Source: Termitidicoccus mucosus
GTDB taxonomy: Bacteria > Verrucomicrobiota > Verrucomicrobiia > Opitutales > Opitutaceae
Direction of reading: 5' to 3'
Length of the DNA stretch: 64,000 bases
Assembly (NCBI RefSeq): GCF_038725785.1
Contig: NZ_CP109796.1
Location: 4,650,001 to 4,714,000, forward strand
Positions 1-64,000 of the stretch are shown here, piece after piece. How positions within the stretch are numbered: position 1 is the stretch's first letter; each line of letters begins with the position of its first letter. The translations under genes were made by a program, and so were the position numbers. The notes under the pieces are model-generated. The model worked only from the letters and a program-made list of their open reading frames with translations. It searched no databases and was not told where the DNA came from.

Positions 1-2196
1 TATGCGTTCCGCATCGCCAACCGCATCGTCGGCAACCACCCGTCCGCCGCCGGGCTCGAATGCACGCTGGCGGGGCCGGCGATCCGGTTTCACCGCGAAA
101 CGGTGTTCGCGCTCACCGGCGCGCCCGCCCCGGCGACGCTCGACGGCGCGCCGGTCGCATGGTGGGCGCCCGTCCGCGTGAAAAGCGGGCAGGTGCTGCG
201 CGTCGGCAAGGCGGCGTCCGGCTGCCGCAGCTACATCGCGGTGCGCAACGGCATCGACGTGCCCGTCTATCTCGGCTCGAAATCGACCTTCGTGCTCGGC
301 CAGTTCGGCGGGCACGGCGGGCGGGTGCTGCGCGCCGGCGACGTGCTGCCGGTCAACGATCCGACCTCGCCGGCTTCCAACACGCCCGCGCCCGTGGCGG
401 AGCCCGCCGCCGCGCCGCGGTCCCTCGTGCCCGTGTATCCAAATTTCTGGCACATCGGGGTGATGTATGGGCCGCACGGCGCGCCGGACTTTTTCCTGGA
501 AAAATCAACGGCCGCGTTTTTCGAGGCTGACTGGGAGGTGCACTACAACTCGAACCGCCTCGGCGTGCGCCTCATCGGCCCGAAGCCGGAATGGACGCGG
601 CACGATGGCGGCGAGGCCGGCCTGCACCCGTCCAACGTGCACGACTGCGAATACGCCGTCGGCTCGGTCAACTTCACCGGCGACTCGCCCGTGATCCTCG
701 CGCACGACGGGCCGAGCCTGGGCGGTTTCGTCTGCCCGGTCACCATCGTGAAGGCCGAGCTCTGGAAAATCGGCCAGGTGAAGCCCGGCGACAAAATCCG
801 GTTCCATCGCATGGCGTTCGACGATGCGCTGAAGCTGGAAAAGGCGCGCGACACGGCCATCGCGACGCTGGCGCCGCCGGACGGCGACATCCGCCCCGTG
901 GTCGAAGCGCCCGAACGCGCCGACACGCCCGCGGCGCTGGGCGCGGGCTGCGTGCTTGCGTCGATGCCCGAGATCGGCGAGCGGCCCGAGGTCGTTTACC
1001 GGCAGGCGGGCGACAACTACATCCTCATCGAATACGGGCCGATGGTGCTCGACCTGCGCTTCCGCCTGCGTGTTTACCAGCTCATGCAGGCGCTGCGCGA
1101 AAGCCCGCTCGCGGGCGTGCTGGAGCTTTCGCCCGGCGTGCGCTCCTTGCAGATCCGCTACGACAGCCGCGTCATCACGCAAAAGACGCTGCTCGCCAAA
1201 CTCCTCACGCTCGAAGGCCGCCTGCCCTCGCTCTACAAGCTCCGCATCCCCTCGCGCATCGTGCACCTTCCGATGGCGTGGCAGGACTCGGGCACGCTCG
1301 GCGCCGAGGCGCGCTACCGCGAGACCATCCGCGCCGAGGCGCCGTGGCTGCCGAGCAACGTCGAGTTCATCCGTCGTATCAATGGTATGGATACGGTCGA
1401 GGAGGTGCGCCGCGCGGTGTTCGACGCGAGCTACATGGTGCTCGGGCTGGGCGACGTTTATCTCGGCGCGCCGTGCGCGGTGCCGGTCGATCCGCGCCAC
1501 CGGCTGGTGACCTCGAAATACAATCCCGCGCGCACGTTCACCGCCGAGGGCACGGTCGGCATCGGCGGCGTTTACATGTGCATCTACGGCATGGATTCGC
1601 CCGGCGGCTACCAGCTCGTCGGGCGCACGCTGCCGATCTGGAACAAATTCCTCAAGGGGCCGGTGTTTGCCAACGGCGAGCCGTGGCTGCTGAAGTTTTT
1701 TGACCAGGTGCGGTTTTTCCCGGTGCCGGAGGACGGACTCACGCGGATGCGCGAGGCGTTTCGCGAAGGCCGGCTGCCGCTCAAGGTCGAGGAAACGGTC
1801 TTCGACCTGGAGGCGCACGAGAAATTCCTGGCCGAAAACGCCGACGGCATCGCGGCGTTCCAGTCGCGCCAGAAGACGGCGTTCGAGGCCGAGGTGGCGC
1901 GCTGGAAGGCCGAGGACACGCGGCCCGGCGCGCCCGAAAGCGCGGCCATCGCGCCGCCGGCCGAAGCCGACGGCTGCCCGGTCAAAGTCGATATCAGCGG
2001 CAACGTCTGGAAGCTCCTGGTCGGAAAAGGCGCGAAGGTGGAGGCCGGCCAGCCGCTCGTCATCATCGAGGCGATGAAGATGGAAATCAACGTGAGCGCG
2101 CCCGTGTCAGGCGTGGTGAACGCGCTCTATTGCAAGCCCGGCAGCCCGGTGAGCGCGGGCAATCTGCTCATGACCATCGCGGAGGCGGCGGCGTAA
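1..2196 (+). CDS. uca: Urea carboxylase, C-terminal part (5' end outside window)
   Basis: The reading frame is open from base 1, so the gene begins upstream of the window; about 731 residues are visible. It opens with an AHS2-type carboxyltransferase segment (the A-N-R-I-V-G-N and A-L-T-G-A motifs), continues into an AHS1 segment (Y-I-L-I-E-Y-G, roughly residues 330-560), and ends in a biotinyl domain with the biotin-attachment motif E-A-M-K-M-E about 45 residues before the stop. Urea carboxylases of about 1,200 residues carry a biotin carboxylase domain ahead of this part, presumably off the left edge. The family makes allophanate from urea, bicarbonate and ATP, although relatives act on other amides such as guanidine. 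No allophanate hydrolase lies downstream; the next gene is convergent. The substrate is inferred from architecture only. Confidence 0.92.
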   Translation, partial: YAFRIANRIVGNHPSAAGLECTLAGPAIRFHRETVFALTGAPAPATLDGAPVAWWAPVRVKSGQVLRVGKAASGCRSYIAVRNGIDVPVYLGSKSTFVLGQFGGHGGRVLRAGDVLPVNDPTSPASNTPAPVAEPAAAPRSLVPVYPNFWHIGVMYGPHGAPDFFLEKSTAAFFEADWEVHYNSNRLGVRLIGPKPEWTRHDGGEAGLHPSNVHDCEYAVGSVNFTGDSPVILAHDGPSLGGFVCPVTIVKAELWKIGQVKPGDKIRFHRMAFDDALKLEKARDTAIATLAPPDGDIRPVVEAPERADTPAALGAGCVLASMPEIGERPEVVYRQAGDNYILIEYGPMVLDLRFRLRVYQLMQALRESPLAGVLELSPGVRSLQIRYDSRVITQKTLLAKLLTLEGRLPSLYKLRIPSRIVHLPMAWQDSGTLGAEARYRETIRAEAPWLPSNVEFIRRINGMDTVEEVRRAVFDASYMVLGLGDVYLGAPCAVPVDPRHRLVTSKYNPARTFTAEGTVGIGGVYMCIYGMDSPGGYQLVGRTLPIWNKFLKGPVFANGEPWLLKFFDQVRFFPVPEDGLTRMREAFREGRLPLKVEETVFDLEAHEKFLAENADGIAAFQSRQKTAFEAEVARWKAEDTRPGAPESAAIAPPAEADGCPVKVDISGNVWKLLVGKGAKVEAGQPLVIIEAMKMEINVSAPVSGVVNALYCKPGSPVSAGNLLMTIAEAAA

Positions 2197-2239
2197 AGGG
2201 GATGCGCGGGTTGCGCGGCGCTACCAACAGTATCGTCGC

Positions 2240-2857
2240 TTAGCCGAACAGTTCCGCTTCGATGGCCTGGCAGAGGTAGTGATAGACGGGGAGGTGCAGT
2301 TCCTGGATGAGATAGGTCTCGTCGGCGGGGACGTTGATGCAGATGTCGGCGAGCTGGCGGAGCGCGCCGCCGCCGCGGCCGGTGAGGGCGATGACAGGGA
2401 GTTTGCGCGCACGGGCGACCTCGGCGGCGGCGCAGACGTTTTTGGCGTTGCCCGAGGTCGAGATGCCGATGAGCACGTCGCCGGGGCGTCCGAGCGCGTT
2501 GACGAGTTGCGCGTAAATGAGGAGCGGATCGACGTCGTTGGTGAACGCGGTGCCGAGCGCGGGGAAATTGGTGAGCGGGATGGCGGGCAGGCCGCGCTGG
2601 AGCTTGCCGGCGAGTTCGGGCGAAAGCCCTTCGCGCTCGGCGGGGAGGAGCGGGCGTTTGCCCATGAAGCCTTTCAGCAGTTCGCCCGAAATGTGGTCGC
2701 AGTCGGCGGCGCTGCCGCCGTTGCCGCAAAGAAGGAGTTTGCCGCCGGCGCGATAACAGGCGAGCAGCGCGTCGCGGGCTTGCAGGATTTGCGCGCGGCA
2801 GGCTTCAAGCACGGGACGGCGGGAAAAAAGGTCGTCGCGATAGTGTTGTTCGGTCAT
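2240..2857 (-). CDS. gmhA: Sedoheptulose-7-phosphate isomerase (GmhA-like SIS protein)
   Basis: A 205-residue SIS-domain protein of normal GmhA length. The phosphosugar-binding signature C-G-N-G-G-S-A-A-D is near residue 44-52, followed by S-T-S-G-N-A-K-N near residue 133 and the histidine-containing E-L-H-L-P-V segment near the C-terminus. GmhA converts sedoheptulose 7-phosphate to D-glycero-D-manno-heptose 7-phosphate, the first step of the ADP-heptose pathway that feeds LPS core synthesis. It is the last gene of a minus-strand run holding the other steps, separated from hldD by about 200 bp that form a long inverted repeat. A DiaA-like or other SIS role is possible on sequence alone, but the neighbours make the heptose role much more likely. 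Confidence 0.9.
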   Translation of the reverse strand: MTEQHYRDDLFSRRPVLEACRAQILQARDALLACYRAGGKLLLCGNGGSAADCDHISGELLKGFMGKRPLLPAEREGLSPELAGKLQRGLPAIPLTNFPALGTAFTNDVDPLLIYAQLVNALGRPGDVLIGISTSGNAKNVCAAAEVARARKLPVIALTGRGGGALRQLADICINVPADETYLIQELHLPVYHYLCQAIEAELFG

Positions 2858-2872
2858 CGGGTGTTTTGGTTT

Positions 2873-3041
2873 TTATCGTTCTCGTTCTCTCGGCTTGATT
2901 CAGCCTCTTTATTCTTTCCTCTTTCTCTTTCCTCCTCCGTCCTACTTCAGCATTCGGGAAAAGAGAAAGAGGAAAGATAAAGATAAAGATAAAGAGGAAA
3001 GAAACGGACTGGGAGCACGAGTAAGAGAACGAGAACGATAA
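2873..3041. repeat. Long inverted repeat between gmhA and hldD
   Basis: The outer arms 2873-2890 and 3024-3041 are an 18-bp perfect inverted repeat. Inside them a pyrimidine-rich stretch (2911-2935) faces a purine-rich stretch (2958-3001) with matching words, including a short GATAAA tandem on the right. The transcript would fold into a stem of roughly 150 nt that is purine-rich on one side and pyrimidine-rich on the other. It interrupts the heptose operon and could slow or stop transcription into gmhA, or simply be an inserted repeat. Open frames across it are artefacts of the biased composition. Confidence 0.85.
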
Positions 3042-3060
3042 AGGCAAGGCGCGCGGGGCG

Positions 3061-4026
3061 TCAGGCGGGCTTGACGAGGTAGTTCACCACGTAGTCGCGG
3101 ACGGCGTCCTCCAGGGTGAAGGCTTCGCGGGTGTAGCCGGCGGCGCGGGCCTTGGCGGTGTCGGACTTGGTGTAATATTGGTATTTCTCGCGGATGGTTT
3201 CCGGCATGTCGATGTATTCGATGACCGGTTCGCGCCCGAGCGCGGCGAAGACGGCGCGGGCGAGGTCGTTCCAGGAGCGCGCGCGGCCGGTGCCGGCGTT
3301 GAAGAGGCCGGAGACTTCCGGGTGGTCGTGATAGAAGAGCGTCTGCGCGACGGCGTCCTTCACGTAAACGAAATCGCGGAGCTGCTCGCCGTCCTTGTAG
3401 TCGGGGCGGTGGGAGCGGAAGAGCTGCACCTTGCCGGTTTCGACGATCTGGGTGACGGCCTTGTTGATGACGGAGCGCATGTCGCCCTTGTGGTCCTCGC
3501 CGGGGCCGAAGACGTTGAAGTATTTGACGCCGGCGATGGCGCGCAGGTGGCCGCGGCGGAGAGCCCAGAGGTCGAACATGTGCTTGGAATAGCCATACAT
3601 GTTGAGCGGGCGGAGCAGCGGCGTGACGTCGTCGGAGTCGTCGTAGCCATGCTCGCCCGCGCCGTAGGTGGCGGCGCTGGAGGCGTAGATGAAACGCACG
3701 CCGTTTTTCAGCGACCATTCGCAGAGTTCGCGCGTGGTGCGGTAGTTGTTGTCGAGAAGGTAGTCGGCGTCGGCCTCGGTGGTGGCGCTGCACGCGCCGA
3801 GGTGAAAGATCGTGGCGACGGGCGGGAGGTCGTTGTCGCGCACCCGGCGGCGGAAGTCGTCGATGCCCCACGCGTCCTCGAAGGCGAGGCCGAGGAGGTT
3901 GCGCCACTTTTCGTCGCGGCCGAGCTTGTCCACGATGTAGATGTTGTCCTCGCCGCGCCGGTTGAGCGCCTCGACGAGGTTGCGTCCGATAAAGCCGGCT
4001 CCGCCGGTGACGATGATGGCCTTCAT
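3061..4026 (-). CDS. hldD: ADP-L-glycero-D-manno-heptose 6-epimerase
   Basis: A 321-residue short-chain dehydrogenase/epimerase of the usual HldD length. It starts with a Rossmann NAD(P)-binding loop G-G-A-G-F-I-G (residues 7-13) and has the catalytic Y-G-Y-S-K motif near residue 140. The segments F-N-V-F-G-P-G-E-D-H-K-G-D-M and R-D-F-V-Y-V-K-D are typical of HldD rather than generic UDP-sugar epimerases. The enzyme inverts C6 of ADP-D-glycero-D-manno-heptose, the final step to the ADP-L,D-heptose used by LPS heptosyltransferases. It lies 55 bp downstream of the adenylyltransferase gene on the same strand. Confidence 0.95.
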   Translation of the reverse strand: MKAIIVTGGAGFIGRNLVEALNRRGEDNIYIVDKLGRDEKWRNLLGLAFEDAWGIDDFRRRVRDNDLPPVATIFHLGACSATTEADADYLLDNNYRTTRELCEWSLKNGVRFIYASSAATYGAGEHGYDDSDDVTPLLRPLNMYGYSKHMFDLWALRRGHLRAIAGVKYFNVFGPGEDHKGDMRSVINKAVTQIVETGKVQLFRSHRPDYKDGEQLRDFVYVKDAVAQTLFYHDHPEVSGLFNAGTGRARSWNDLARAVFAALGREPVIEYIDMPETIREKYQYYTKSDTAKARAAGYTREAFTLEDAVRDYVVNYLVKPA

Positions 4027-4081
4027 GGAAAATGAGTAAGAATTAAAAATTAAGAATGTGAATGCGCTTTTTCGGGGCGGG

Positions 4082-4582
4082 TTATTTCCCGTAGGCCTCG
4101 GTGACTTTTTTGATGATGTTGGTGGTGGAGCGGCCCTCGACCATCCTGGCGAGAACGACCTTGCCGCCGTGGGCCTCGACGACGTCGCGGCCGCTGACGT
4201 AGTGCGCCCAGTCCTCGCCTTTCACGAGCACGTCGGGAAGGATGTGCGCGATGAGTTCCTTGGGCTCGTCCTCGTCGAAGATGACCACGTAGTCCACGCA
4301 CTTGAGGCCGGCGAGCAGGGTGGCGCGCTCCTGCTCGGGGACGATGGGGCGCTTGTCGCCCTTGTAGCGTTTGACGGAGGCGTCGGAGTTGAGGCCGACG
4401 ACGAGGCAGTCGCCCTGCCGGCGGGCGAAGGTCATGTAGGTGAGGTGGCCAAGATGGAGGATGTCGAAGGCGCCGTTGGTGAAGACGACTTTCTTGCCGG
4501 CGGCGCGGAGCGCGGCCATTTCGGTTTTCATCTGGTCGCGGGTGAGGATGCGGGACTGGTAATCAAACGGGTTGTTATTCAT
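4082..4582 (-). CDS. hldC: Heptose 1-phosphate adenylyltransferase (stand-alone)
   Basis: A 166-residue cytidylyltransferase-like nucleotidyltransferase. The nucleotide-binding H-x-G-H motif reads H-L-G-H near residue 43, within a G-A-F-D-I-L-H context. Late motifs G-E-D-W and E-G-R-S-T-T-N-I-I-K-K correspond to the end of the HldE adenylyltransferase domain. It transfers AMP from ATP to heptose 1-phosphate. In many proteobacteria this domain is the C-terminal half of HldE; here it is a separate protein, and the kinase gene 12 bp upstream carries a phosphatase domain in that position. The symbol follows the stand-alone enzyme nomenclature. Confidence 0.92.
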   Translation of the reverse strand: MNNNPFDYQSRILTRDQMKTEMAALRAAGKKVVFTNGAFDILHLGHLTYMTFARRQGDCLVVGLNSDASVKRYKGDKRPIVPEQERATLLAGLKCVDYVVIFDEDEPKELIAHILPDVLVKGEDWAHYVSGRDVVEAHGGKVVLARMVEGRSTTNIIKKVTEAYGK

Positions 4583-4594
4583 CGGGAGAAAAAG

Positions 4595-6517
4595 TCAGGC
4601 GGCGGCTTTGGGGTTTATTTTGAGCAGCGAGAGGAGGGCGTTGAGCTGGGAATAGTCGGGCACGACGAGGTGGGCGCCGGCGCGGATGACGCGGGTGCGC
4701 TTTTCGGGTGCGAGGCCGAAGCGCTGGACTTCGTTGCTGGCGATGCCGACGGCGAGGCCGCCGCGCTTGCGGGTCTCGCGGATTTCCACGGGGCCGTCGC
4801 CGAAGGTGACGATGTGGGCCGCGTTGTCCGGGCCGATTTCGCCGAGGATGCGCTCGAGCACCATGCGCTTGGCGTCGTGGGTCATGTCCTGGTTCGCGCC
4901 GTAGATGCGGCCCTCGAAGAGGTGCGCATAGCCGAGCGCCTCGGCCTCGAGGATGACGTCCTGTTCGTCGGTGCCGCTGGCAAGGAAGAGGCGCACGCCG
5001 GCGGCGTGCAGGCGGTGGAGGAGCGCGACGGCGTTCTTCAGGGTGAAGTCGGTGACGTCGAGCTCGCCGCGGTCGAGCTGCTGCTTGCGCTCGCGGACGA
5101 GCTCCATGAGGGCGTCGTTGTAGATGCGCTTGTAGCCGGGGGCGTCGAGAATCTCGGCCTCGGGGACAAAGCCCGCCTCGCGCACCATGAGCGAGAGTCC
5201 GTGCATTTGCTGGAGGGTTTGGATGCCGGTGGTCTTGTCGATGAACTCCCTGCTTTGCTGGACGATGCGCTCGTAGGTGGCGCTGTCGGCGGTCTTGTAG
5301 GCGGGGCCGAGGATGGCGCGAATCATCATGGGCTCCATGACCTTTTCCCAGCCCTGGCGGAGCGTGGAGATGGTGCCGTCGTGGTCGAAGATGGCGAAAC
5401 GGAGGTCGAACTCGGCGGGGAGCGGCTCGGCGATTTCGATGGCGGTGCCGGGCGCGAACGCGGCGCGGCGGATGTCGTCGGCCAGTTCGGGTTGGTAAAC
5501 GTAGTCGGCGTGCTCACCGATGGCGAGGATCTCGGCGGGCGCGGCGGTGCCGGTCTGGTGGAGTTTCTGCACGGTGACGCCGGCCACGAAGTTGCCAAAG
5601 GCGGCGGCCTCGGCGGGCGCGGCGCCGATGGAGAGGCAGGCGGCGATGCCGGACACCATGCTGTCGCCCGCGCCGACGGAATCGGTTTTTTTGATGATGT
5701 GCAGGCCGGGAATCTCGTGCGCGCCAGTGGCATCGACGACCACGCAGCCGTGTTTGCCGCGCGTGACGAAGACGGGTTTTTTCCATTGCGCAAAAAGGCG
5801 CGAGGCGGACTCGATGGCGTCGCGGCGCGGGATGGAATCGCGAGGGCCGTAGGAGAATCCGCAAAGGCGGGTGGCCTCGTGGTCGTTGAGCTTGCGCAGG
5901 CCGGACGAGTAGGCATCGGCGAGGCGGCGGCAGCGGCAGTCGATGAGCGCGGTGACGCGCGGATGCGCGGCGAGGAGCCGGTTCAGCCCGGCCTGAAACG
6001 CGGCGGAGTGCAGGCTGTTTTCGAATTGCTGGTTGACGATGAGCACGTCGAGCGCGGGCAGCGCCTTTTCGAGCGCGGCGAGGAGCGTGGCGGTGGTGTC
6101 GCCGGCGATTTCGTTGAACACGCCGAAGTCCATGCGGTTGCCTTCGTCGCGGTTGACGATGGGTTTCAGGTAGGAGTGGGTCTGCCAGCCGTCCTTTTGC
6201 GTGATCATGCCGGCGGTGTCGGCGCCGAGCGACTCGAGGAGGCGCAGGAGTTCGAGGCCGAGCAGGTCTCCGCCGACGACGCCGAATGCGCTGATGGAGC
6301 CGACGCCGATGGCGTGGAGGTTGCAGGCGACGTTGCCCGCGCCGCCGAGGGTGTGGCGCTGTTCGCGCACGGGATGCGTGGCGATGCCGGTCTCGAGCGA
6401 CGGCTCGGAGCGGGCCATATCGATGATGTAGTAGCTGTCGATGCAAAAATCGCCGACGACACCGACGCGGGCGCGGGCGATGGATTGGAGGAGTTCGCGG
6501 AGGCGGGGGGCGTTCAT
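4595..6517 (-). CDS. Heptose kinase (PfkB) fused to an HAD phosphatase
   Basis: A 640-residue two-domain protein. Residues 1 to about 340 are a PfkB/RfaE1-type sugar kinase, with G-G-A-G-N-V at 58-63 and the phosphotransfer motif D-S-V-G-A-G-D at 279-285 (D285 the expected base). Residues 370-635 form an HAD hydrolase: nucleophile motif D378-H-D380-G-T, S514 in the second motif, K550, and G-D-G-P-V-E at 573-578. In the pathway the kinase phosphorylates heptose 7-phosphate at C1 and a phosphatase (GmhB) removes the C7 phosphate. The HAD half is placed to supply that step but has a large cap and does not look like the short HisB-type GmhB. It heads the operon and is divergent from the GntR/LacI regulator. 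The kinase call is firm; the phosphatase role is inference. Confidence 0.88.
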   Translation of the reverse strand: MNAPRLRELLQSIARARVGVVGDFCIDSYYIIDMARSEPSLETGIATHPVREQRHTLGGAGNVACNLHAIGVGSISAFGVVGGDLLGLELLRLLESLGADTAGMITQKDGWQTHSYLKPIVNRDEGNRMDFGVFNEIAGDTTATLLAALEKALPALDVLIVNQQFENSLHSAAFQAGLNRLLAAHPRVTALIDCRCRRLADAYSSGLRKLNDHEATRLCGFSYGPRDSIPRRDAIESASRLFAQWKKPVFVTRGKHGCVVVDATGAHEIPGLHIIKKTDSVGAGDSMVSGIAACLSIGAAPAEAAAFGNFVAGVTVQKLHQTGTAAPAEILAIGEHADYVYQPELADDIRRAAFAPGTAIEIAEPLPAEFDLRFAIFDHDGTISTLRQGWEKVMEPMMIRAILGPAYKTADSATYERIVQQSREFIDKTTGIQTLQQMHGLSLMVREAGFVPEAEILDAPGYKRIYNDALMELVRERKQQLDRGELDVTDFTLKNAVALLHRLHAAGVRLFLASGTDEQDVILEAEALGYAHLFEGRIYGANQDMTHDAKRMVLERILGEIGPDNAAHIVTFGDGPVEIRETRKRGGLAVGIASNEVQRFGLAPEKRTRVIRAGAHLVVPDYSQLNALLSLLKINPKAAA

Positions 6518-6711
6518 GGAAAAAGGCTGAAGAGCTGAAGGACTGAAGGCTGAAAGAGAATGGATCGGGATGCGGTTCGTAATGGGGGATGCCGCGCGGC
6601 GGGGCGAACGAATGAGTTGGCATTTGGAAGAAAGATGTCATGACAACTTGCCGGCGCGGAGCGCATCCGGGTTCCTTACTCCAATTCCGCACTCCGAAAT
6701 CCGCATTTCCC

Positions 6712-7764
6712 ATGTCACTTCCCAAGCATGCCGTCATTTTCCAGTCCCTGCACCAGGCGATCAAGCGGGGCGACTTCAAGGCGGGCTCGCGCCTGCCGAG
6801 CGAGCAGGCGCTGGCGCGCCGCTACAAGGCGTCGCGGCCGACGGTCGCGCAGGCGTTGCGGGAGTTGCAGCGGCTGGAACTGGTGGAGCGGCACCGCGGG
6901 GCGGGGTCGTTTGTGCGGCACGCGCCGCTGGCCAGGGGCACGCTCGGGCTGCTGGCCGACGGGCTCGGCGCGACGGAAATGGTCGAGCCGATCTCGGCGG
7001 AAATCGCGCGTGCGGCGCGCGCGGCGGGCTGGGATGTGCTGATGGGCGCGGCGGTGGCGGACCGTCCGCCGGATGTCATCGCGCGCGAGTGGGCGGAGCG
7101 CGGCGTGGCGGGCGTGTTTTTTGCGCCGGTCGAGCATCACCCGGTGCGCGCCGCCGTGAATCGCGCGGTGGTCGAGCGGCTGCGCCATCGCGGGCTGGCG
7201 GTGGTGCTGCTCGATCGCGATATCTGCGAGTTTCCCGAGCGAAGCGACGAGGACTTGGTGGCGATCGACGACTTCTTCGCGGGTTTCGAACTGGCGGCGC
7301 ATGTGCTGGAGCGCGGCTGCACACGGCTGGCGTTCATCGCGCGGCCGGCGTTTCCCGAGACGACGGATTTGCGCGTGGCGGGCGCGCGCGCGGCGGTGGA
7401 GCGCGTGGCGAAGGCGCGGCTGGACTTTGTCGTGTGCGAGCCGGGTGAACGCGCGCGCGTCGAGGTGCTGCTGAAGAGGGTGAGGCCCGACGCCATCATC
7501 GCCTCGAACGACGCGACCGCGGCGCGCCTGCTGCAAACGCTGCGCGAGCTCGGGCGCGATGTGCCGCGCGACACCAAGGTCGCCGGTTTCGACGACGTGC
7601 GCTATGCGAGCCTGCTCGCGCCGTCGCTCACGACCATGCGCCAGCCCTGCGAGGCGCTTGGCGCGGCGGCGGTGGAGACGATGCTCGGCCGCCTGCGCCA
7701 GCCGCGCATGCCGGCGCGGCGGGTGCTGCTGCGCGCGGAGTTGGTCGTGCGAGCCTCGACCTGA
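6712..7764 (+). CDS. GntR/LacI-type transcriptional regulator
   Basis: A 350-residue regulator. Residues 1-75 are a GntR-type winged helix (R-L-P-S-E-Q-A-L-A-R-R-Y followed by R-P-T-V-A-Q-A-L-R-E-L). The rest is a periplasmic-binding-protein-like effector domain as in LacI proteins, with the late D-x-x-x-A-S-L-L-A-P-S-L-T-T segment. This GntR-DNA-binding plus LacI-sensor layout is seen in AraR-like sugar regulators. The start chosen is the ATG at 6712, because upstream residues in the frame resemble no GntR N-terminus. It is divergent from the heptose operon and 275 bp from the convergent GH105 operon end. Its target and ligand cannot be read from the window; a sugar ligand is likely. Confidence 0.88.
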   Translation: MSLPKHAVIFQSLHQAIKRGDFKAGSRLPSEQALARRYKASRPTVAQALRELQRLELVERHRGAGSFVRHAPLARGTLGLLADGLGATEMVEPISAEIARAARAAGWDVLMGAAVADRPPDVIAREWAERGVAGVFFAPVEHHPVRAAVNRAVVERLRHRGLAVVLLDRDICEFPERSDEDLVAIDDFFAGFELAAHVLERGCTRLAFIARPAFPETTDLRVAGARAAVERVAKARLDFVVCEPGERARVEVLLKRVRPDAIIASNDATAARLLQTLRELGRDVPRDTKVAGFDDVRYASLLAPSLTTMRQPCEALGAAAVETMLGRLRQPRMPARRVLLRAELVVRAST

Positions 7765-7783
7765 CGCCCGACGTCACGCACAA

Positions 7784-7916
7784 TCGTATCGCAGGCATCC
7801 CTGCCTGCCGTCGCCGGGAGGTCGCGCGAAGCACGGCATTTCTTTTTAAAAGAAGAAAGTCAGCGGCGCCACGCGCCTTTCTTTTTCGACGGCAGGCAGG
7901 GATGCCTGCGATACGA
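7784..7916. repeat. 130-nt palindromic element, family A copy 1
   Basis: The arms 7784-7813 and 7887-7916 are a perfect 30-bp inverted repeat. Each arm also contains internal symmetry (GCAGGCATCC against GGATGCCTGC). The interior carries an AT-rich TTTCTTTTTAAAAGAAGAAAG block flanked by GCGC-rich words. Two more copies with the same arms and related interior lie at 43094-43225 and 48095-48224. It encodes no protein of its own. Confidence 0.92.
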
Positions 7917-8015
7917 TGCGCCGCCGAGCACGTCCGTCAGAGGTTCTTGGAGATTTACGCAGGCGATTGATCCGCCAACGTCCAAATATATCAGGACGTT
8001 GGCATCAAAGACCAT
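7917..8015 (-). pseudogene. Possible 5' remnant of a PIN-domain gene
   Basis: On the minus strand an ATG at 8015 opens a frame beginning M-V-F-D-A-N-V-L-I-Y-L, which matches how PIN-domain (VapC-like) nucleases usually start, with the first catalytic Asp in place. After about 32 codons the frame runs into the palindromic element at 7916 and loses any PIN similarity. The reading is a toxin gene truncated by the repeat. The evidence is one short motif, so chance similarity is possible. A 9-bp perfect hairpin at 7975-8002 lies inside the fragment. Confidence 0.3.
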
Positions 8016-8039
8016 GTGGGCATGTGCTAATCGCCCGCC

Positions 8040-9098
8040 TCAGTGGCGGATGGCCTCGCCCAGCAGGAGCACGGCGAGCGCCTGGCCGTAGGGCATCGGG
8101 CAGACGGGGATCTTTCTATAATGATCGAGATCCAGCCCCATCGGCGTGCCGAACGACACGTTCTGAAGCGTGCCGTCCGGGGTGATGTTGCGAATCACCG
8201 CCTCAAGCGCGCGGTTGCCGCATTCACGAAACCGCGCGGGCAGATAACCCATTCTCACGCCCTTTAATATTCCGTAGCCGAAGCCGGCGGTGGCCGACGC
8301 TTCTTCGTAGGAACCGGGATCGTCAATCAGAGTGTGCCACAAGCCGTCCCGCGCCTGGCTGCGCTCCAGCGCCTCCGCCTGCGCGCGCAGGGTGGCAATG
8401 AGATAGCCGCGCGTGCTCGCGGGCAGGTCCGCCATCTCCAAAAAATCCACCACCCCGGCGGTGAACCAGCAGTTGCCCCGCGCCCAGCGGGCGTTGGCGA
8501 AATTCGTGCGATTGGCGAAAGTCCACCCGTGAAACCAAAGCCCCGTGCCGCGATCGAACAGGTATTTGATATGGATGAGGAATTGCTGGATGGCCTCCTC
8601 GACGTAATCGGCCCGTTTGCGGACCATGCCCATCTTGGCGAGAAACAGCACCGTCATATACAGCGTGTCCGCCCATATCTGGCCGGCGTTGCTGTGCCCG
8701 GTGGTGTCGTGCTGCAGGCCGCCGTCGGTGGTGCGCGCCATTTCGTGCATGACCCATTCCGCCCAGTCGTCGCATGCCTTCATCCATTGCGCGTTTTCCG
8801 TGACCTCGCACAAGTGCGCGAGGCACAGCATGGGGGCGGTGGTGTTTACATTTCGCTCCGGGAGGCCCGCCTGCATGCGCCGTTCATACCAGCCTTTCAT
8901 ATAGTCCAGCAAAGAGGCGTCCCCCGATTGCTCGTAGCGCTTGAAAAGACCGTATAACCCGACGCCTTGCGGCCACTCCCAACTGTCAAAGGCGACAATG
9001 TCGATGGGACACTGCTCCTGGCTGGGATCGGTTTGCAGTTCGGTCATGCGCCGGATGGTCCGGGCGGTGATTTCCTGGAGGGATGATGTTTCGAGCAT
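8040..9098 (-). CDS. Unsaturated rhamnogalacturonyl hydrolase family (GH105)
   Basis: A 352-residue (alpha/alpha)6-barrel glycosidase of GH105/GH88 type. D144 in I-W-A-D-T-L-Y-M corresponds in position and context to the catalytic Asp of the YteR family. Other family-like segments are W-x-W-P-Q-G-V-G-L-Y-G (residues 41-51), W-A-R-G-N-C-W near residue 197 and S-A-T-A-G-F-G-Y-G-I near residue 253. These enzymes hydrate unsaturated uronosyl ends left by polysaccharide lyases, typically from rhamnogalacturonan. There is no signal peptide, so it should act in the cytoplasm on imported oligosaccharides. It is the last gene of a three-gene operon, 30 bp after the URO-D-family gene. The exact uronide cannot be fixed. 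Confidence 0.9.
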   Translation of the reverse strand: MLETSSLQEITARTIRRMTELQTDPSQEQCPIDIVAFDSWEWPQGVGLYGLFKRYEQSGDASLLDYMKGWYERRMQAGLPERNVNTTAPMLCLAHLCEVTENAQWMKACDDWAEWVMHEMARTTDGGLQHDTTGHSNAGQIWADTLYMTVLFLAKMGMVRKRADYVEEAIQQFLIHIKYLFDRGTGLWFHGWTFANRTNFANARWARGNCWFTAGVVDFLEMADLPASTRGYLIATLRAQAEALERSQARDGLWHTLIDDPGSYEEASATAGFGYGILKGVRMGYLPARFRECGNRALEAVIRNITPDGTLQNVSFGTPMGLDLDHYRKIPVCPMPYGQALAVLLLGEAIRH

Positions 9099-9128
9099 GA
9101 AAGGGATGGAGGGTGATTATATATTAAT

Positions 9129-10292
9129 TCAATAGGTTCCGTGTTTCCGGGCGGCCCCGGCCAGGGCGAGGAGGTTCTCGAGTTTTGCATAACGGGGCAC
9201 GTCGCAGCCCGAGCCGAGTATATAGCCGCCGTCCGCCGCCGCGCCGTCGATGCACACGCGGGCCTCCTCGACGATCTGCTCCGGCGTGCTGTTTATGAAC
9301 GAAAGCGTGTTCACCCCGCCCATCAGCGCGGCGCGGCCGCCCACGATTTCGCGCGCGGCCTTCGTCGTCATGCCGCCGAGCGGGTCGAGCGGAGCGATGC
9401 AGTCCACGCCGGTCTCCACCAGGTCGTTGAGCGCGGGCATGATGTTGCCGCATATATGGCAAAACAGGCGGACGTCCGGGCAGTAGGCGTGGACCTCGGT
9501 GCAAAAGCGGGTGAAGCGCGGTTTTATATACTCCCGCCAGGTGGCGGGCGAGAGGAGCGTCATGGTCGCCGCCGAGTCGTGAAAACGCAGCACGCGCAGG
9601 CCGATGTCGATGTTGAACTTCGCCCGTTCGATGGCGATGGCGGTCGCCTTGTCCATCACGGCATTGGCCAGCTCGGGATTATCAATCAAATCCATCAGGG
9701 CGTTGTCCATCCCGCGAAACGAAATATGGAACGACAGGGTGGGGCAGTCGCAGTCGCCGATGACGAGCACCTTGTCGCCCGCGCGGGCGAGTTGCGCGCG
9801 CAGCCGGTCGGCGCAGCCAAAGCGAACGTAATCCGCCGGGCGCGGCACATAAATCCGCGCGGCGTCCTCCACGGTGCCGACGAGCGGCTTTTCCACGCAC
9901 GTCCAGAAATGGTGGTGCACCATCGTGTAGGGATCGGACACGTCGAAATGCTCCGGCGAGTAGAGGTGCGTTTGCAGGCCCCCGGTCATGTCCACCTCGC
10001 CGATGGCGCGCCCGTCGCGATTGTATTCGATCACGCGCCCGTCGGAGCCGGCGCGGGCGTCGCGGCGCGGGAAATGCCACACGCGGATGGCGTCCGTGTT
10101 GCACACCAGCGCGGCGTCGATCATCACGCGCAGCGCGGCCGCCGGATTGCGCACCACCTCCAGCAGGCTCGCGCCGGTGAGGTTTGCCGCGGTGTCCACC
10201 CACATCTTGGGAATGACCGGCACCCGGTCGGCCTTGCCGCCGGACATGGTTATATAGACTCGTTCGCTTGGCGTCATGGGTTTTGCATTCAT
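9129..10292 (-). CDS. URO-D superfamily protein, Zn-methyltransferase-like
   Basis: A 387-residue member of the uroporphyrinogen decarboxylase/MtaA superfamily. It keeps the zinc-binding set of the methyltransferase branch: H279 and C281 in H-I-C-G, and C363 in G-S-G-C-D-V-P. The corresponding H-x-C and distant Cys bind Zn and activate a thiol in MtaA-type enzymes. A methyl-transfer role is therefore more likely than haem-precursor decarboxylation. The ATG at 10292 overlaps the symporter stop as ATGA, implying translational coupling; a GTG 12 bp upstream is the alternative start. Sitting between a solute symporter and a GH105 enzyme, it probably handles an imported or released small molecule. 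The substrate is unknown. Confidence 0.85.
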   Translation of the reverse strand: MNAKPMTPSERVYITMSGGKADRVPVIPKMWVDTAANLTGASLLEVVRNPAAALRVMIDAALVCNTDAIRVWHFPRRDARAGSDGRVIEYNRDGRAIGEVDMTGGLQTHLYSPEHFDVSDPYTMVHHHFWTCVEKPLVGTVEDAARIYVPRPADYVRFGCADRLRAQLARAGDKVLVIGDCDCPTLSFHISFRGMDNALMDLIDNPELANAVMDKATAIAIERAKFNIDIGLRVLRFHDSAATMTLLSPATWREYIKPRFTRFCTEVHAYCPDVRLFCHICGNIMPALNDLVETGVDCIAPLDPLGGMTTKAAREIVGGRAALMGGVNTLSFINSTPEQIVEEARVCIDGAAADGGYILGSGCDVPRYAKLENLLALAGAARKHGTY

Positions 10293-11815
10293 TTGCGTTG
10301 CCACAAAATCAGGCCGCGCAGTTCCTCCCTGCTCTTTATTGCGCCGCCGAAGGCGAGGCTGGCGGCATAGCCGACGACCATGCAGGAGGCGATGGCGACG
10401 AAGCCGTGGAAAAACACGTTCGTGCTGGTGAAGGTTTGCACGGCCCAGGTGACGACGATGCTGGCCAGCGCGCCGACCAGCACGCCCGGCGCGTTGGCGC
10501 GGCGGGTGAGCATCCCGAGGGCGAACACGCCGGGGAAGCCGCCGCCGATGAGCGCGACCAGCTTGATGAACACTTTCCAGAGCGAGGGCGCGTTGAGGTG
10601 CGCCAGATACATCGCGAAGAGCGTGGCGAGCGCGCCGCAGAGGAAGGTGGTGAACCGCGCGAGTTTCACGCGCTGCCGCTCCGTGCTTTGGGGCCGGAAG
10701 GTCATCTGGAAGTCGGAGACGACGATGGCGGCTGCGGAATTGATGATGCCGCTGAGCGCGCCCATGGAGACGGCGAAAAGCGCGGCGATGATGAGACCGA
10801 CGATCCCGTGCGGCAGCTCGTTGGCGATGAAGAAGGGGAAGATCGCGTCGTTCGGCAGCCCCTCGGCGAGCTTCGCGGGATTGGCCTCGTAGAAGAGCGA
10901 CAGTGAGGTGCCGATGAAAAAGAACAGCGTGGCGCTGACCGTGCCGATCACGCAGCCCATCACGACGGTGTTGCGCGCCTCGCGGTCGGTGGCCGTGCCG
11001 AGGATGCGCTGCATGAGCGGCTGGTCGCCCAGATAGGTGAAGATGGTGGCGAAGAACATGCCGGTGAACACCCAGACGGTGTTGCCCGACAGGTTGAGGC
11101 TCCAGTCAGCCGCGTGGAATCGCCCCGCCGCGAGGCCTTTTTCAAAGATGCCCGGCAGGCCGCCCTCGACGCCCATGGACACGTAAACGATGGAGACGAT
11201 GACGCCGCCGAACACCACGATGGCCTGGATGAAATCGGTCCAGACCACGGCCTCGAAGCCGCCTTCCACCGCGTAGATGGTGGTGACCACGCCCATGAGG
11301 AGGATGCTCACATAGACATTGAGGCCGGTCACCGTGGAGAGCGCGAGCGCGGGCAGGAGCAGGACCACGCTCATGCGTCCGCCGATTTTCAACATGACGC
11401 CCAGCGCGGCGCCGAGCAGTTGCACGCGCTTGTCGAAGCGGCGCTCCAGATAGGAGAAGATGGTGGTGATGTTCATGCGCCGGAGCAGCGCGACGAAGAA
11501 GAAGCCGGTGGCAAAGCCCGCGAGGGTTTGCGAGGGCACGGTGCCGTAGGTGAGCCAGTTCTTGTCGGAGTAGGCCTGGGCGGGCAGGGCCATGAAGCTG
11601 ATGCTGCTGGTGGCGGTGGCGAAGAAGCTGACCGCGGCGGCCCACCACGGGATGCGCCCGCCGCCGAGGAAGTAGTCGTTGGCGGCGTCCTGCTTTCGCC
11701 TCGCGCACCACCAGCCGATGCCGAGGTTGAGCGCGAAGTATAAAACCAGCGTGACATAGTCCTGCCACGCGAGCGTGCGCGCGTGGACGGCGGCGAGGAT
11801 GGGGGGAGGAATCAT
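10289..11815 (-). CDS. Sodium/solute symporter (SSS family)
   Basis: A 508-residue polytopic membrane protein, the usual SSS length, with about 13 hydrophobic segments. The first runs through Y-V-T-L-V-L-Y-F-A-L-N-L-G-I-G-W. Family features include the early F-L-G-G-G-R-I-P-W-W segment and the R-R-M-N-I-T-T-I-F-S-Y-L-E-R-R-F cytoplasmic loop typical of sugar or sialic-acid-type sodium symporters. It is the first gene of the operon with the URO-D-like and GH105 genes, so it probably imports the oligo- or monosaccharide these enzymes process. Its stop overlaps the next start by the ATGA arrangement. The substrate is inferred from context. Confidence 0.92.
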   Translation of the reverse strand: MIPPPILAAVHARTLAWQDYVTLVLYFALNLGIGWWCARRKQDAANDYFLGGGRIPWWAAAVSFFATATSSISFMALPAQAYSDKNWLTYGTVPSQTLAGFATGFFFVALLRRMNITTIFSYLERRFDKRVQLLGAALGVMLKIGGRMSVVLLLPALALSTVTGLNVYVSILLMGVVTTIYAVEGGFEAVVWTDFIQAIVVFGGVIVSIVYVSMGVEGGLPGIFEKGLAAGRFHAADWSLNLSGNTVWVFTGMFFATIFTYLGDQPLMQRILGTATDREARNTVVMGCVIGTVSATLFFFIGTSLSLFYEANPAKLAEGLPNDAIFPFFIANELPHGIVGLIIAALFAVSMGALSGIINSAAAIVVSDFQMTFRPQSTERQRVKLARFTTFLCGALATLFAMYLAHLNAPSLWKVFIKLVALIGGGFPGVFALGMLTRRANAPGVLVGALASIVVTWAVQTFTSTNVFFHGFVAIASCMVVGYAASLAFGGAIKSREELRGLILWQRK

Positions 11816-11821
11816 GTATAT

Positions 11822-11905
11822 AGTTTAAGTTTTAAGTTTAAATTTAAGATGCGGCGGCTTGGAGGTTTTTGATTTTTCTTAAACTTAAACTTCCAACTTG
11901 AAACT
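11822..11905. repeat. AT-rich inverted repeat between symporter and autotransporter
   Basis: The left arm 11822-11848 and right arm 11877-11905 are imperfect inverted repeats built from AAGTTTAAG-type words, separated by a GC-rich loop. The element fills nearly all of the gap between the symporter start and the autotransporter stop. It could act as a terminator for the autotransporter transcript, though it lacks a clean GC stem with a T tract. Confidence 0.75.
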
Positions 11906-11922
11906 GGCCGCGAAGCGGCCTG

Positions 11923-14900
11923 TTACCACACATAGCGGACGCCTCCGGTGGCGGAGCAGGACTCGCGGGCTTTGCCGGTGATGAAGGCAAAGGAGAAATT
12001 GAAGCTGAACTGTTCGGTCAGGCCCCAGCCGAGACCGGCGGAGAGGTCGAGCTGGCCGCCGCGCAGGTCGTTTTCAAACACATAGGTCGCCGCATGCGCC
12101 GGGGTGGCGGCATCCTGCACGCGCATGTCGTAGCGGTTGGCAAATTCGTGCGACACGCCCGCGCGCAGCCAGGGTTGCAGCCACTCGCCGCCGTCGAGGT
12201 CGAAGAAGCGGTGCCAGCGCAGGCCCGCGCGCGCCAGCAGCGACTCGCCGTCGTCGAAGGCGTATTTGCGGTCGCGGTCGTCCCAGCCCGTGCCGGTGGC
12301 GAGCTTCTGGCCGGTCAGCGCGGCCTCCGCCTCCAGCGTGCCGAGGCGCGGCGAAACGGCCAGCGCGTAGCCAGCCTCGAGCGACGCGCCGCTGCTCCAG
12401 CCGCGCGTGCGGAACTCGCCGTCGCGCGCGAACACGCGGTAGATGCTGTCGTCGGCCTGGAGCAGCAGCGAGGCGTGGAGCCGCCCGCGCTGCATGAGCA
12501 CATACACGCCGGCGCCCTTGGCGTCGTCCTGCGCGCGGATGCCCGCGACCCGGCCCGCCATGTCGGTGTTGGTATAAAACGCGCCCACGGTCCACGCCGC
12601 GCCTTCGCCCGCGAAAACGGTGTCGAGGCCGACCTGCACGAGGTTGGTGTGGAAACGCGACGCCTCGAACGGGCCGGTTTTCAACTCGGTCTGGTCGTAA
12701 ACATCGCGCAGCCACCAGCCGCCGCGTTCGTGGGCGGGGGCGGCGCGCAGCGCGGCGAGGCGTTCGCGCACGCTGTCGAAACCGGCCTGGCCGGCGAGCG
12801 CGGCCACGCCCGGAAGCGCGCCGGCGGCGGGAATCTCGGGCACCGGCGCGACCGCCTGCAAATAGAAGCCGCCGTCGCCCCGCACCAGTCCGTAGTCGAA
12901 CACACCCGCCGTCACCGGCTCCGCGAGCGAGAACGTGCCGCCGATCGCGCCGTCCACGGCCACGACCTTGATGCCGTCGCCCGCGCCCGTGCCGGTGTTG
13001 TCGCCGAGGCCGCCGTCGTTGGCGATGCCCAGCCGCGCCGTGCCGCTCATCGCGCCGGTGATGTGGAGCAGGTCGGTTTGCGTTTCCGCGCCGCCGGCGT
13101 TGAGCACGGTGGCCAGCGCGACCACGCCGCCGTTGCCGACATAGTCGCCCTCGATGACGAGCGTGCCCATGCCGGCCAGCCCGGCGGCCTTGCCGATTTT
13201 GATCGTGCCGCTGTGGACAAACGCACCCCCCGCGCCGAGCCGCACGCGGCCCTGGCCGGCGAGCACGCCGCCGCTGTCAACCGCCATGCCGCGTCCGAGG
13301 ACCAGTGTGCCGCCGATGGCCAGCGTGCCGCCGCGCAGGTTGTATTGCCCGGCGGAGATAAAACTCTCGCCGGTCACCGTGCCCGCGAGGTGCTCGAACA
13401 CATCGGCTTGGACCAGCCCCTGGACGGCAAGCGAGCCGGTGCCGGTTTTATAAACATCGCCGATGCTCGCGGCGGACTCGCCGGCGACGGTGCCCGTGTA
13501 GGTGGCGGCGCCGGAGGCTTGGCCGAGCACGAGCGCCGAGCCGGCGCGCGTGGTGATGACGTTTGCGCCGAGGCTGGCGGCGCTGCCTTGGAGCGTGCCG
13601 GAGAGCAGCGCGATGCCGCCGGCGAAAGTGTTGCCCGTGTTGGCGAGCGTGAGCGTGCCCGCGCCGTCCTTGATCAATTTGCCGCTCGGGTCGGCAAACT
13701 TCGTTTCCGACGGGTTGTCGGTGCCGCGGATCGCCCCGCCCGCGAACCGGTAGTCGCCGGTGCCGGTGACGAGCATCTCGGCCACGACCACGCCGGCGGC
13801 GTCCACGGTGATGTCGCGCTGCACGGGTTGCCCGGCGTCAGCCGTGCTGTCGAACGCCACGATGTCGCCGTTGGCAAACTTCGTGTCGATGCCCTGCCAG
13901 TCCGCTGCGCCGTCGTTGGCCTTCCATGTGCTGCCGGTCGAGCCGCTCCACACCAGGCTGCCGCTTGCGGTCAGGGTGGCGTTCATGCGCAGGCCGGCGG
14001 CGTCCGCCGAATACGCGACCGACATGCGCCCGCTGCCGGTACGGTAGTCGGTGCCGTTCACGAAGGTGATAAAGTTGTCCGCATCGAAACCCGTCACCGC
14101 GCCCGCGCCGACGAGCAGGTAGTCGCCTTGGACGATGGAGGTGGAGAAATCGAAAGTATTCGTGCCGCCCAGCGCGAGCGCGGTGGCGGTGATGCCGTCG
14201 TGCGCGGCGAGCGCGGGCGGGGTGCCGCTGGTCGCGAGGTCGTAGAGCAACGTGGCGCCGTGGAGCGAGAGCGTGCCGCCGATGGCGAGCGTGCCGGTCG
14301 CGCCCGCGCCGTGCGAGCCGACTTGCAGCAACGCGCCCGGCGCGGCGTCGAGGTTGCCGCCCACGACCGCGCCGGTGCCGGAAAATTTCGCGCCGGAGGC
14401 CACGGCGACATTGCCGCCGAGCGCGCCGCGCAGGTCGAGCGCGCCGGCCTCGACGAGCACCGGGGCGAGGAAGGCGGAGTTGTCGGCGTCGAGCACGAGC
14501 GCGCCCGTGCCGGTCTTGGCGAGCGTGCCGGAGTTGCCCGAGAGCGCGCCGTGGAGCGAGAGCGTGCCACCGGCCACATCGAGCGCCGCGCGCGCGCCAG
14601 AGGCGAGCGAGAGGGTGTTGTCGAGCTCCAGCGCGCCCGCGCCGGCCCGCGCGCCGAGCGTGCCGGTGTTGGCAAAGGAAATCGCCGCCGCGCCGAGCTG
14701 GTCGGCGCGGTCGAACACCAGCGCGCCGCCGGCGATGATGATGCCGCCGCTAAAGTGGTTGCTGCCGGTGTTTGCGAGCACGAGCGTGCCCGCGCCGCTT
14801 TTGTCCAGACGTCCGAGCACCGTGCCGGGCGCCGCGCCGCTGGCGGCGTCCCATAGCGCGGCGTCGGTGGTGATGCCGCCGGTCCCGGCAAACACGACCG

Positions 14901-17900
14901 TGCCGGTGCCGGAGACGGTCATCTGCGAGGCCGACAGCCGCGAGGCCGCGAGGCCCACGGTGCCGGTCACGTTGGAGAACTGCACCGCGTCGCCCGCGAG
15001 AAAGCCGTCGCCGTCCGACCAGTTGGCCGAGGCGAGGTCCCAGTCGCCGCCGCCGGCGAGGTTCCAGCCCAGCACCTTGCTGCCGTATTTGATGAGGATG
15101 GCCTGGAGGGCGGTGTTGCCGCCGATCAGCGAATAGTTCGACACCCAGCGCGAGTTCGAAACGGTCTGGCCGTTCACCTGGGTCAGCCACGTGCCGCTGG
15201 CGGTGATGCCGCCGGTCGTGCTCAGCAGGGTGTAGGTGCCGGTGACAAATTCGTTGAAGTCAAACGCAGTCGTGCCCGTCAGCGTGAGCGAGTTTGCGGA
15301 AAACGTGTCCGAGTCCGTCCCGCCGAAGACGCCCAGGCTCACGGTCGCGTTGTCCAGCGTCAGCGCGCCGCCGAAGGCCAGCGCCTGCCCGCCCGCGTGC
15401 GGGCCGCTGCCGACGACGACGCGCGAGGCGGTCGCGGTCGCCACGCCGCCGATCGCGCCCGTGCCGGAGAGCACGGCATGGTTGAGGGCGACGCCGTTGG
15501 TCACGTCGAACGCGAGCGTGCCGCCGGCGCGCAGGATGGCGCCGTCGGCGAGCGCCAGGGTGTCCGCGCGCAGCGTGCCGCTGCCGCCGAGGACCGCGCC
15601 GGCCTGCACGGTGAAGGTGCCGGTGGCGGCGCGGCCGTAGGTGGCGTCGTCCACCAGCAAAAAGTCGCCGGCCTGCACCGTGGTGTTTGCATTGATGTCG
15701 GACACCGCGCCAAACCGCACCGCGCCGGAGCCGGACTTGGTCACGGTGGTGACGAGCCCGGCGGTGTCGGTGTTGGCGATGCCGGAGAGCAGCGAGACCG
15801 AGCGGCCCGTCGTGGCGGAGAGGGCGAGCGTCTGGTCGGAGCCGGAGAAAAAGATGTCGTTCGGCGTGCCGCCGATGGCGGTCATGTAGCCGCCCGCGCC
15901 GGTGGCGCGGATGGCCTCGGCGTCAACCACGCTGCGATCCACGGTCGCGCCGTGCTTGTTGCCGGAAAAGGTAATGTCGGCCTGTTGCGCATCGAGGACA
16001 ATGCCGGAGCCGATGGAGGAGGCGTCGAGGAAGATCGCGCCGCCGCTGCGCCCGGCGGTGTTGCCGGTGAAGCTGATGCCGCCAGAGCGTTCGGTGGCGA
16101 TGCGGATGGTGTTCACGGTCGCGCCGGTGTAGTGAATCGCGCCGCCGTCGTAGAAGGCCATGTTGTCCGCGACGGTGGCCGCGCCGGTGAGGGCGATGAC
16201 GCCGCCGTCGTAGGTGGAGGCGGCGGTGGCGGCGAGCGCGCCGCCGTTGGACGCGGCCTGGTTGCCGGTGAAGGCGGTGGAGCCGCCGATAAGCAGGCGC
16301 CCGGCGGAGACGAGGACGATGGCGCCGCCGCTGGCATTGCGGGTGGTGTCGCCGGCGAAGTTGCCGCGCATGACAAAGTCGGTGACGTCGTCGGCGACGA
16401 CGAGGTTGTTGTTGCGGATGTGGATGGCGCCGCCGCCGTTGGCCATGCTGGTGGCGACGACGTTGTGGAGGAAGGCGAAGTGGGCGGCGCTGCCGGAAAA
16501 GACGAGGTCGCCGGCGCCGGCGGCGGCGTAGTGATAGATGGCGCCGCCGTATTGGCTGGTCTGGTTGCCCTCGAAGCGAGCCACCGCGCCGTCATCGAGG
16601 TTGAAGGTGAGGGCGCTGGCGCCGCCTTCGAGCGCGATGGCGCCGCCGTAGCCACGCACGCCCGAGCCGGTGCTGAGACCGGACTTGTTGTTTTCAAAGG
16701 TGACGGACTTGGTGAAGGCGAAGGTGTTGCCACCGGCGGCGTAAAGGCCGCCGCCGGACCAAGTGGCCTCGTTGCCGGAGAAGCGCGTGCTGCCGCCGAA
16801 GGTGACGGCGCCGGCCGCCGCGCCCAGCCAAAGGCCGCCGCCGTGGGCGGTGCCGGTGGCGACACCGTAGCCGGCGATGTTGTCCTCGAAAACCGTGTCG
16901 CCCGCGAATTCCAGTTTTTGCAGGGTGTAGCCGAAGGCGAGCGCGCCGCCGGTGCCGCTGGCGTGGTTGCCGCTGAAAGTGGCCGCGCCGCCGAACGAGA
17001 CGGTGCCGCTGGCGGCGCCGATGGCGATGGCGCCGCCGTTGACGATGCCGCCGCCGGCGCCGGCAGTATTGCTCGTGAAGACGGCGGCGCCGGAGAACTT
17101 CAGCAGCGGCGGGTTTTCGAGATAAATCGCGCCGCCGATACCCATGGAAACGTTGCCGGAAAAGGTGCTGGAGCCTTGGAAAGTGATGGGACCGGTGGCC
17201 GCGCCGCCGGCCTTGCTGGCACTGATCGCGCCGCCGGAACCGTTCGTCAGCTTGTAGCCGGAGGTGTTGCTGATGAAGACGGCGTCGCCGCCGATGGTGA
17301 GCGTGCTGGAGCCGTAGAGCTGCATCGCGCCGCCGACGCCGGTGGCGGCGTTGTTTTCGAACCACGCGCCGTCCTTGAGCCAGATCAGCCCGCCGACGGG
17401 GTTGTTGTTGGCGCCGAGAAGAATCGCGCCGCCATGCTGCGCGGTGGCGACGGCGTCGCCGGATTTATTGCCGATGAAGACGGCGGTGCCGTTTACGATG
17501 ATTTCGCCGTCGTTGCCGTTCTGGATGGCGCCGGCGGTGTTGGCGGAGATGTTGTTCAGAAACACGGCGTTTTTCTCGAAGAGCAACTTCTGGCCGGCGC
17601 CGGTGTAGAGGATGATGGCGCCGCCGATGCCGGTGGCGCCGAGACCGGCGCGGTTGCTGTCGAACACGGCATTGCCAGTGAACTTGAGCGAGTTTTTGTT
17701 GACGTAAAAGACGCCGCCGCGCCCTTGGGAACCGCCGGCGACGTTGTCCTTGAACACGACGTCGCCGTTGATGGTGACGAAGACGGACTGCGTGCCGGTG
17801 CCCGCGAGCGCGAACGCGCCGCCGTTGTTGTTCCGGTTGCCGCCGGTGATGATGAGCTTGTCGAGGTTGAGGACGATGTCGTCGGTGACGGACTCGTTGA

Positions 17901-18234
17901 TGGTGAAGAGATGGTTGTTCGCGGTGGTTTGCGTGACCACCGCCCAGCCGCCGCCGGCGGCGCGCAGGGTGACGCCGGATTGCGCGACGCCGACGGTGGT
18001 GGCGTTGGTCACCCAGAGGGAATCGGTGTAGGCGAAGGTGTTGGCCAGTCCGAGCGGGAGCGTGTCGGAGAGCGTGACGACGCCGCTGCCGCCGCCGGTG
18101 ACGGTGTAGGTGTTGGTGCCGGTGAGCGCGGGCCAGCCTTGCGTGCCGGAGAGGACGATGTCGGCGCCGGGGGCGAATGCCGCGAACGCGGGGAGGGCGG
18201 CGGCTAACAATAAAAACCGGGGGAGTTTTGGCAT
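11923..18234 (-). CDS. Giant autotransporter with Pmp-like and PATR repeats
   Basis: About 2,100 residues. An N-terminal signal peptide (hydrophobic L-L-L-A-A-A-L-P-A-F-A-A-F-A) precedes a passenger. Residues 130-830 contain many G-G-A-I/G-G-A-L and F-x-x-N motifs, as in chlamydial polymorphic membrane proteins. Residues 840-1750 contain autotransporter-associated beta-strand repeats (L-x-K-x-G-x-G-x-L-x-L). Roughly the last 280 residues form the outer-membrane beta-barrel, ending in an aromatic residue (V-W). It should be exported by type V secretion and displayed as a long beta-helix. No protease triad is visible; adhesion or surface coating is plausible. ATG codons lie at 18240 and 18234; the second gives the more typical signal sequence. 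Long open frames on the opposite strand are composition shadows. Confidence 0.93.
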   Translation of the reverse strand: MPKLPRFLLLAAALPAFAAFAPGADIVLSGTQGWPALTGTNTYTVTGGGSGVVTLSDTLPLGLANTFAYTDSLWVTNATTVGVAQSGVTLRAAGGGWAVVTQTTANNHLFTINESVTDDIVLNLDKLIITGGNRNNNGGAFALAGTGTQSVFVTINGDVVFKDNVAGGSQGRGGVFYVNKNSLKFTGNAVFDSNRAGLGATGIGGAIILYTGAGQKLLFEKNAVFLNNISANTAGAIQNGNDGEIIVNGTAVFIGNKSGDAVATAQHGGAILLGANNNPVGGLIWLKDGAWFENNAATGVGGAMQLYGSSTLTIGGDAVFISNTSGYKLTNGSGGAISASKAGGAATGPITFQGSSTFSGNVSMGIGGAIYLENPPLLKFSGAAVFTSNTAGAGGGIVNGGAIAIGAASGTVSFGGAATFSGNHASGTGGALAFGYTLQKLEFAGDTVFEDNIAGYGVATGTAHGGGLWLGAAAGAVTFGGSTRFSGNEATWSGGGLYAAGGNTFAFTKSVTFENNKSGLSTGSGVRGYGGAIALEGGASALTFNLDDGAVARFEGNQTSQYGGAIYHYAAAGAGDLVFSGSAAHFAFLHNVVATSMANGGGAIHIRNNNLVVADDVTDFVMRGNFAGDTTRNASGGAIVLVSAGRLLIGGSTAFTGNQAASNGGALAATAASTYDGGVIALTGAATVADNMAFYDGGAIHYTGATVNTIRIATERSGGISFTGNTAGRSGGAIFLDASSIGSGIVLDAQQADITFSGNKHGATVDRSVVDAEAIRATGAGGYMTAIGGTPNDIFFSGSDQTLALSATTGRSVSLLSGIANTDTAGLVTTVTKSGSGAVRFGAVSDINANTTVQAGDFLLVDDATYGRAATGTFTVQAGAVLGGSGTLRADTLALADGAILRAGGTLAFDVTNGVALNHAVLSGTGAIGGVATATASRVVVGSGPHAGGQALAFGGALTLDNATVSLGVFGGTDSDTFSANSLTLTGTTAFDFNEFVTGTYTLLSTTGGITASGTWLTQVNGQTVSNSRWVSNYSLIGGNTALQAILIKYGSKVLGWNLAGGGDWDLASANWSDGDGFLAGDAVQFSNVTGTVGLAASRLSASQMTVSGTGTVVFAGTGGITTDAALWDAASGAAPGTVLGRLDKSGAGTLVLANTGSNHFSGGIIIAGGALVFDRADQLGAAAISFANTGTLGARAGAGALELDNTLSLASGARAALDVAGGTLSLHGALSGNSGTLAKTGTGALVLDADNSAFLAPVLVEAGALDLRGALGGNVAVASGAKFSGTGAVVGGNLDAAPGALLQVGSHGAGATGTLAIGGTLSLHGATLLYDLATSGTPPALAAHDGITATALALGGTNTFDFSTSIVQGDYLLVGAGAVTGFDADNFITFVNGTDYRTGSGRMSVAYSADAAGLRMNATLTASGSLVWSGSTGSTWKANDGAADWQGIDTKFANGDIVAFDSTADAGQPVQRDITVDAAGVVVAEMLVTGTGDYRFAGGAIRGTDNPSETKFADPSGKLIKDGAGTLTLANTGNTFAGGIALLSGTLQGSAASLGANVITTRAGSALVLGQASGAATYTGTVAGESAASIGDVYKTGTGSLAVQGLVQADVFEHLAGTVTGESFISAGQYNLRGGTLAIGGTLVLGRGMAVDSGGVLAGQGRVRLGAGGAFVHSGTIKIGKAAGLAGMGTLVIEGDYVGNGGVVALATVLNAGGAETQTDLLHITGAMSGTARLGIANDGGLGDNTGTGAGDGIKVVAVDGAIGGTFSLAEPVTAGVFDYGLVRGDGGFYLQAVAPVPEIPAAGALPGVAALAGQAGFDSVRERLAALRAAPAHERGGWWLRDVYDQTELKTGPFEASRFHTNLVQVGLDTVFAGEGAAWTVGAFYTNTDMAGRVAGIRAQDDAKGAGVYVLMQRGRLHASLLLQADDSIYRVFARDGEFRTRGWSSGASLEAGYALAVSPRLGTLEAEAALTGQKLATGTGWDDRDRKYAFDDGESLLARAGLRWHRFFDLDGGEWLQPWLRAGVSHEFANRYDMRVQDAATPAHAATYVFENDLRGGQLDLSAGLGWGLTEQFSFNFSFAFITGKARESCSATGGVRYVW

Positions 18235-18261
18235 GAACATAAGTCGGAGGTATATTAAATT

Positions 18262-18489
18262 ATCGGCTGGTTTTTATTTAACCACGGAGGCACGGAGTTC
18301 GGACGGAGCACCTTGTCTCGCGCGGAGAACGCGGAGGCAGTAGGGCGCGACCTTGCGTCGCGCCGCGAATATCGGACGGTTTTCCGCATACGCGGCCTGA
18401 CACAAGGTCAGGCCCTACATGTGCGTGACAACGGTTAATAAAATTTCTCCTCATGACTCCGAGTTATCCGTGTTCTCCGTAGTTAATTT
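18262..18489. repeat. Nested inverted repeats upstream of the autotransporter
   Basis: The 268-bp gap between the autotransporter start and the next gene contains no gene. An AT-rich outer pair of imperfect arms (ACCACGGAGGCACGGAGT near 18282-18299 and its complement near 18457-18483) brackets a GC-rich inner palindrome. The inner palindrome has arms 18340-18367 and 18391-18418 and begins and ends with GTAGGGC/GCCCTAC. The nesting suggests one repeat inserted inside another. The autotransporter promoter must lie in or next to this array. Confidence 0.75.
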
Positions 18490-18508
18490 ATTGGCTGGTT
18501 TGTTTTAA

Positions 18509-20428
18509 TCATTCCAGTGCGTCGAACAGGGACTTCCCGACCTCGCGGCCGTTGATCGAGAGCAGGGCGGGGCGGGGCTCGCCGCCTTCGAGCACGAGGC
18601 GTTTTTTCGCGGCGACGTCGGCCTCGATGCGCAGCAGGCCGGCGAGGCCGGCGGCCTCGCCGTGGAACCTGGCCCCATCGCACGCGGCCGCGGCGCGGGC
18701 GGATGCGAACTGGCGGCGGAATGCGGCGAAACCCTCCGCATCCAGCCCTTCCGTCGCGCGCAGCCAGACCGCCACGGTGGCGCGGCCCCTGGGCTCCTTG
18801 TCATCGTGCACGATGGTGATGCGGTTTGCCACCGCCTTCGAGCTGTCGCGGATATAATAAACCGGGGCGGGCGTTTGCTTTGCCGTGGTGTCGGAATAAA
18901 GGATGCGCATCGCCACCACCGCGTCGCCTATTTTTATATAAACGGGTGCGCCGGCGGGCACGGCGGCGGGATGGCGGGGGCTGCCGGGTTTGGCCGGTTG
19001 GTCGCCGAGCCACACTTCCGCACTGGCGGGAAACGCCAGGTGGGTCTGGAAGCAGGACAACTCGCCGGGTTTGTGGCGCGAGCCGGCGGCGAGCGGTTCA
19101 AGCGAGAGCATTTGCAGCACTTCCGGCCCCCGCTGCACCGTGGCGGTGAACGGGACGAGATGCAGGGCCTTGGCCTGGCCGGCGGCGTTTTTTGTTTTTT
19201 TGGTGCCGAACGGGTCGCCGCGGCCGTCCATGAACAATGATAATTGTGGAATGTCCGGCGAGTCCCCGAGGTTGGCGGCGAGCATCCGGTCGTCGCCGCC
19301 GCGCTCGCGTCCGGCCGAGCCGAGGCTCACGCGCCGCCCGATCCAGTTGACCGCGATGTCCTCCGGCAGCGGGCCGCAACGCTGGACGACGGTGCGGGGC
19401 AGCGCGAACGTTTCCGGCGGAAACCATTCCGGGCGCGGCGGGGTATCGCCGGCCTGGAGGAAGGCGACGAGATGGTCGCGCTCGCCGGGCAGCCAGCCGG
19501 GACGCTCCAGCTCGGGTTTCTGGCGCAACCAGCCCGCGGCCCAGGTGTGCGCCTCGAAATAACCGTGGCCCCAGAGAAAATTATAGCTGCGCGAGTTGGC
19601 CCCGCCGAGCCGGTCGCCCGGCGCCCACCAGTTGGCGGCCGCGTCCGTCCACAAATACCGGATGGCGGCCAGCGCCTGCGCGCGTCCCTCCGCCCGGGCG
19701 GCGTATTTTTCGATCATGCCGAGTGTGTCGAGGTCGGTGCCGTAATAAGTCACCGCGCCAAATTCAGTGATGCCGTTTTCCGCGACATGGCGGGTCCAGT
19801 CGTCCAGCCGCTGGTAGCCGTCGGCGGCGAGATCGGGCCGCCCGAGGCATTCGCCAATCGCGATGAGGCACCAGGCTTTTTTTATCCAGATATTTGTATA
19901 ATCAATTTTGACCTTGTGGTTTGCCAGCGCCGGGATGGCTGACCGCATCATTTCCTCGACGAGCCGGCGCGCGCGCGGCGTGAGTTTGTCCGCGTGGCAC
20001 TTGTGCAGCAGCCCGAGGATCTGCGTGGCGAACTCGACGGCGTTCCAGTCGTAGACCTTGTCGGCGTTGCTCACCCATTTGAAATTGCCGAAAGTGCGGC
20101 TTTTGGGATCGAGATCCTGCATTGACCGCCCGAAGGCCAGCGCCTCTTCCACCCGCGCGGAGTCCCAGCCCACCGCCGTCGCCTCGAGCGCGAAGCGCAG
20201 CACGCCGCGGATGGAGACGCCCCGGTTTTCATCGTCGGAGCCGCGCGCGGCGGCATCTTGGAATTTCGCCCACTGGTCCTCCAAATCCCGCGTCGCGCCC
20301 GCTCCTCCGCCCGCCCAAGGATTAGGCCGGGCGGTCTCGATGGAGGGGCGGGAGGGTTGCGCGTGGGACGGCATGGCGGAGAGCAGAAACACGGCGGTCA
20401 GCATTGACGTGGCACGGGACGGGGTCAT
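18509..20428 (-). CDS. Secreted protein of unknown function in the polysaccharide locus
   Basis: I do not recognise the family. The protein is 639 residues from the ATG at 20428; a GTG 9 bp upstream and an ATG at 20404 are alternatives. It starts with a signal peptide ending A-M-P-S-H-A-Q. The first ~330 residues look mainly alpha-helical with repeated W-x-A and aromatic positions, reminiscent of an alpha/alpha toroid as in lyases and GH88-like enzymes. Residues 340-600 look beta-rich. That two-part layout resembles heparinase-like lyases, but I see no diagnostic His/Tyr catalytic motif. The 28-nt element also present upstream of the SGNH esterase gene lies 46 bp before its start, suggesting co-regulation with the locus by the adjacent AraC protein. 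Confidence 0.6.
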   Translation of the reverse strand: MTPSRATSMLTAVFLLSAMPSHAQPSRPSIETARPNPWAGGGAGATRDLEDQWAKFQDAAARGSDDENRGVSIRGVLRFALEATAVGWDSARVEEALAFGRSMQDLDPKSRTFGNFKWVSNADKVYDWNAVEFATQILGLLHKCHADKLTPRARRLVEEMMRSAIPALANHKVKIDYTNIWIKKAWCLIAIGECLGRPDLAADGYQRLDDWTRHVAENGITEFGAVTYYGTDLDTLGMIEKYAARAEGRAQALAAIRYLWTDAAANWWAPGDRLGGANSRSYNFLWGHGYFEAHTWAAGWLRQKPELERPGWLPGERDHLVAFLQAGDTPPRPEWFPPETFALPRTVVQRCGPLPEDIAVNWIGRRVSLGSAGRERGGDDRMLAANLGDSPDIPQLSLFMDGRGDPFGTKKTKNAAGQAKALHLVPFTATVQRGPEVLQMLSLEPLAAGSRHKPGELSCFQTHLAFPASAEVWLGDQPAKPGSPRHPAAVPAGAPVYIKIGDAVVAMRILYSDTTAKQTPAPVYYIRDSSKAVANRITIVHDDKEPRGRATVAVWLRATEGLDAEGFAAFRRQFASARAAAACDGARFHGEAAGLAGLLRIEADVAAKKRLVLEGGEPRPALLSINGREVGKSLFDALE

Positions 20429-20473
20429 GTCCCCCACGCTACCAGAAGCCCGCCGGACGAGGAAGCGCGGGGC

Positions 20474-20501
20474 CGCTCAAACACTTCGCTCAATCGCTCA
20501 T
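20474..20501 (-). promoter_or_regulatory. 28-nt upstream element, copy 1
   Basis: This is a perfect 28-nt match, in inverted orientation, to 21651-21678. On the minus strand it reads towards the start of the 639-residue secreted protein gene. The element contains three GAGCG words, two of them within TTGAGCG 12 nt apart, like the direct half-sites bound by AraC-family proteins. It abuts the stop codon of the AraC gene. Operator function is inference. Confidence 0.6.
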
Positions 20502-21391
20502 CAGCGATGGAATCCGTATCGCCGCATTTTTTGTATCACACCGGATGATTCCTCGGGAAGCTGCCAGTGTCCTTGTATATTAACGGGTTTCCTATAAGGC
20601 GGCAATATGCCCTCCCGCCACACGGAGGGAGGCATTTTATAATGAAACTTGAATGCGCGGCTGAATTCGCCCGCGCCCGCGAAGCCGCACTGCTCCGCGA
20701 TGGCCGCGATGGTGTGGCTGGTCTCGCTGAGCAACTCCGCGGCGCGCTCCATCGCGACGCGCTGCAAAGCATCGCGCGGGCTCTCGTTTCGCACCTGCAT
20801 GAACAGCCGGCGCAGGTGGCTTGACGAGACTCCGGCGACACGCGCCGCCTGCGCGATGGCCGGCCGTTCCGGCAGGTGATCCTTGAAATACAGCATCGCC
20901 GTTTCGACCTTTTGCTCGGCGAGGCTGGCGAGCGTCGGCAGCCGGGTGGTGACCATGCCCTCAAGCGCGATCAGGGCGAGTTCCAGTTGCGCATATTGCT
21001 CATACAGAGGACTTAGTCTCATCGGTTTTTCGTAATGCGGTTTCAATTCCCGGGCGAGTCCCTCAATGCGCCGGGCCTGCGCCGGACTCAATTTGTGCTG
21101 CAGAAAACCGTGCTCGCGAGTAATTTCCGCCAGCAGTGGAAACACCACGCCAAAGTGCAGCACGACCGCCTTGCAGTGTCGTTTCTCGCCCACCCAGCCG
21201 TGTTTGTGTTCGGGCGGGAAAACCCAGATGGTGCCGGATTGCAATTCCGGTTTGCCCGGGCCCTCGCCGCCCGGGAGCAGCGGCGCGCACCGGCCGGAAA
21301 CCACCGCAAAAAATTCCCAGTTGGCGCGGGATTGAGGCGCCATGGGCTGTTGGCCATAATAACGAGAACCATGTCCGAGGTAACGCAGCAT
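20501..21391 (-). CDS. AraC-family transcriptional regulator
   Basis: A 296-residue regulator. The N-terminal ~160 residues form a cupin-like sensing domain (P-G-G-E-G-P-G-K-P-E-L-Q-S-G-T-I-W-V-F-P-P near residues 40-60). The C-terminal ~100 residues form the AraC double helix-turn-helix: A-R-V-A-G-V-S-S-S-H-L-R-R-L-F for the first helix pair, and I-A-A-I-A-E-Q-C-G-F then F-S-R-A-F-K for the second. It lies between two outward-reading genes of the polysaccharide locus. The identical 28-nt elements that flank it are candidate operators. The sensed ligand is probably a sugar derived from the target glycan. Confidence 0.92.
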   Translation of the reverse strand: MLRYLGHGSRYYGQQPMAPQSRANWEFFAVVSGRCAPLLPGGEGPGKPELQSGTIWVFPPEHKHGWVGEKRHCKAVVLHFGVVFPLLAEITREHGFLQHKLSPAQARRIEGLARELKPHYEKPMRLSPLYEQYAQLELALIALEGMVTTRLPTLASLAEQKVETAMLYFKDHLPERPAIAQAARVAGVSSSHLRRLFMQVRNESPRDALQRVAMERAAELLSETSHTIAAIAEQCGFAGAGEFSRAFKFHYKMPPSVWREGILPPYRKPVNIQGHWQLPEESSGVIQKMRRYGFHR

Positions 21392-21785
21392 GAAGAATAA
21401 TATAGACCGGGATATATAAAACGAGTCAAGATCGCGGGGCCGCCGGAGGCGCGGTTCGGGCCGGGAGTTCAGGCTTATGGTCGGTGGGAAAAGTTGTTCC
21501 CTTAAAACAGCAGGAGCATTCCGCTCGCGGGCGATGAAATGGGGATGTTTCGGATATCTTGAGAGGTTTCACAAGTATATGTTAATATTATAATTAAACA
21601 GAAAAATTAAACTTTGACTCTCGACCCGGACCGAGCCGGACACTCATCTTATGAGCGATTGAGCGAAGTGTTTGAGCGTGCCTGCGATTCCATTTTCAAG
21701 CCGGTCCTGCTATTTCTTTAATCCTGACGCACCCCAAATGTTTTGCTCCCGGCCATTCGCATTTGTGCCAGCGTTTTACCATCCC
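21392..21785. other. 394-bp gap with the SGNH gene promoter region
   Basis: No gene is visible. The middle (21571-21610) is AT-rich and would suit a promoter. The 28-nt element copy 2 follows at 21651-21678, 107 bp before the SGNH start. There is no Shine-Dalgarno sequence; the start is preceded by CATCCC. Confidence 0.6.
21651..21678 (+). promoter_or_regulatory. 28-nt upstream element, copy 2
   Basis: It is identical to the minus-strand copy at 20474-20501 and lies in the same orientation relative to its downstream gene, here the SGNH esterase. The match stops sharply at both ends, as expected for a maintained site rather than a long duplication. It is a candidate AraC-type operator. Confidence 0.6.
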
Positions 21786-23240
21786 ATGAAAAAAGAAATG
21801 CTCCTAGCCGCAGGTTTGTTCGCCGCTCCGTTTCTGGCGTCCGCCCAGATAATATACACCGGCGGCACCTGCGCGCAGGACTTCGACACCCTGCCGCGCG
21901 GCGGCGCCGGCAATGTCTGGGAAAACAACAAGACCCTCCCCGGTTGGCACGCGGCGTTCGCTCGGCGCGGAGGGCCGGACACCTTCCGCGCCGACCCGGG
22001 CGGCGCTTCCGTCGGCGTCGTCAGTTACGGCGCCGACGGCTCGTCCGACCGCGCCCTCGGCCTGCGAGTGTCGGCCAACTCCGGCGACCTCGCCGTCGGC
22101 CTGCGCCTCGTCAACCGCACCGGCTCCGCCATCACCTCGCTCACCATCGCCTACGACGGCGAGCAGTGGCGCGAGGACGGCCCGACACCCGCCACGCTCC
22201 AGTTTTCTTATAAAGTCAATGGCGGCCTGCTCACCGGTTCCGCTGGCTGGACGCCGGTGGAACAGCTCAATTTCACCTCGCCGCACACCGCCTCCGAAAC
22301 CGGCGCGGCCGCGCGCCTGCTCGATGGCAATGCGGATGCCAATCGACGCGCCGGCATCACCGCGACCTTCCCCGTGCTCGCCGCCGACGGCGACGAAATC
22401 TGGCTGCGCTGGTTCGGCCGCGGCGTGCGCGCCAGCGTGCAGGGCGTGGCGATTGACAACCTCACCGTCACCGCCGCCACCGCTCCGTTATCCGAGGCGC
22501 TCAAGCTTGCCGCCGCCGCGGCGCCCGCCCGCCGCAACGAGCCGCCGCCCGCGCCGGAGCCCGATCCCTATTGGCCGGCGAACGACGCGTTTCCCGGCGT
22601 TGGCCAGCCCGTTGGGAAAGGCCGTTTCAAAAACTGGAATTACCAGCTTCGCGCCGGTTTCGCGAAACTCCGCGACGCCGAGCAGGGCGCGCTCGTGTTT
22701 GCCGGCGATTCCATCACCGAGCGCTGGCGCACGCTCGCGCAGGATTTCGCCCCGCTCGGCGTGAAAATCGCCAACCGCGGCATCGGCGGCGACCGCGCGC
22801 GCAATTTGCTCTACCGCTTCGACGACGACGTGCTCGCACTCCATCCGCGCGGCCTCGTTCTGCTTATCGGCACCAATGACCTCGGCGCGATGGACACCGC
22901 CGCCGACATCACCGCCAATATAAAGGCGATTATTGCGAAGACGCGCGCTTATAGCACCGCGATGCCCGTCGCGCTCTGCCTCGTCATGCCGCGCAACGGC
23001 GACCGCGATTTTCCGAAACGCATCCCCGGGCTGAACAAATTGCTCCGGGAAATCGCCGCCTCGGACAAAGCCGTCACGCTTTGCGATCTCTACTCGCTCT
23101 TCGCGCAGGAGGACGGCACCTCGAAGCCGGAGTATTTCGGCGACCGCCTGCACCCCAACGCCGCCGGTTACGCCAGAATGCGCGATGCGCTCCTGCCGGT
23201 CCTCCGCGGCTGGAACCTTGCCGGAAATCCGGAAATTTAA
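21786..23240 (+). CDS. Secreted SGNH/GDSL esterase with N-terminal beta domain
   Basis: 484 residues from the ATG at 21786, which gives a clean signal peptide (L-L-A-A-G-L-F-A-A-P-F-L-A-S-A-Q). Residues 22-235 resemble a jelly-roll or PEP-CTERM-type beta domain without a recognised name. Residues 260-480 are an SGNH hydrolase of the PAF-acetylhydrolase-like branch: block I G-D-S-I-T-E-R-W with the nucleophile Ser, a G-G-D-R block, block III G-T-N-D-L-G, and block V D-R-L-H-P-N with the catalytic Asp and His. Such enzymes commonly remove acetyl groups from plant or animal polysaccharides. It opens the plus-strand run of degradative genes. Substrate is inferred. Confidence 0.88.
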   Translation: MKKEMLLAAGLFAAPFLASAQIIYTGGTCAQDFDTLPRGGAGNVWENNKTLPGWHAAFARRGGPDTFRADPGGASVGVVSYGADGSSDRALGLRVSANSGDLAVGLRLVNRTGSAITSLTIAYDGEQWREDGPTPATLQFSYKVNGGLLTGSAGWTPVEQLNFTSPHTASETGAAARLLDGNADANRRAGITATFPVLAADGDEIWLRWFGRGVRASVQGVAIDNLTVTAATAPLSEALKLAAAAAPARRNEPPPAPEPDPYWPANDAFPGVGQPVGKGRFKNWNYQLRAGFAKLRDAEQGALVFAGDSITERWRTLAQDFAPLGVKIANRGIGGDRARNLLYRFDDDVLALHPRGLVLLIGTNDLGAMDTAADITANIKAIIAKTRAYSTAMPVALCLVMPRNGDRDFPKRIPGLNKLLREIAASDKAVTLCDLYSLFAQEDGTSKPEYFGDRLHPNAAGYARMRDALLPVLRGWNLAGNPEI

Positions 23241-23340
23241 CCGCAGATATACATGGAGATTGTCTATAATCGCAAAGAGGCCTGAGGAAAAAATTCTCTC
23301 CGCCGATCTTCGCCAGTTAAAACACCTTTTTTCTTTTTAT

Positions 23341-24660
23341 ATGAATTTTCACCTTCCTCCCCGTTTCGTCATTCTGTGGCTGCTCCTCCCCGCGGCCTTG
23401 CTGCGGGGCGGGGAAATCAAGGTCTCTGTCGCGCCGGACCGTGACAACTGGTTTTATAAAACCGGCGAGCCCGTCCGCTTCGCCATCAGCGTCACCGACG
23501 ACGGCGCCCCGGTCAAAGAGGTCGGGATCAATTATACAATCGGCCCGGAAAAAATGCCCGCGTCGGCAAAAAATGCCGTCGTGCCGGAGGGCGGGCTGGT
23601 GGTTGACGGCGGTTCGCTCTCCGCGCCGGGGTTCCTGCGCTGCATCGTCAACGCCCGCGTCGCCGGGAAAAATTACAAGGGCCTCGCCACCGCCGCCGTC
23701 TCGCCGGATGAAATAAAACCCACGCAAACCGAGCCGAAGGATTTCGAATTATATTGGGAAGGCAGCAAGGCCGAACTCGCGGCGATACCGATGGAGGCGG
23801 GGCGGACACTGCTGCCCGAATATTGCACCGATGCCGTCAATGTATATCATGTGCGCATCCGCACGCTCGCCACCGGGTTGATGGCGCATCGCTACAAGGC
23901 CCACGTTTACGGAATATTGTGCGAGCCCAAGGCGCCCGGCAAATATCCCGCCGTGCTGCGCGTGCCCGGCGCGGGCATCGCCCCGCGCGTGCCGGTTAAC
24001 ACTTCGCTGGCCGCACGCGGCTTTATCACGCTCGGCATCGGCATCCACGGCATCCCCGTCAACCTGCCGAAGGACGTATATGATGACCTCGACGCCGGCG
24101 CGCTGCGCGATTACCGGAACCTCAATCTCGACAACCGCGACGCCTATTATTACCGGCGGGTTTACATGGGCTGCGTGCGCGCGAACGACTACCTCGTCTC
24201 GCTGCCCAATTTCGACGGGAAAAACCTGATCGTCTCGGGCGGCAGCCAGGGCGGGATGCTGACGATTGTCACTGCCGCGCTCGACCCGCGCGTGACCGGG
24301 CTGGCGGCGCAGTTCCCGGCCTACTGTGACGTCACCGGTTATCTGCACGGGCGCGCCGGCGGCTGGCCGCACATGTTCGAGCCGGGCAGCCCGCAGCTCG
24401 GCAATCCCGCGAAGCTGGAAACCACCGCCTACTACGATGTCGTGAACTTTGCGAAACGCATCGCGGTTCCGGGCCATTACGCCTGGGGCTACAACGACGA
24501 GACCTGCCCGCCCACCTCCATTTACGCCGCGTATAATCAAATCACCGCGCCGAAAACGCTCACGCTCGACGTGGCCGCCGGGCACAAGACCACCCCCGCC
24601 CAAAACACCGCGATCGAGGAGTGGATTATAAAAACCGCCAAGGCGGACTCCCTGCCATGA
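23341..24660 (+). CDS. Secreted acetyl xylan esterase-like alpha/beta hydrolase (AXE1/CE7)
   Basis: 439 residues from the ATG at 23341, with a signal peptide (F-V-I-L-W-L-L-L-P-A-A-L-L-R-G-G). Residues 20-125 form an extra beta-rich N-terminal domain. From about residue 130 it is an AXE1/cephalosporin-C-deacetylase-type hydrolase: the nucleophile Ser lies in G-G-S-Q-G-G near residue 302 and a late catalytic His in A-A-G-H-K-T. CE7 enzymes deacetylate oligosaccharides. The stop overlaps the next gene as ATGA. With the SGNH enzyme it gives the locus two likely deacetylases. Confidence 0.88.
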   Translation: MNFHLPPRFVILWLLLPAALLRGGEIKVSVAPDRDNWFYKTGEPVRFAISVTDDGAPVKEVGINYTIGPEKMPASAKNAVVPEGGLVVDGGSLSAPGFLRCIVNARVAGKNYKGLATAAVSPDEIKPTQTEPKDFELYWEGSKAELAAIPMEAGRTLLPEYCTDAVNVYHVRIRTLATGLMAHRYKAHVYGILCEPKAPGKYPAVLRVPGAGIAPRVPVNTSLAARGFITLGIGIHGIPVNLPKDVYDDLDAGALRDYRNLNLDNRDAYYYRRVYMGCVRANDYLVSLPNFDGKNLIVSGGSQGGMLTIVTAALDPRVTGLAAQFPAYCDVTGYLHGRAGGWPHMFEPGSPQLGNPAKLETTAYYDVVNFAKRIAVPGHYAWGYNDETCPPTSIYAAYNQITAPKTLTLDVAAGHKTTPAQNTAIEEWIIKTAKADSLP

Positions 24661-26978
24661 CCCTCCGCCGCATCGCACCATTGTTGCCCGTCCTGCTGCT
24701 CGCGGCGTCCGTTTGCCCGGTTTGTAACCTAATGGGTTACAAACCCACCTCCGCCTTCGATTGGGCCGCGTTTCTTGCCCGGCACGATTTTGTCTGGCAA
24801 ACCCTGCCGGACACCTGGGGCGAGTCCGCCTTCATCGGCAACGGCAACCTCGGCGCCACCATTTTTCTTCAGGAAGACCCCGCCGCCGCCGGCTCGAAAC
24901 AACTCTCGTGGGAAATCAACCGCGCCGACCTCTACGTCGCGCTCTCGCGCATCCCCGTCGGACGCGTCGCGCTCAAGACCGCCGGCGCCGTCACCGGCGG
25001 CGACATGCGCCTCGATCTCTGGAACGCCGAGGCCCGCGGCACCCTCCGCACCGCGCGCGGCGAGGTGCGCTGGCGCTCCGTCGCGCTACGCGAGCCCGGC
25101 CTCATCCTCATCGAGGCCGAGGGCGTCGGCGGCGAGCCGCCGCCGGGCATCGAATGGCACGCCGCCCTTGTCCGCCCGCCGCGCTCCACTTACAAGCAGC
25201 AATCCTACCGGCCCGACGAACTCCACCCGCCCGCCATCGTCACCGCGACGGACGACGGCGGTTTCGTCAGCGAGCAAACCTACCTCGGCGCCACCCCTGC
25301 CCCCGGCGCGCTCGCGGTCGGCGACAATGATTTCGGCGCCGTGCCTTCCGCCGGCGCCAGCGTCGCCGCCGCCCGCGCCCTTCGCTCCGCCGACGCCGGC
25401 GGCCGTCGTGTTTTCCTCGTCGCCCTTGAGCACGCCGCCGATCTTTCCGCCGCGCGCGCCCGTGCCGAGGCCGTGCTTGCCGCCTCCGCCGCCGAACCCG
25501 CCGCGCTCCTCGCCGCGCACCGCGCCTGGTGGCGCGCCTATTACCCGCTTAGCCGCGTCGAACTGCCCGGCGCGCCCGCGCTGGAGACCTTCTACTGGCG
25601 CCAAATCTACAAGCTCGGCGCGGCCATGCGCGCCGACGGCCCGATTTGCGACCTCCTCGGCCCGTGGTATCGCGTCACCGCCTGGCCGCGCATCTGGTGG
25701 AACCTCAACCTCCAGCTAACCTACCACCCGCTCGCCGCCTCCAACCGCCTCGACCTCGCCGAATCGCTCTACCGCAACCTCGACCGCCGCCGCGACCAAC
25801 TCATCGCCAACGCCCTGCCCGCGCGTCCGGAGCGCGACACCGCCGCCATCGGGCGCACTTCCGTGCAGGACCTCCGCTCCTTCGTCCGCACCGACCGCCC
25901 GACTGGCGCCGAACTCGGCAACCTCCCCTGGATGCTCTACCACTACTGGGAGTTCTACCGCGTCCAGATGGACGACACCATCCTCCGCGATCGCCTCCTC
26001 CCGCTCCTCGCGCCCGCCGTCAACTACTACCTCGGCCACACCCAAACCGAGGCCGACGGCCTCCTCCATCTCCGCCTCACCCATTCGCCCGAGTTCGCCG
26101 ACGCCACCGACGCGAACTACGACCTCGCCCTCCTCCGCTGGGGCCTGCAAACCCTCGTCGACTCCCACGGGCGCCTCCACCTCGACGACAAAAACCTCCC
26201 GCGCTGGCGCGACGCCCTCGCCCGCCTCGCGCCGTTTCCCGTGGACGAAAAGACCGGCCTGCTGATCGGCCGCGACCGCCCGCTCGACAAGGCGCACCGG
26301 CACTTCTCGCACCTCATGTCCATCTACCCGCTGCACCTCCTCGACCTCGACGACCCCGCCCGGCGCGCGCTCGCCACCCGCTCCATCAACCACTGGCTCA
26401 CCGTCCCCGGCGACGACCGCTGCGGCTTCACCTACACCGGTGCCGCATCCCTGCTCGCCATGCTCGGCGACGGCGACGGCGCGCTCGGTCAGCTCAATCA
26501 GTTCTTCAACTTCTCATTCGGCAAAAGCACCCCGGACACGATTTTCCTCACCACAATTTTCCCCAATACCTTTTACGCCGAGGAGAGCCGCCGCCCTGGT
26601 GGCTCCGGCGGCCTCACCATCGAGACGCCGCTGACCGTTGTTGCCGCCGTCAACGACATGCTCCTCCAAAGCCACGGCGGACTTCTCCGCGTCTTCCCCG
26701 CCATGCCCGCCGCGCGCTTCGAAAACCTCCGCGCCGAGGGCGCGTTTCTCGTCTCCGGCGAATGGCGCGGCGGGCGCGCCGTCCGCGTCGAAATCAAGAG
26801 CCTCGCCGGCGAGCCCTGCCGCCTGCGCGTCCCCGGCTGGACCGTGCGAAACACCCGCGCCACCGCCGCTGCCGCCGATGGCACCGCCCTCGCGTCGGAA
26901 ATCACCGCCCTCCCGAACGGCGGCCTCGAAATCATCCTCCCAAAAAACGCCACCCTCACCCTCGCGCCGGCAAATTAA
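24657..26978 (+). CDS. GH95-like glycoside hydrolase, secreted
   Basis: 773 residues starting at the ATG that overlaps the preceding stop. The opening D-T-W-G-E-S-A-F-I-G-N-G-N-L-G-A-T-I-F and S-W-E-I-N-R-A-D-L-Y motifs match the N-terminal beta-sandwich of GH95 (alpha-L-fucosidase/alpha-L-galactosidase) and related families. The (alpha/alpha)6 core follows (T-F-Y-W-R-Q-I-Y-K-L-G, then H-R-H-F-S-H-L-M-S-I-Y-P-L), with a C-terminal beta domain. The signal peptide is unusual: an 11-bp perfect palindrome (arms 24719-24729 and 24735-24745) is read in frame just after the hydrophobic core and adds C-N-L-M-G-Y-K-P. A Cys there could mimic a lipobox. Exact specificity is not known; a GH95-adjacent family is possible. 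Confidence 0.82.
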   Translation: MTLRRIAPLLPVLLLAASVCPVCNLMGYKPTSAFDWAAFLARHDFVWQTLPDTWGESAFIGNGNLGATIFLQEDPAAAGSKQLSWEINRADLYVALSRIPVGRVALKTAGAVTGGDMRLDLWNAEARGTLRTARGEVRWRSVALREPGLILIEAEGVGGEPPPGIEWHAALVRPPRSTYKQQSYRPDELHPPAIVTATDDGGFVSEQTYLGATPAPGALAVGDNDFGAVPSAGASVAAARALRSADAGGRRVFLVALEHAADLSAARARAEAVLAASAAEPAALLAAHRAWWRAYYPLSRVELPGAPALETFYWRQIYKLGAAMRADGPICDLLGPWYRVTAWPRIWWNLNLQLTYHPLAASNRLDLAESLYRNLDRRRDQLIANALPARPERDTAAIGRTSVQDLRSFVRTDRPTGAELGNLPWMLYHYWEFYRVQMDDTILRDRLLPLLAPAVNYYLGHTQTEADGLLHLRLTHSPEFADATDANYDLALLRWGLQTLVDSHGRLHLDDKNLPRWRDALARLAPFPVDEKTGLLIGRDRPLDKAHRHFSHLMSIYPLHLLDLDDPARRALATRSINHWLTVPGDDRCGFTYTGAASLLAMLGDGDGALGQLNQFFNFSFGKSTPDTIFLTTIFPNTFYAEESRRPGGSGGLTIETPLTVVAAVNDMLLQSHGGLLRVFPAMPAARFENLRAEGAFLVSGEWRGGRAVRVEIKSLAGEPCRLRVPGWTVRNTRATAAAADGTALASEITALPNGGLEIILPKNATLTLAPAN

Positions 26979-27015
26979 CCTTCACCTTAACCATAAGAAT
27001 CAAACTCCCCATCCC

Positions 27016-27885
27016 ATGACCATCCATCCCACCATTGGAAAAAATTTTCCGGCGGCGCTTTGCGCGTTGCTGGCGGTTTCGGCCTTTAGTCTCCGGTCCC
27101 CGGCCTTTGCCGCCGCCGAGCCGCCCGCGCCGGCCTTGCATTACGCGCCCGCCGCGCCCGGCCACACGCTGCCCAACCTCGGCACCGGCGCCGGCCTCGC
27201 CAGCCGCCCGAACGTCCCGCTCCTGCTGCGCAAAAACACCGCCAAGAATTTCGGCAACTGCGAGCCCGCCTCCCTCGTGCTCGACGCAGGCACCGGCCCC
27301 TTCCAGCGCGGACGCGCCATCGACTTTTCCGCCAACGACGGCAACGGAGGCAAGGTCGCCCATTGCGCCAGCATCGTGCGCGGCGACCTCGGCGGGCTTT
27401 CCGCCTGCACCGTCACCCTCTGGTATAAGCTCGCCGCCCCGCTGCCCACGGCCAGGGGCTCCTTCACCACGCTTCTCCGCAGCGCCTCCCTCGACCTGCT
27501 TTTCTCCGCCGACACCCTTTGCGCCCTCACCCGCGGCACCGAGAAGGCCGCGGACGCGCCCGACCGCATCGTCGCCCCGCGCAATCCCGCCTTCTCGCGC
27601 GAGAACGAATGGGTGTTTGTCGCCCTCACTTGGGGCGGCGCCGACGGCGCGACCACCCTCTACGGTGGCAACGAGTCGGCGCGAGCCGCCGTTTTGAAAA
27701 CCGCCCGCCTCGCCGGACGCGGCAAGACCATCGGCGACAAGGGTGCGAACATCAATTTCGGCTACCACAACCTCTCCGACGGCGGCATCCGCGCCTTCGA
27801 TGGCTGGCTCGCCGACATCCGCGTTTATACCGCCGCCCTGACTCCCTCCCAAATCGAGGCCGTGCGCATGAGCGCCGGCCAGTGA
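27016..27885 (+). CDS. Secreted LamG-domain protein
   Basis: 289 residues with a signal peptide (A-L-C-A-L-L-A-V-S-A-F-S-L-R-S-P-A-F-A). The rest is one concanavalin-like LamG domain: L-W-Y-K-L near residue 137, W-V-F-V-A-L-T-W-G-G near residue 197, and G-W-L-A-D-I-R-V-Y near the end, a hallmark of these glycan-binding sandwiches. It closely resembles the first ~290 residues of the multidomain lyase at 30660 (shared L-L-L-R-K, F-x-x-C-x-P, G-T-G-P-F and R-A-x-D-F-S words), so the two are paralogues on either side of the TonB receptor. A binding role at the cell surface is likely. The start has the CATCCCATG context and no Shine-Dalgarno. Confidence 0.85.
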   Translation: MTIHPTIGKNFPAALCALLAVSAFSLRSPAFAAAEPPAPALHYAPAAPGHTLPNLGTGAGLASRPNVPLLLRKNTAKNFGNCEPASLVLDAGTGPFQRGRAIDFSANDGNGGKVAHCASIVRGDLGGLSACTVTLWYKLAAPLPTARGSFTTLLRSASLDLLFSADTLCALTRGTEKAADAPDRIVAPRNPAFSRENEWVFVALTWGGADGATTLYGGNESARAAVLKTARLAGRGKTIGDKGANINFGYHNLSDGGIRAFDGWLADIRVYTAALTPSQIEAVRMSAGQ

Positions 27886-28004
27886 ACCTGCCCCGGCCCG
27901 GCTTGATTTTAGCCCGACTCCACTCGCCCTCGCCTCGCCCGAAGTCGCTTCGAAAATTCCACTTCCAAAAACCGCCGCCACCGCCGCCACCAGCGCACCA
28001 TCCC

Positions 28005-30605
28005 ATGATGAAAACCGCCCGTTTGCCCATTGCCCTCGCCCTCCTGCTCGCCGCCGCTGGCGGCACCGCGCCAGCCCAACGCGCCCCGTCCGCTCCGCCG
28101 CCCGATGAGGATGTCGTCATCCTCTCTCCCTTCGAGGTCAGCGCCGAGAAGTCCACCGGCTACATGGCCGCCGAGGGCGCCACGGGCACCCGCTACGCCG
28201 CCGCCATCCTCGACACGCCCATCTCGGTGCAGGCCATCACCAGCGAGTTCATCGAGGACTTCCTCCTCCTCGACCTCAACGACGTGACCACCTACTCCTC
28301 CAATTTCGTCATTAACGGCAACGAAGGCTCCAGCACCTTCAACGTGCGCGGCATCCGCTCCAACGGCGTCGGCACCTACCGCAACGGCATGAAGTCCGAC
28401 GGCATCTACGGCCCTGTCGCCGTGGACCGCGTCGAGATCGTCCGCGGCCCCAACGCCGCCATCTACGGCGCCACCGAGCCGGCCGGCCTCCGCAACATCG
28501 TCACCAAGAACCCCACCAACAAACCCTTCGCCAACATCCGCCTCGCCGGCGGCACCGACGACTTCTACCGCGCCACCCTCGACATCAACACGCCCATCAC
28601 CAAGCGCACCCTCTTCACCCGCTTCGCCGCCTCCGTGGAGGAAAGCAAGCAGTATGTGCAGGACTTCGCCCAATTCCGCCGGAAAAACCTCTACAACGCC
28701 ACCACTTGGAAAATCGGCCCCAAGACCACCTTCACCACCCACCTCGACTACGTCTGGTTCCGCAACCAGGCCCAGAACGCCAACACCATGCCCTTCGTGC
28801 AGGCGCTGGTCGAACTGCCCGACGGCGCCGGCGGCACCGCCAGCACCGCCGCCTATGTTGACCGTTTCGGTTCCGGCAGTTGGGAGCGTTTCCAAAACAT
28901 GAACACCTCCGGCCGGGGGGCCAACCACGAGATGGAGTTCACCCAGTTCGACGCCAGCTTCACTCATCAGTTCGCCCGCTGGCTCTCCCTGCGCGTCGTC
29001 GCCGGCTACATCCAGCGCAACCAGGACATTATGCGCACCGCCGTCGGCACCCCGGCCACCCGCAACCTCTGGGGCCAGTGCCGTTACGAACTGACGACGG
29101 ACCCGCTGACGGGCGTGGTGACGGGCGACTACGTCATTCCGGTCCGTACCATGACCTCCCCGCGCGGCAGCTACCTTTATTATCTCACCGACACCTCCGG
29201 CTCAGGTTCAGGCTCCTACCTCGGCGGCACCCTCGGCGGTGTCTATACCCCGCGCATCGAACGCAACCGCCTCACGCAGTCCAACATCTCCGCCGACCTC
29301 CTCGCCACTTTCAAGACCGGCCCCGTCGCCCACAAGCTCCTCCTCACCGCCGACTACTCCATTCAGGACGCCGAGGGCCGCAGCCGCCTCGCCATCGAGC
29401 GCGACCCCGCCGCCGCCGGCAACACCGCCGACCCCGACACGTGGACCCACTGGGGCGGCCTCGTCACCCTTAACGACTCCTTCTGGGGCGACTGGGGCTT
29501 CACCAACCCCGATTTCGACTACTCCCTCGATTTTTTCAACGCCTCCCGGTGGAACTACGACACCGCCTGGACCGACACCCAGCAGATCACCAAGGGTGTC
29601 ATGCTCTCCGAGCGCGCCACCTTTTTCCGCGACCGCCTCATCGCCTTCGCCGGCGTCCGTTACGACGAAATCCGCACCACCATGATTGATTACCTCAACG
29701 CGATGAACAACGTCGGCGCCGGCATGGTGGACTACGCCCCCGGCGGGATGCGCAGCTACGCCCCCGACCGCGCCGTCACCATGCAGAGCGGCCTGCTCTA
29801 TAAAATCAGCCCCGAGCTGTCCGCCTACGTAAACTACAGCCAGTCCTATAACCCCAACCGCGCCGACGGCGCGAACCGCGACATCTTCCGCAACCCCCTT
29901 CCCGCCTCGCGCGGCGAAGGCTACGAAATCGGCCTCAAGGCCGCCCTCTTCGGCGAAAAGCTCAATTTCACCCTCACCTACTTCGACACCGACAAGGAAA
30001 AAGTCCCCCGCACCGCCCGCAACGACCTCGGCGAGGCGATCTACATCCCCGGCTCCACCGACCAATATTCCAACCTCAACGACATCAACTCCCACGGCTT
30101 CGAGCTCGACCTCAACGCCCGCGTCACCCCCTCCCTCAGCGTCCTCTTCGCCACCGGCTACACCGAGGTCTCCTACACCCACGTGCAGAACCAGACCGAG
30201 CAATACCTGCTGCAAGTCCCGCCCGACGGCACGCCCAAGTGGATGGGCAGTCTCGCCCTCACCTACAAGCTCCGCGAAGGTTTCCTCAAGGGCATGAACT
30301 TCCGCCTCGGTGTCCGCTACACCGGCCCCATGCTCGTGAACAACACCACCTACTCCGTCTTCGGCAACAGCAAGGTGCGCGCGCCCACCCTCACCATCGG
30401 CAACCGCACCTACCAGCAGTATTATTTTGAGAACCCCGCCCTCACGCTCGTTGACGGCGGCCTCGGCTACAGCTGGCGCACCGGCAAGGTCAACCACAAC
30501 ATCGGCCTGAACATCAGCAACCTCCTCGACGAGGTCTATCTGCGCGGCATGAGACCCGGCACGCCGCTGAGCCTCATCCTCACCTACGACATCAGCCTGA
30601 AATGA
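28005..30605 (+). CDS. TonB-dependent outer-membrane receptor
   Basis: 866 residues. The signal peptide is followed by V-I-L-S-P-F-E-V-S-A-E-K-S-T-G-Y, a motif shared with the other receptor in this window. The plug domain covers about residues 50-165, with V-R-G-I-R-S-N-G and V-D-R-V-E-I-V-R-G-P-N-A-A-I-Y-G typical of TonB plugs. A 22-strand barrel follows and ends in an alternating hydrophobic strand with a basic last residue. It should import glycan fragments or cofactors in a TonB-dependent manner. Its place among secreted esterases, lyases and LamG proteins suggests an oligosaccharide substrate. No SusD-like lipoprotein is encoded nearby. Confidence 0.94.
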   Translation: MMKTARLPIALALLLAAAGGTAPAQRAPSAPPPDEDVVILSPFEVSAEKSTGYMAAEGATGTRYAAAILDTPISVQAITSEFIEDFLLLDLNDVTTYSSNFVINGNEGSSTFNVRGIRSNGVGTYRNGMKSDGIYGPVAVDRVEIVRGPNAAIYGATEPAGLRNIVTKNPTNKPFANIRLAGGTDDFYRATLDINTPITKRTLFTRFAASVEESKQYVQDFAQFRRKNLYNATTWKIGPKTTFTTHLDYVWFRNQAQNANTMPFVQALVELPDGAGGTASTAAYVDRFGSGSWERFQNMNTSGRGANHEMEFTQFDASFTHQFARWLSLRVVAGYIQRNQDIMRTAVGTPATRNLWGQCRYELTTDPLTGVVTGDYVIPVRTMTSPRGSYLYYLTDTSGSGSGSYLGGTLGGVYTPRIERNRLTQSNISADLLATFKTGPVAHKLLLTADYSIQDAEGRSRLAIERDPAAAGNTADPDTWTHWGGLVTLNDSFWGDWGFTNPDFDYSLDFFNASRWNYDTAWTDTQQITKGVMLSERATFFRDRLIAFAGVRYDEIRTTMIDYLNAMNNVGAGMVDYAPGGMRSYAPDRAVTMQSGLLYKISPELSAYVNYSQSYNPNRADGANRDIFRNPLPASRGEGYEIGLKAALFGEKLNFTLTYFDTDKEKVPRTARNDLGEAIYIPGSTDQYSNLNDINSHGFELDLNARVTPSLSVLFATGYTEVSYTHVQNQTEQYLLQVPPDGTPKWMGSLALTYKLREGFLKGMNFRLGVRYTGPMLVNNTTYSVFGNSKVRAPTLTIGNRTYQQYYFENPALTLVDGGLGYSWRTGKVNHNIGLNISNLLDEVYLRGMRPGTPLSLILTYDISLK

Positions 30606-30659
30606 GGTTTCCCGACGCTGCGAAACCGGTCACCGAAAACACCCAACGCATTCAAGCCC

Positions 30660-33600
30660 ATGAAAACACTTCCCTTTTTCTCCAGCCCCGCCGTTGCCGC
30701 CGCGCTCCTCCTTCTCGGCGGCGCCGCCTTTGCCGACGATGTTACCGTCCCGCTCCCGTCCGTCCAATGGAACCCCATCGAAAGCGGCACCTCCGTCCCC
30801 AACACCGGCACCCGCGACGGTTTCGCCTCGCTCACGGGCGACACGCTGCTCCTGCGCAAGGCCACGACCACCGACTTCAACACGTGCGCGCCCGGCGAGT
30901 TCATCACGGCGGACGGCACCGGCCCGTTCGGCGTCGGACGCGCGCTCGATTTTTCCGCCTATACGACTACCGCCGGCTATCCCACCGTAAACGCCGATCC
31001 CGCCCTCGCCAGCCCGCTCGCCGGCATCACTTCCGGCCTCAACGTGGGCGGGGCGACCGGGTTCACCTTCACCCTATGGTATAAGCTCGATACAACTTTT
31101 CCCGGCAATACCGTTTACACGTCCGTCCTGCGCAACAACTCCACCGACGCCAGCACGGGCGCCTTCGATATTCTTTTCACCAACACCGGCGCGTTGCGTT
31201 TCAATCTGGCGGGCACCACGGCCAACTCCGCCGGCTCCGCCGCCTACATCCAGGCCGGTGTGAATACCACCCTCACCCAGCCGGGCGCATGGGTGTTTGT
31301 CGCCGGCACCTGGGACGGGACCAATGGCTTTACCACCCTTTATTACGGCACCGAGGCACTGGCGGTCGCCAAGCTCAGGGACGGCACGGTGAATACCAAG
31401 GGCGCGCTCAGAACCAGCGCCCTCGTGAATGTCGCCTACCATAACATTTCCACCAGCGGCAACAATGGCCGCACCCTCGACGGCTGGATGGCCGACATCC
31501 GCCTCTACAGCCAGGTGCTGACGCTGGAGCAGCTTGAGAAAATCCGCGCCGGCTCCTCCTCGTCCACCGTCACCACCTATCTGCCCACGGTGAAATCCTG
31601 GACCGACAGCGCGCTGGCCAACGATTACACCGACGCCAAGGTGGACGCTGCCACCGCCTCCCCCGCCGCGGGCGGCACGGCCAACGACCGCCTCTTCCAC
31701 ATCGCCGCCGCCGCCGCCCGCCTCTGGCTCCTCGGCGGCAAAACCGAGACCGCCTACGCCGACAAGGCGTTCTACATCCTCAACGCGCTGAACAACCAGC
31801 GCCAGCTGGGCGCTTGGCGCATCAGTTTTCAGGCCAAGTTTTCCTTTGCCGAGGCCTGCTCCATCCTCATCCAGAATGGCTACGGCAACCCGGCCTTTGA
31901 CGACACGTTCAAGGCCGCCCTCAAGACCATGGCCCGCGACAACCTCGGGCCGGCCGAGATCGCCGACAACAACACCGGCGCCTTTCCCGCCGCCGGCACC
32001 GTGCAGGCGCTCGCCCTCTGGTCCGATCTCGATGCCGGCGGCGCGTGGACCGACTACGTCAAGGCCCAATGGGCCTCGTGGACCGCGCGCCACGACACCG
32101 CGGAAAACTCCCTCAACTACAACAAGGCCTTCCTCACCTATTCCATTCTCATGGCGAAGCGCGCCGCCGGCATCAGCGGCCTCGACTCCGCCGCCATGCT
32201 CGCCGACCTCGACCACGCCGGCACCAAGGCCATGGTCACCCGCTGGCGCGACCAGGTGGCCGGCGACGGCGCGATGCCGGCCTACGGCGACGACGGCAAC
32301 GGCTCCCCCATGCCGGCCCTCGACAATTGGCCGCTGAATTTCGAGTGGGCCGCCAAACGCTGGAACGACCCCTCCTTCCGCTGGGCCGCAAACGCCGTGT
32401 GGCGCCTCACCCGCAACAGCACGACCCGCGAGCCCATGATACTGCTCCTGCTCACCTACGCCGACGAATGGGGCGACCTCGCGGTGGAACCCGTCCAGCC
32501 CGCGACCGGCTCTCTGCTCCAGACCCGCAACACCGTGCTCGCCGCGGATGAGTTCGACAAGATCGTCCTCGCCCCCTCGCGCGACTCCGGCGCCCCCTTC
32601 ACCGTGGCGGAAATCCACGCCCACGGCTGGCACAGCCACACCGAGCAAATCGGCTCCATCTCCCTCTACGAGCACGGGAACACCGTTTATCTCTACGGCC
32701 TCGGCTATAACAACCGCTCCAGCGACCACGCCAGCATGGTGCTGATCAATCCCGCCGGCATGCCCTTCCCCTGGCGCGGCTACCCGGAAAACGGGGTCTG
32801 GTATGAAGCCGCCATCCCCACCGATCGCTTCCCGATCATCACCGATGCCTCCCACCCGCTGTATAACGGCGGCGGACGGCGTCTCATTGACACGCCGCTC
32901 TGGCGCGTCGAGCAGCACAACCCGACCGAGTCCGGCCACGCCTGGCTGAGTAACTACCGCCTCGTCGCCGCCGACGGCACTGAAACCTTGCTCAATCCGC
33001 TCACCAGCGCCTCCGGTTGGGCCGGCTACCTGAACGCCACTCCTGCCGACGGTCCGTCCGGCGCGCCCAACACCGCGCTGCGCTTCGACGCCGGCCCGCA
33101 AATCTCGCAGAACAGCTCGACCTTCATCACGCTGCCTTCGTCGCAGCGGCTCAACCTGAGCGTGCTTCCCGCCGAGCATCCCTTCGTCAAATTCTGGTGG
33201 AAGGTGGACGTGCCCGCCACTTCCGGCCTGAACCCGGACGACTCGATCATGGCGCACCGCCAGGATTACTACGACGGCGGCGAGCACATGAACGGCGCCA
33301 TCGCCTGGCTCCAGCCCTTTGCGCCGACCACCACCGCCGCCAAGGTCGAGACCGCCGCCAAGGGCCGCTACGGCGCGTTCACCGTGGACGATTACTTCAC
33401 CCTCGGCACGAAACTCACCCGCCGCATCGTCCAGCTCGACGACGGCACCCTCGTCGTCCACGACACGCTCCTGCCCGACAGGGACGCCGACGGCCGCAAT
33501 GCCGGCCCTGTCTGGCAGCTCGACGCCGGCAGCCAGCCCGTGCAAGTCGTCCCCGGCGTGTTTGACGCCACCGGCTTCTTCAACACCAGGAGTCTCGCGC

Positions 33601-36008
33601 GCGGCACCGCCCGCCTGCTCGTCGTCATGGAACGCGCACCCGGACGCGAATTCGGCAGCGTCCGCCCGCCCGCGCCGTTGTGGATGAACACCAACCCCTA
33701 CGCCACCTACGCCCGCTCGACCCTGCGCGAGGGCGTGCCGGCGAGCTTCGTGACCGTGCTTCTGCCCAACGACGGCGCGACCGCCGCGTCCGCTCTCGCC
33801 GGCCGCGTCCGCATCCAGCGCAACGCGCCGGACAGCGTCGTCGTGCAGATTGACCGCCCCGACGCGCCGACCGCGCAAATCACGCTCGGTGCCAACGACG
33901 CGTGGAGCGTGGACGACATCGCCGTGCCCCAGCCCGCCGCCGTCACGCTCGGCGATCTCATCCAGGCGTGGGACGGCGACCCCAAGCCCGTCTCCGTCGC
34001 CACCGATCCCGCGGGCCTCTCCGCCGTCGTCACCTACGGCGAGGAGCGCAGCCCGGCCGCGCCGGCCGAAATCGGCCTTTATCCGGTCGTGGCGCAAATC
34101 AACGCGCCCGGCTACTACGGCGAGGTTTCCGGCACGCTCAACATCCGCGCGCCCTCGCCCTTCATCATGGAACAGCCGCTCCCGCGGCTCGCCGTGGCCG
34201 GCGACACGGTGACATTTTCCGTCTTCGCCTCCGGCGCCCAGCCGTTGGTTTACCAATGGCAGAAAAGCGCGGACAATATAATATTTAATAATATCGCCGC
34301 CACCGGCACGGCCCTCGCCATAAACAACGCGCAGCCCTCCGACGCCGGTTTCTACCGCGTGATCGTTTCCAACACCTTCGGCGAGGACACCAGCATCGGC
34401 GCGGAGCTGGCCCTCGCGCCGGCGGCTTTCCCCGCTCCGCGGCCCGACGGTTACGGCACGGCTGCCACCGGCGGCGGCGGCGCCCCGAACATCCTCGTTT
34501 CCACCGAAAGCGAACTCCGCGAATACGCCGCGCTCGAAAATCCCGCCGTTCTCACCCTGCGCGGCAACATCGCCCTGTCCGGCGGCAACCTTGTGGTCGG
34601 CTCCGACAAGACCATTCAGGGCCTCGACGCCGACGCCACGCTTTCCGGCGGCCTGCAAATCGGTCCCGGCGCGAGCAACGTCATCGTCCGCGGCCTGAAC
34701 ATTTCCAACCCCGCCCCCGGCGCCGCGGGCCTGGCCGTCACCGGCGCGACCGACGTGTATGTCGGCCACGTTTCCCTCTTTAGCGGCACCGACAGCCCGC
34801 TCGTCACCATCGACGCCACCTCCGACAACATCACCCTTGCGTGGTCCGAGCTTTATTTCACCGGGACGGAGGGCGCGCGTTCCGCCATGCTCGCCGGCGT
34901 CTCCGGCTCCACCGGCCCGTCCCACGTGAGCCTGCACCATAACCACTGGAAGGACGCCGGCCGGGACATGCCCCTCGCGGTCAACAGCCGCGTGCATATA
35001 TACGACAATTATTTCAACGCGCCGGGCAACCTTTCCACCATCGCCGTCGGCGACGGCGCGGAAGCCGTCGTGGAGTATAATTACTTCGATTCGGTCAACG
35101 AACCGTGGCTCAAGACCGGCACCAACGCGTGGCTGCACGCGGGCAATATCGACAACATCGTGTCCGGCGGGACCTCGGTGATGACATCGGGCACCGACCT
35201 CGTGTTCACGCCCGATTATTCCTACTTGATGCAATCAGGCTCCAGCCTGGATACTCTCATCCCTGCGAACGCCGGCAACACCTCGGGCGCGGCCTCGGCC
35301 GCGCCCGCCGCCTCCGTTGCGCTGGCCATCAGCGGCACCGAGGGCGCGCTGCCCGACAGTGTGAGCTTCACCCTCACCTCCACGCTCACCGGCGCGCAGG
35401 CCGTCTCCTATCAGTGGCGGCGTGACAACCGGCCCCTTGCGGGCGAGACATCCGCCTCCCTCCATGTGGATTACGCGCGGCAAAATCTCTCCGGCGCCTA
35501 TGTGCTCCAGGCCGCGCTCGCCGATGGCGACATCGCCGTGAGCAACCCGAAATACATCACCATCGGTGCCCCCGTGCCCCCGCGCATCATCACCCAGCCC
35601 CGCCCGGTGGACGGTCCGGCCCAGGTGATCACCGAGTGGCCGGTTGACCTCGGTAATAATGTTTCCCTCTTCATCGAGGCCACCGGCGATCCGGTGCTCA
35701 AATACCAGTGGCAGAAGCGTCAGAGATACAACACTACCGCGTGGGACAACATCCCCGGCGCCACCTTCCCGACGCTGAACCTCGGCAACGTGACCATTGA
35801 CGATGGCAGTGTCTATCGCACCGTGGTGGTCAACAACTCCGGCACGGCCACCACCAGCGACTTCAAGCTCATTGTCTATAACACCGACGACCCCTACCGC
35901 GTTGGCAATTCCCGCGGTGACGGCGGCGGCGGCGCGCTTTCGCCGTGGTGCGCGGCCGCGCTGGCCCTCCTCGCCGCCGCCCGCCTGCGCCGGAAAAACA
36001 ACCATTAA
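30660..36008 (+). CDS. 1,782-residue multidomain lyase: LamG, lyase-like, Ig, pectate-lyase fold
   Basis: The signal peptide is followed by a LamG domain (residues 30-300) paralogous to the protein at 27016. Residues 310-1110 look like an alpha-toroid plus beta-sandwich polysaccharide lyase, with a His-rich H-G-W-H-S-H-T-E-Q stretch near residue 655 and N-R-S-S-D-H-A-S just after it. Residues 1167-1257 are Ig-like. Residues 1260-1530 have the right-handed beta-helix of PL1 pectate lyases (V-I-V-R-G-L-N-I, H-H-N-H-W-K-D, V-H-I-Y-D-N-Y-F). The position where PL1 enzymes usually have M-P-R-x-R reads M-P-L-A-V, so this module may not be catalytic. Two more Ig-like domains follow. The C-terminus is glycine-rich, then hydrophobic, then R-R-K-N-N-H, like a GlyGly/PEP-CTERM-type sorting tail. 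It is probably surface-retained. Confidence 0.85.
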   Translation: MKTLPFFSSPAVAAALLLLGGAAFADDVTVPLPSVQWNPIESGTSVPNTGTRDGFASLTGDTLLLRKATTTDFNTCAPGEFITADGTGPFGVGRALDFSAYTTTAGYPTVNADPALASPLAGITSGLNVGGATGFTFTLWYKLDTTFPGNTVYTSVLRNNSTDASTGAFDILFTNTGALRFNLAGTTANSAGSAAYIQAGVNTTLTQPGAWVFVAGTWDGTNGFTTLYYGTEALAVAKLRDGTVNTKGALRTSALVNVAYHNISTSGNNGRTLDGWMADIRLYSQVLTLEQLEKIRAGSSSSTVTTYLPTVKSWTDSALANDYTDAKVDAATASPAAGGTANDRLFHIAAAAARLWLLGGKTETAYADKAFYILNALNNQRQLGAWRISFQAKFSFAEACSILIQNGYGNPAFDDTFKAALKTMARDNLGPAEIADNNTGAFPAAGTVQALALWSDLDAGGAWTDYVKAQWASWTARHDTAENSLNYNKAFLTYSILMAKRAAGISGLDSAAMLADLDHAGTKAMVTRWRDQVAGDGAMPAYGDDGNGSPMPALDNWPLNFEWAAKRWNDPSFRWAANAVWRLTRNSTTREPMILLLLTYADEWGDLAVEPVQPATGSLLQTRNTVLAADEFDKIVLAPSRDSGAPFTVAEIHAHGWHSHTEQIGSISLYEHGNTVYLYGLGYNNRSSDHASMVLINPAGMPFPWRGYPENGVWYEAAIPTDRFPIITDASHPLYNGGGRRLIDTPLWRVEQHNPTESGHAWLSNYRLVAADGTETLLNPLTSASGWAGYLNATPADGPSGAPNTALRFDAGPQISQNSSTFITLPSSQRLNLSVLPAEHPFVKFWWKVDVPATSGLNPDDSIMAHRQDYYDGGEHMNGAIAWLQPFAPTTTAAKVETAAKGRYGAFTVDDYFTLGTKLTRRIVQLDDGTLVVHDTLLPDRDADGRNAGPVWQLDAGSQPVQVVPGVFDATGFFNTRSLARGTARLLVVMERAPGREFGSVRPPAPLWMNTNPYATYARSTLREGVPASFVTVLLPNDGATAASALAGRVRIQRNAPDSVVVQIDRPDAPTAQITLGANDAWSVDDIAVPQPAAVTLGDLIQAWDGDPKPVSVATDPAGLSAVVTYGEERSPAAPAEIGLYPVVAQINAPGYYGEVSGTLNIRAPSPFIMEQPLPRLAVAGDTVTFSVFASGAQPLVYQWQKSADNIIFNNIAATGTALAINNAQPSDAGFYRVIVSNTFGEDTSIGAELALAPAAFPAPRPDGYGTAATGGGGAPNILVSTESELREYAALENPAVLTLRGNIALSGGNLVVGSDKTIQGLDADATLSGGLQIGPGASNVIVRGLNISNPAPGAAGLAVTGATDVYVGHVSLFSGTDSPLVTIDATSDNITLAWSELYFTGTEGARSAMLAGVSGSTGPSHVSLHHNHWKDAGRDMPLAVNSRVHIYDNYFNAPGNLSTIAVGDGAEAVVEYNYFDSVNEPWLKTGTNAWLHAGNIDNIVSGGTSVMTSGTDLVFTPDYSYLMQSGSSLDTLIPANAGNTSGAASAAPAASVALAISGTEGALPDSVSFTLTSTLTGAQAVSYQWRRDNRPLAGETSASLHVDYARQNLSGAYVLQAALADGDIAVSNPKYITIGAPVPPRIITQPRPVDGPAQVITEWPVDLGNNVSLFIEATGDPVLKYQWQKRQRYNTTAWDNIPGATFPTLNLGNVTIDDGSVYRTVVVNNSGTATTSDFKLIVYNTDDPYRVGNSRGDGGGGALSPWCAAALALLAAARLRRKNNH

Positions 36009-36128
36009 AATAGGCGCAAAAAGCACTCTGCGAGTAGCCTGACAAAACAATCACTCAATCCCGTGCCTTTTGAGCCTCTTGCCAGGCCACTCGCTTCGCT
36101 CGTGGAGTGGCTATTAAAACCGAACCAT

Positions 36129-36210
36129 TTATCTCACACAAAGGCACGAAGGCACAAAGGAATGAATTATAACCCGGCGCTTTGTGCCTTCGTGCCTTTG
36201 TGTGAGATAA
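36129..36210. repeat. Palindromic element, family B copy 1
   Basis: The arms 36129-36158 and 36181-36210 are a perfect 30-bp inverted repeat built of TCTCACACAAAGGCAC words, with a 22-nt loop. The outside edges carry near-identical direct repeats of AAAACCGAACCATT type (one mismatch), as an insertion might leave. A second copy lies at 40347-40420 with the loop reversed. It could also terminate transcription of the 1,782-residue gene. Confidence 0.9.
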
Positions 36211-36229
36211 AAACCGAATCATTATTTTG

Positions 36230-36304
36230 AATAGAAGCAAACAAGGAGTCGGGGAAACCAATATAATAAAAAGACTTCTTTGTTTCCTTTGTTACCTTCT
36301 GTTA
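36230..36304. repeat. Imperfect inverted repeat upstream of the URO-D-like gene
   Basis: Weak arms (GAAGCAAACAAGG at the left, TTTGTTTCCTTTG and CCTTCTGTT at the right) resemble the element at 40591-40672. It occupies the presumed promoter and leader of the gene starting at 36315, whose start lies 11 bp away with no Shine-Dalgarno. Confidence 0.5.
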
Positions 36305-36314
36305 AATAAAAACC

Positions 36315-37427
36315 ATGCCCGCCGCCACCCGCCACGCCCGCTGGAAAACCCTGCTTTCCGCCGTCCGCCGCCAGCCGCTCGAATATTGCCCCGCGTTTTC
36401 CGAAATCGCCGCGCGATGGGAGGACTGGTGGCATTTTCGCGCCGACCGCCCGCTCATGCTCGCCGCGTCGCGCCTGCGCGACGACGGCTACTGGGGCCGC
36501 GGCTTCCGCTTCTTCGACGACCCCGAGGCGTGGCTGCGCGCCCTCGTCGGCCAGGTCGAAAACACCCGCCGCCTCGGCGAATTGCTGCCGTGGGTGCGCG
36601 TCGATATCGGTCCCGAGGCTCCCGCCGCGTTTCTCGGCGCGCCGCTCCACCTTTCCGAGGAGGAGCAAACCGCCTGGAACACGCCGACCATCGAAAGCTG
36701 GTCGCCGCCGCCGGTGTTCCAATTCGACCCGGACAACAAATGGTTCCGCCTCGTCCTCGCCCTGCTTGCCCGCGCTGCCGAGGGCGCGCGCGGGCGCTAC
36801 CTCGTCTGCCTGCCCGACATGGGTGGCGCGATCGACGTGCTCGTCAACATGCGCAGCCCCACGCTGCTTTGCATGGACATCATGGACGACGCCCGCGAGG
36901 CCGTGAAAGCCTCCGCGATGCAGATCGCCGACGCGTGGGCGCCCATGTATGATCAAATCCTCGACACCATCCTCGAACGCGGCGCGGGCTATCTCAACCA
37001 GATGAGCCCCTGGTCGGACGAGGCCTACGTGGTGCCCACGTGCGATTTCACCGCGCTGGTCGGCCCCGACGATTTTGCGGAAATCTGCCTGCCCTCGCTC
37101 CGGCGTCAGGCGGAGCATGCCGGGCGGATTTGTTTTCATCTCGACGGCCCGCAGGCCGCCCGCCACGCGGGGACGCTTGGGCGGCAGGACTGGATTCACA
37201 CCGTGCAATACTCGCCGGGCGCGGGCACGCCCTCCGCCCTCGCGAAACTCGACATGCTGCGCGGCTTGCAGGAGGCGGGGAAACCGGTGCTTGTCATCAC
37301 GCCGAAAAACGAGGCCGCCGAGCTGGCGCGCAAACTCGACCCGCGCGGGCTGGCCATCTGGGTGGACGAAAACCTCACCCCCGCCGAGGCCGACGAATTC
37401 GATGCCATCATCAAAAGCCTGAATTAA
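36315..37427 (+). CDS. URO-D superfamily protein without the zinc motif
   Basis: 370 residues related in fold to uroporphyrinogen decarboxylases: Y-L-V-C-L-P-D-M-G-G-A-I-D near residue 160, and I-C-F-H-L-D-G-P near residue 272 where the branch with zinc has F-C-H-I-C-G. The H-x-C pair is therefore H-x-D here, and the distant Cys is not apparent. It differs clearly from the protein at 9129 and cannot use the same metal-thiol chemistry. It has no signal peptide. It sits between the surface lyase and the heparinase-like gene, so it presumably works on a cytoplasmic product of the locus. Function is unknown. Confidence 0.7.
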   Translation: MPAATRHARWKTLLSAVRRQPLEYCPAFSEIAARWEDWWHFRADRPLMLAASRLRDDGYWGRGFRFFDDPEAWLRALVGQVENTRRLGELLPWVRVDIGPEAPAAFLGAPLHLSEEEQTAWNTPTIESWSPPPVFQFDPDNKWFRLVLALLARAAEGARGRYLVCLPDMGGAIDVLVNMRSPTLLCMDIMDDAREAVKASAMQIADAWAPMYDQILDTILERGAGYLNQMSPWSDEAYVVPTCDFTALVGPDDFAEICLPSLRRQAEHAGRICFHLDGPQAARHAGTLGRQDWIHTVQYSPGAGTPSALAKLDMLRGLQEAGKPVLVITPKNEAAELARKLDPRGLAIWVDENLTPAEADEFDAIIKSLN

Positions 37428-37443
37428 ACCAAACGAACGTTTA

Positions 37444-37532
37444 TTTAGACAGAATGAACGGAATTTAAATAAATCAACAGAATAAATAATCCATTCTGTC
37501 CATTTTATTAAATTCCGTTCATTCTGTCTAAA
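37444..37532. repeat. Palindromic element, 24-bp perfect arms
   Basis: The arms 37444-37467 and 37509-37532 are a perfect 24-bp inverted repeat (TTTAGACAGAATGAACGG type). A smaller ACAGAAT/ATTCTGT pair sits inside, giving a nested hairpin. It fills most of the 251-bp gap after the URO-D-like gene. The remaining ~145 bp before the lyase start are AT-rich and probably hold its promoter. Confidence 0.9.
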
Positions 37533-37678
37533 AATAATAAGCCAATGAATTAACCCCAAAGGATGCGAAGCAGGCAATAATATCATTATCCATCAAAAAA
37601 TATTAAACCTTCCGGTCCGCAACGCTCTACATCCTCCGCCATTATTTCAAACCCCGCCAAAAGATTTTCCTTCCTCGC

Positions 37679-40342
37679 ATGTTGATAAAAACAAACACCC
37701 TCTCCCTGTTCCTGCTGGCCGCTGCCGCGCTGGCCCTCGCACCAGTCGCCGCGCACGCGGCGGACGAGCCGGCTCTGGAAAACGAATATAAAAAGACGCA
37801 GCTCCGCTTTTTCCTCGAAAACGCCGCCCTCGCCGCCGAGGAAAACACCCAGGAAAAAACCGCCGAGGCCGTCGCCCGCCTGCGCATCCTGGCAAGGGAA
37901 TACCGCGACGCGCCCGCCCCGGATGTCGCGGACAGCAATACTTTCAGCCCACACAGCCGCCGCAATCCCCGCGCCCTCGCCCGGCACGATTTTTTTGTGT
38001 GGCGCTTCCTGTTCTCCGCCGCGGAGACACTCGCCGCGCGCGGCGAGCTGCCGGCCGATGTCCGGACAGGCATCGAGCCGGTGGCGCGCGAAAATGTCCG
38101 GCCCCGCGAGCGCGCGCCGAACAACCGCTCCTTCCATTTCGCGCTCGGCGCCATCTACGCGGCGAAACTGTTTCCCGCCGCGCCCGAGGCCGCCGTGTGG
38201 AAGGCCTACGCGAACGCCGTCTTCGACGACTGGCTGACCCTCGGCGACGCTTACGAGCCCGGCTACGTCGAGCCGTGGTTCCCGCCGCTGCTCGAACTCG
38301 GCCTCGCGCTCGGACGCGAGGCGGATTTGCGCGGCCCGGTCGCGCGCGCCATGTATGCGCGCCTGCGCGACCACGTGAGCGCCAGCGGCCTGGCCTGGAC
38401 GCCCGGCGACCCCGGCGACGGCGCCGACCAGAGCGCCTACATCGAGGGGCTTGCCCGCGCGGCGGAAATCACCGGCGACGGTTCGCTCCTCGGCGCCGCC
38501 CAGCGCGCGCTCCGCGCCACGCCGTCAAGCCGCAAAGGCTTCGCCCGGCTGGAGCGCTTCGTGAAGCATGCCACCGAAAAACTCGCCGCCGCCGGCGTGA
38601 GCCCGTCGCCCGCCCGCCCGCTCGCCGAAATCCAGCCGCTTTTCGCCGCCACCGGTCACCCTGCGCCGGATCGTCTCCTCCTCTCCAGCCCCGACGCGCC
38701 CGCCCGCCCTTACGCCGGATTTTATGCGATGGACCGCACGGAAACCCATCATCACGGGCACGAGGACACGCGCGGCGAGGTGTATCATTACGAGGCGGAC
38801 GGCGTGATGCTGCTGCGCCGCCCCGGCTGGATAAAATGGGCCGGTTGCGCCAACACCTTCGTCGTGGCCGACGAGACGGCGCAATTTCCCTTCGCCACCA
38901 CGCGCGGCCTCACGCCCGGCCGCTGGCTGGCGGGGTCCGCGCAAATCACCCCCATCCGCGACATCGTTGACACCGCCGCGTGGAAGCGCCTTGGCGGCGA
39001 GCCCGCCGAATACACCCAGCAGGCGATGAGCGATGTCGCGCGCGGCCTCGGTTACTCATGGATCAACATGTCCAGCTACACCGGCGCGCACGACACCGTG
39101 GAGCTGCGGAAAATAGTATTACGCTTCCTCGCCATCCCGGAAAAGGAAATGCTGGAGGCGGAGGCGGCGGGGAGCCACAGCCTGGGGACATTGTCCTTCG
39201 ATCCCGGCATGGCGTGGTATCGCGAATACCGCCCGGTCGCGCCCGCCGGACCCGACGGCACGCTGGAGTTTGTTGTTTCCGACTTCCGTCTCGCGGGCAT
39301 GGACGGCTCGCGGATGATCGCGGACTTCAACACCCTCCCGGAAGACATGACCGTCGTGCATTACGCGCCCGGCACGAGGGGAAAACCGGGACGCGTGGTG
39401 CCGCGCTCCGAGTGGGAAAAATGGCTGACCCTCGTGCCCGACACGCGCCCGGGAGTTTGTAACCTGATAGGCCGCAAGACCGCCGCCACCGCGCCGCGCA
39501 ACGTCCTGCGCGTGGTCTGCCCGCCGGGCCGGCTCGACCTCGTGTTTGCCCCCAGGCCCGAGCCGGTGGACATCGCCAAAACATTCCCGCGCGTCGAGCT
39601 CGATTATCAGGTGCGCACCCCCGACGCCACCTTGCTGCGCCTGCCCATCGCGCTTGAAATAAACGACCTCCACCCGCGCAGCATCTATCTCGACGGGCAG
39701 CAGGGCGGACACCTCGTCGCGAGCGCCGCCGCGCAGAAGGACGGCGACAGCTTCGGCGCGTTGACCTACGAAAACGTATATGCCGCGGGCGCGCTCTGGA
39801 CGCGGCGCATCGTGCTCACCCGTGAGGGCATCATGCTCGTGGTGGATGAATACACGGCGGACAAACACCAGGGCCGCATGGCCGGCGGCCCGGTGTGGCA
39901 ACTGGCCGCGCCGCCGGTGTCCGGGTTGAATTGGTTTTCCGCCCCGTCGGAGACCGACCCGGAAAAAAGCCTGCTGGTATGGTTTCATCCGGAGGCGGGC
40001 GTGGAATACGGCGCGCAGTTTCAGCCGAAGCTGATGGGCGAGCAGAATTACGCCGTCTTTGCGAAAGGTCTCCTGCCGCCCGGGGGCGTGCGGCGTTTTG
40101 TCACCGTGCTCGTTCCGCACGACACGGCCGTTTCGCCCGCGGAAATCACCGGGCTGAAAAACCGCAACATGCGTCTTCTGGATGTGCCGCCCTCAAGGGC
40201 CGGCGTGCAAACCGAGGTTTCACCCGACGGCGCCGTTTCCGCCCGCATCGCCCCGCGCGTCAAGGACTGGCCGCATGGCCAGATCCTGATCAAAGTGTCG
40301 CCGGACAATGCCGCATGGTCGGTGAGCCGGAAAAAGAAATAG
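37679..40342 (+). CDS. Secreted heparinase II/III-like lyase
   Basis: 887 residues with a signal peptide (L-F-L-L-A-A-A-A-L-A-L-A-P-V-A-A-H-A-A). Residues 30-340 form a helical toroid and residues 340-880 a beta-rich part. The segment T-E-T-H-H-H-G-H-E-D near residue 360 followed by V-Y-H-Y-E-A-D-G-V-M-L resembles the heparinase II/III domain, where a His between two beta strands serves catalysis. Enzymes of this group cleave uronic-acid polysaccharides by beta-elimination and yield the unsaturated ends that GH105/GH88 enzymes remove. It closes the locus, followed by the repeat array at 40347. Substrate (pectic, alginate-like or glycosaminoglycan) cannot be decided. The DNA near 39458 contains half of the palindrome found in the GH95-like gene. 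Confidence 0.75.
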   Translation: MLIKTNTLSLFLLAAAALALAPVAAHAADEPALENEYKKTQLRFFLENAALAAEENTQEKTAEAVARLRILAREYRDAPAPDVADSNTFSPHSRRNPRALARHDFFVWRFLFSAAETLAARGELPADVRTGIEPVARENVRPRERAPNNRSFHFALGAIYAAKLFPAAPEAAVWKAYANAVFDDWLTLGDAYEPGYVEPWFPPLLELGLALGREADLRGPVARAMYARLRDHVSASGLAWTPGDPGDGADQSAYIEGLARAAEITGDGSLLGAAQRALRATPSSRKGFARLERFVKHATEKLAAAGVSPSPARPLAEIQPLFAATGHPAPDRLLLSSPDAPARPYAGFYAMDRTETHHHGHEDTRGEVYHYEADGVMLLRRPGWIKWAGCANTFVVADETAQFPFATTRGLTPGRWLAGSAQITPIRDIVDTAAWKRLGGEPAEYTQQAMSDVARGLGYSWINMSSYTGAHDTVELRKIVLRFLAIPEKEMLEAEAAGSHSLGTLSFDPGMAWYREYRPVAPAGPDGTLEFVVSDFRLAGMDGSRMIADFNTLPEDMTVVHYAPGTRGKPGRVVPRSEWEKWLTLVPDTRPGVCNLIGRKTAATAPRNVLRVVCPPGRLDLVFAPRPEPVDIAKTFPRVELDYQVRTPDATLLRLPIALEINDLHPRSIYLDGQQGGHLVASAAAQKDGDSFGALTYENVYAAGALWTRRIVLTREGIMLVVDEYTADKHQGRMAGGPVWQLAAPPVSGLNWFSAPSETDPEKSLLVWFHPEAGVEYGAQFQPKLMGEQNYAVFAKGLLPPGGVRRFVTVLVPHDTAVSPAEITGLKNRNMRLLDVPPSRAGVQTEVSPDGAVSARIAPRVKDWPHGQILIKVSPDNAAWSVSRKKK

Positions 40343-40346
40343 TTCT

Positions 40347-40420
40347 TTATCTCACACCAAGGCACAAAGTGCCGGGTTATACTTCATTCCTTTGTGTCTT
40401 GGTGCCTTGGTGTGAGATAA
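40347..40420. repeat. Palindromic element, family B copy 2 (loop reversed)
   Basis: The outer arms begin and end with the TTATCTCACAC word of the copy at 36129. The left arm lacks about 8 nt present in the right arm. The loop is close to the reverse complement of the loop in copy 1, so this copy sits in the opposite orientation. It begins 4 bp after the lyase stop codon. Confidence 0.85.
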
Positions 40421-40433
40421 ATGGTTCGTTTTT

Positions 40434-40510
40434 ATTTAATCACGGATAAGGGAAAGATTTGGGACACCGTTGGTTTTATCCGTGCTCATCCGTGTAATCC
40501 GTGGTTAAAT
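40434..40510. repeat. Inverted repeat of the ACGGATAA/ATCCGTG type
   Basis: Short arms at 40434-40447 (ATTTAATCACGGAT) and 40497-40510 enclose repeated ATCCGTG words. It is joined on both sides by an ATGGTTCG linker also seen beside the neighbouring elements, and is the second member of a tandem array of repeats that fills 40347-40672. No gene is present. Confidence 0.7.
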
Positions 40511-40590
40511 AGATGGTTCGATTTTAACAGCCACGAAAAGGCGCAAAATCGAATTTCTTTTCTCGTGCCTATTTTAATAATTCGGTTTTA

Positions 40591-40672
40591 TTGAACAGAA
40601 GGAAACAAAGAAAAACGAAGAAAACATTTTATATTATGGTTTTCTTGGTGCCCTTTGTTTTTTTCTGTTCAA
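40591..40672. repeat. Inverted repeat overlapping the 3' end of the UvrA-like gene
   Basis: The arms 40591-40610 and 40653-40672 pair over about 20 bp with two mismatches (TTGAACAGAA type). The UvrA-like gene ends at 40634, so its last ~13 codons (N-R-K-K-Q-R-A-P-R-K-P) are supplied by this repeat rather than by ancestral gene sequence. Confidence 0.75.
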
Positions 40673-41869
40673 GATAGATGGTGCGGTTTGTTTTATACTT
40701 CCCAGCTTGGCGCGCAGATAGGGCGCGGTGGGGGAGTTTTTCACCTGCAACAGGCCTGGGAGCGGCCCTTGGTAGAGCAGTTCGCCGCCCGCCGGGCCGC
40801 CGTCGGGACCGAGTTCGATGATGTAGTCGGCCTCGGCGAGGAGATCGAGGTGGTGTTCGATCACGACGACGGTGTGGCCTTGGTCGACGAGCGAGTGCAG
40901 CACGTGGATGAGCTTTTCGCAGTCGCTCAGGTGCAGGCCGATGGTGGGTTCCTCGAGGAGATAGAGGTTTCTGGGAAGTTCCCCGCGCGAGCGTTCCTTG
41001 ACGGTCGCAAGGCCCTGCGAGAGTTCGGTGACGAGCTTCAGGCGCTGGGCCTCGCCGCCGCTGAGGGTGGGCGAGGACTGGCCGAGCGTGAGATAGCCGA
41101 GACCGCAATCGACCATGAGGCGGCAGGTTTGCGAGAGATGATTGTGAAAGTCGAAAAAGGCGGCGGCCTCCTCAAAGGTGAGCTGGAGCACCTGGCCGAT
41201 GTTTTTGCCCTTCCAGGTGATGTCGGAAAGCTCGGGCGCGTAGCGAGTGCCGCGGCAGTCGTCGCAGGGCAGGTAGGTGTCGGGCATGAAGGCCATTTCG
41301 AGTTTGATGCGGCCCGCGCCCGCGCAGGCCTCGCAGCGCCCGCCGGCGGTGTTGAAGGAATAGCGGGAGGCCGTGTAGCCGCGGATTTTCGACTCGGGCA
41401 GGCTGGCGAAAAACTGGCGGATCTGGTCGAAGATGCCGAGATAGGTGGCCGGCGTGGAGCGCGGGGTTTTGCCGATGGGCGACTGGTCCACCTCGATGAC
41501 GGAGCGAAACACGTGGCCGTTGAGCAGGAGATCGAAGGGCGGGGGAGGGGAGGGCGGTTTGGCGCCCCGGCGCGCCGCCACCGTCTTTCTTGTTACTTGA
41601 TCCTTGTCCCTTGTTATTTCTGGCTCCGCCAGCGACTCGTCCGCGAAGCCGGTGGCCTTGACAAAGGCGGGGCCGGCGAGTTTTGGCGCGCCGGTCTTGA
41701 TGGCGTGCGACACGGCGGGATGCAGGAGGTCGCGGAAAAGCGTCGATTTTCCCGCGCCGCTGGGGCCCGCGACCATGATGAGGCGGCCGAGCGGGAGATG
41801 CAGGTCGAAGCCGCGCAGGTTGCGCAGACGGGCGCCGGTGAGCGTGAGCCATTCGGGTGCGGATGCCAT
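40634..41869 (-). CDS. Half-length UvrA-like ABC protein
   Basis: 411 residues from the ATG at 41869 (a TTG 36 bp upstream extends the frame without family similarity). It corresponds only to the C-terminal half of UvrA, which is normally ~940 residues with two ATPase modules. Present are Walker A G-P-S-G-A-G-K-S-T, the zinc-finger set C-E-A-C-x4 ... C-D-D-C-R-G-T-R-Y, the signature L-S-G-G-E-A-Q-R-L, and Walker B L-Y-L-L-E-E-P. All catalytic motifs of one module are intact, so it may work as a homodimer. The UvrB-binding half is absent and there is no room for it upstream. A hydrophilic insert (R-D-K-D-Q-V-T-R-K-T) sits in the variable loop after Walker A, and the tail comes from a repeat element. 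Confidence 0.88.
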   Translation of the reverse strand: MASAPEWLTLTGARLRNLRGFDLHLPLGRLIMVAGPSGAGKSTLFRDLLHPAVSHAIKTGAPKLAGPAFVKATGFADESLAEPEITRDKDQVTRKTVAARRGAKPPSPPPPFDLLLNGHVFRSVIEVDQSPIGKTPRSTPATYLGIFDQIRQFFASLPESKIRGYTASRYSFNTAGGRCEACAGAGRIKLEMAFMPDTYLPCDDCRGTRYAPELSDITWKGKNIGQVLQLTFEEAAAFFDFHNHLSQTCRLMVDCGLGYLTLGQSSPTLSGGEAQRLKLVTELSQGLATVKERSRGELPRNLYLLEEPTIGLHLSDCEKLIHVLHSLVDQGHTVVVIEHHLDLLAEADYIIELGPDGGPAGGELLYQGPLPGLLQVKNSPTAPYLRAKLGSIKQTAPSILNRKKQRAPRKP

Positions 41870-42006
41870 GAGGAGCGAAAAAAGCGGATCGCCCCGCAAC
41901 CGCAATCATGGAGACACCGGGAAACGCCTGCCCGCGGGCGCCGCGAACGTGCCACCGGCGCAAGCCTGCCTTGTAAAATGAGTTGCGAGACCGGAGCAGG
42001 CCGCGC

Positions 42007-42945
42007 ATGATGCGCGGCATGTTTTTTATCGTGGGAAGCGACGGATTGGAATACGGACCGGCGGACGCCCGGACCGTGCGGTCATGGATGGCGGAGGGCC
42101 GCGCGACGCCCCGCACACGGGCGCGGCGCGTGAACGAGCAGGAGTGGAAGACGCTCGGAGATTTCCCGGAGTTGGCCCCGGCCGCCATGCCGCCGTCGCT
42201 GCCCGCCGCTGTTCCGGCGCGGCCGGCCGGGCCGCAGCCGGCGGCGGTGGAAATCGATGCCGACGCGTATGCCGCCGATTTGATCGCGAGGGCCGCGCCG
42301 CTCAATATCACAAGCTGCCTTTCGCGCTCGTGGGCGTTTTACAAGTCGGATTTCTGGCCGATTCTCGGGGTCACCCTGGCGGCGATGTTGCTGATGGGCG
42401 CGGTGCCGCTGGGCGCGCTTTTCCTCACGGGCCTCTTCATGGGCGGGCTGTATTATTATTATCTGGGCAAAATGCGCGGACAGCAGCGTCAGATCGGGGA
42501 TATTTTTATCGGTTTTTCCCGGATGACGAAACCGTTGTTTTTTGCCGGGTTGATCATGTGTGGCATCAGCTTCGCCATCATAATCCCGGGCTATGGCGCG
42601 CTGCTGGCCGGCGCGCTGGCGGAATCGATGCCGGTGGCCATTGCCGGCGGGGCGCTGTTATTGGCCGGCATGCTGGCCACGATGTATCTTTCGCTCGTTT
42701 GGGCTTTTGCGTTCCCTCTGATCCTGGATAAAAACCTGGGTCACCGGGATGCGATGAAGGTGAGCAGGAAAGTGGTGTCCGCGCAGTTCTGGCGTCTGCT
42801 GGGGCTGTCGTTTCTTTGCATGCTGCTTTACATGGTAGGGATGCTGGCCCTGATTGTCGGCGCGTATTTTGTGCTGCCGCTGCTGGTGGGGGCGTTTGCC
42901 CATGCCTACGAGGATTTGTGCAATCCGCCGGAAAGCCGCGCATAG
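42007..42945 (+). CDS. GYF-domain membrane protein
   Basis: 312 residues from the first of three close ATG codons (42007, 42010, 42019). Residues 5-55 are a GYF_2-type domain (F-F-I-V-G-S-D-G-L-E-Y-G-P, then W-M-A-E-G-R-A-T), which usually binds proline-rich peptides. A Pro/Ala-rich linker follows. From about residue 100 there are five or six hydrophobic segments typical of a DUF-type integral membrane protein with an F-P-L-I-L-D-K-N-L cytoplasmic loop. It is divergent from the half-UvrA gene. Function is unknown; GYF-membrane proteins of this kind are common in Verrucomicrobia and Planctomycetes. Confidence 0.75.
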   Translation: MMRGMFFIVGSDGLEYGPADARTVRSWMAEGRATPRTRARRVNEQEWKTLGDFPELAPAAMPPSLPAAVPARPAGPQPAAVEIDADAYAADLIARAAPLNITSCLSRSWAFYKSDFWPILGVTLAAMLLMGAVPLGALFLTGLFMGGLYYYYLGKMRGQQRQIGDIFIGFSRMTKPLFFAGLIMCGISFAIIIPGYGALLAGALAESMPVAIAGGALLLAGMLATMYLSLVWAFAFPLILDKNLGHRDAMKVSRKVVSAQFWRLLGLSFLCMLLYMVGMLALIVGAYFVLPLLVGAFAHAYEDLCNPPESRA

Positions 42946-43093
42946 TTGTGCAGCCGGTCCGCGGGGCGGGCCGAAAATTTGTTGACAGTGATTGTGTCGT
43001 CGCCGCCGAAAATGATATGCGCCCGCAGCCTGTGGGCTGTCGGCGGGGATATGGCTGGCTGTTTGGCATGATCACATATTAACGCGGCAGCGC

Positions 43094-43225
43094 GCGTAGC
43101 GCAGGCATCCTGCCTGCCGTCAAAACCAAAGGCGCGCAGCGCCGCTGATTCTCTTTCCAGAAAAAGAAGGCCGCACTTTGCTCGATAAAAATATTCGACG
43201 GCAGGCAAGGATGCCTGAGCTACGC
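43094..43225. repeat. 130-nt palindromic element, family A copy 2
   Basis: The same arms as at 7784-7916 with two differences (left 43094-43121, right 43198-43225). The interior is in the opposite orientation relative to copies 1 and 3 (GGCGCGCAGCGCCGCTGA first, GGCCGCACTTTGC later). It is intergenic. Confidence 0.9.
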
Positions 43226-43385
43226 GCTGCACCCAAGCCAATGATTTTTGAAAAAAGCCCGACGCGGCAGGCATGACAGAATATTTACGAAACGGACGAT
43301 TATAAGGGCTCAGTGAATCTTACTGTAATAATTCAACAGACTAGAACGCGGCAAAACATGGAGCTAGGCAGTTGTCATCAAACGG

Positions 43386-43414
43386 CGCAGACCGCCTAAA
43401 AAAGTCTGCGTTTT
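43386..43414 (+). terminator. Attenuator-like hairpin in the TonB receptor leader
   Basis: The 7-bp stem CGCAGAC/GTCTGCG (43386-43392, 43404-43410) is followed at once by TTTT. It lies 44 bp upstream of the receptor start, inside the likely leader, so it could end transcripts early or cap upstream transcription. The stem is short and no alternative antiterminator was identified. Confidence 0.45.
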
Positions 43415-43457
43415 CCCATCCCCTCACCCTAACCGCAACACCCTACCTACCTACACT

Positions 43458-46400
43458 ATGAACTCCAAGCGCAAGCATCATGCTCTCGTTCGGATGATCG
43501 GCGGCGCGTCCTTCGTCGCCCTCGCGGCATCATCCGTGTTAGCCCAGGCCGTCAGGAATGACGATGCCGATCCCGGCACGGCGGCACCCCCGCCGCCCGT
43601 AGTCACCACTCCCGCCCTTCCCACAAGCGACGAAGTGATCATGCTTTCACCTTTCGAGGTGGATGCCACCAGAGAAAAAGGCTACTTCGCCGAAAACACG
43701 CTCGCGGGCAGCCGCATGAGGACCAACATCTCGGATTTGGGCGCGGCTATTTCGGTCGTCACCAAGCAGCAGATGGAGGACACGGCATCGCTGGATGTGA
43801 ATGACCTCTTCCGCTATGAACTCGGCACGGAGGGTTCTTCTACTTACACGCCGGAGGCGTTGACCTCCCGTGGCAACGGTGTGGCTGATGCGATTGCCGG
43901 TATAAATAATGGCGGCAATACGACCGCCAGCACAAACACCACCGCCAACCGCGTTCGAGGGCTTGGCTCCCCCAGTTTTTCGCTAAATTACTACTCGACG
44001 ATCTCTCAAATACCGTTCGATTCCTACAACGCAGCGTCGTTTGAAATCAGCCGTGGCCCTAACTCCATGCTCTTCGGCATGGGAAGTCCGGCGGGCATTG
44101 TCAACCAAAGCACCGCCCAAGCCCTGATAAACAAAAATACTGGACAGGTGCAGGTTCGCGTTGATGACCGCGGCTCGGCACGCGCCAGCTTTTCTTTCAA
44201 TAAAAACCTGATCGACGACAAACTCGCTATCTATGGTGCGTTTTTGTATAACGACCAACAGTTCGAGCGAAAGCCCTCCTACGATATTACGCGCCGCCAA
44301 TATGGCGCCATCACTTACAAGCCTTTTAAAAAAACCAAGATCACTGCCAGCATTGAAGGCTATGACAATGACAATCGCCGCCCCAACTCGGTCACCCCTG
44401 TTGACGGTGTAACCGAGTGGCTCAAGGCTGGTCGCCCCGTGTATGATTCGAAGACTCATAAAGTCACCAAGCTGGATACAGGAGAGGTGGTTTCCATGGT
44501 TGTGGGCAGCGAGAATTCATACATGGCGAATGATCTCAGAAATTTCATAGCAACACTTCCCGGCTATGACGCGAACCTCTGGAATCCCGCCCAAACCCAA
44601 TACAATGGCATCAGCATTTTCGGCACGGGCGCCATCACCAATGTGAATTCAATCCTTTTTGTTCAGGGATTGGGCTTCCAAAGCTCCGGGCGGACGATGA
44701 TGAAGGTTGCCGACGGAGGTTTGCAGCGTTGGTTCCATCCCACGCAGGGAAATAATCCCCGGCTTCGGTATGATATAGTACCAAATGGAAGCACCGGTTA
44801 TAATACTGCCACGACTGTAAACACATTAAGCACAGTCGCCGGGGACCCCAATTATGTTTGGGGTAATCCGACGTGGACGGACGTTTATGACACGTATGAG
44901 ACAAGGTCCGATCTCAATTCCATGACGGTTGTCCCGCCCGACCCGAATTATCTCACCAAGCGCTACCCCGGCGTGACGGACAAATCCGTTTATGACTGGG
45001 AGCATGTCAATATCCTTAACATGCATGTCGGCTGGCAGCGGAACACTAATTACAATATTGAGCTTGAGCAGGAAATACTCCCCAACCTGCTGACTTTCAG
45101 CGCTGGCTGGTTTCGTCAGGATTTTGACTCCATGCAATTGTATAATGTGGGATCGCTGGACGGTGCCACTCTCTATGTGGACACCAACATATATGATTCG
45201 GAGGGCAACCCAAATCCATTCTATGGAAGACCTTATGTGCGGGGCACCGATGACCCTGACCGTATTGAGGATTCCCAGGCGGTTGACCAGTATCGCGCAA
45301 TGCTCGCATTCACGCCCGACTTTACCAAAAACAAGGGCTGGACCAAATGGCTCGGGCATCACCAGATCCTCGGCTTGGCATCCTATATGGATTACGAGAG
45401 AACCACCATTCGCAGACGCCTGCAATTTGTTGACGGCGATCAAATGATCAAAACCCGCTACATGGCCAGTCCCGACGTGCCGGGATGGAGACTGGAGGGC
45501 AATCAGAGCTATGCTCTTTTTTATCTTTCCGACGATGGATACAGCGTCAACCAATCCTCGGGGCCCTTTTATCCATCCGGCAACGACCCAATCAGTGGAC
45601 AGGTCACGGTCTATGATTACAACGCCAGTCAGTACAGAAATCTGGATGCGACTATGATTTGGAATCCACACTACGCCGGCACTGGAAAATCAGCGCGCAA
45701 GCTCACCTCTTACAGCGCGGGATGGACAGCCTATTTATGGGAGGACAGAATCATTGCCACCGCTGGTATTCGCCGTGACATCAACCGCACTCATAGTACC
45801 CGCGATGCCAACGCCAGACCCGCGGGGTTGACAGCCAAAGAAGCCATTGAGTGGGACATGAAGTATTGGGTGGATGGTGTGTATCAACTGGATGAGGTGT
45901 TCAAGCTCTGGAATGACTGGGCTAGGGTGAGTGGAACAACCAATACTGTCGGGGCGGTTGTAAAGCCTTTCCTGCATTGGGAACCCATTGCCAAACGTTC
46001 CGGTGACAATCTCTTCTGGGAATTTGTAGAAAATCTCGGGTTCAGTTACAACAAGTCGGATAATTTTGACGCACCTACGACTTCCTATGTCGATTTCTTC
46101 GGCAGCAAGCTTGGGAAACCCCAAGGCGAAGGAAAGGATTATGGCATCCAGTTCTCGCTCTTCAAAAATAAGCTTTTTGCCCGTCTCAACTGGTTCGAGT
46201 CCACCAATGAGAACTCGCCTGCGGCTTCCGGTTCAAACAACGCAATCCAAAGGCTCTGGTGGCATGTTGACACCACCGCTTTCCGCGGCTGGCTGGAACA
46301 CATTTGGATGCTCAACCAAGGTGGCAATCCCTCGCTTCCCGATTGGAGGTTACAGTTTACTAATGACTCCGATGCGATGCGTGAGATGCAGCAGTGGGTG

Positions 46401-47291
46401 GGGGAAAAATGGGGTCTTAACAATGATTATAATTATTATGATCATTTGGGCGGCACTCTGGGTTCAACCAAATCGACAAAGGCAAAGGGTGTTGAATTAG
46501 CCATTAGTTATAATCCATTGCCAAACTGGACCATCAAGGTGACCGGCGCCAAGGTCGAAACTAAAAACAACAATGTTCTCAAGGAGGTTGACGCATGGAT
46601 TGCTATGCGCGAGCCGGTATGGCAAAATGCCAAGGCAGAGGACTATTTGAATGCCGTGGGAACGGCCACATTGCAATCGCTTGGCGGCATCGATAATTAT
46701 ACGTTGTATAATACTGAAAGGAAAGGCAACATTGTGGACTTCTGGCATAGCACCAATTACGAGGTCGCTTCCGGGGCAACCTCAACTCCCGTGAACTCGA
46801 CTGCTCAAGATGGATCGACAACGGTGGAAGGTTACTGGAATGCCTTGTATTATCCCTATTATGCCCTTGAGCGTGATCTTCAGGGCCAGCAGGTCGCGGG
46901 GCAGCGCAAGTATAACTTCAGCGTGCTTACCAATTACATGTTTGACCGTGGTGCGTTGAAGGGCTGGTCAGTCGGCGGTGCGCAACGCTATGCGAGCAAA
47001 GCCATAATTGGTTATCGTGGCAAGGCATCGGGAGCAAACGGGACGCTTCTGGACATATCAGATGTCAGTGACCCCATCTATGATGATGCAATGTGGTACA
47101 CCGATCTCTGGATCGCCTACACCCGTAAGATCTTCAACGACAAGGTGCGCATGAAGATACAACTCAACGTGGCGGATGTCTTCCAAGATGGTGAGCTGAA
47201 GCCCATCCGTGTGGCTTTCGATGGCAAGCCCTATGCCTACCGTATTGTGGATTCCCGCCAGTTCATCCTGACGGCTACGTTTGATTTCTGA
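43458..47291 (+). CDS. Large TonB-dependent receptor, AT-richer than neighbours
   Basis: 1,277 residues. The signal peptide ends A-A-S-S-V-L-A-Q, followed by V-I-M-L-S-P-F-E-V-D-A-T-R-E-K-G-Y, the motif shared with the receptor at 28005. The plug covers roughly residues 75-245 (V-R-G-L-G-S-P-S-F, then F-E-I-S-R-G-P-N-S-M-L-F-G) and a long barrel ends in F-I-L-T-A-T-F-D-F with the terminal Phe typical of outer-membrane proteins. At about 1,280 residues it is longer than a usual receptor because of large extracellular loops. Its base composition and codon choice are visibly more AT-rich than the flanking genes, which hints at different ancestry. A strong terminator follows. No enzymes accompany it, so the substrate is unknown. 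Confidence 0.93.
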   Translation: MNSKRKHHALVRMIGGASFVALAASSVLAQAVRNDDADPGTAAPPPPVVTTPALPTSDEVIMLSPFEVDATREKGYFAENTLAGSRMRTNISDLGAAISVVTKQQMEDTASLDVNDLFRYELGTEGSSTYTPEALTSRGNGVADAIAGINNGGNTTASTNTTANRVRGLGSPSFSLNYYSTISQIPFDSYNAASFEISRGPNSMLFGMGSPAGIVNQSTAQALINKNTGQVQVRVDDRGSARASFSFNKNLIDDKLAIYGAFLYNDQQFERKPSYDITRRQYGAITYKPFKKTKITASIEGYDNDNRRPNSVTPVDGVTEWLKAGRPVYDSKTHKVTKLDTGEVVSMVVGSENSYMANDLRNFIATLPGYDANLWNPAQTQYNGISIFGTGAITNVNSILFVQGLGFQSSGRTMMKVADGGLQRWFHPTQGNNPRLRYDIVPNGSTGYNTATTVNTLSTVAGDPNYVWGNPTWTDVYDTYETRSDLNSMTVVPPDPNYLTKRYPGVTDKSVYDWEHVNILNMHVGWQRNTNYNIELEQEILPNLLTFSAGWFRQDFDSMQLYNVGSLDGATLYVDTNIYDSEGNPNPFYGRPYVRGTDDPDRIEDSQAVDQYRAMLAFTPDFTKNKGWTKWLGHHQILGLASYMDYERTTIRRRLQFVDGDQMIKTRYMASPDVPGWRLEGNQSYALFYLSDDGYSVNQSSGPFYPSGNDPISGQVTVYDYNASQYRNLDATMIWNPHYAGTGKSARKLTSYSAGWTAYLWEDRIIATAGIRRDINRTHSTRDANARPAGLTAKEAIEWDMKYWVDGVYQLDEVFKLWNDWARVSGTTNTVGAVVKPFLHWEPIAKRSGDNLFWEFVENLGFSYNKSDNFDAPTTSYVDFFGSKLGKPQGEGKDYGIQFSLFKNKLFARLNWFESTNENSPAASGSNNAIQRLWWHVDTTAFRGWLEHIWMLNQGGNPSLPDWRLQFTNDSDAMREMQQWVGEKWGLNNDYNYYDHLGGTLGSTKSTKAKGVELAISYNPLPNWTIKVTGAKVETKNNNVLKEVDAWIAMREPVWQNAKAEDYLNAVGTATLQSLGGIDNYTLYNTERKGNIVDFWHSTNYEVASGATSTPVNSTAQDGSTTVEGYWNALYYPYYALERDLQGQQVAGQRKYNFSVLTNYMFDRGALKGWSVGGAQRYASKAIIGYRGKASGANGTLLDISDVSDPIYDDAMWYTDLWIAYTRKIFNDKVRMKIQLNVADVFQDGELKPIRVAFDGKPYAYRIVDSRQFILTATFDF

Positions 47292-47334
47292 TTCTGTTAC
47301 GTGAGGTTATTGTCAGATCAGGGGTTATCAAGCA

Positions 47335-47364
47335 AAGCCCCCTCCATCGGGAGGGGGCTTTTTG
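47335..47364 (+). terminator. Intrinsic terminator after the TonB receptor
   Basis: A 12-bp GC-rich stem (AAAGCCCCCTCC against GGGAGGGGGCTTT) with a 3-nt loop is followed by a T run. It starts 44 bp after the receptor stop. Confidence 0.92.
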
Positions 47365-47470
47365 TCGGATTGCATTGCCAGCCGGCATCGCAAACATTGG
47401 GGGAGAGCTATCCTACCAGCGTGACTTTGCATTTATACCATCTCCGAACCCTTTATAGACTCATCAAGGC

Positions 47471-47520
47471 AGGGCGAAACCTCCGGCCGAGCCGCGGCTC
47501 GGCGAGGACGCCTCGCCCTA
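47471..47520. repeat. GC-rich palindrome of the AGGGCGA/TCGCCCT type
   Basis: An interrupted palindrome centred on GAGCCGCGGCTC, with imperfect outer arms AGGGCGAAACCTCC and GGACGCCTCGCCCT. It stands between the terminator and the start of the membrane-TPR gene. The rest of the 306-bp gap shows no gene. Confidence 0.75.
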
Positions 47521-47597
47521 CCAAATATAAATTTCGTTCGGAATTGATATTGGTCTAAAATCAAAGGGACTCTTGGTCTTATTTCCAAAAGGACGAC

Positions 47598-50291
47598 ATG
47601 AGCAAACAACGCGCAGGCCGGAAGCGGAAGAGGACAGACGCGGATGCGGCGCCCGGACTGGTTGCACCGGATGCATCACCGGGGAGGAACGATCACGGGC
47701 ATGGGCGATGGCATGGATTTTTAGTCGTGGTTTTGGTGATTGCGGTTTGCGTGGCTTGGGCAAACACGCTGCGCGCGCCGTTTGTGCTGGATGACGGGGA
47801 ATCGATCGTCACCAATGCGAGCATCCGTGATTTTTGGTCGCTGCGCTGGCTGAATCCACCGGCAGAGATGGGCGAGACCGTGAGCGGCCGGCCGGTGTTG
47901 AATCTTTCCTTCGCGGTGAATTATGCGTTGGGCGGACTGGATGTGCGGGGATATCATCTGGGCAACATGCTCATCCACGCGGCGGCGGCGCTGGTTTTGT
48001 TTGGCGTGGCGCGGCGGGTGTTGTCGCAGTGCGGTTCCGAACGAAGCGGCACGCCTGCCGCGAGGGCGGAGCGCGACAGCGCGGAGGAGCCGGGCCGTAG
48101 CGCAGGCATCCCTGCCTGCCGTCCGAGGGCGATCGCGCGAAGCGCGGCATTTGTTTTTTGGAAAAAGATCAGCGGCGCTTCGCGCCAAGAATTTTCGACG
48201 GCAGGCAGGATGCCTGCGCTACGGGGCTGGTGCGCGTCCTACGGTGAACGGCTTTCCGAAGCCGGCGCGGCTGGGCTGGCGTTTGCGATGGCGTTGCTGT
48301 GGGCGCTGCATCCATTGCAGACCGCGGCGGTCACCTATGTGGCGCAGCGGGCGGAGTCGCTGGCGGGGTTGTTTTATTTGCTCACGTTGTATTGCTTCAT
48401 CCGGGCGGCGGAGACGGGGGATTCGGCAGATCGGGTGGCACGGGCGACCCGCCCGTGGGATTGCGACGCGGAGCGTCGTCAGCATGGGCGAGTCGCCCAT
48501 GCCACGCAGACCCATGGGCTGGCGGACCGTGCGGCGGCGCGCGGGGCGCGCTGGTGGGGCGCGCTGGCGGTGACGGCGTGCGCGCTGGGCATGGGGACGA
48601 AAGAGACGGTGGTCACGGCGCCGTTGGTCGCGCTGTTGCTGGACCGGGCGTTTTTTGCGGGATCGTTTCGCGAGGCCTGGCGGCGGCGCTGGCGGCTTTA
48701 TGGCGGGCTGGCGGCGACATGGCTGCTGCTGGGCGCGCTGGTGTTGTCCAACACCGGTCGCGGCGGTTCGGCGGGGCTCGGCTCGGAGATCGGCGCATGG
48801 GGCTATTTGCTCACGCAGTGCGGGGCGATTGTGCGTTATCTGGGGCTGGCTTGCTGGCCGGCGTCGCTGGTGTTCGATCATGGCACGCCGGTCGCGGCGG
48901 GGCCGGGCGCGGTGTGGTGGCAGGCGCTGTTGTTGTGTGCGCTGGCGGCGGGGACGCTGCGGGCGTTGTGGCGGAATCACGCGGCGGGATTTCTGGGCGC
49001 GTGGTTTTTCCTGATGCTCGCGCCGAGCTCGAGTTTCGTGCCGGTGTCGACGCAGACCGTGGCGGAGCATCGCATGTATCTGGCGCTGGCTGCGGTGGTG
49101 GCGCTGGCGTGCGCGGGAGCATGGCGGGTACTGGCGTGGGTTTGCGGCATGGGGGCGCAACGCGGCGGCGGCAACAATGCGATTCCCAAGGCTTTTCAGC
49201 CCTTCAGTCCCTCAGCCTTTCGGCCTTTGCTCTGGGCGGCGCTGGTGTGCGCGGCAGCGGCGTTGGGCGCGGTGACGGTGGCGCGAAACGCGGTGTATCG
49301 CACGGCGGTGTCGCTTTGGTCGGACACGGTGGAAAAACGTCCGGACAATCCGCGCGCGCGCAACAACCTCGGGGCGGCGCTCTCGGCGGAAGGGCGGACG
49401 GCGGAGGCGGCGGAGCAGTTTCGCCGGGCGATCGCGTTGCGGCCGAATCATGCGTTTGCCCATTTCAACCTTGGCGTGGCGTTGATGCTTGATCCGCGTG
49501 CCGCGCTCGATGCCGTCGCGGCAGAGAGGGGAAACGGGACGCCGCCGGACGCCGCCGCTCTGCGCGCCGAGGCGGTCCGGCAGGCCGAGCATCATTTCCG
49601 CGCGGCGCTGGCGGCCGAGCCCGGCAACACGGACGCGTGCGTGAATCTCGGCAAGCTGCTCGCCGACTCGGGCCGGACGGCGGAGGCGATGGAGCACTAC
49701 CGCTCGGCTCTGGCCGGCGACCCGGCGGCGCAGGATGCGCGGGTGAACCTGGCGGCATTGCTCGTTGCCGACGGACGCGAGGCGGAGGGCGCGGCGTTGC
49801 TGCGCGAGGCGCTGGCGGCGGAACCGGGGCTGGCGGAGGCGCATTATCAGATGGGTTTGGTGTTGGAAAAAAGCGGCGCGCGCCGCGAGGCCGAGGCGGA
49901 GTTTCGCGCCGCCGTGCGGCTCAAGCCGGGCATGGCGGCGGCCCACCTCGCGCTGGGCAACTGCCTCGCGCGGCGAGGCGATGCGGGAGCCGAGTCGTGC
50001 TATCGCGAGGCGCTTCGGCTCGATCCGAAACTCGCCGAGGCATGGTATGCGCTGGGCAACGGATTCGCGAAACAGGAACGGTTTGCCGATGCGATGGACG
50101 CCTACCGCAAGGCGATCCAGCTCGATCCCGCGCATGTGCAGGCGCTCAACAATCTCGGCAACTGCCAGCTCGTGACCGGGCGCGTGCGCGAGGCGGTGGA
50201 GACCTACGAGGAAGTGCTGCGCCGACGTCCCGGCGACGCGACGGTGCGGCAGAATCTCGACTACGCGAAGGAACTGCTGGGGGCGCGCTGA
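47598..50291 (+). CDS. Membrane protein with C-terminal TPRs (TMTC/GT-C-like), containing repeat elements
   Basis: 897 residues. An N-terminal charged stretch is followed by about ten hydrophobic segments with F-V-L-D-D-G-E-S-I-V near residue 62 and G-R-P-V-L-N-L-S-F near residue 98, as in TMTC/PMT-like (GT-C fold) membrane proteins. From about residue 575 there are eight or so tetratricopeptide repeats (A-R-N-N-L-G-A-A-L, A-C-V-N-L-G-K-L-L, A-W-Y-A-L-G-N-G-F, A-L-N-N-L-G-N-C-Q). Glycosyl transfer at the membrane is plausible, not shown. Three repeat-like DNA segments are read in frame between membrane segments or before the TPRs: a family A palindrome at 48095-48224, a second palindrome at 48435-48505, and a CTTCAGTCCCTCAGCC-type word block at 49189-49228. 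The frame is intact. Confidence 0.82.
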   Translation: MSKQRAGRKRKRTDADAAPGLVAPDASPGRNDHGHGRWHGFLVVVLVIAVCVAWANTLRAPFVLDDGESIVTNASIRDFWSLRWLNPPAEMGETVSGRPVLNLSFAVNYALGGLDVRGYHLGNMLIHAAAALVLFGVARRVLSQCGSERSGTPAARAERDSAEEPGRSAGIPACRPRAIARSAAFVFWKKISGASRQEFSTAGRMPALRGWCASYGERLSEAGAAGLAFAMALLWALHPLQTAAVTYVAQRAESLAGLFYLLTLYCFIRAAETGDSADRVARATRPWDCDAERRQHGRVAHATQTHGLADRAAARGARWWGALAVTACALGMGTKETVVTAPLVALLLDRAFFAGSFREAWRRRWRLYGGLAATWLLLGALVLSNTGRGGSAGLGSEIGAWGYLLTQCGAIVRYLGLACWPASLVFDHGTPVAAGPGAVWWQALLLCALAAGTLRALWRNHAAGFLGAWFFLMLAPSSSFVPVSTQTVAEHRMYLALAAVVALACAGAWRVLAWVCGMGAQRGGGNNAIPKAFQPFSPSAFRPLLWAALVCAAAALGAVTVARNAVYRTAVSLWSDTVEKRPDNPRARNNLGAALSAEGRTAEAAEQFRRAIALRPNHAFAHFNLGVALMLDPRAALDAVAAERGNGTPPDAAALRAEAVRQAEHHFRAALAAEPGNTDACVNLGKLLADSGRTAEAMEHYRSALAGDPAAQDARVNLAALLVADGREAEGAALLREALAAEPGLAEAHYQMGLVLEKSGARREAEAEFRAAVRLKPGMAAAHLALGNCLARRGDAGAESCYREALRLDPKLAEAWYALGNGFAKQERFADAMDAYRKAIQLDPAHVQALNNLGNCQLVTGRVREAVETYEEVLRRRPGDATVRQNLDYAKELLGAR
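48095..48224. repeat. 130-nt palindromic element, family A copy 3, inside a gene
   Basis: The arms 48095-48123 and 48196-48224 match the arms of the intergenic copies. The interior has the same GCGCGAAGCGCGGCATTT and TCAGCGGCGC blocks as copy 1. It lies wholly in the membrane-TPR coding sequence and contains no stop in the reading frame used, adding about 43 residues (S-A-G-I-P-A-C-R ... A-G-R-M-P-A-L-R). Confidence 0.92.
48435..48505. repeat. Second in-gene palindrome (CACGGGCGA type)
   Basis: The 23-nt arms 48435-48457 and 48483-48505 are inverted copies with a few changes, and each arm is itself palindromic (CACGGGCGACCCGCCCGTG). It is translated in frame as a hydrophilic loop of the membrane-TPR protein, about 210 bp after the family A copy. 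Confidence 0.85.
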
Positions 50292-50507
50292 GCACCCCGG
50301 TGCCCCGTCGTCCGCACTATTGCCGACCGCCACCGCCGAATCAAACCCCCACGTCCGCCCGCTCGGTGGCGGCATCCGGTCCTAGGGTGCCAACGGATGC
50401 GGATTACTTCTCAGGCGACTGGATGGCCCAGCGATTTTACAGCGCGCCAGAGTGGTGCATTTTGGCCTCCTCCTTGATACCCGCGCTCGATCAGGGGAGA
50501 ACCGGGT

Positions 50508-50993
50508 TTACCCGCGACGCGCTGCCTCGATTTTCGCGATATCGATTTTCTTCATTTCCATCATCGCTTCGAAGGCGCGCCTGCCCTCCGCGCCGCCCGC
50601 GGCTACCGCGCTGGTGAGGACGCGGGGAGTGATCTGCCAGGAAATCCCCCAGCGATCTTTGCACCAGCCGCAGTCGCTTTCCTGGCCGCCGTTACCGACG
50701 ATCGCATTCCAATAGCGGTCGGTTTCCTCCTGTGTGTCGGTCGCGACCTGAAAGGAAAAGGCCTCGCTGTGCGTGAAATCCGGCCCGCCGTTCAGGCCGA
50801 GGCAGGGAATGCCGAGGACGGTGAATTCCACCGTAAGGATATCGCCCGCTTGACCCGACGGGTAGTCGCCCGGCGCGTGGTGTGCCGCGGTCACTTTGCT
50901 ATCGGGGAATGTCGCTGCATAAAAACGCGCCGCGTCCAGAGCGTCTTTATTGAACCAAAGGCAGATCGTATTTTTGGGAATCGGTTTGTTCAT
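50508..50993 (-). CDS. VOC-family protein (PhnB / 3-demethylubiquinone-like)
   Basis: 161 residues from the ATG at 50993. It is one PhnB-like glyoxalase/VOC unit: C-L-W-F-N-K-D-A-L-D-A-A-R-F-Y near residue 10, F-x-V-L-G-I-P-C-L-G-L-N-G-G-P near residue 56, then a W-x-I-V-G-N-G-G-Q-E-S-D-C-G-W-C-K-D-R-W-G-I-S-W-Q segment shared by the PF06983 group. Members are often misnamed methyltransferases, and the true activity is usually unknown. It stands at the edge of the stress-type cluster and is followed downstream by the TPR gene in convergent orientation. Confidence 0.88.
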   Translation of the reverse strand: MNKPIPKNTICLWFNKDALDAARFYAATFPDSKVTAAHHAPGDYPSGQAGDILTVEFTVLGIPCLGLNGGPDFTHSEAFSFQVATDTQEETDRYWNAIVGNGGQESDCGWCKDRWGISWQITPRVLTSAVAAGGAEGRRAFEAMMEMKKIDIAKIEAARRG

Positions 50994-51289
50994 AAAGAAA
51001 TTTCGACCACGAGAGGCGCGAATGAAAGAAGTCCTTCGCAATATACGCCATCGCCGGGCTTCAGTCCACCGAGAACGTCATGCACCGGCGCGCCGCCGGC
51101 CGCCAGCCGCATCGCAACGCGATTCGCCTTTTTGCGGAGAGGCGCACGAAATGGTATGAGATCTTTTGCACACCCAAAGGCAGAAGCGGCCCGCGCGTTG
51201 CGCGGCGGGCAGCGGGAGGCAGCCCCCTTCCCTGCGGCGCTCTCTTTGAGGATTTCATTATTTCAAACAGCGCTCCCAAAAACACGCCC
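50994..51289. other. 296-bp gap without a convincing gene
   Basis: Several short frames exist on both strands, none with recognisable motifs. On the minus strand a frame ending near 50993 reads V-L-G-G-L-K-P-G-D-G-V-Y, which might be a gene-end fragment but is too short to call. Confidence 0.5.
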
Positions 51290-52438
51290 TTAATCATGCG
51301 GCGAATGGACGGATACGGTCTTCGGTTTTTTGCCCGGCTTTTTGCGCCGTTCGTATTTCCGGTCGGGCGCGCGAGCGGCGCCGCGCACGGGGGTGATTTT
51401 CACGGCGCGTCCCGTGCGCCCGGATTTTTGAATCGCATCGAGCACGCGCATGTCGGCCACGCCCTCCTCTCCGGAGGCTTCGGGCTTTCGATTTTTGGTC
51501 ACGCATTCCACAAAGGCTTCGATCTCCCCGGCAAATTGGTCCACATGCGGAAAAGTCTTGGACTTCGACTTGTCCTCAATGGTCGCTGTCTGGCGCAGGC
51601 CTCCGCTGTATTCAAACGCCGGATCGAGCACGATGTTGCCTTTTGTGCCGACGATTTGGAAACGCCCCGTGTCGGACGAGCCGAAACTCACGGCAAACGC
51701 CGCGAGCCGCCCGCGCGGAAAACGCAGGATCACGACGGCGGACTCCTCCACCTCGCGAAAACGCTTGTCCCCACTGCTGTCCAGAAACGCGGCAACCTCG
51801 ACGGGCTCGGCGCCCATGACGCTGCGCGCCGCGTTCAGGCAGTAGATGCCGATGTCGAGCAACGGACCGCCGCCGTGCCTGTCGCTCAAGCGGATGTTTT
51901 GCGCGTCGGTCAACTGAAAGCTGAAACTCGCGGTAAACAGGCGTGGATCGCCGATTTCACCCGAACGAACCCGTCGCACCGTATCGAGCGTCGCCGGTTC
52001 GAAATGCAGCCTGTAAGCAGTCATCAAGGTCACGCCGGCGGCGGCCGCGGCGCGCACGATGCGCTGGGCGTTTCGCTCCGTGTCCGCGAGGGGTTTTTCA
52101 CAGAGGATGTGCTTGCCGGCCTTTGCCGCGCGGATGCTGTATTCGTGGTGTTGGTCGTTGGGAAGGGCAATGAAGACAGCATCGATGGCGCGGTCCGCGA
52201 GGCACTCGCCGTATTTTTTATAGGGATACGTTTTTTCGGCTCCGTATTCGCGCGAAAGCACGCGGAGCTTTTCCGGGTCGCTGGAAACAAGGGCTGCGAC
52301 CTCGGCGTTGCTCGTGCGCTTGAAGGCGGGCAGCACGGCATTTTGGGCGATGTGGCCCAAGCCGACAACGGCAAATCTGAGTTTCCGATTATTCCCGGGC
52401 GCGGCTGGCCCGGAGTCAGTCCGTTCGATGGTGCTCAT
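51290..52438 (-). CDS. Gfo/Idh/MocA-family oxidoreductase
   Basis: 382 residues from the ATG at 52438. The Rossmann NAD(P) loop reads V-V-G-L-G-H-I-A-Q near residue 23. The family E-K-P motif is in I-L-C-E-K-P-L-A near residue 112, and the C-terminal alpha/beta domain has G-G-G-P-L-L-D-I-G-I-Y near residue 193, where Gfo/Idh enzymes place the catalytic-site Asp/Tyr. Typical substrates are sugars or inositols. The C-terminal ~30 residues are strongly basic (Y-E-R-R-K-K-P-G-K-K), unusual for the family. It lies between the VOC and ferritin-like genes on the same strand. Confidence 0.92.
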   Translation of the reverse strand: MSTIERTDSGPAAPGNNRKLRFAVVGLGHIAQNAVLPAFKRTSNAEVAALVSSDPEKLRVLSREYGAEKTYPYKKYGECLADRAIDAVFIALPNDQHHEYSIRAAKAGKHILCEKPLADTERNAQRIVRAAAAAGVTLMTAYRLHFEPATLDTVRRVRSGEIGDPRLFTASFSFQLTDAQNIRLSDRHGGGPLLDIGIYCLNAARSVMGAEPVEVAAFLDSSGDKRFREVEESAVVILRFPRGRLAAFAVSFGSSDTGRFQIVGTKGNIVLDPAFEYSGGLRQTATIEDKSKSKTFPHVDQFAGEIEAFVECVTKNRKPEASGEEGVADMRVLDAIQKSGRTGRAVKITPVRGAARAPDRKYERRKKPGKKPKTVSVHSPHD

Positions 52439-52547
52439 ATTATGCCGTTGTCGTTGCGCTTCGCGCGCATTGCCGGTGTTTCCCCGCACGTCGTCTCTTC
52501 GTGCCTGGGCGTGGGTTCGGCGAATGCGCCGGTGCACTTGGGGAATG

Positions 52548-53057
52548 TTATTTGTCGTCCTCGCCGCCTTCCTGCGCCACGAAATTGAGGCGGCCGGCGA
52601 TGGCGGTGAGTTCCTTGTCGGTTTCGCCCTCTTCATCGAGGGTTTGTTGCAAGACGACCATGTCGCGGTCGTGGCCCAGGATGCCGGCGAATGTGCGCAC
52701 GCAACCGTAGCCGGCGATTTCATAGTGCTCGATGCGCTGGGCATCGGCGATGAGGCCGGCATCGCGCACGGCGAGGTCTTCGTGTTCCGAGATATTTTCC
52801 CTGCCCTCAGCGATGAGGCCTTCCATCGCCTTGCAGGTTTTGCCTTTCGGCGATTCGTCGTGATTCTCGAAAATGTTTTCGAGGCGCCGCACGTGCTCTT
52901 TGGTCTGTTCGAGGTGGGTGGTAATCCCCTCCTTGAGCGAGGGATCATAGGCGGCCTTCGCCATTTCGGGCAATGCTTTCAGAAGTTGGTTTTCGGCGTT
53001 ATAGAGATCGCGAAGCTGTTCGATATAGAGGTCGTGTAATGTGTCCGTCGTTGTCAT
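52548..53057 (-). CDS. DUF892 ferritin-like stress protein (YciF-type)
   Basis: 169 residues. It opens with L-H-D-L-Y-I-E-Q-L-R-D-L-Y-N-A-E-N-Q-L, the hallmark of DUF892/YciF proteins, and has the ferritin-like four-helix pattern with E-Q-T-K-E-H-V-R-R-L-E, E-H-Y-E-I-A-G-Y-G and a late E-E-G-E-T-D-K-E. The Glu/His residues that bind a di-iron centre in this family are present. The start has a GGAG Shine-Dalgarno 7-8 bp upstream, unlike most genes in the left part of the window. It is usually induced by osmotic or general stress and fits the neighbouring genes. Confidence 0.93.
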   Translation of the reverse strand: MTTTDTLHDLYIEQLRDLYNAENQLLKALPEMAKAAYDPSLKEGITTHLEQTKEHVRRLENIFENHDESPKGKTCKAMEGLIAEGRENISEHEDLAVRDAGLIADAQRIEHYEIAGYGCVRTFAGILGHDRDMVVLQQTLDEEGETDKELTAIAGRLNFVAQEGGEDDK

Positions 53058-53468
53058 GGGCGTCTCCAGGTTGGATTGTGAGTATTTTAGTGAGTTTCTT
53101 CTTTTATTTTCTTGGATGAGCGTCCTCCGGCGTTTGGCGCCCGAGATCGCGGGGGCAATGTCACCCAGACCCGGCGTTGTTGAAATGGGGCGATACCCTG
53201 TTCGTGTTCTCAGGGAATTTTCCCACGGCTGCACGGGGCCGGTTGTTTTTCGCCCATGACTGCCGACCGGGATGCTGACGAGGCCGACGCTGATGGAACC
53301 TTGCCAGATCGCGCGCAGGGGAAGGAGAAGTTGATGGTTACCGGGGATTCACGGCGACAAGGCAGCCACTTTGCCGCGGCGCAACAGGGGGAATTTACGG
53401 CTTTTCGGGCGAGGGCAAATTTGCTTCGCCACCAGCGCGGCCGAATATCGAATTAGGGGAATTCATCC
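53058..53468. other. 411-bp gap between divergent stress genes
   Basis: It separates the divergent DUF892 and FAD-Rieske genes, so it should contain both promoters. A short frame at 53256-53456 has no recognisable motif and I do not call it. No clear inverted repeat was found. Confidence 0.5.
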
Positions 53469-55091
53469 ATGCCGGAATGGCGGTTTGCACCGATTGCGAG
53501 AAACGTGAGTCGCGCGGACTATCTGTCGATGGACACGACTCCTTATTGGTTCGCATCGGTGCCGCTGCCCGGGTTTCCGCCGCTCGTGCGGGACGTGTCG
53601 GTCGATGCGATTGTCATTGGAGGCGGTTTGACGGGAATCACCGCCGCCTATCTGTTCAAGCGCGCCGGGATGAGCGTGGCGCTCTTGGAGCGCGGGCGAT
53701 GCGCGGAAGGCGACACGGGCCACACAAGCGCGCATCTGACGGCCGTCACCGACATGCGTCTTCACACTCTCATCTCCGATTTCGGCGAAGCCGCAGCGCG
53801 CACCGTTTGGGATGCGGGCATGAGCGCCGTGGCGTTGATCGCGGACGTCGTTGCAAGGGAAAACATCAAATGCGATTTCAGTCTGCAAAACGGTTATCTG
53901 CACGCGCCCGCTCGCAGTGACGATGGAGCGCTCGCCGGGGCCGTCTCGGAGTTGCAACTCGAAGCGGAGGCCGCAAAACAGCTCGGCATCCCCGTCGAAT
54001 CCGTCGGGCGCGTTCCCCTTTTCGCGACGCCAGGCATTCGCTTTTCGGGGCAGGCGAAATTTCATCCGCGCAAATATCTGGCAGCGTTGCTCTCGAAGAT
54101 TCGGGGCGATGGCAGTTGCATTTTCGAAAACACAAATGCGGACACGGTTTCGACCGATCCGCTCACCGTGACCGCGGGCGACTTCACCGTGCGGGGGCGT
54201 TTTCTGGTAATCGCCACGCATACGCCGCTGCGCGGATCGGCAAGCGGGGCGGGCGCGTTGCTGTTTCAGAGCAAGCTGAGCCATTACACGAGTTACGCCA
54301 TCCGCGGGCGATTTCGCCGCGAAAATATTCCGGACGGAATCTTTTGGGACACCGACGATCCTTACGGCTATTTGCGCATCGACGACGCCGGCGACCCGCA
54401 AACGGCCTGCGCAATCTACGGCGGGCAAGATCATAAAACAGGACAGGTTTCGAGCACGGAGGCGCGTTATCACGCATTGGAACGCCGCTTGTCTTCGCTG
54501 ATGCCGGCTGGCGAAATCACGCACCGGTGGTCCGGACAAGTGGTCGAGACAATCGACGGACTGCCCTACATCGGCCCGGTGGACAAAGAACAATTTGTCG
54601 CCACTGGCTTCGGCGGCAACGGCATGACTTTCGGAACGCTCGCCGCCACGATGGCGCTCGATGCCGCGCAGGGACGCGAAAACCGGTGGAGCAAGCTGTT
54701 CGACATTCACCGCAAAAAATTGATTGGCGACGCGTGGACCTATTTTTCCGAGAACAAAGACTATCCGCTGCATCTGATCCACGATTGGTTTTCCAAGGGC
54801 GACCAGGGATCGTTCAATTCGCTTCCGCGCGAGAACGGGCGTGTTTTCCAGATGGGACGGAGGCGCGTCGCGGCATATCGCGCGCAGGACGGAACGCTGA
54901 CCGTCTGTTCCGCGGTGTGTCCGCACATGGGCTGCACGGTGAGATGGAACGAGGCGGAAAAGACATGGGATTGTCCCTGCCTCGGTTCGAGATTTCGCGC
55001 CACAGGCGAAGTGCTGGCCGGGCCTGCGGAAGAATCGCTGGAACCGCTGGCCGCCTCGTCTGTCGAAGCCCCTTCATCCGAATCCCGATAA
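53469..55091 (+). CDS. FAD-dependent oxidoreductase with degenerate Rieske domain
   Basis: 540 residues. A DAO-type flavin domain starts near residue 45 (A-I-V-I-G-G-G-L-T-G-I-T-A-A-Y, L-L-E-R-G-R-C, G-H-T-S-A-H-L-T) and runs to about residue 410. A C-terminal Rieske [2Fe-2S] domain follows. The first ligand pair is intact in C484-P-H486-M-G-C. The second pair, normally C-P-C-H-G-S, reads C502-P-C-L505-G-S, so the fourth ligand His is Leu (codon CTC at 54981-54983). The cluster is probably altered or absent. The start at 53469 has an AGGGGA Shine-Dalgarno; M21 (53529) is where many relatives begin. Members occur in stress clusters; the substrate is unknown. Confidence 0.9.
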   Translation: MPEWRFAPIARNVSRADYLSMDTTPYWFASVPLPGFPPLVRDVSVDAIVIGGGLTGITAAYLFKRAGMSVALLERGRCAEGDTGHTSAHLTAVTDMRLHTLISDFGEAAARTVWDAGMSAVALIADVVARENIKCDFSLQNGYLHAPARSDDGALAGAVSELQLEAEAAKQLGIPVESVGRVPLFATPGIRFSGQAKFHPRKYLAALLSKIRGDGSCIFENTNADTVSTDPLTVTAGDFTVRGRFLVIATHTPLRGSASGAGALLFQSKLSHYTSYAIRGRFRRENIPDGIFWDTDDPYGYLRIDDAGDPQTACAIYGGQDHKTGQVSSTEARYHALERRLSSLMPAGEITHRWSGQVVETIDGLPYIGPVDKEQFVATGFGGNGMTFGTLAATMALDAAQGRENRWSKLFDIHRKKLIGDAWTYFSENKDYPLHLIHDWFSKGDQGSFNSLPRENGRVFQMGRRRVAAYRAQDGTLTVCSAVCPHMGCTVRWNEAEKTWDCPCLGSRFRATGEVLAGPAEESLEPLAASSVEAPSSESR

Positions 55092-55113
55092 TGCGCGGCG
55101 CCACGACCGGAAT

Positions 55114-55761
55114 CTATTTTCCGGTTTCGCGATGCGGCGCCTCCAAATCCTTCGACTCCGGCGAATTTTTTTCCCGCAGAAATATGCTCAACCACACCAT
55201 CGCGCCTATCGCGAGAAATTCGCTCTGCCAGTTCTGAAACGATTCGAACCAAAATTGCGCGCCCGCGATGTACTCGAAAACGCCCAGCGCCCCCAGCCCA
55301 TGCCGCGCGCGCTCTTCGTTTTCGAGCTGCGCGCTGCTCAGGCAATGCGCCGCGAAGCTCGCGAAAAACAGCAGCGCAAACGCGAGCGATAGCGAACGGC
55401 CGTAAAGCGCCCGCCACAGCCCGCCGCGCCGCACCGGCCAGGGCGATTGCGCAGTCACTGCCCGCTTCGGGCGTGGTTTGTCCGGATCGTTGGACTCCGC
55501 CGACCCGCGCTGGAAAAGAAATGAGGTGATATATACGTATACAAACATCTGGAAAAACTCGCTCTCCCAATTTTCAGCCGTCGCCTCCACAAAATGGGCA
55601 CTCCGCATATATTGCCGCAAAGTGACAGGGGCTTCGGAATTCTCGGAACGGCGCTCATTATACGAACGCCACCCTGATAAAATCTGGCCAAAGCCGAACG
55701 TCACAAGAAAAAGCACACCGATGACACAGCCAAGCCCGTGGTGGCGCCAGAGTCGTCTCAT
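55114..55761 (-). CDS. DUF6766-like membrane protein with internal duplication
   Basis: 215 residues from the ATG at 55761. Four hydrophobic segments form two similar halves. Each half has a transmembrane segment, a G-R-S-x or A-R-H-G-type loop, then N-W-E-S-E-F-F-Q-M-F (first) or N-W-Q-S-E-F-L-A-I-G (second), then another segment and an E-S-N-D/E-S-K-D tail. The shape matches proteins I know as DUF6766, common in stress gene clusters. It converges on the FAD-Rieske gene. Function is unknown. Confidence 0.72.
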   Translation of the reverse strand: MRRLWRHHGLGCVIGVLFLVTFGFGQILSGWRSYNERRSENSEAPVTLRQYMRSAHFVEATAENWESEFFQMFVYVYITSFLFQRGSAESNDPDKPRPKRAVTAQSPWPVRRGGLWRALYGRSLSLAFALLFFASFAAHCLSSAQLENEERARHGLGALGVFEYIAGAQFWFESFQNWQSEFLAIGAMVWLSIFLREKNSPESKDLEAPHRETGK

Positions 55762-56047
55762 GTCGCAAAGTAACGTTTGGTTCTTGTTGCGCAATGCGCC
55801 CGGGCCTTTTGTTTGGTTTGTCAAATTATTGCGAATTATCGCTTCCGGTTGTGATGCTCCGAAGACTCGATATCTGTTGGTCCAGATACTTTGCACCCGT
55901 TGGCAGGCGAGGCTTTGGGATGCCTGGCGGGCACAGTGTCTGCATGTGCCGTCATGGGAAAGGTTATGGATATTTACGATTATGCGGTGCCAGCGTTGAA
56001 AGCGTTTCAAATCATTCCGCACCACAGCGCAAAACTATGCATATATT

Positions 56048-56770
56048 ATGACCGCGATAAAAAATGAAAACGATACCGCCCTCGCGCCGGCGAAAGCAGC
56101 GCCATTGTCGACATGCCCAAAACATCGCATTTTCATCGTGGACGACCACCCCGTCACACGCAAAGGCATCATCGCCATGTTGAGCGGCGACCCGTCACTC
56201 GAAATATGCGGCGAAGCTGATTCGGCGCCCGCCGCGCTTGCCGCCATGCTAAAGACCGTGCCCGATCTCGCCTTGGTCGACATCTCGCTGAAGGCGCCGA
56301 ACGGCATCGAACTGACCAAAAACCTTCACACCATGATTCCCCGCATGCGCGTGCTGATCATATCGATGCACGACGAGGAGTTGTATGCCGAGCGGTGCGT
56401 GCGCGCCGGCGCCCACGGATATGTCATGAAGGCGGAGGCCGCTGAAAAAATCGCCGTCGCGGTGCGCAAGGTTCTGCGAGGCGAACTCTATGTCAGCGAC
56501 AAGATGAAGGAGCGCATCCTTGGCGGCCTGATGATAAACGGGAGGTCCAGCGCCTCTTTTTCAATTCACTCGTTGAGCGACCGCGAACTCGAAGTGTTTT
56601 GTCTGATAGGCACCGGATATGGCACCCGCGACATCGCCGCCAAACTCAACCTGAGCATCAAGACAATCGACTCCCACCGCGAACACATGAAAATCAAACT
56701 CGGGCTAAAGCGGGGCGCGGACCTCATCCGTTATGCCATACAATGGGTCACGAGCTGCAATGCCGTTTAA
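56048..56770 (+). CDS. NarL/LuxR-type response regulator (orphan)
   Basis: 240 residues. The receiver domain has the acidic pair D32-D33, the phospho-acceptor D78 in L-V-D-I-S, S106 and K128, all in place. A LuxR-type helix-turn-helix covers about residues 174-235 (L-S-D-R-E-L-E-V-F, then G-T-R-D-I-A-A-K-L-N-L-S-I-K-T-I-D-S-H). No histidine kinase is in the window, so it is an orphan or receives phosphate from elsewhere. A central regulator role for the surrounding stress genes is suggested by position only. Confidence 0.94.
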   Translation: MTAIKNENDTALAPAKAAPLSTCPKHRIFIVDDHPVTRKGIIAMLSGDPSLEICGEADSAPAALAAMLKTVPDLALVDISLKAPNGIELTKNLHTMIPRMRVLIISMHDEELYAERCVRAGAHGYVMKAEAAEKIAVAVRKVLRGELYVSDKMKERILGGLMINGRSSASFSIHSLSDRELEVFCLIGTGYGTRDIAAKLNLSIKTIDSHREHMKIKLGLKRGADLIRYAIQWVTSCNAV

Positions 56771-56907
56771 CGCATGCCCGCCGCGCCAGGGTATTATTTT
56801 ATCCATTGCACCGCGACGCGCCTTGGTTTAATATACAAGCGCGTTTTCAGCGCACGAAAACAAAAACCATCCTATGGAGTGGAAAACGATAAACAGAAAG
56901 GAACCTT

Positions 56908-57105
56908 ATGCCACAAGGAGACAAATCGGCTTACACAGGCAAACAGATACGCCAAGCCAAACATATCGAAAAAGGATACGAGGAACGCGGTGTCAGGAAA
57001 AAGGAGGCCAAGCGGCGCGCTTGGGCCACGGTGAATAAACTCAGTGGCGGAGGCAAGAAAAGCGGCTCCGGCCGCAAACAAAGAAAATCCACGGGCAAGC
57101 GGTAG
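56908..57105 (+). CDS. Small basic 'plasmid stabilization' stress protein
   Basis: 65 residues, very basic. It opens M-P-Q-G-D-K-S-A-Y-T-G-K-Q, followed by H-I-E-K-G-Y-E-E-R-G-V and A-K-R-R-A-W-A-T-V-N-K, then a G-G-G-K-K-S-G-S-G tail. This matches a widespread small protein often annotated as plasmid stabilization protein, usually found in chromosomal stress clusters. An AAGGA Shine-Dalgarno precedes the start. A DNA- or RNA-binding role is possible given the charge. Confidence 0.8.
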   Translation: MPQGDKSAYTGKQIRQAKHIEKGYEERGVRKKEAKRRAWATVNKLSGGGKKSGSGRKQRKSTGKR

Positions 57106-57214
57106 CGTCAGCAAGCCAAAGAAAGTGACAAAAATAACCGCCGCCGACCGTCCCGGAAGATTGTTCCCTTCAGGCCAAATTTTCCAGCCCCGGGTTAACG
57201 ACGCAGGAGCCTGC

Positions 57215-57347
57215 CTGGGGGGCCGATTATCAAGCCACAATCCCGTCGGGAGTGCGTATTCAAAATCCTCCAGCCCAAGGCAGCCCTCGCGTTGCTCGGG
57301 CTCCCTTGGGCTGGAGGGCTAAACCCCGTTGGGAGTTTTTCTTTGCG
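57215..57347. repeat. REP-like palindromic region
   Basis: It contains a CCAGCCCAAGG/CCTTGGGCTGG inverted pair around 57271-57315. This is flanked by AATCCCGTCGGGAGTG on the left and AACCCCGTTGGGAGTT on the right, which are themselves related imperfect palindromes. It resembles the repeated units often linked to REP-associated transposases, though none is present here. The gap 57106-57369 has no gene. Confidence 0.65.
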
Positions 57348-57369
57348 ACATTTTAGTCATGACCGGGCA

Positions 57370-57567
57370 CTAGCAGCCGCAGTCGCGCAGGACGCTTACT
57401 ATTTCGTCCCGCTCGGCGCCTGTCCGTTTCTGGATGCGGCCGATAAGTTCATCTTCCTGTCCGTCGACATATTTCAGGTCGTCGTCAGTCAGCGAGGCGT
57501 AAGCCTGCTTGAGTTTGCCTTTGGCCACGTTCCAGTTCCCTTTCATATTTAGTTGCTGAGTATTCAC
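57370..57567 (-). CDS. CsbD-family stress protein
   Basis: 65 residues from a GTG start with an AGGAG Shine-Dalgarno about 10 bp upstream. The [18 protein letters not shown] segment and L[19 protein letters not shown] segment are the CsbD (YjbJ) signature. It is a small cytoplasmic protein induced by general stress in many bacteria; molecular role unclear. A C-G-C tail is unusual. Confidence 0.92.
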
Positions 57568-57720
57568 GGGATCAGTCTCCTGTTTTGAATATTAAACGTT
57601 CGCGGCGGCATGCCGCGGTATCGTTTGCACAGAAGGACAATAAGCCGTCCGGCGTCGCGTCGAAATGGGGCGCAATGCTGCTCGCCGGATGGGGGACCGC
57701 CCCCATGGCGCGCCGCGCGC

Positions 57721-57885
57721 TCACACGGTGCTGAATGCGCCGGCAATCAGCGCGATGATAAACAACACTATAAAAACAAAAAATAAAATCCTCGCCACGC
57801 CATAGGCGACGCCCGCGACACCTTGAAAACCCAGCGCCGCCGCGATCAGCGCGATGACCAGAAATATAACGGCATAATATAGCAT
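57721..57885 (-). CDS. DUF1328 small membrane protein (YtjA-type)
   Basis: 54 residues. Translation gives [20 protein letters not shown], then [14 protein letters not shown], then a second hydrophobic stretch [11 protein letters not shown]. This is the DUF1328 pattern of two transmembrane helices with the conserved G-F-x-G-V-A loop. A strong AAGGAGG Shine-Dalgarno sits about 7 bp before the ATG. It is usually found near CsbD and other stress genes, as here. Confidence 0.92.
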
Positions 57886-57951
57886 GATTAATATCCTCCT
57901 TCTTGAGTGGTGATGTGTTGCATCGGTTTATAATGTGCCCGGGGCGGCTCC

Positions 57952-58902
57952 TCAGATGTCCGGAGTGACACCGAGCACGCCGTCCGCCCGCGACGCAGGC
58001 GGACGCCCGTCCGGCCCGTCTTCGAGATTCGCATGGCGAAAGCCGCCGCAACGCCCGCCCCACGCGGCGAAAAACGCGCCCACGCAAAAAGCGAGAAACG
58101 CCCACATCGCAGCCACGGCGGCTTTTTTCGCTCCAAGCGCCGCCGCGGCCTTCGCATCGTCAACCGCCCGATTATAGGCATCCTCCCACGACCGGACCAC
58201 GGCGGTCGCCTCCTCGCGCGATTTGCCGCTGTAGCTCGTGACGGCAGACACAAGCGCATCGCGCGCCGATGCATCCTCTTGCGTGAAAAACCGAGTGAGC
58301 GCCGCACCCGTTTCGCGCCGCGCCCGCGCCAAATCCCCCGGCGAAATCTCCCGGCCGTCCGGCTGCCGCGCCGCTTCCTCGATAAATCCGTTCACCAAGC
58401 CGCCCGGCGTCGTAAAATCCCCGCCGCGCACCGCCGGCCCTGCCTGTGCCGCGACCGCATCGACAGCGCGCGCCATCCCGCCGCTCGCGGCACGCATCGC
58501 GCCGCCGATCATCATGCCGCCGCCGCCCGTGGCGAAAATCACCGACACCACGGTGGCCACGCACCAGACCAGCAAGCCGTGGATTCCCCCGCTGTTGCCA
58601 ATGCCGCGCGGCGCCGTCCGGCCCGCAATCCATCCTCCAGCCCAAAGTGAAATCAGCGCCGCCACCGACCACCCCAACCCCAACGCAAGCGAAATGTCGG
58701 ACAAATCGCCCTGACCGGGCTTGGGATTGGCGATGGCGATACCTGTGCTCATGCCGAGCATTCCGAGAACAATATGCAACGCCAGTGCGGTGAAACAGCC
58801 CCCGAAAATTGACCCCCAGGATAGTCGCGCCCTCCATGTCGGTGATGTAGTTATTTCCGGATACACATGCGCGCTCGGCGCGGTCACGATTGTCGTATTC
58901 AT
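57952..58902 (-). CDS. Stress-cluster membrane protein (PhnA-like annotation)
   Basis: 316 residues from the ATG at 58902. Hydrophobic segments near residues 28-50, 70-90 and 105-130 are followed by a ~130-residue hydrophilic, alanine-rich region with R-E-E-A-T-A-V-V-R-S-W-E-D-A-Y, then a last segment near residue 270 and a soluble tail. Similar proteins are often annotated 'PhnA-like' without evidence. The G-S-I-F-G-G-C-F-T-A-L-A segment after the first helix recalls small TIGR04086-type membrane proteins. It lies upstream of DUF1328 on the same strand and may be co-transcribed. Function is unknown. Confidence 0.65.
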   Translation of the reverse strand: MNTTIVTAPSAHVYPEITTSPTWRARLSWGSIFGGCFTALALHIVLGMLGMSTGIAIANPKPGQGDLSDISLALGLGWSVAALISLWAGGWIAGRTAPRGIGNSGGIHGLLVWCVATVVSVIFATGGGGMMIGGAMRAASGGMARAVDAVAAQAGPAVRGGDFTTPGGLVNGFIEEAARQPDGREISPGDLARARRETGAALTRFFTQEDASARDALVSAVTSYSGKSREEATAVVRSWEDAYNRAVDDAKAAAALGAKKAAVAAMWAFLAFCVGAFFAAWGGRCGGFRHANLEDGPDGRPPASRADGVLGVTPDI

Positions 58903-59560
58903 GATTATTTTGGGTGAATTGCCGCGCACCATAATTCACAATCGCTGCATCTGCCACCGGGGGACTCACTGTTGACGGCAGCAGGGATTCGCCCCATGCC
59001 AGCGCTGCGATGGCGGTTGCAATGGGGGAATTCTCCTGGATGGGACCACCGGCTGTTCGGCACCGCATTATCCGCCGCGCTCTGCGGTCCGGATGCTCTG
59101 GGATGCGGGGAAGCGCACCACGAAGGCCCGGGTGCCGGGCTTGATCCAGTCGTCGAAGGCGGCCAGGGCCGCCGTGTGGTATTCATGCAGGGCTTGGCGC
59201 GACCGGGCATCGCTCCGGGCACGGTGAACCAGCACGGCAAAGCGATCATGGCGAAGCTGAAACTGCATCACAAGGGGCAGCCTATGTTGCATGCCTTCCG
59301 GCAGGGCTAGGTGCGGGCGATGGCGGAGAACATTTATTATCCCGGTTTCCAGCGACGTCTCCAGAACAAGAAAAACGGCGTGCCGGAATCCGCGGGGAAA
59401 ACGGCGGGTGCGACCGCAAAATGATGAAAAACAACCGTTCCGATCAACACGACATCATGAAAACGCAACACCCCGTTCCTTCGGTGGCGCACCTGACAAC
59501 GCGGATGAACGCCGGTTAACCTCGCGGCCTGCGCGTGGCCCAACTATGGACGTCGGAAAT
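58903..59560. other. 658-bp region with only degenerate reading frames
   Basis: Frames of about 75-110 residues occur on both strands around 58972-59310. The minus-strand frame 59068-59265 (M-Q-F-Q-L-R-H-D-R-F-A-V-L, then F-D-D-W-I-K-P-G-T-R-A-F-V-V-R-F) reads most like a protein, but I recognise no family. A gene remnant is possible. No repeats or RNA genes seen. Confidence 0.4.
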
Positions 59561-60070
59561 ATGATCGAATCAAGATATTCCATAGCAGCGTCTCTTTTAA
59601 TTTTGTTTCTGGCACTTGGCGGGTGTCTCGAAAAAACAAGCAAAGCAACCGATCCCACCCCGGAAAATGTTGCGCTTGTAAAGCGCTTTGTCGACCAAGT
59701 GATCAACAGAGGCGACATCAGTGCCGTGGATGAATTATGGGCCCCGGATATGCAATGGCATAGCGCCGGCGCGCCCGATGTGACAGGACGCGATACCTAT
59801 AAGAAGATGCTGCAGGCATCCGTTGGCGGTGCCTTTACAGATATGCACCTTGATATCATTGATGTGATAGCGCAAAACGATAAAGTGGTGCTGTATTTTA
59901 CTAATTCAGGAATTAATACGGGGGATTTCATGGGGCATAAGGCCACCGGTAAATACGCCAAATGGATTGGCATGGGCATTTATCGCATTGCGAACGGCAG
60001 GATAGCCGAGGCATGGTTTTCGGAAGACATTCTGGGAATGTTCATGCAATTGGAGTTTATAAAGATATAA
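59561..60070 (+). CDS. SnoaL-like (ester cyclase-type) lipoprotein
   Basis: 169 residues from the ATG at 59561 (an ATG at 59546 is in frame). The signal peptide ends in a lipobox L-A-L-G-G-C with Cys22 as the expected lipidated residue. The mature part is a SnoaL/NTF2-like cone: V-K-R-F-V-D-Q-V-I-N-R-G-D, then W-A-P-D-M-Q-W-H, a central H-L-D-I-I-D-V-I-A-Q-N-D-K-V-V, and a late I-Y-R-I-A-N-G-R-I-A-E-A-W segment. Ester-cyclase-like proteins are often secreted and of unknown substrate. It is the last chromosomal gene before the integration junction. Confidence 0.85.
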   Translation: MIESRYSIAASLLILFLALGGCLEKTSKATDPTPENVALVKRFVDQVINRGDISAVDELWAPDMQWHSAGAPDVTGRDTYKKMLQASVGGAFTDMHLDIIDVIAQNDKVVLYFTNSGINTGDFMGHKATGKYAKWIGMGIYRIANGRIAEAWFSEDILGMFMQLEFIKI

Positions 60071-60249
60071 ATGACGCCGGGCGAGGCGCGGCTGCACACC
60101 AAGGAGGGCCCGAAGCCCCTCGTGTCAGCCTTCGCTGGGCAGCGCGCGAGGGTGAGGGCGGGGTCGCCCGCATCGCCGGGGCCGATGTGGAGTTTGAAGG
60201 TGCGGGTCTGCCCGGTGGCCTTGACCTTGAAATCTCAGGACCCACTCGG
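60071..60249. other. Short region before the tRNA terminator, no clear gene
   Basis: A minus-strand frame reads T-F-K-L-H-I-G-P-G-D-A-G-D-P-A-L-T but lacks a start and a recognisable family. It may be a fragment of an older gene or chance. Confidence 0.35.
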
Positions 60250-60283
60250 CAAAACCCCCGGGAGCAGTTTCCGGGGGTTTCAA
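60250..60283 (-). terminator. Terminator of the truncated tRNA-Met gene
   Basis: The stem AAACCCCCGG/CCGGGGGTTT has an 8-10-nt loop and is followed on the minus strand by a T run. It stands directly after the 3' end of the tRNA fragment, where a tRNA terminator is expected. Confidence 0.85.
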
Positions 60284-60285
60284 AA

Positions 60286-60336
60286 TGGGTGCAGGGGTTG
60301 GATTTGAACCAACAACCTTCAGGTTATGAGCCTGAC
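60286..60336 (-). tRNA. 3' fragment of a tRNA-Met gene (integration junction)
   Basis: On the minus strand this gives the anticodon stem TCAGG/CCTGA around the loop CTCATAA (anticodon CAT), then the T arm GTTGG-TTCAAAT-CCAAC and a 3' acceptor strand ending in CCA. The D arm and 5' acceptor strand are missing; the sequence turns AT-rich at 60337. The anticodon and T arms resemble initiator tRNA-fMet more than elongator tRNA-Met. About 51 nt remain, the usual length of a 3'-end attachment site, and the integrase gene starts 138 bp to the right. The complete tRNA is expected at the far end of the element. Confidence 0.85.
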
Positions 60337-60473
60337 AAAATTATGTTGATTTATAAATAGTTATGTAATTTTTATGTATTTCTTTGGTGCTTTCTTTGGT
60401 TTTTACTTGCCTTTTTGTTGCTGGGTGTCACCCTGTGTTTCTGAAAGTTGCAACCATTAACCAATTAATTATT

Positions 60474-61904
60474 ATGCCATTAGAATTACGCAAAGACAGC
60501 GGGTGGTGGTATGGACGCGCGAGTGTGAATGGCAAGGCGCTCTGCAAAAATCTCAGTGTGAAAATTGCCGGAAATCGTCCGAAAAAGCTTTCGTTGCAAG
60601 GTGATATGACATTTGAGCGCTCGCGTGCGAAAGCGCAGGCGGAATTGGAGAAATGGCAGCTCGAATTGAAGCGCCGCACCACGGCGGAAGAGCTCATCCA
60701 GACCGTCCACGAGATTCGCACGGGGGAGCGTATTCAGTCGATTGCGCTGGCAGATGCTTTTGCGCGCTGGTTGGCCCTTCCTCGTCGACGTCAGCCGAGT
60801 TCGCGGTATGTCGACCAAGCGAAAAGTTGGATGACGCGGTTTGTCGCTTATCTCAAAAGCAATTACCCCTCTGCTCGCGAGATGGACGATGTGCACAGTA
60901 ATATGGCCCGGACGTTTTTTTCCGACGAACAGAAGCGCGGCATTGCTCCGAAAACCTACAATAACATTCTCATTTTTTTGCGCTCCAGCTTCGGTGCTTT
61001 GCAGAAAGACGCGGGCATGGCGGAGAATCCTTTCGCGGGGTTGCCGACACTTGAGGAGGACACGGTTTTCAGAAAACCGTTCAGCGCGGAGGAGCTGGCG
61101 GATATTGCCGACGCGGCGAAAACCGATCCGTTCATCCACCCCATCATCATCACCGGCATGTGCACGGCGATGCGCCGGGGCGATTGCTGCCTGCTGCAAT
61201 GGGAGTCCGTCGATTTGGAGGCGCGGTTCATCATGGTCAAAACATCCAAGACGGGAGAACTGGTGCAGATTCCGATTTTCGCACAGCTCCACGAGGTCCT
61301 GACGCAGGCGCAAAAAGACAGACAGGAGAAAAACGAAAAATCGCCCTATGTTTTCCCCGAGCAGGCGGACAAGTATCAGAACAACCCCGACCTGATTACG
61401 GACCGCGTGCGGCGGGTGCTGCGCGAAGTCGGATTTTCCGGCGAGGATGGCGATGGAACCTCGGAAAAAGGCTGCGTGAACCAGAAACGCAAAGTGGGCC
61501 TGCGCAAAGCGTCCGTCCGTGATTTTCACTCGTTTCGCGTGAGTTGGGTGACGCTCGCGCTGACTGCCGGCGTGCCCTTGGAGATTGTGCAAAAAGTCAC
61601 CGGACATCGCACAGCTTCGATTGTGATGACGCACTACTTCCAGCCGGGGCGCGAGGAGTTCCGCAAGACGCTTAGCGGCAAATTGCCCGAAGCCATCAGC
61701 GGGCAAAGTGAGAAGCCTGCACCTGTTGTCATTAGTTTGGACGAAATCCGTGCCGAGCTTTTGGCAATGAAACTGAAAACGTGGAAAACGATACGAGATG
61801 GACTTGTCGCGAAAATTCCGGAACCGACACCAGCAGCGAAACCGCCTGCCGGCAAGAAGCCGATGTTGACAGTGAAGGCTGTGGAGAAGGATGCGGCTGG
61901 CTGA
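60474..61904 (+). CDS. int: Tyrosine-type site-specific integrase
   Basis: 476 residues from the ATG at 60474, with a further in-frame start 90 bp upstream. The core-binding domain covers about residues 90-200 and the catalytic domain 210-400. Catalytic residues can be read: R234 (C-T-A-M-R-R-G-D), H352-x-x-R355 (H-S-F-R), H378 (G-H-R-T) and the nucleophile Y388 (M-T-H-Y-F). The C-terminal ~75 residues are basic and Pro/Ala-rich. It lies next to the tRNA-Met fragment and presumably catalysed integration of the element that continues off the right edge. An ACCCTGTGTTTCTGA word 30 bp upstream partly matches the operator-like site before the AbiEi gene. Confidence 0.93.
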   Translation: MPLELRKDSGWWYGRASVNGKALCKNLSVKIAGNRPKKLSLQGDMTFERSRAKAQAELEKWQLELKRRTTAEELIQTVHEIRTGERIQSIALADAFARWLALPRRRQPSSRYVDQAKSWMTRFVAYLKSNYPSAREMDDVHSNMARTFFSDEQKRGIAPKTYNNILIFLRSSFGALQKDAGMAENPFAGLPTLEEDTVFRKPFSAEELADIADAAKTDPFIHPIIITGMCTAMRRGDCCLLQWESVDLEARFIMVKTSKTGELVQIPIFAQLHEVLTQAQKDRQEKNEKSPYVFPEQADKYQNNPDLITDRVRRVLREVGFSGEDGDGTSEKGCVNQKRKVGLRKASVRDFHSFRVSWVTLALTAGVPLEIVQKVTGHRTASIVMTHYFQPGREEFRKTLSGKLPEAISGQSEKPAPVVISLDEIRAELLAMKLKTWKTIRDGLVAKIPEPTPAAKPPAGKKPMLTVKAVEKDAAG

Positions 61905-61955
61905 TTATTGCACGATGTGCGTGACTTTAGAATTGAATTGCTTTTGCTTTCTTTT

Positions 61956-61985
61956 TGTCAGAAATAATACCCTGTTTTTCTGACA
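61956..61985. promoter_or_regulatory. Operator-like palindrome upstream of the AbiEi gene
   Basis: The 9-bp perfect arms TGTCAGAAA/TTTCTGACA have a 12-nt spacer, ending 6 bp before the GTG start. It contains AAATAATACCCT; the same core with G for A occurs in the palindrome before the Fic gene. A site for autoregulation by the AbiEi-type antitoxin is likely. Confidence 0.65.
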
Positions 61986-61991
61986 TAAACT

Positions 61992-62612
61992 GTGAAAGAA
62001 ACTGTCAAAAGCTACGAGAAATCAATAACTAGCCGAATTTATGGATATGGTAGGGGTAGCGTGTTCACGCCAAACTATTTTTTGGACATTGCAGGGCGCC
62101 ATGCCGTTGACCAAGCACTGCACCGGATCATGAGTGCAGGGACAATTCAGCGGATTGCCAGAGGGCTTTACCATTACCCAGAAACGCACCCCGTCTTGGG
62201 AAATGTTGCCCCAAGTATTGATGTTGTTGCGCGCGCACTTGCTTCCAGCGAACACGCCAAAGTCCTGCCATCGGGAGCCTATGCAGCCAATCTTCTCGGT
62301 TTATCAGAGCAAGTGCCTGCCAAGGTGGTGTTTCTCACGAATGGGCGTGGACGCAAGGTGAAGCTCGGCAAGCTCACCATCGAACTGCGTTCCACTACTC
62401 CTCGTAAGGTTGCCGGGGCTGGTCGGACTAGCGGGATTGTGCTTTCGGCGCTCCGGTATTTTGGAGACGAACATATCACTCCGGAACGCATAGCGCATCT
62501 TCGTAAAACCCTTTCGGCGGAAGATAAAAAACGATTGTTGGCTGACCTGCCTAGTGCGCCGACGTGGATGCACCGGCATCTTCGTGCAATCGCAACGGAG
62601 GAACGCACATGA
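61992..62612 (+). CDS. AbiEi-type antitoxin / DUF6088 protein
   Basis: 206 residues from a GTG start. The N-terminal ~70 residues form a winged-helix-like unit (I-T-S-R-I-Y-G-Y-G-R-G-S-V-F, A-V-D-Q-A-L-H-R-I, G-T-I-Q-R-I-A-R-G-L-Y-H-Y-P). Residues 85-150 are the DUF6088/AbiEi C-terminal part (V-L-P-S-G-A-Y-A-A-N-L-L-G-L-S, V-F-L-T-N-G-R-G-R). In AbiE systems this protein represses its operon and neutralises AbiEii. The following toxin gene is broken, and it overlaps it by the ATGA arrangement at 62609-62612. It may persist as a repressor only. Confidence 0.88.
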   Translation: MKETVKSYEKSITSRIYGYGRGSVFTPNYFLDIAGRHAVDQALHRIMSAGTIQRIARGLYHYPETHPVLGNVAPSIDVVARALASSEHAKVLPSGAYAANLLGLSEQVPAKVVFLTNGRGRKVKLGKLTIELRSTTPRKVAGAGRTSGIVLSALRYFGDEHITPERIAHLRKTLSAEDKKRLLADLPSAPTWMHRHLRAIATEERT

Positions 62613-63024
62613 GCACCTTTGCCAATTTGCCCGCAAAAGAACGCGAACTGTATTTCCGCCAATACCAGCAATTGCGGGGTATTGATCCTTCCATCGTCCC
62701 AAAGATAAGCCCATTCGTGATCGTCAGGCGCGCCATTACGCTGATTTTGCAGCATTATGGGTGCACAAGCCAGCAACGGAAGCGCATCTCCGTCTTGATC
62801 TGTTACAGCGCGTGCGTGAGCACAAAGCACGGTTCTTTTCTTCCAGCTGGGCGAGCTATGCGACGGCTGTTCCTGGCAGTTTACGTCTTGTTCCACCCGC
62901 GCATCGCATGGATGCGTTGCGCGCCGATTACGCAGCAATGGAACAAATGTTCCTAAATGAACCGAGATCGTTCGACGAAATAATGAAGATTCTGAAGGAA
63001 GCTGAAGTGATTTTGAATCATTGA
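62609..63024 (+). pseudogene. AbiEii toxin remnant with internal deletion and frame change
   Basis: The first ~31 codons (M-S-T-F-A-N-L-P-A-K-E-R-E-L-Y-F-R) match the start of AbiEii nucleotidyltransferase toxins. From about 62708 the same DNA read in another frame gives P-I-R-D-R-Q-A-R-H-Y-A-D-F, then L-L-Q-R-V-R-E-H-K, and finally the AbiEii-like end R-M-D-A-L-R-A-D-Y-A-A-M-E-Q-M-F to the stop at 63024. Intact AbiEii proteins are about 300 residues. The central nucleotidyltransferase core, including the G-G-T-x-L and Asp motifs, is missing. The toxin is therefore dead while its antitoxin is intact. Confidence 0.82.
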
Positions 63025-63145
63025 GGGAATCGTCATATAGATCTTGGGATTAAGGCGATCTGATCACACAAGCGTTTCTCAGCGCGACCCATGTGGCATG
63101 CTGTGGAAATAGCATGTCATTTTATTTCATTTTTATCGACTTTTT

Positions 63146-63170
63146 GGAAATAATGCCCTTTCTTATTTCC
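63146..63170. promoter_or_regulatory. Operator-like palindrome upstream of the Fic gene
   Basis: The 8-bp perfect arms GGAAATAA/TTATTTCC have a 9-nt spacer and lie 4 bp before the Fic ATG. The site includes GAAATAATGCCCT, nearly the core found before the AbiEi gene (GAAATAATACCCT), suggesting a shared regulator. Confidence 0.55.
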
Positions 63171-63174
63171 ATTC

Positions 63175-64000
63175 ATGAAAACACGCAAAACAGCCTCTTC
63201 ACCGGTGGGACGCTGGATCAAGACCTTGGAAGGCTATAATGCCTATCACCCTGCGGCGCTTCCGCCAGAGATTGCTTGGAACAACCGGCTGGTGCGCATT
63301 CTTTCACAAGCAGATCAACTATTGGGACGCCTTGTTGGCGAAGGACGGCGGCTTCCGAGCCCGCATGTGCTGATCCGTCCGTTTGTCCGCCGTGAAGCGG
63401 TCTTTTCCAGCAAGATTGAGGGGACACAGGCCACACTGGGCGAGTTGTTGGCAGCGGAAGCCGGCGCCACGCCCGAACGCAGTCCCGAGGATTTGCGTGA
63501 GGTCGGCAACTACGTGGCGGCTTTGGAATTTGGCATGAAGCGCCTGAAAACGCTGCCACTTTCGCTTCGATTGATTCGCGAGCTTCACGAAAAACTGATG
63601 GCAGGAGTTCGTGGGGATTACGCGACTCCCGGCGAATTTCGACGCACTCAAAATTGGATCGGACGTCCTGGATGCACGCTAGCCGATGCCTCGTATGTGC
63701 CACCTCCGCCCGATGCGCTCGGAGAACATCTCGGGCGATTGGAGAAATTCCTGCATGATGAAAGCATTCCGCCGTTGGTGCATGCTGCGCTCATGCATTA
63801 TCAGTTTGAAGCCATCCATCCGTTTCTGGACGGCAATGGACGTGTTGGGCGATTACTTATCACCCTATGTCTCCATGCGCATGGTGTGTTGCCGGAACCG
63901 CTCCTCTACCTGTCGGCATTTTTCGAGGCCACCCGCTCGGACTATTACGGAAGTCTTCGTGCCGTTACGGAGGAAGGCGATTGGACAGGCTGGCTGGAGT
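63175..64000 (+). CDS. Fic/DOC-family AMPylase, class II (3' end outside window)
   Basis: 275 residues are visible and the frame is open at the window edge. The Fic core motif H215-P-F-L-D219-G-N-G-R223-V-G-R226 is complete, so catalysis by H215 is expected. An N-terminal inhibitory motif S78-S-K-I-E82-G marks it as class II, with E82 expected to block ATP binding until relieved. The early P-P-x-I-x-W and E-G-T-Q-A-T segments match stand-alone Fic proteins that often end in a winged helix, which would lie off the edge. It follows the AbiE remnant on the integrated element and may serve defence or regulation. Confidence 0.92.
   Translation, partial: MKTRKTASSPVGRWIKTLEGYNAYHPAALPPEIAWNNRLVRILSQADQLLGRLVGEGRRLPSPHVLIRPFVRREAVFSSKIEGTQATLGELLAAEAGATPERSPEDLREVGNYVAALEFGMKRLKTLPLSLRLIRELHEKLMAGVRGDYATPGEFRRTQNWIGRPGCTLADASYVPPPPDALGEHLGRLEKFLHDESIPPLVHAALMHYQFEAIHPFLDGNGRVGRLLITLCLHAHGVLPEPLLYLSAFFEATRSDYYGSLRAVTEEGDWTGWLE

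Follow-up and report, generated by a model that had tools for sequence, protein, structure and literature searches.

How can a palindrome that recurs across a genome come to lie inside an intact gene and be read there as protein, and what has become of it since? The question is raised by a gene of the window, the whole 64,000-nucleotide stretch of DNA analysed here, which is drawn from the 7.92-Mb, two-contig genome of Termitidicoccus mucosus, a member of the Opitutaceae (Verrucomicrobia). Three repeated segments, elements A and B and block C, all fall within the one open frame of this gene. The features are as follows, with the evidence for each in brackets.

47598-50291, plus strand: open reading frame of 897 residues that hosts the insertions (ORF list, Pfam TPR families, hydropathy, dN/dS against the Ct408 orthologue)
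48095-48224, plus strand: element A, a head-to-head REP dimer, residues 166-209 of loop 1 (fold, copy alignment, motif counts, model search)
48097-48119, plus strand: left REP of element A, with a GTAG foot at 48097-48100 and the hairpin GCAGGC-ATCCCT-GCCTGC at 48102-48119 (sequence, core motif)
48134-48188, no strand assigned: inner complementary stretch of element A, GCGCGAAGCGC ... GCGCTTCGCGC, limits approximate (fold, conserved columns)
48201-48222, minus strand: right REP of element A, inverted, with its hairpin at 48201-48217 and a GTAG foot at 48219-48222 (sequence, core motif)
48435-48505, plus strand: element B, a dimer of REPs tagged GTGG that supplies residues 280-303, in loop 2 (fold, dispersal, orthologue alignment, hydropathy)
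49189-49228, plus strand: block C, a low-copy, non-palindromic repeat, residues 531-544 of loop 3 (fold, motif count, alignment)

The host protein begins with 11 hydrophobic segments (Kyte-Doolittle), which are followed by TPR repeats (Pfam), and the motifs of its membrane part are, we presume, reminiscent of eukaryotic TMTC glycosyltransferases. NCBIfam gave no match over its cut-off among the 25 of 27 matches listed for the protein, and a PDB sequence search with residues 1-601 returned nothing useful, the better of two weak matches having an E-value of 0.033. An AlphaFold model, with pLDDT below 50 for residues 1-563, was likewise uninformative for the membrane part.

Element A is a near-perfect palindrome of 130 bp (43.3 codons) without a stop in the frame of the host gene. 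The residues that it touches, GRSAGIPACRPRAIARSAAFVFWKKISGASRQEFSTAGRMPALR, sit between the hydrophobic stretches 120-138 and 219-237 (Kyte-Doolittle). Its folding is far stronger than that of shuffled sequence, both as RNA (z −9.45) and as DNA (z −10.1; 0 of 200 shuffles as good). The REP core GCAGGCATCn(0-4)TGCCTGC occurs genome-wide 52 times on the forward and 53 times on the reverse strand, as against 0 and 0 for a reversed-pattern control. Copies of the whole element were found at no fewer than 40 places, with best-strand identities of 78-100% (40 of 176 candidates scored). After two duplicates from overlapping loci had been dropped, 78 distinct places were extracted, and the 64 copies of at least 112 bp were condensed into one consensus. 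A covariance model of the family made at least 148 matches, with both strands counted (150 of 8542 candidates scored), and 15 further places from this model search were examined, giving 93 places in all. In 40 aligned copies, the first G of the GTAG tag is invariant and the T, A and G are each at least 90% conserved; in the consensus of the 64 longer copies, the ends are inverted with the GTAG tags outside, which is the arrangement of a head-to-head dimer. Element A is thus a paired GTAG-tagged REP element of the BIME/REPIN type. Rfam had nothing over its gathering score for 47400-50400, the two matches reported there being to miRNA hairpins (28.2 of 160 and 21.9 of 76 bits).

Element B also folds better than all of 200 shuffles (z −5.23) and has dispersed copies; one of its arms reads CACGGGC and the other CATGGGC, and 16 half-elements like those of B were counted within 669 kb of sequence examined. 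Block C has no hairpin (fold z −0.45), and the genome contains 7 copies of its core, TTTCAGCCYTTCAG, and 0 of the reversed control; another block resembling it lies at 6522-6555 of the window. A preliminary description had seen in 48095-48224 a repeated, stop-free palindrome adding about 43 residues between membrane segments, in 48435-48505 a second palindrome, and in 49189-49228 a third, repeat-like block, with all three types in one intact frame. These readings were borne out, the third segment being repeat-like and not a palindrome.

The history of the insertions can be read from orthologues. Among the 150 genomes searched (own included), only two others belong to the same genus, and both are incomplete MAGs: Ct408_bin80, from termite gut (68% complete; orthologue L038, in G077:C223), and Nm470_bin120 (72% complete; orthologue L039, in G046:C646). 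Both orthologues are full-length frames. In the Ct408 protein, the peptide GAGIPARRLFGGARRAALVFWEKIGGVSREGFSRAG stands opposite the window peptide SAGIPACRPRAIARSAAFVFWKKISGASRQEFSTAG, and the segment that encodes it scores 92 against the family A consensus, as compared with maxima of 34 for 500 codon shuffles and 32 for 263 windows elsewhere on the contig. Leaving the Ct408 copy out of the covariance model does not abolish the match at its site (G077:C223:2456-2587, E 7.1e-8). Of the 64 copies, that of the window comes closest to the Ct408 copy at the variable columns (0.55; next 0.51), and the two have 12 non-consensus states in common, one of them the outermost base, so that a single insertion inherited by both explains them most simply. 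The Ct408 copy has kept its frame open and lost its hairpin (DNA z +0.52).

Loop 1 of the Nm470 protein bears no trace of A (score 22, against a shuffle 95% level of 27). BLAST found no match to the element in that genome at E 0.001, and the covariance model made 10 weaker matches there, the best at 2.1e-7. The preliminary description had suggested checking whether orthologues lack exactly the inserted segments; they do not simply do so: Ct408 keeps a decayed A and Nm470 holds an unrelated, glycine-rich filler in its place. Loop 1 accordingly measures about 88, 99 and 72 residues in the window, Ct408 and Nm470, lengths that do not stand exactly 43 apart because the Nm470 protein is without C and has this other filler. 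In 20 of 21 other homologues parsed, loop 1 is about 10-40 residues long, the exception being L012 with 66; this set consists of the 27 loci L011-L037 minus six (L026 and L029 had no row, L011 was misparsed, and L027, L028 and L030 had no anchor).

Block C is common to the window and Ct408 and absent from Nm470, while element B was seen in neither the Ct408 nor the Nm470 orthologue and, within this trio, belongs to the window alone. A protein tree groups the window with Ct408, albeit weakly (81/74). On the simplest reading, A and C would have been inserted before the split between the window and Ct408 lineages, and B is seen in the window lineage only. A REP-like single hairpin in loop 2 of Nm470 was considered and set aside: its motif, GGCACGGGCATCn(0-3)TGCCCGTG, has 0 copies in the Nm470 genome and its fold is unexceptional (z −1.15), so it is kept only as a lead.

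We therefore regard it as very probable that element A is a GTAG REP dimer, a copy inserted in frame within a loop of this membrane/TPR gene in an ancestor shared with Ct408_bin80, and that it forms a neutral or nearly neutral extension of the protein. The mover would be a RAYT, an HUH/Y1 transposase that would carry the REP dimer as single-stranded hairpin DNA into the gene. Most REP insertions in genes would be lost, and the survivors would be those with no stop, with a length that, junctions included, is divisible by three, and with a place in an unconstrained linker. Such a segment is presumably translated in vivo. Afterwards the palindrome may erode while the frame stays open, by which the repeat would pass into ordinary coding sequence, as is seen in Ct408.

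Candidate movers are at hand, the window genome having seven Y1_Tnp matches. One of them, L119, is RAYT-like by an HUH motif discerned by eye and carries GCCGGCATCCTGCCGGC inside both ends of its 268-residue reading (start assumed). The end motif is a GCCGGC-stem variant whose stem differs from that of the A core, and it occurs 55 times in the genome. An A-type REP was also tried as the flank of L119: the two ends score 30 and 38, below 56, the 99% level of random windows from element-enriched loci. An A-type flank is thus unsupported, and it is the exact GCCGGC motif at both ends that serves as evidence. Among the core-motif matches listed, no exact A-type REP lies near any of the seven Y1_Tnp matches. 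Five RAYT loci of relatives were scanned as well, and GTGG REPs were found on both sides in L146 and L147 and GTAG REPs on one side in L151; the finder, with a background of 0.47 hits per kb, detected no REP in L148 and L149, which are those of the two closest relatives, or in L152 of the own genome. L119 may be the mobiliser of element A.

The two orthologous copies differ in a further respect, namely that the palindrome persists in the window lineage whereas Ct408 has lost it. Over the 91 columns at which 85% or more of the other 63 copies agree, there are 3 departures from consensus in the window copy and 25 in the Ct408 copy. This split differs from the ratio of lineage-specific changes, window to Ct408, in the gene core (60:94; Fisher p 0.004) and at third positions (39:43; Fisher p 0.0006), and stricter columns agree, with departures of 2:16 (p 0.02 and 0.007) and 0:10 (p 0.014 and 0.004). 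At a dS of 0.22, about 20 changes would be expected over 91 neutral sites (our own arithmetic); 28 are seen, nearly all one-sided. Conservation among copies is 90% in the conserved and 39% in the variable columns, a contrast that is partly circular because the columns were picked by conservation.

The asymmetry could have arisen by renewal, gene conversion, selection or a different starting sequence in Ct408. The alternative that survives best holds that a DNA or RNA function, such as transcript attenuation or the binding of gyrase or a RAYT, or else homogenisation, e.g. by gene conversion, maintains the palindrome, and that its translation is a side effect. We consider this a serious possibility that on balance falls short of being likely. 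The one-sided departures are what it would predict, but they come from a single locus and a single lineage pair and were counted against a consensus built from the window genome. Other copies in that genome have a median of 4 departures (range 0-13) and the best of the remaining A copies of Ct408 has 11; three departures are therefore ordinary for the window genome, and it is the Ct408 copy that is the outlier. Moreover, the Ct408 genome contains 23 GCCGGC-stem motifs, with A-type BLAST matches at 4 places among 40 of 63 candidates scored, and its copy may thus have begun from another sequence; in the window lineage, the element may have been swapped for a fresh copy. More tentatively still, and with some doubt, we suggest that an in-gene REP palindrome has been kept at the DNA level in one lineage, through selection, RAYT-dependent renewal or gene conversion, while its orthologous copy persists in frame and without its hairpin in a sister that uses mainly another REP type. 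If so, the coding copy would report on REP upkeep that acts in trans across the genome, and comparing coding copies between orthologues could tell DNA-level selection or conversion of REPs apart from protein constraint, a distinction that intergenic copies do not allow.

At the protein level, the gene is intact despite three insertions and is under purifying selection. With the loops masked by hand, the core (677 codons, window vs L038) has a dN of 0.046 and a dS of 0.222 (dN/dS about 0.21), and, outside the loops, 34 of the codon changes on the window lineage are synonymous and 16 non-synonymous. Element A has a dN of 0.268 and a dS of 0.431 over 37 codons (dN/dS about 0.6) and the adjacent loop flank a dN of 0.335 and a dS of 0.240 over 25 codons (dN/dS about 1.4), both estimates resting on few codons. 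The gene is thus constrained, whereas the inserted loop is hardly constrained at the protein level and, by these ratios, does not appear to be under clear constraint. It is very improbable, in our estimation, that the peptide of A has been selected for a function, for example as a basic cytoplasmic loop. Its 9 basic residues and 1 acidic residue are indeed as expected of a cytoplasmic loop, and 22 of 37 residues (0.595) are kept in Ct408, but the ratios just given stand well above that of the core, and Nm470 does without the element. The peptide is probably neutral.

Family A is mostly intergenic. Judged by the codon scores of 240-bp flanks and by-eye inspection of spanning ORFs, and not by homology one by one, the places clearly inside genes number 2 of 93, with 0 among the 15 added places. 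Besides the window copy, the second case is L100 (3440-3562), in which the element separates what looks by eye like a signal peptide from the body of a large protein. Its orthologue L130, 90% identical in the matched part (query residues 101-1208), has no element, and L100 has about 69 extra residues by comparison, about 41 of which are element (by eye). Spanning ORFs at L078, L055, L112, L096, L093, L107 and other loci look like 5' extensions or antisense frames and were left uncounted.

These placements bear on the suggestion that family A comprises selfish elements which, like the RPEs of Rickettsia, are adapted to insertion into coding sequence with a preferred open frame, a reading that we hold to be very improbable. 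Stop-free combinations of frame and copy number 153 of 384, more than in any of 100 dinucleotide shuffles (mean 124, maximum 146). In an in-register count from GTAG to CTAC, which covered 59 of the 64 copies (5 with a gap at the anchor were left out), two plus-strand frames are open in 45 and 39 copies and the others in 26, 21, 6 and 3; this lends the RPE comparison mild support. The rarity of clearly coding copies argues against it, as does a difference in starting frame between the two coding copies, that of L100 beginning in the first mostly open frame and that of the window using the second. The GTAG-to-CTAC lengths are also spread evenly modulo 3 (20, 20 and 19 of 59), with no bias towards multiples of three. 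Taken with the stop-free share, these even lengths imply that an insertion would have roughly a one-in-seven chance of leaving a frame open (our own arithmetic).

An assembly artefact or a non-functional gene is extremely unlikely, as no support for either was found beyond the incompleteness of the two MAGs, and the two-contig genome, the full-length frames in the window and both orthologues and the excess of synonymous changes all speak against them.

Acceptance of a REP dimer in frame rather than a coding habit of the element is, accordingly, our preferred reading, and it can be set beside known systems. For the Rickettsia RPEs, to which the preliminary description had likened the elements, the accessible portion of PMC10969869 describes palindromes of about 150 bp (130 bp here) in frame inside functional genes, with nearly half of those of R. 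conorii in ORFs and with a conserved peptide, whereas coding copies of family A are rare. In the part of PMC3733652 available to us, RPE-4 and RPE-6 are CGTC-tagged repeats, and element A is GTAG-tagged. The comparison is therefore apt for the outcome and not for membership: the lengthening of loops is tolerated, as the constrained gene and its variable loop length attest, but the elements belong to the GTAG/GTGG REP class. REPINs (Bertels and Rainey 2011, PMC3116915; PMC8049555), as portrayed in the accessible text, resemble A in consisting of two inverted REPs that form one long hairpin, in being dispersed and mostly outside genes, and in occurring in genomes with RAYT-like genes; here, by contrast, no RAYT flanked by an exact A-type REP was found, the nearest being the variant stem.

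The closest precedent is older. GTAG REPs inside genes have been in print since 2013 and, among the genomes surveyed, reached their highest number in Opitutus terrae (Di Nocera, De Gregorio and Rocco, PMC3733652), so that this kind of finding, on the available part of that paper, is already published. The O. terrae repeats share with element A a GTAG terminal tag, a short stem, head-to-head dimers and a location within ORFs; the present case differs in that coding copies make up 2 of 93 places and that orthologues date the insertion. A literature search in which coverage of subscription journals was thin found no report of the insertion at 47598-50291. Beyond the 2013 paper, the present analysis traces the history of the insertion, adds another gene whose orthologue lacks the element, and describes a palindrome that persists in one lineage and has decayed in another. 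Together, the intact copy, the decayed in-frame copy and the relative without it provide, in one gene, a tree-placed case of a mobile non-coding palindrome turning into protein. The GTGG variant of the tag, which element B carries, is also found in GTAG-20 of O. terrae, and repeated insertion into one ORF is common to both. A B-type dimer also lies in frame in a transporter gene (L071), and the G005 orthologue of that gene carries a different insert at the same place.

REP type varies from genome to genome across the five genomes compared (G005, G003, the same-genus MAGs G077 and G046, and T. mucosus itself, G000). The GGCACGGGCATC-type motif was counted 65+67 times in G005, 18+17 times in G003 and once in G000, with a count of 0 in both G077 and G046. 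Counts of the GCCGGC-type motif, a variant of the element A REP core, were 55 in G000, 23 in G077 and 2 in G046.

REPs are also found within other coding sequences. The RAYT-like transposase of T. mucosus (L119 / L145; G000:C1:1040824-1041627) carries GCCGGC-stem REPs within both of its coding ends, and its termini consequently read SAGILPAV and CRQDAGAPS. A fused substrate-binding/permease transporter (L071) contains an in-frame B-type REP dimer at 4021-4081, the position at which its G005 orthologue (L138) has an unrelated insert. Extra unrelated sequence also occurs in loop 2 of three membrane/TPR homologues from other genera (L023, L012 and L016), and such loops may be places where repeats commonly insert. 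By appearance, the extra sequence of L023 is internally repeated (VCHPLDDNPPS...VCHLMDDKPP).

Additional element A copies, neither clearly within any gene, and other palindromes and inverted repeats in the window are listed below.

7785-7915, element A copy
43095-43224, element A copy
20461-20504 and 21648-21691, inverted repeat of 44 nt (89%), core CAAACACTTCGCTCAATCGCTCAT
36115-36226 and 40331-40434, inverted pair from another palindrome family (80 nt, 91%), built on CACAAAGGCACGAAGGCAC
37444-37532, hairpin of two 40-nt arms that are 90% complementary across a 9-nt loop

Directly upstream of the membrane/TPR gene lies a REP-like palindromic block (47471-47524), whose minus strand carries GTAGGGCGAGGCGTCCTCGCC; its core gave a single match in the 669 kb of sequence searched.
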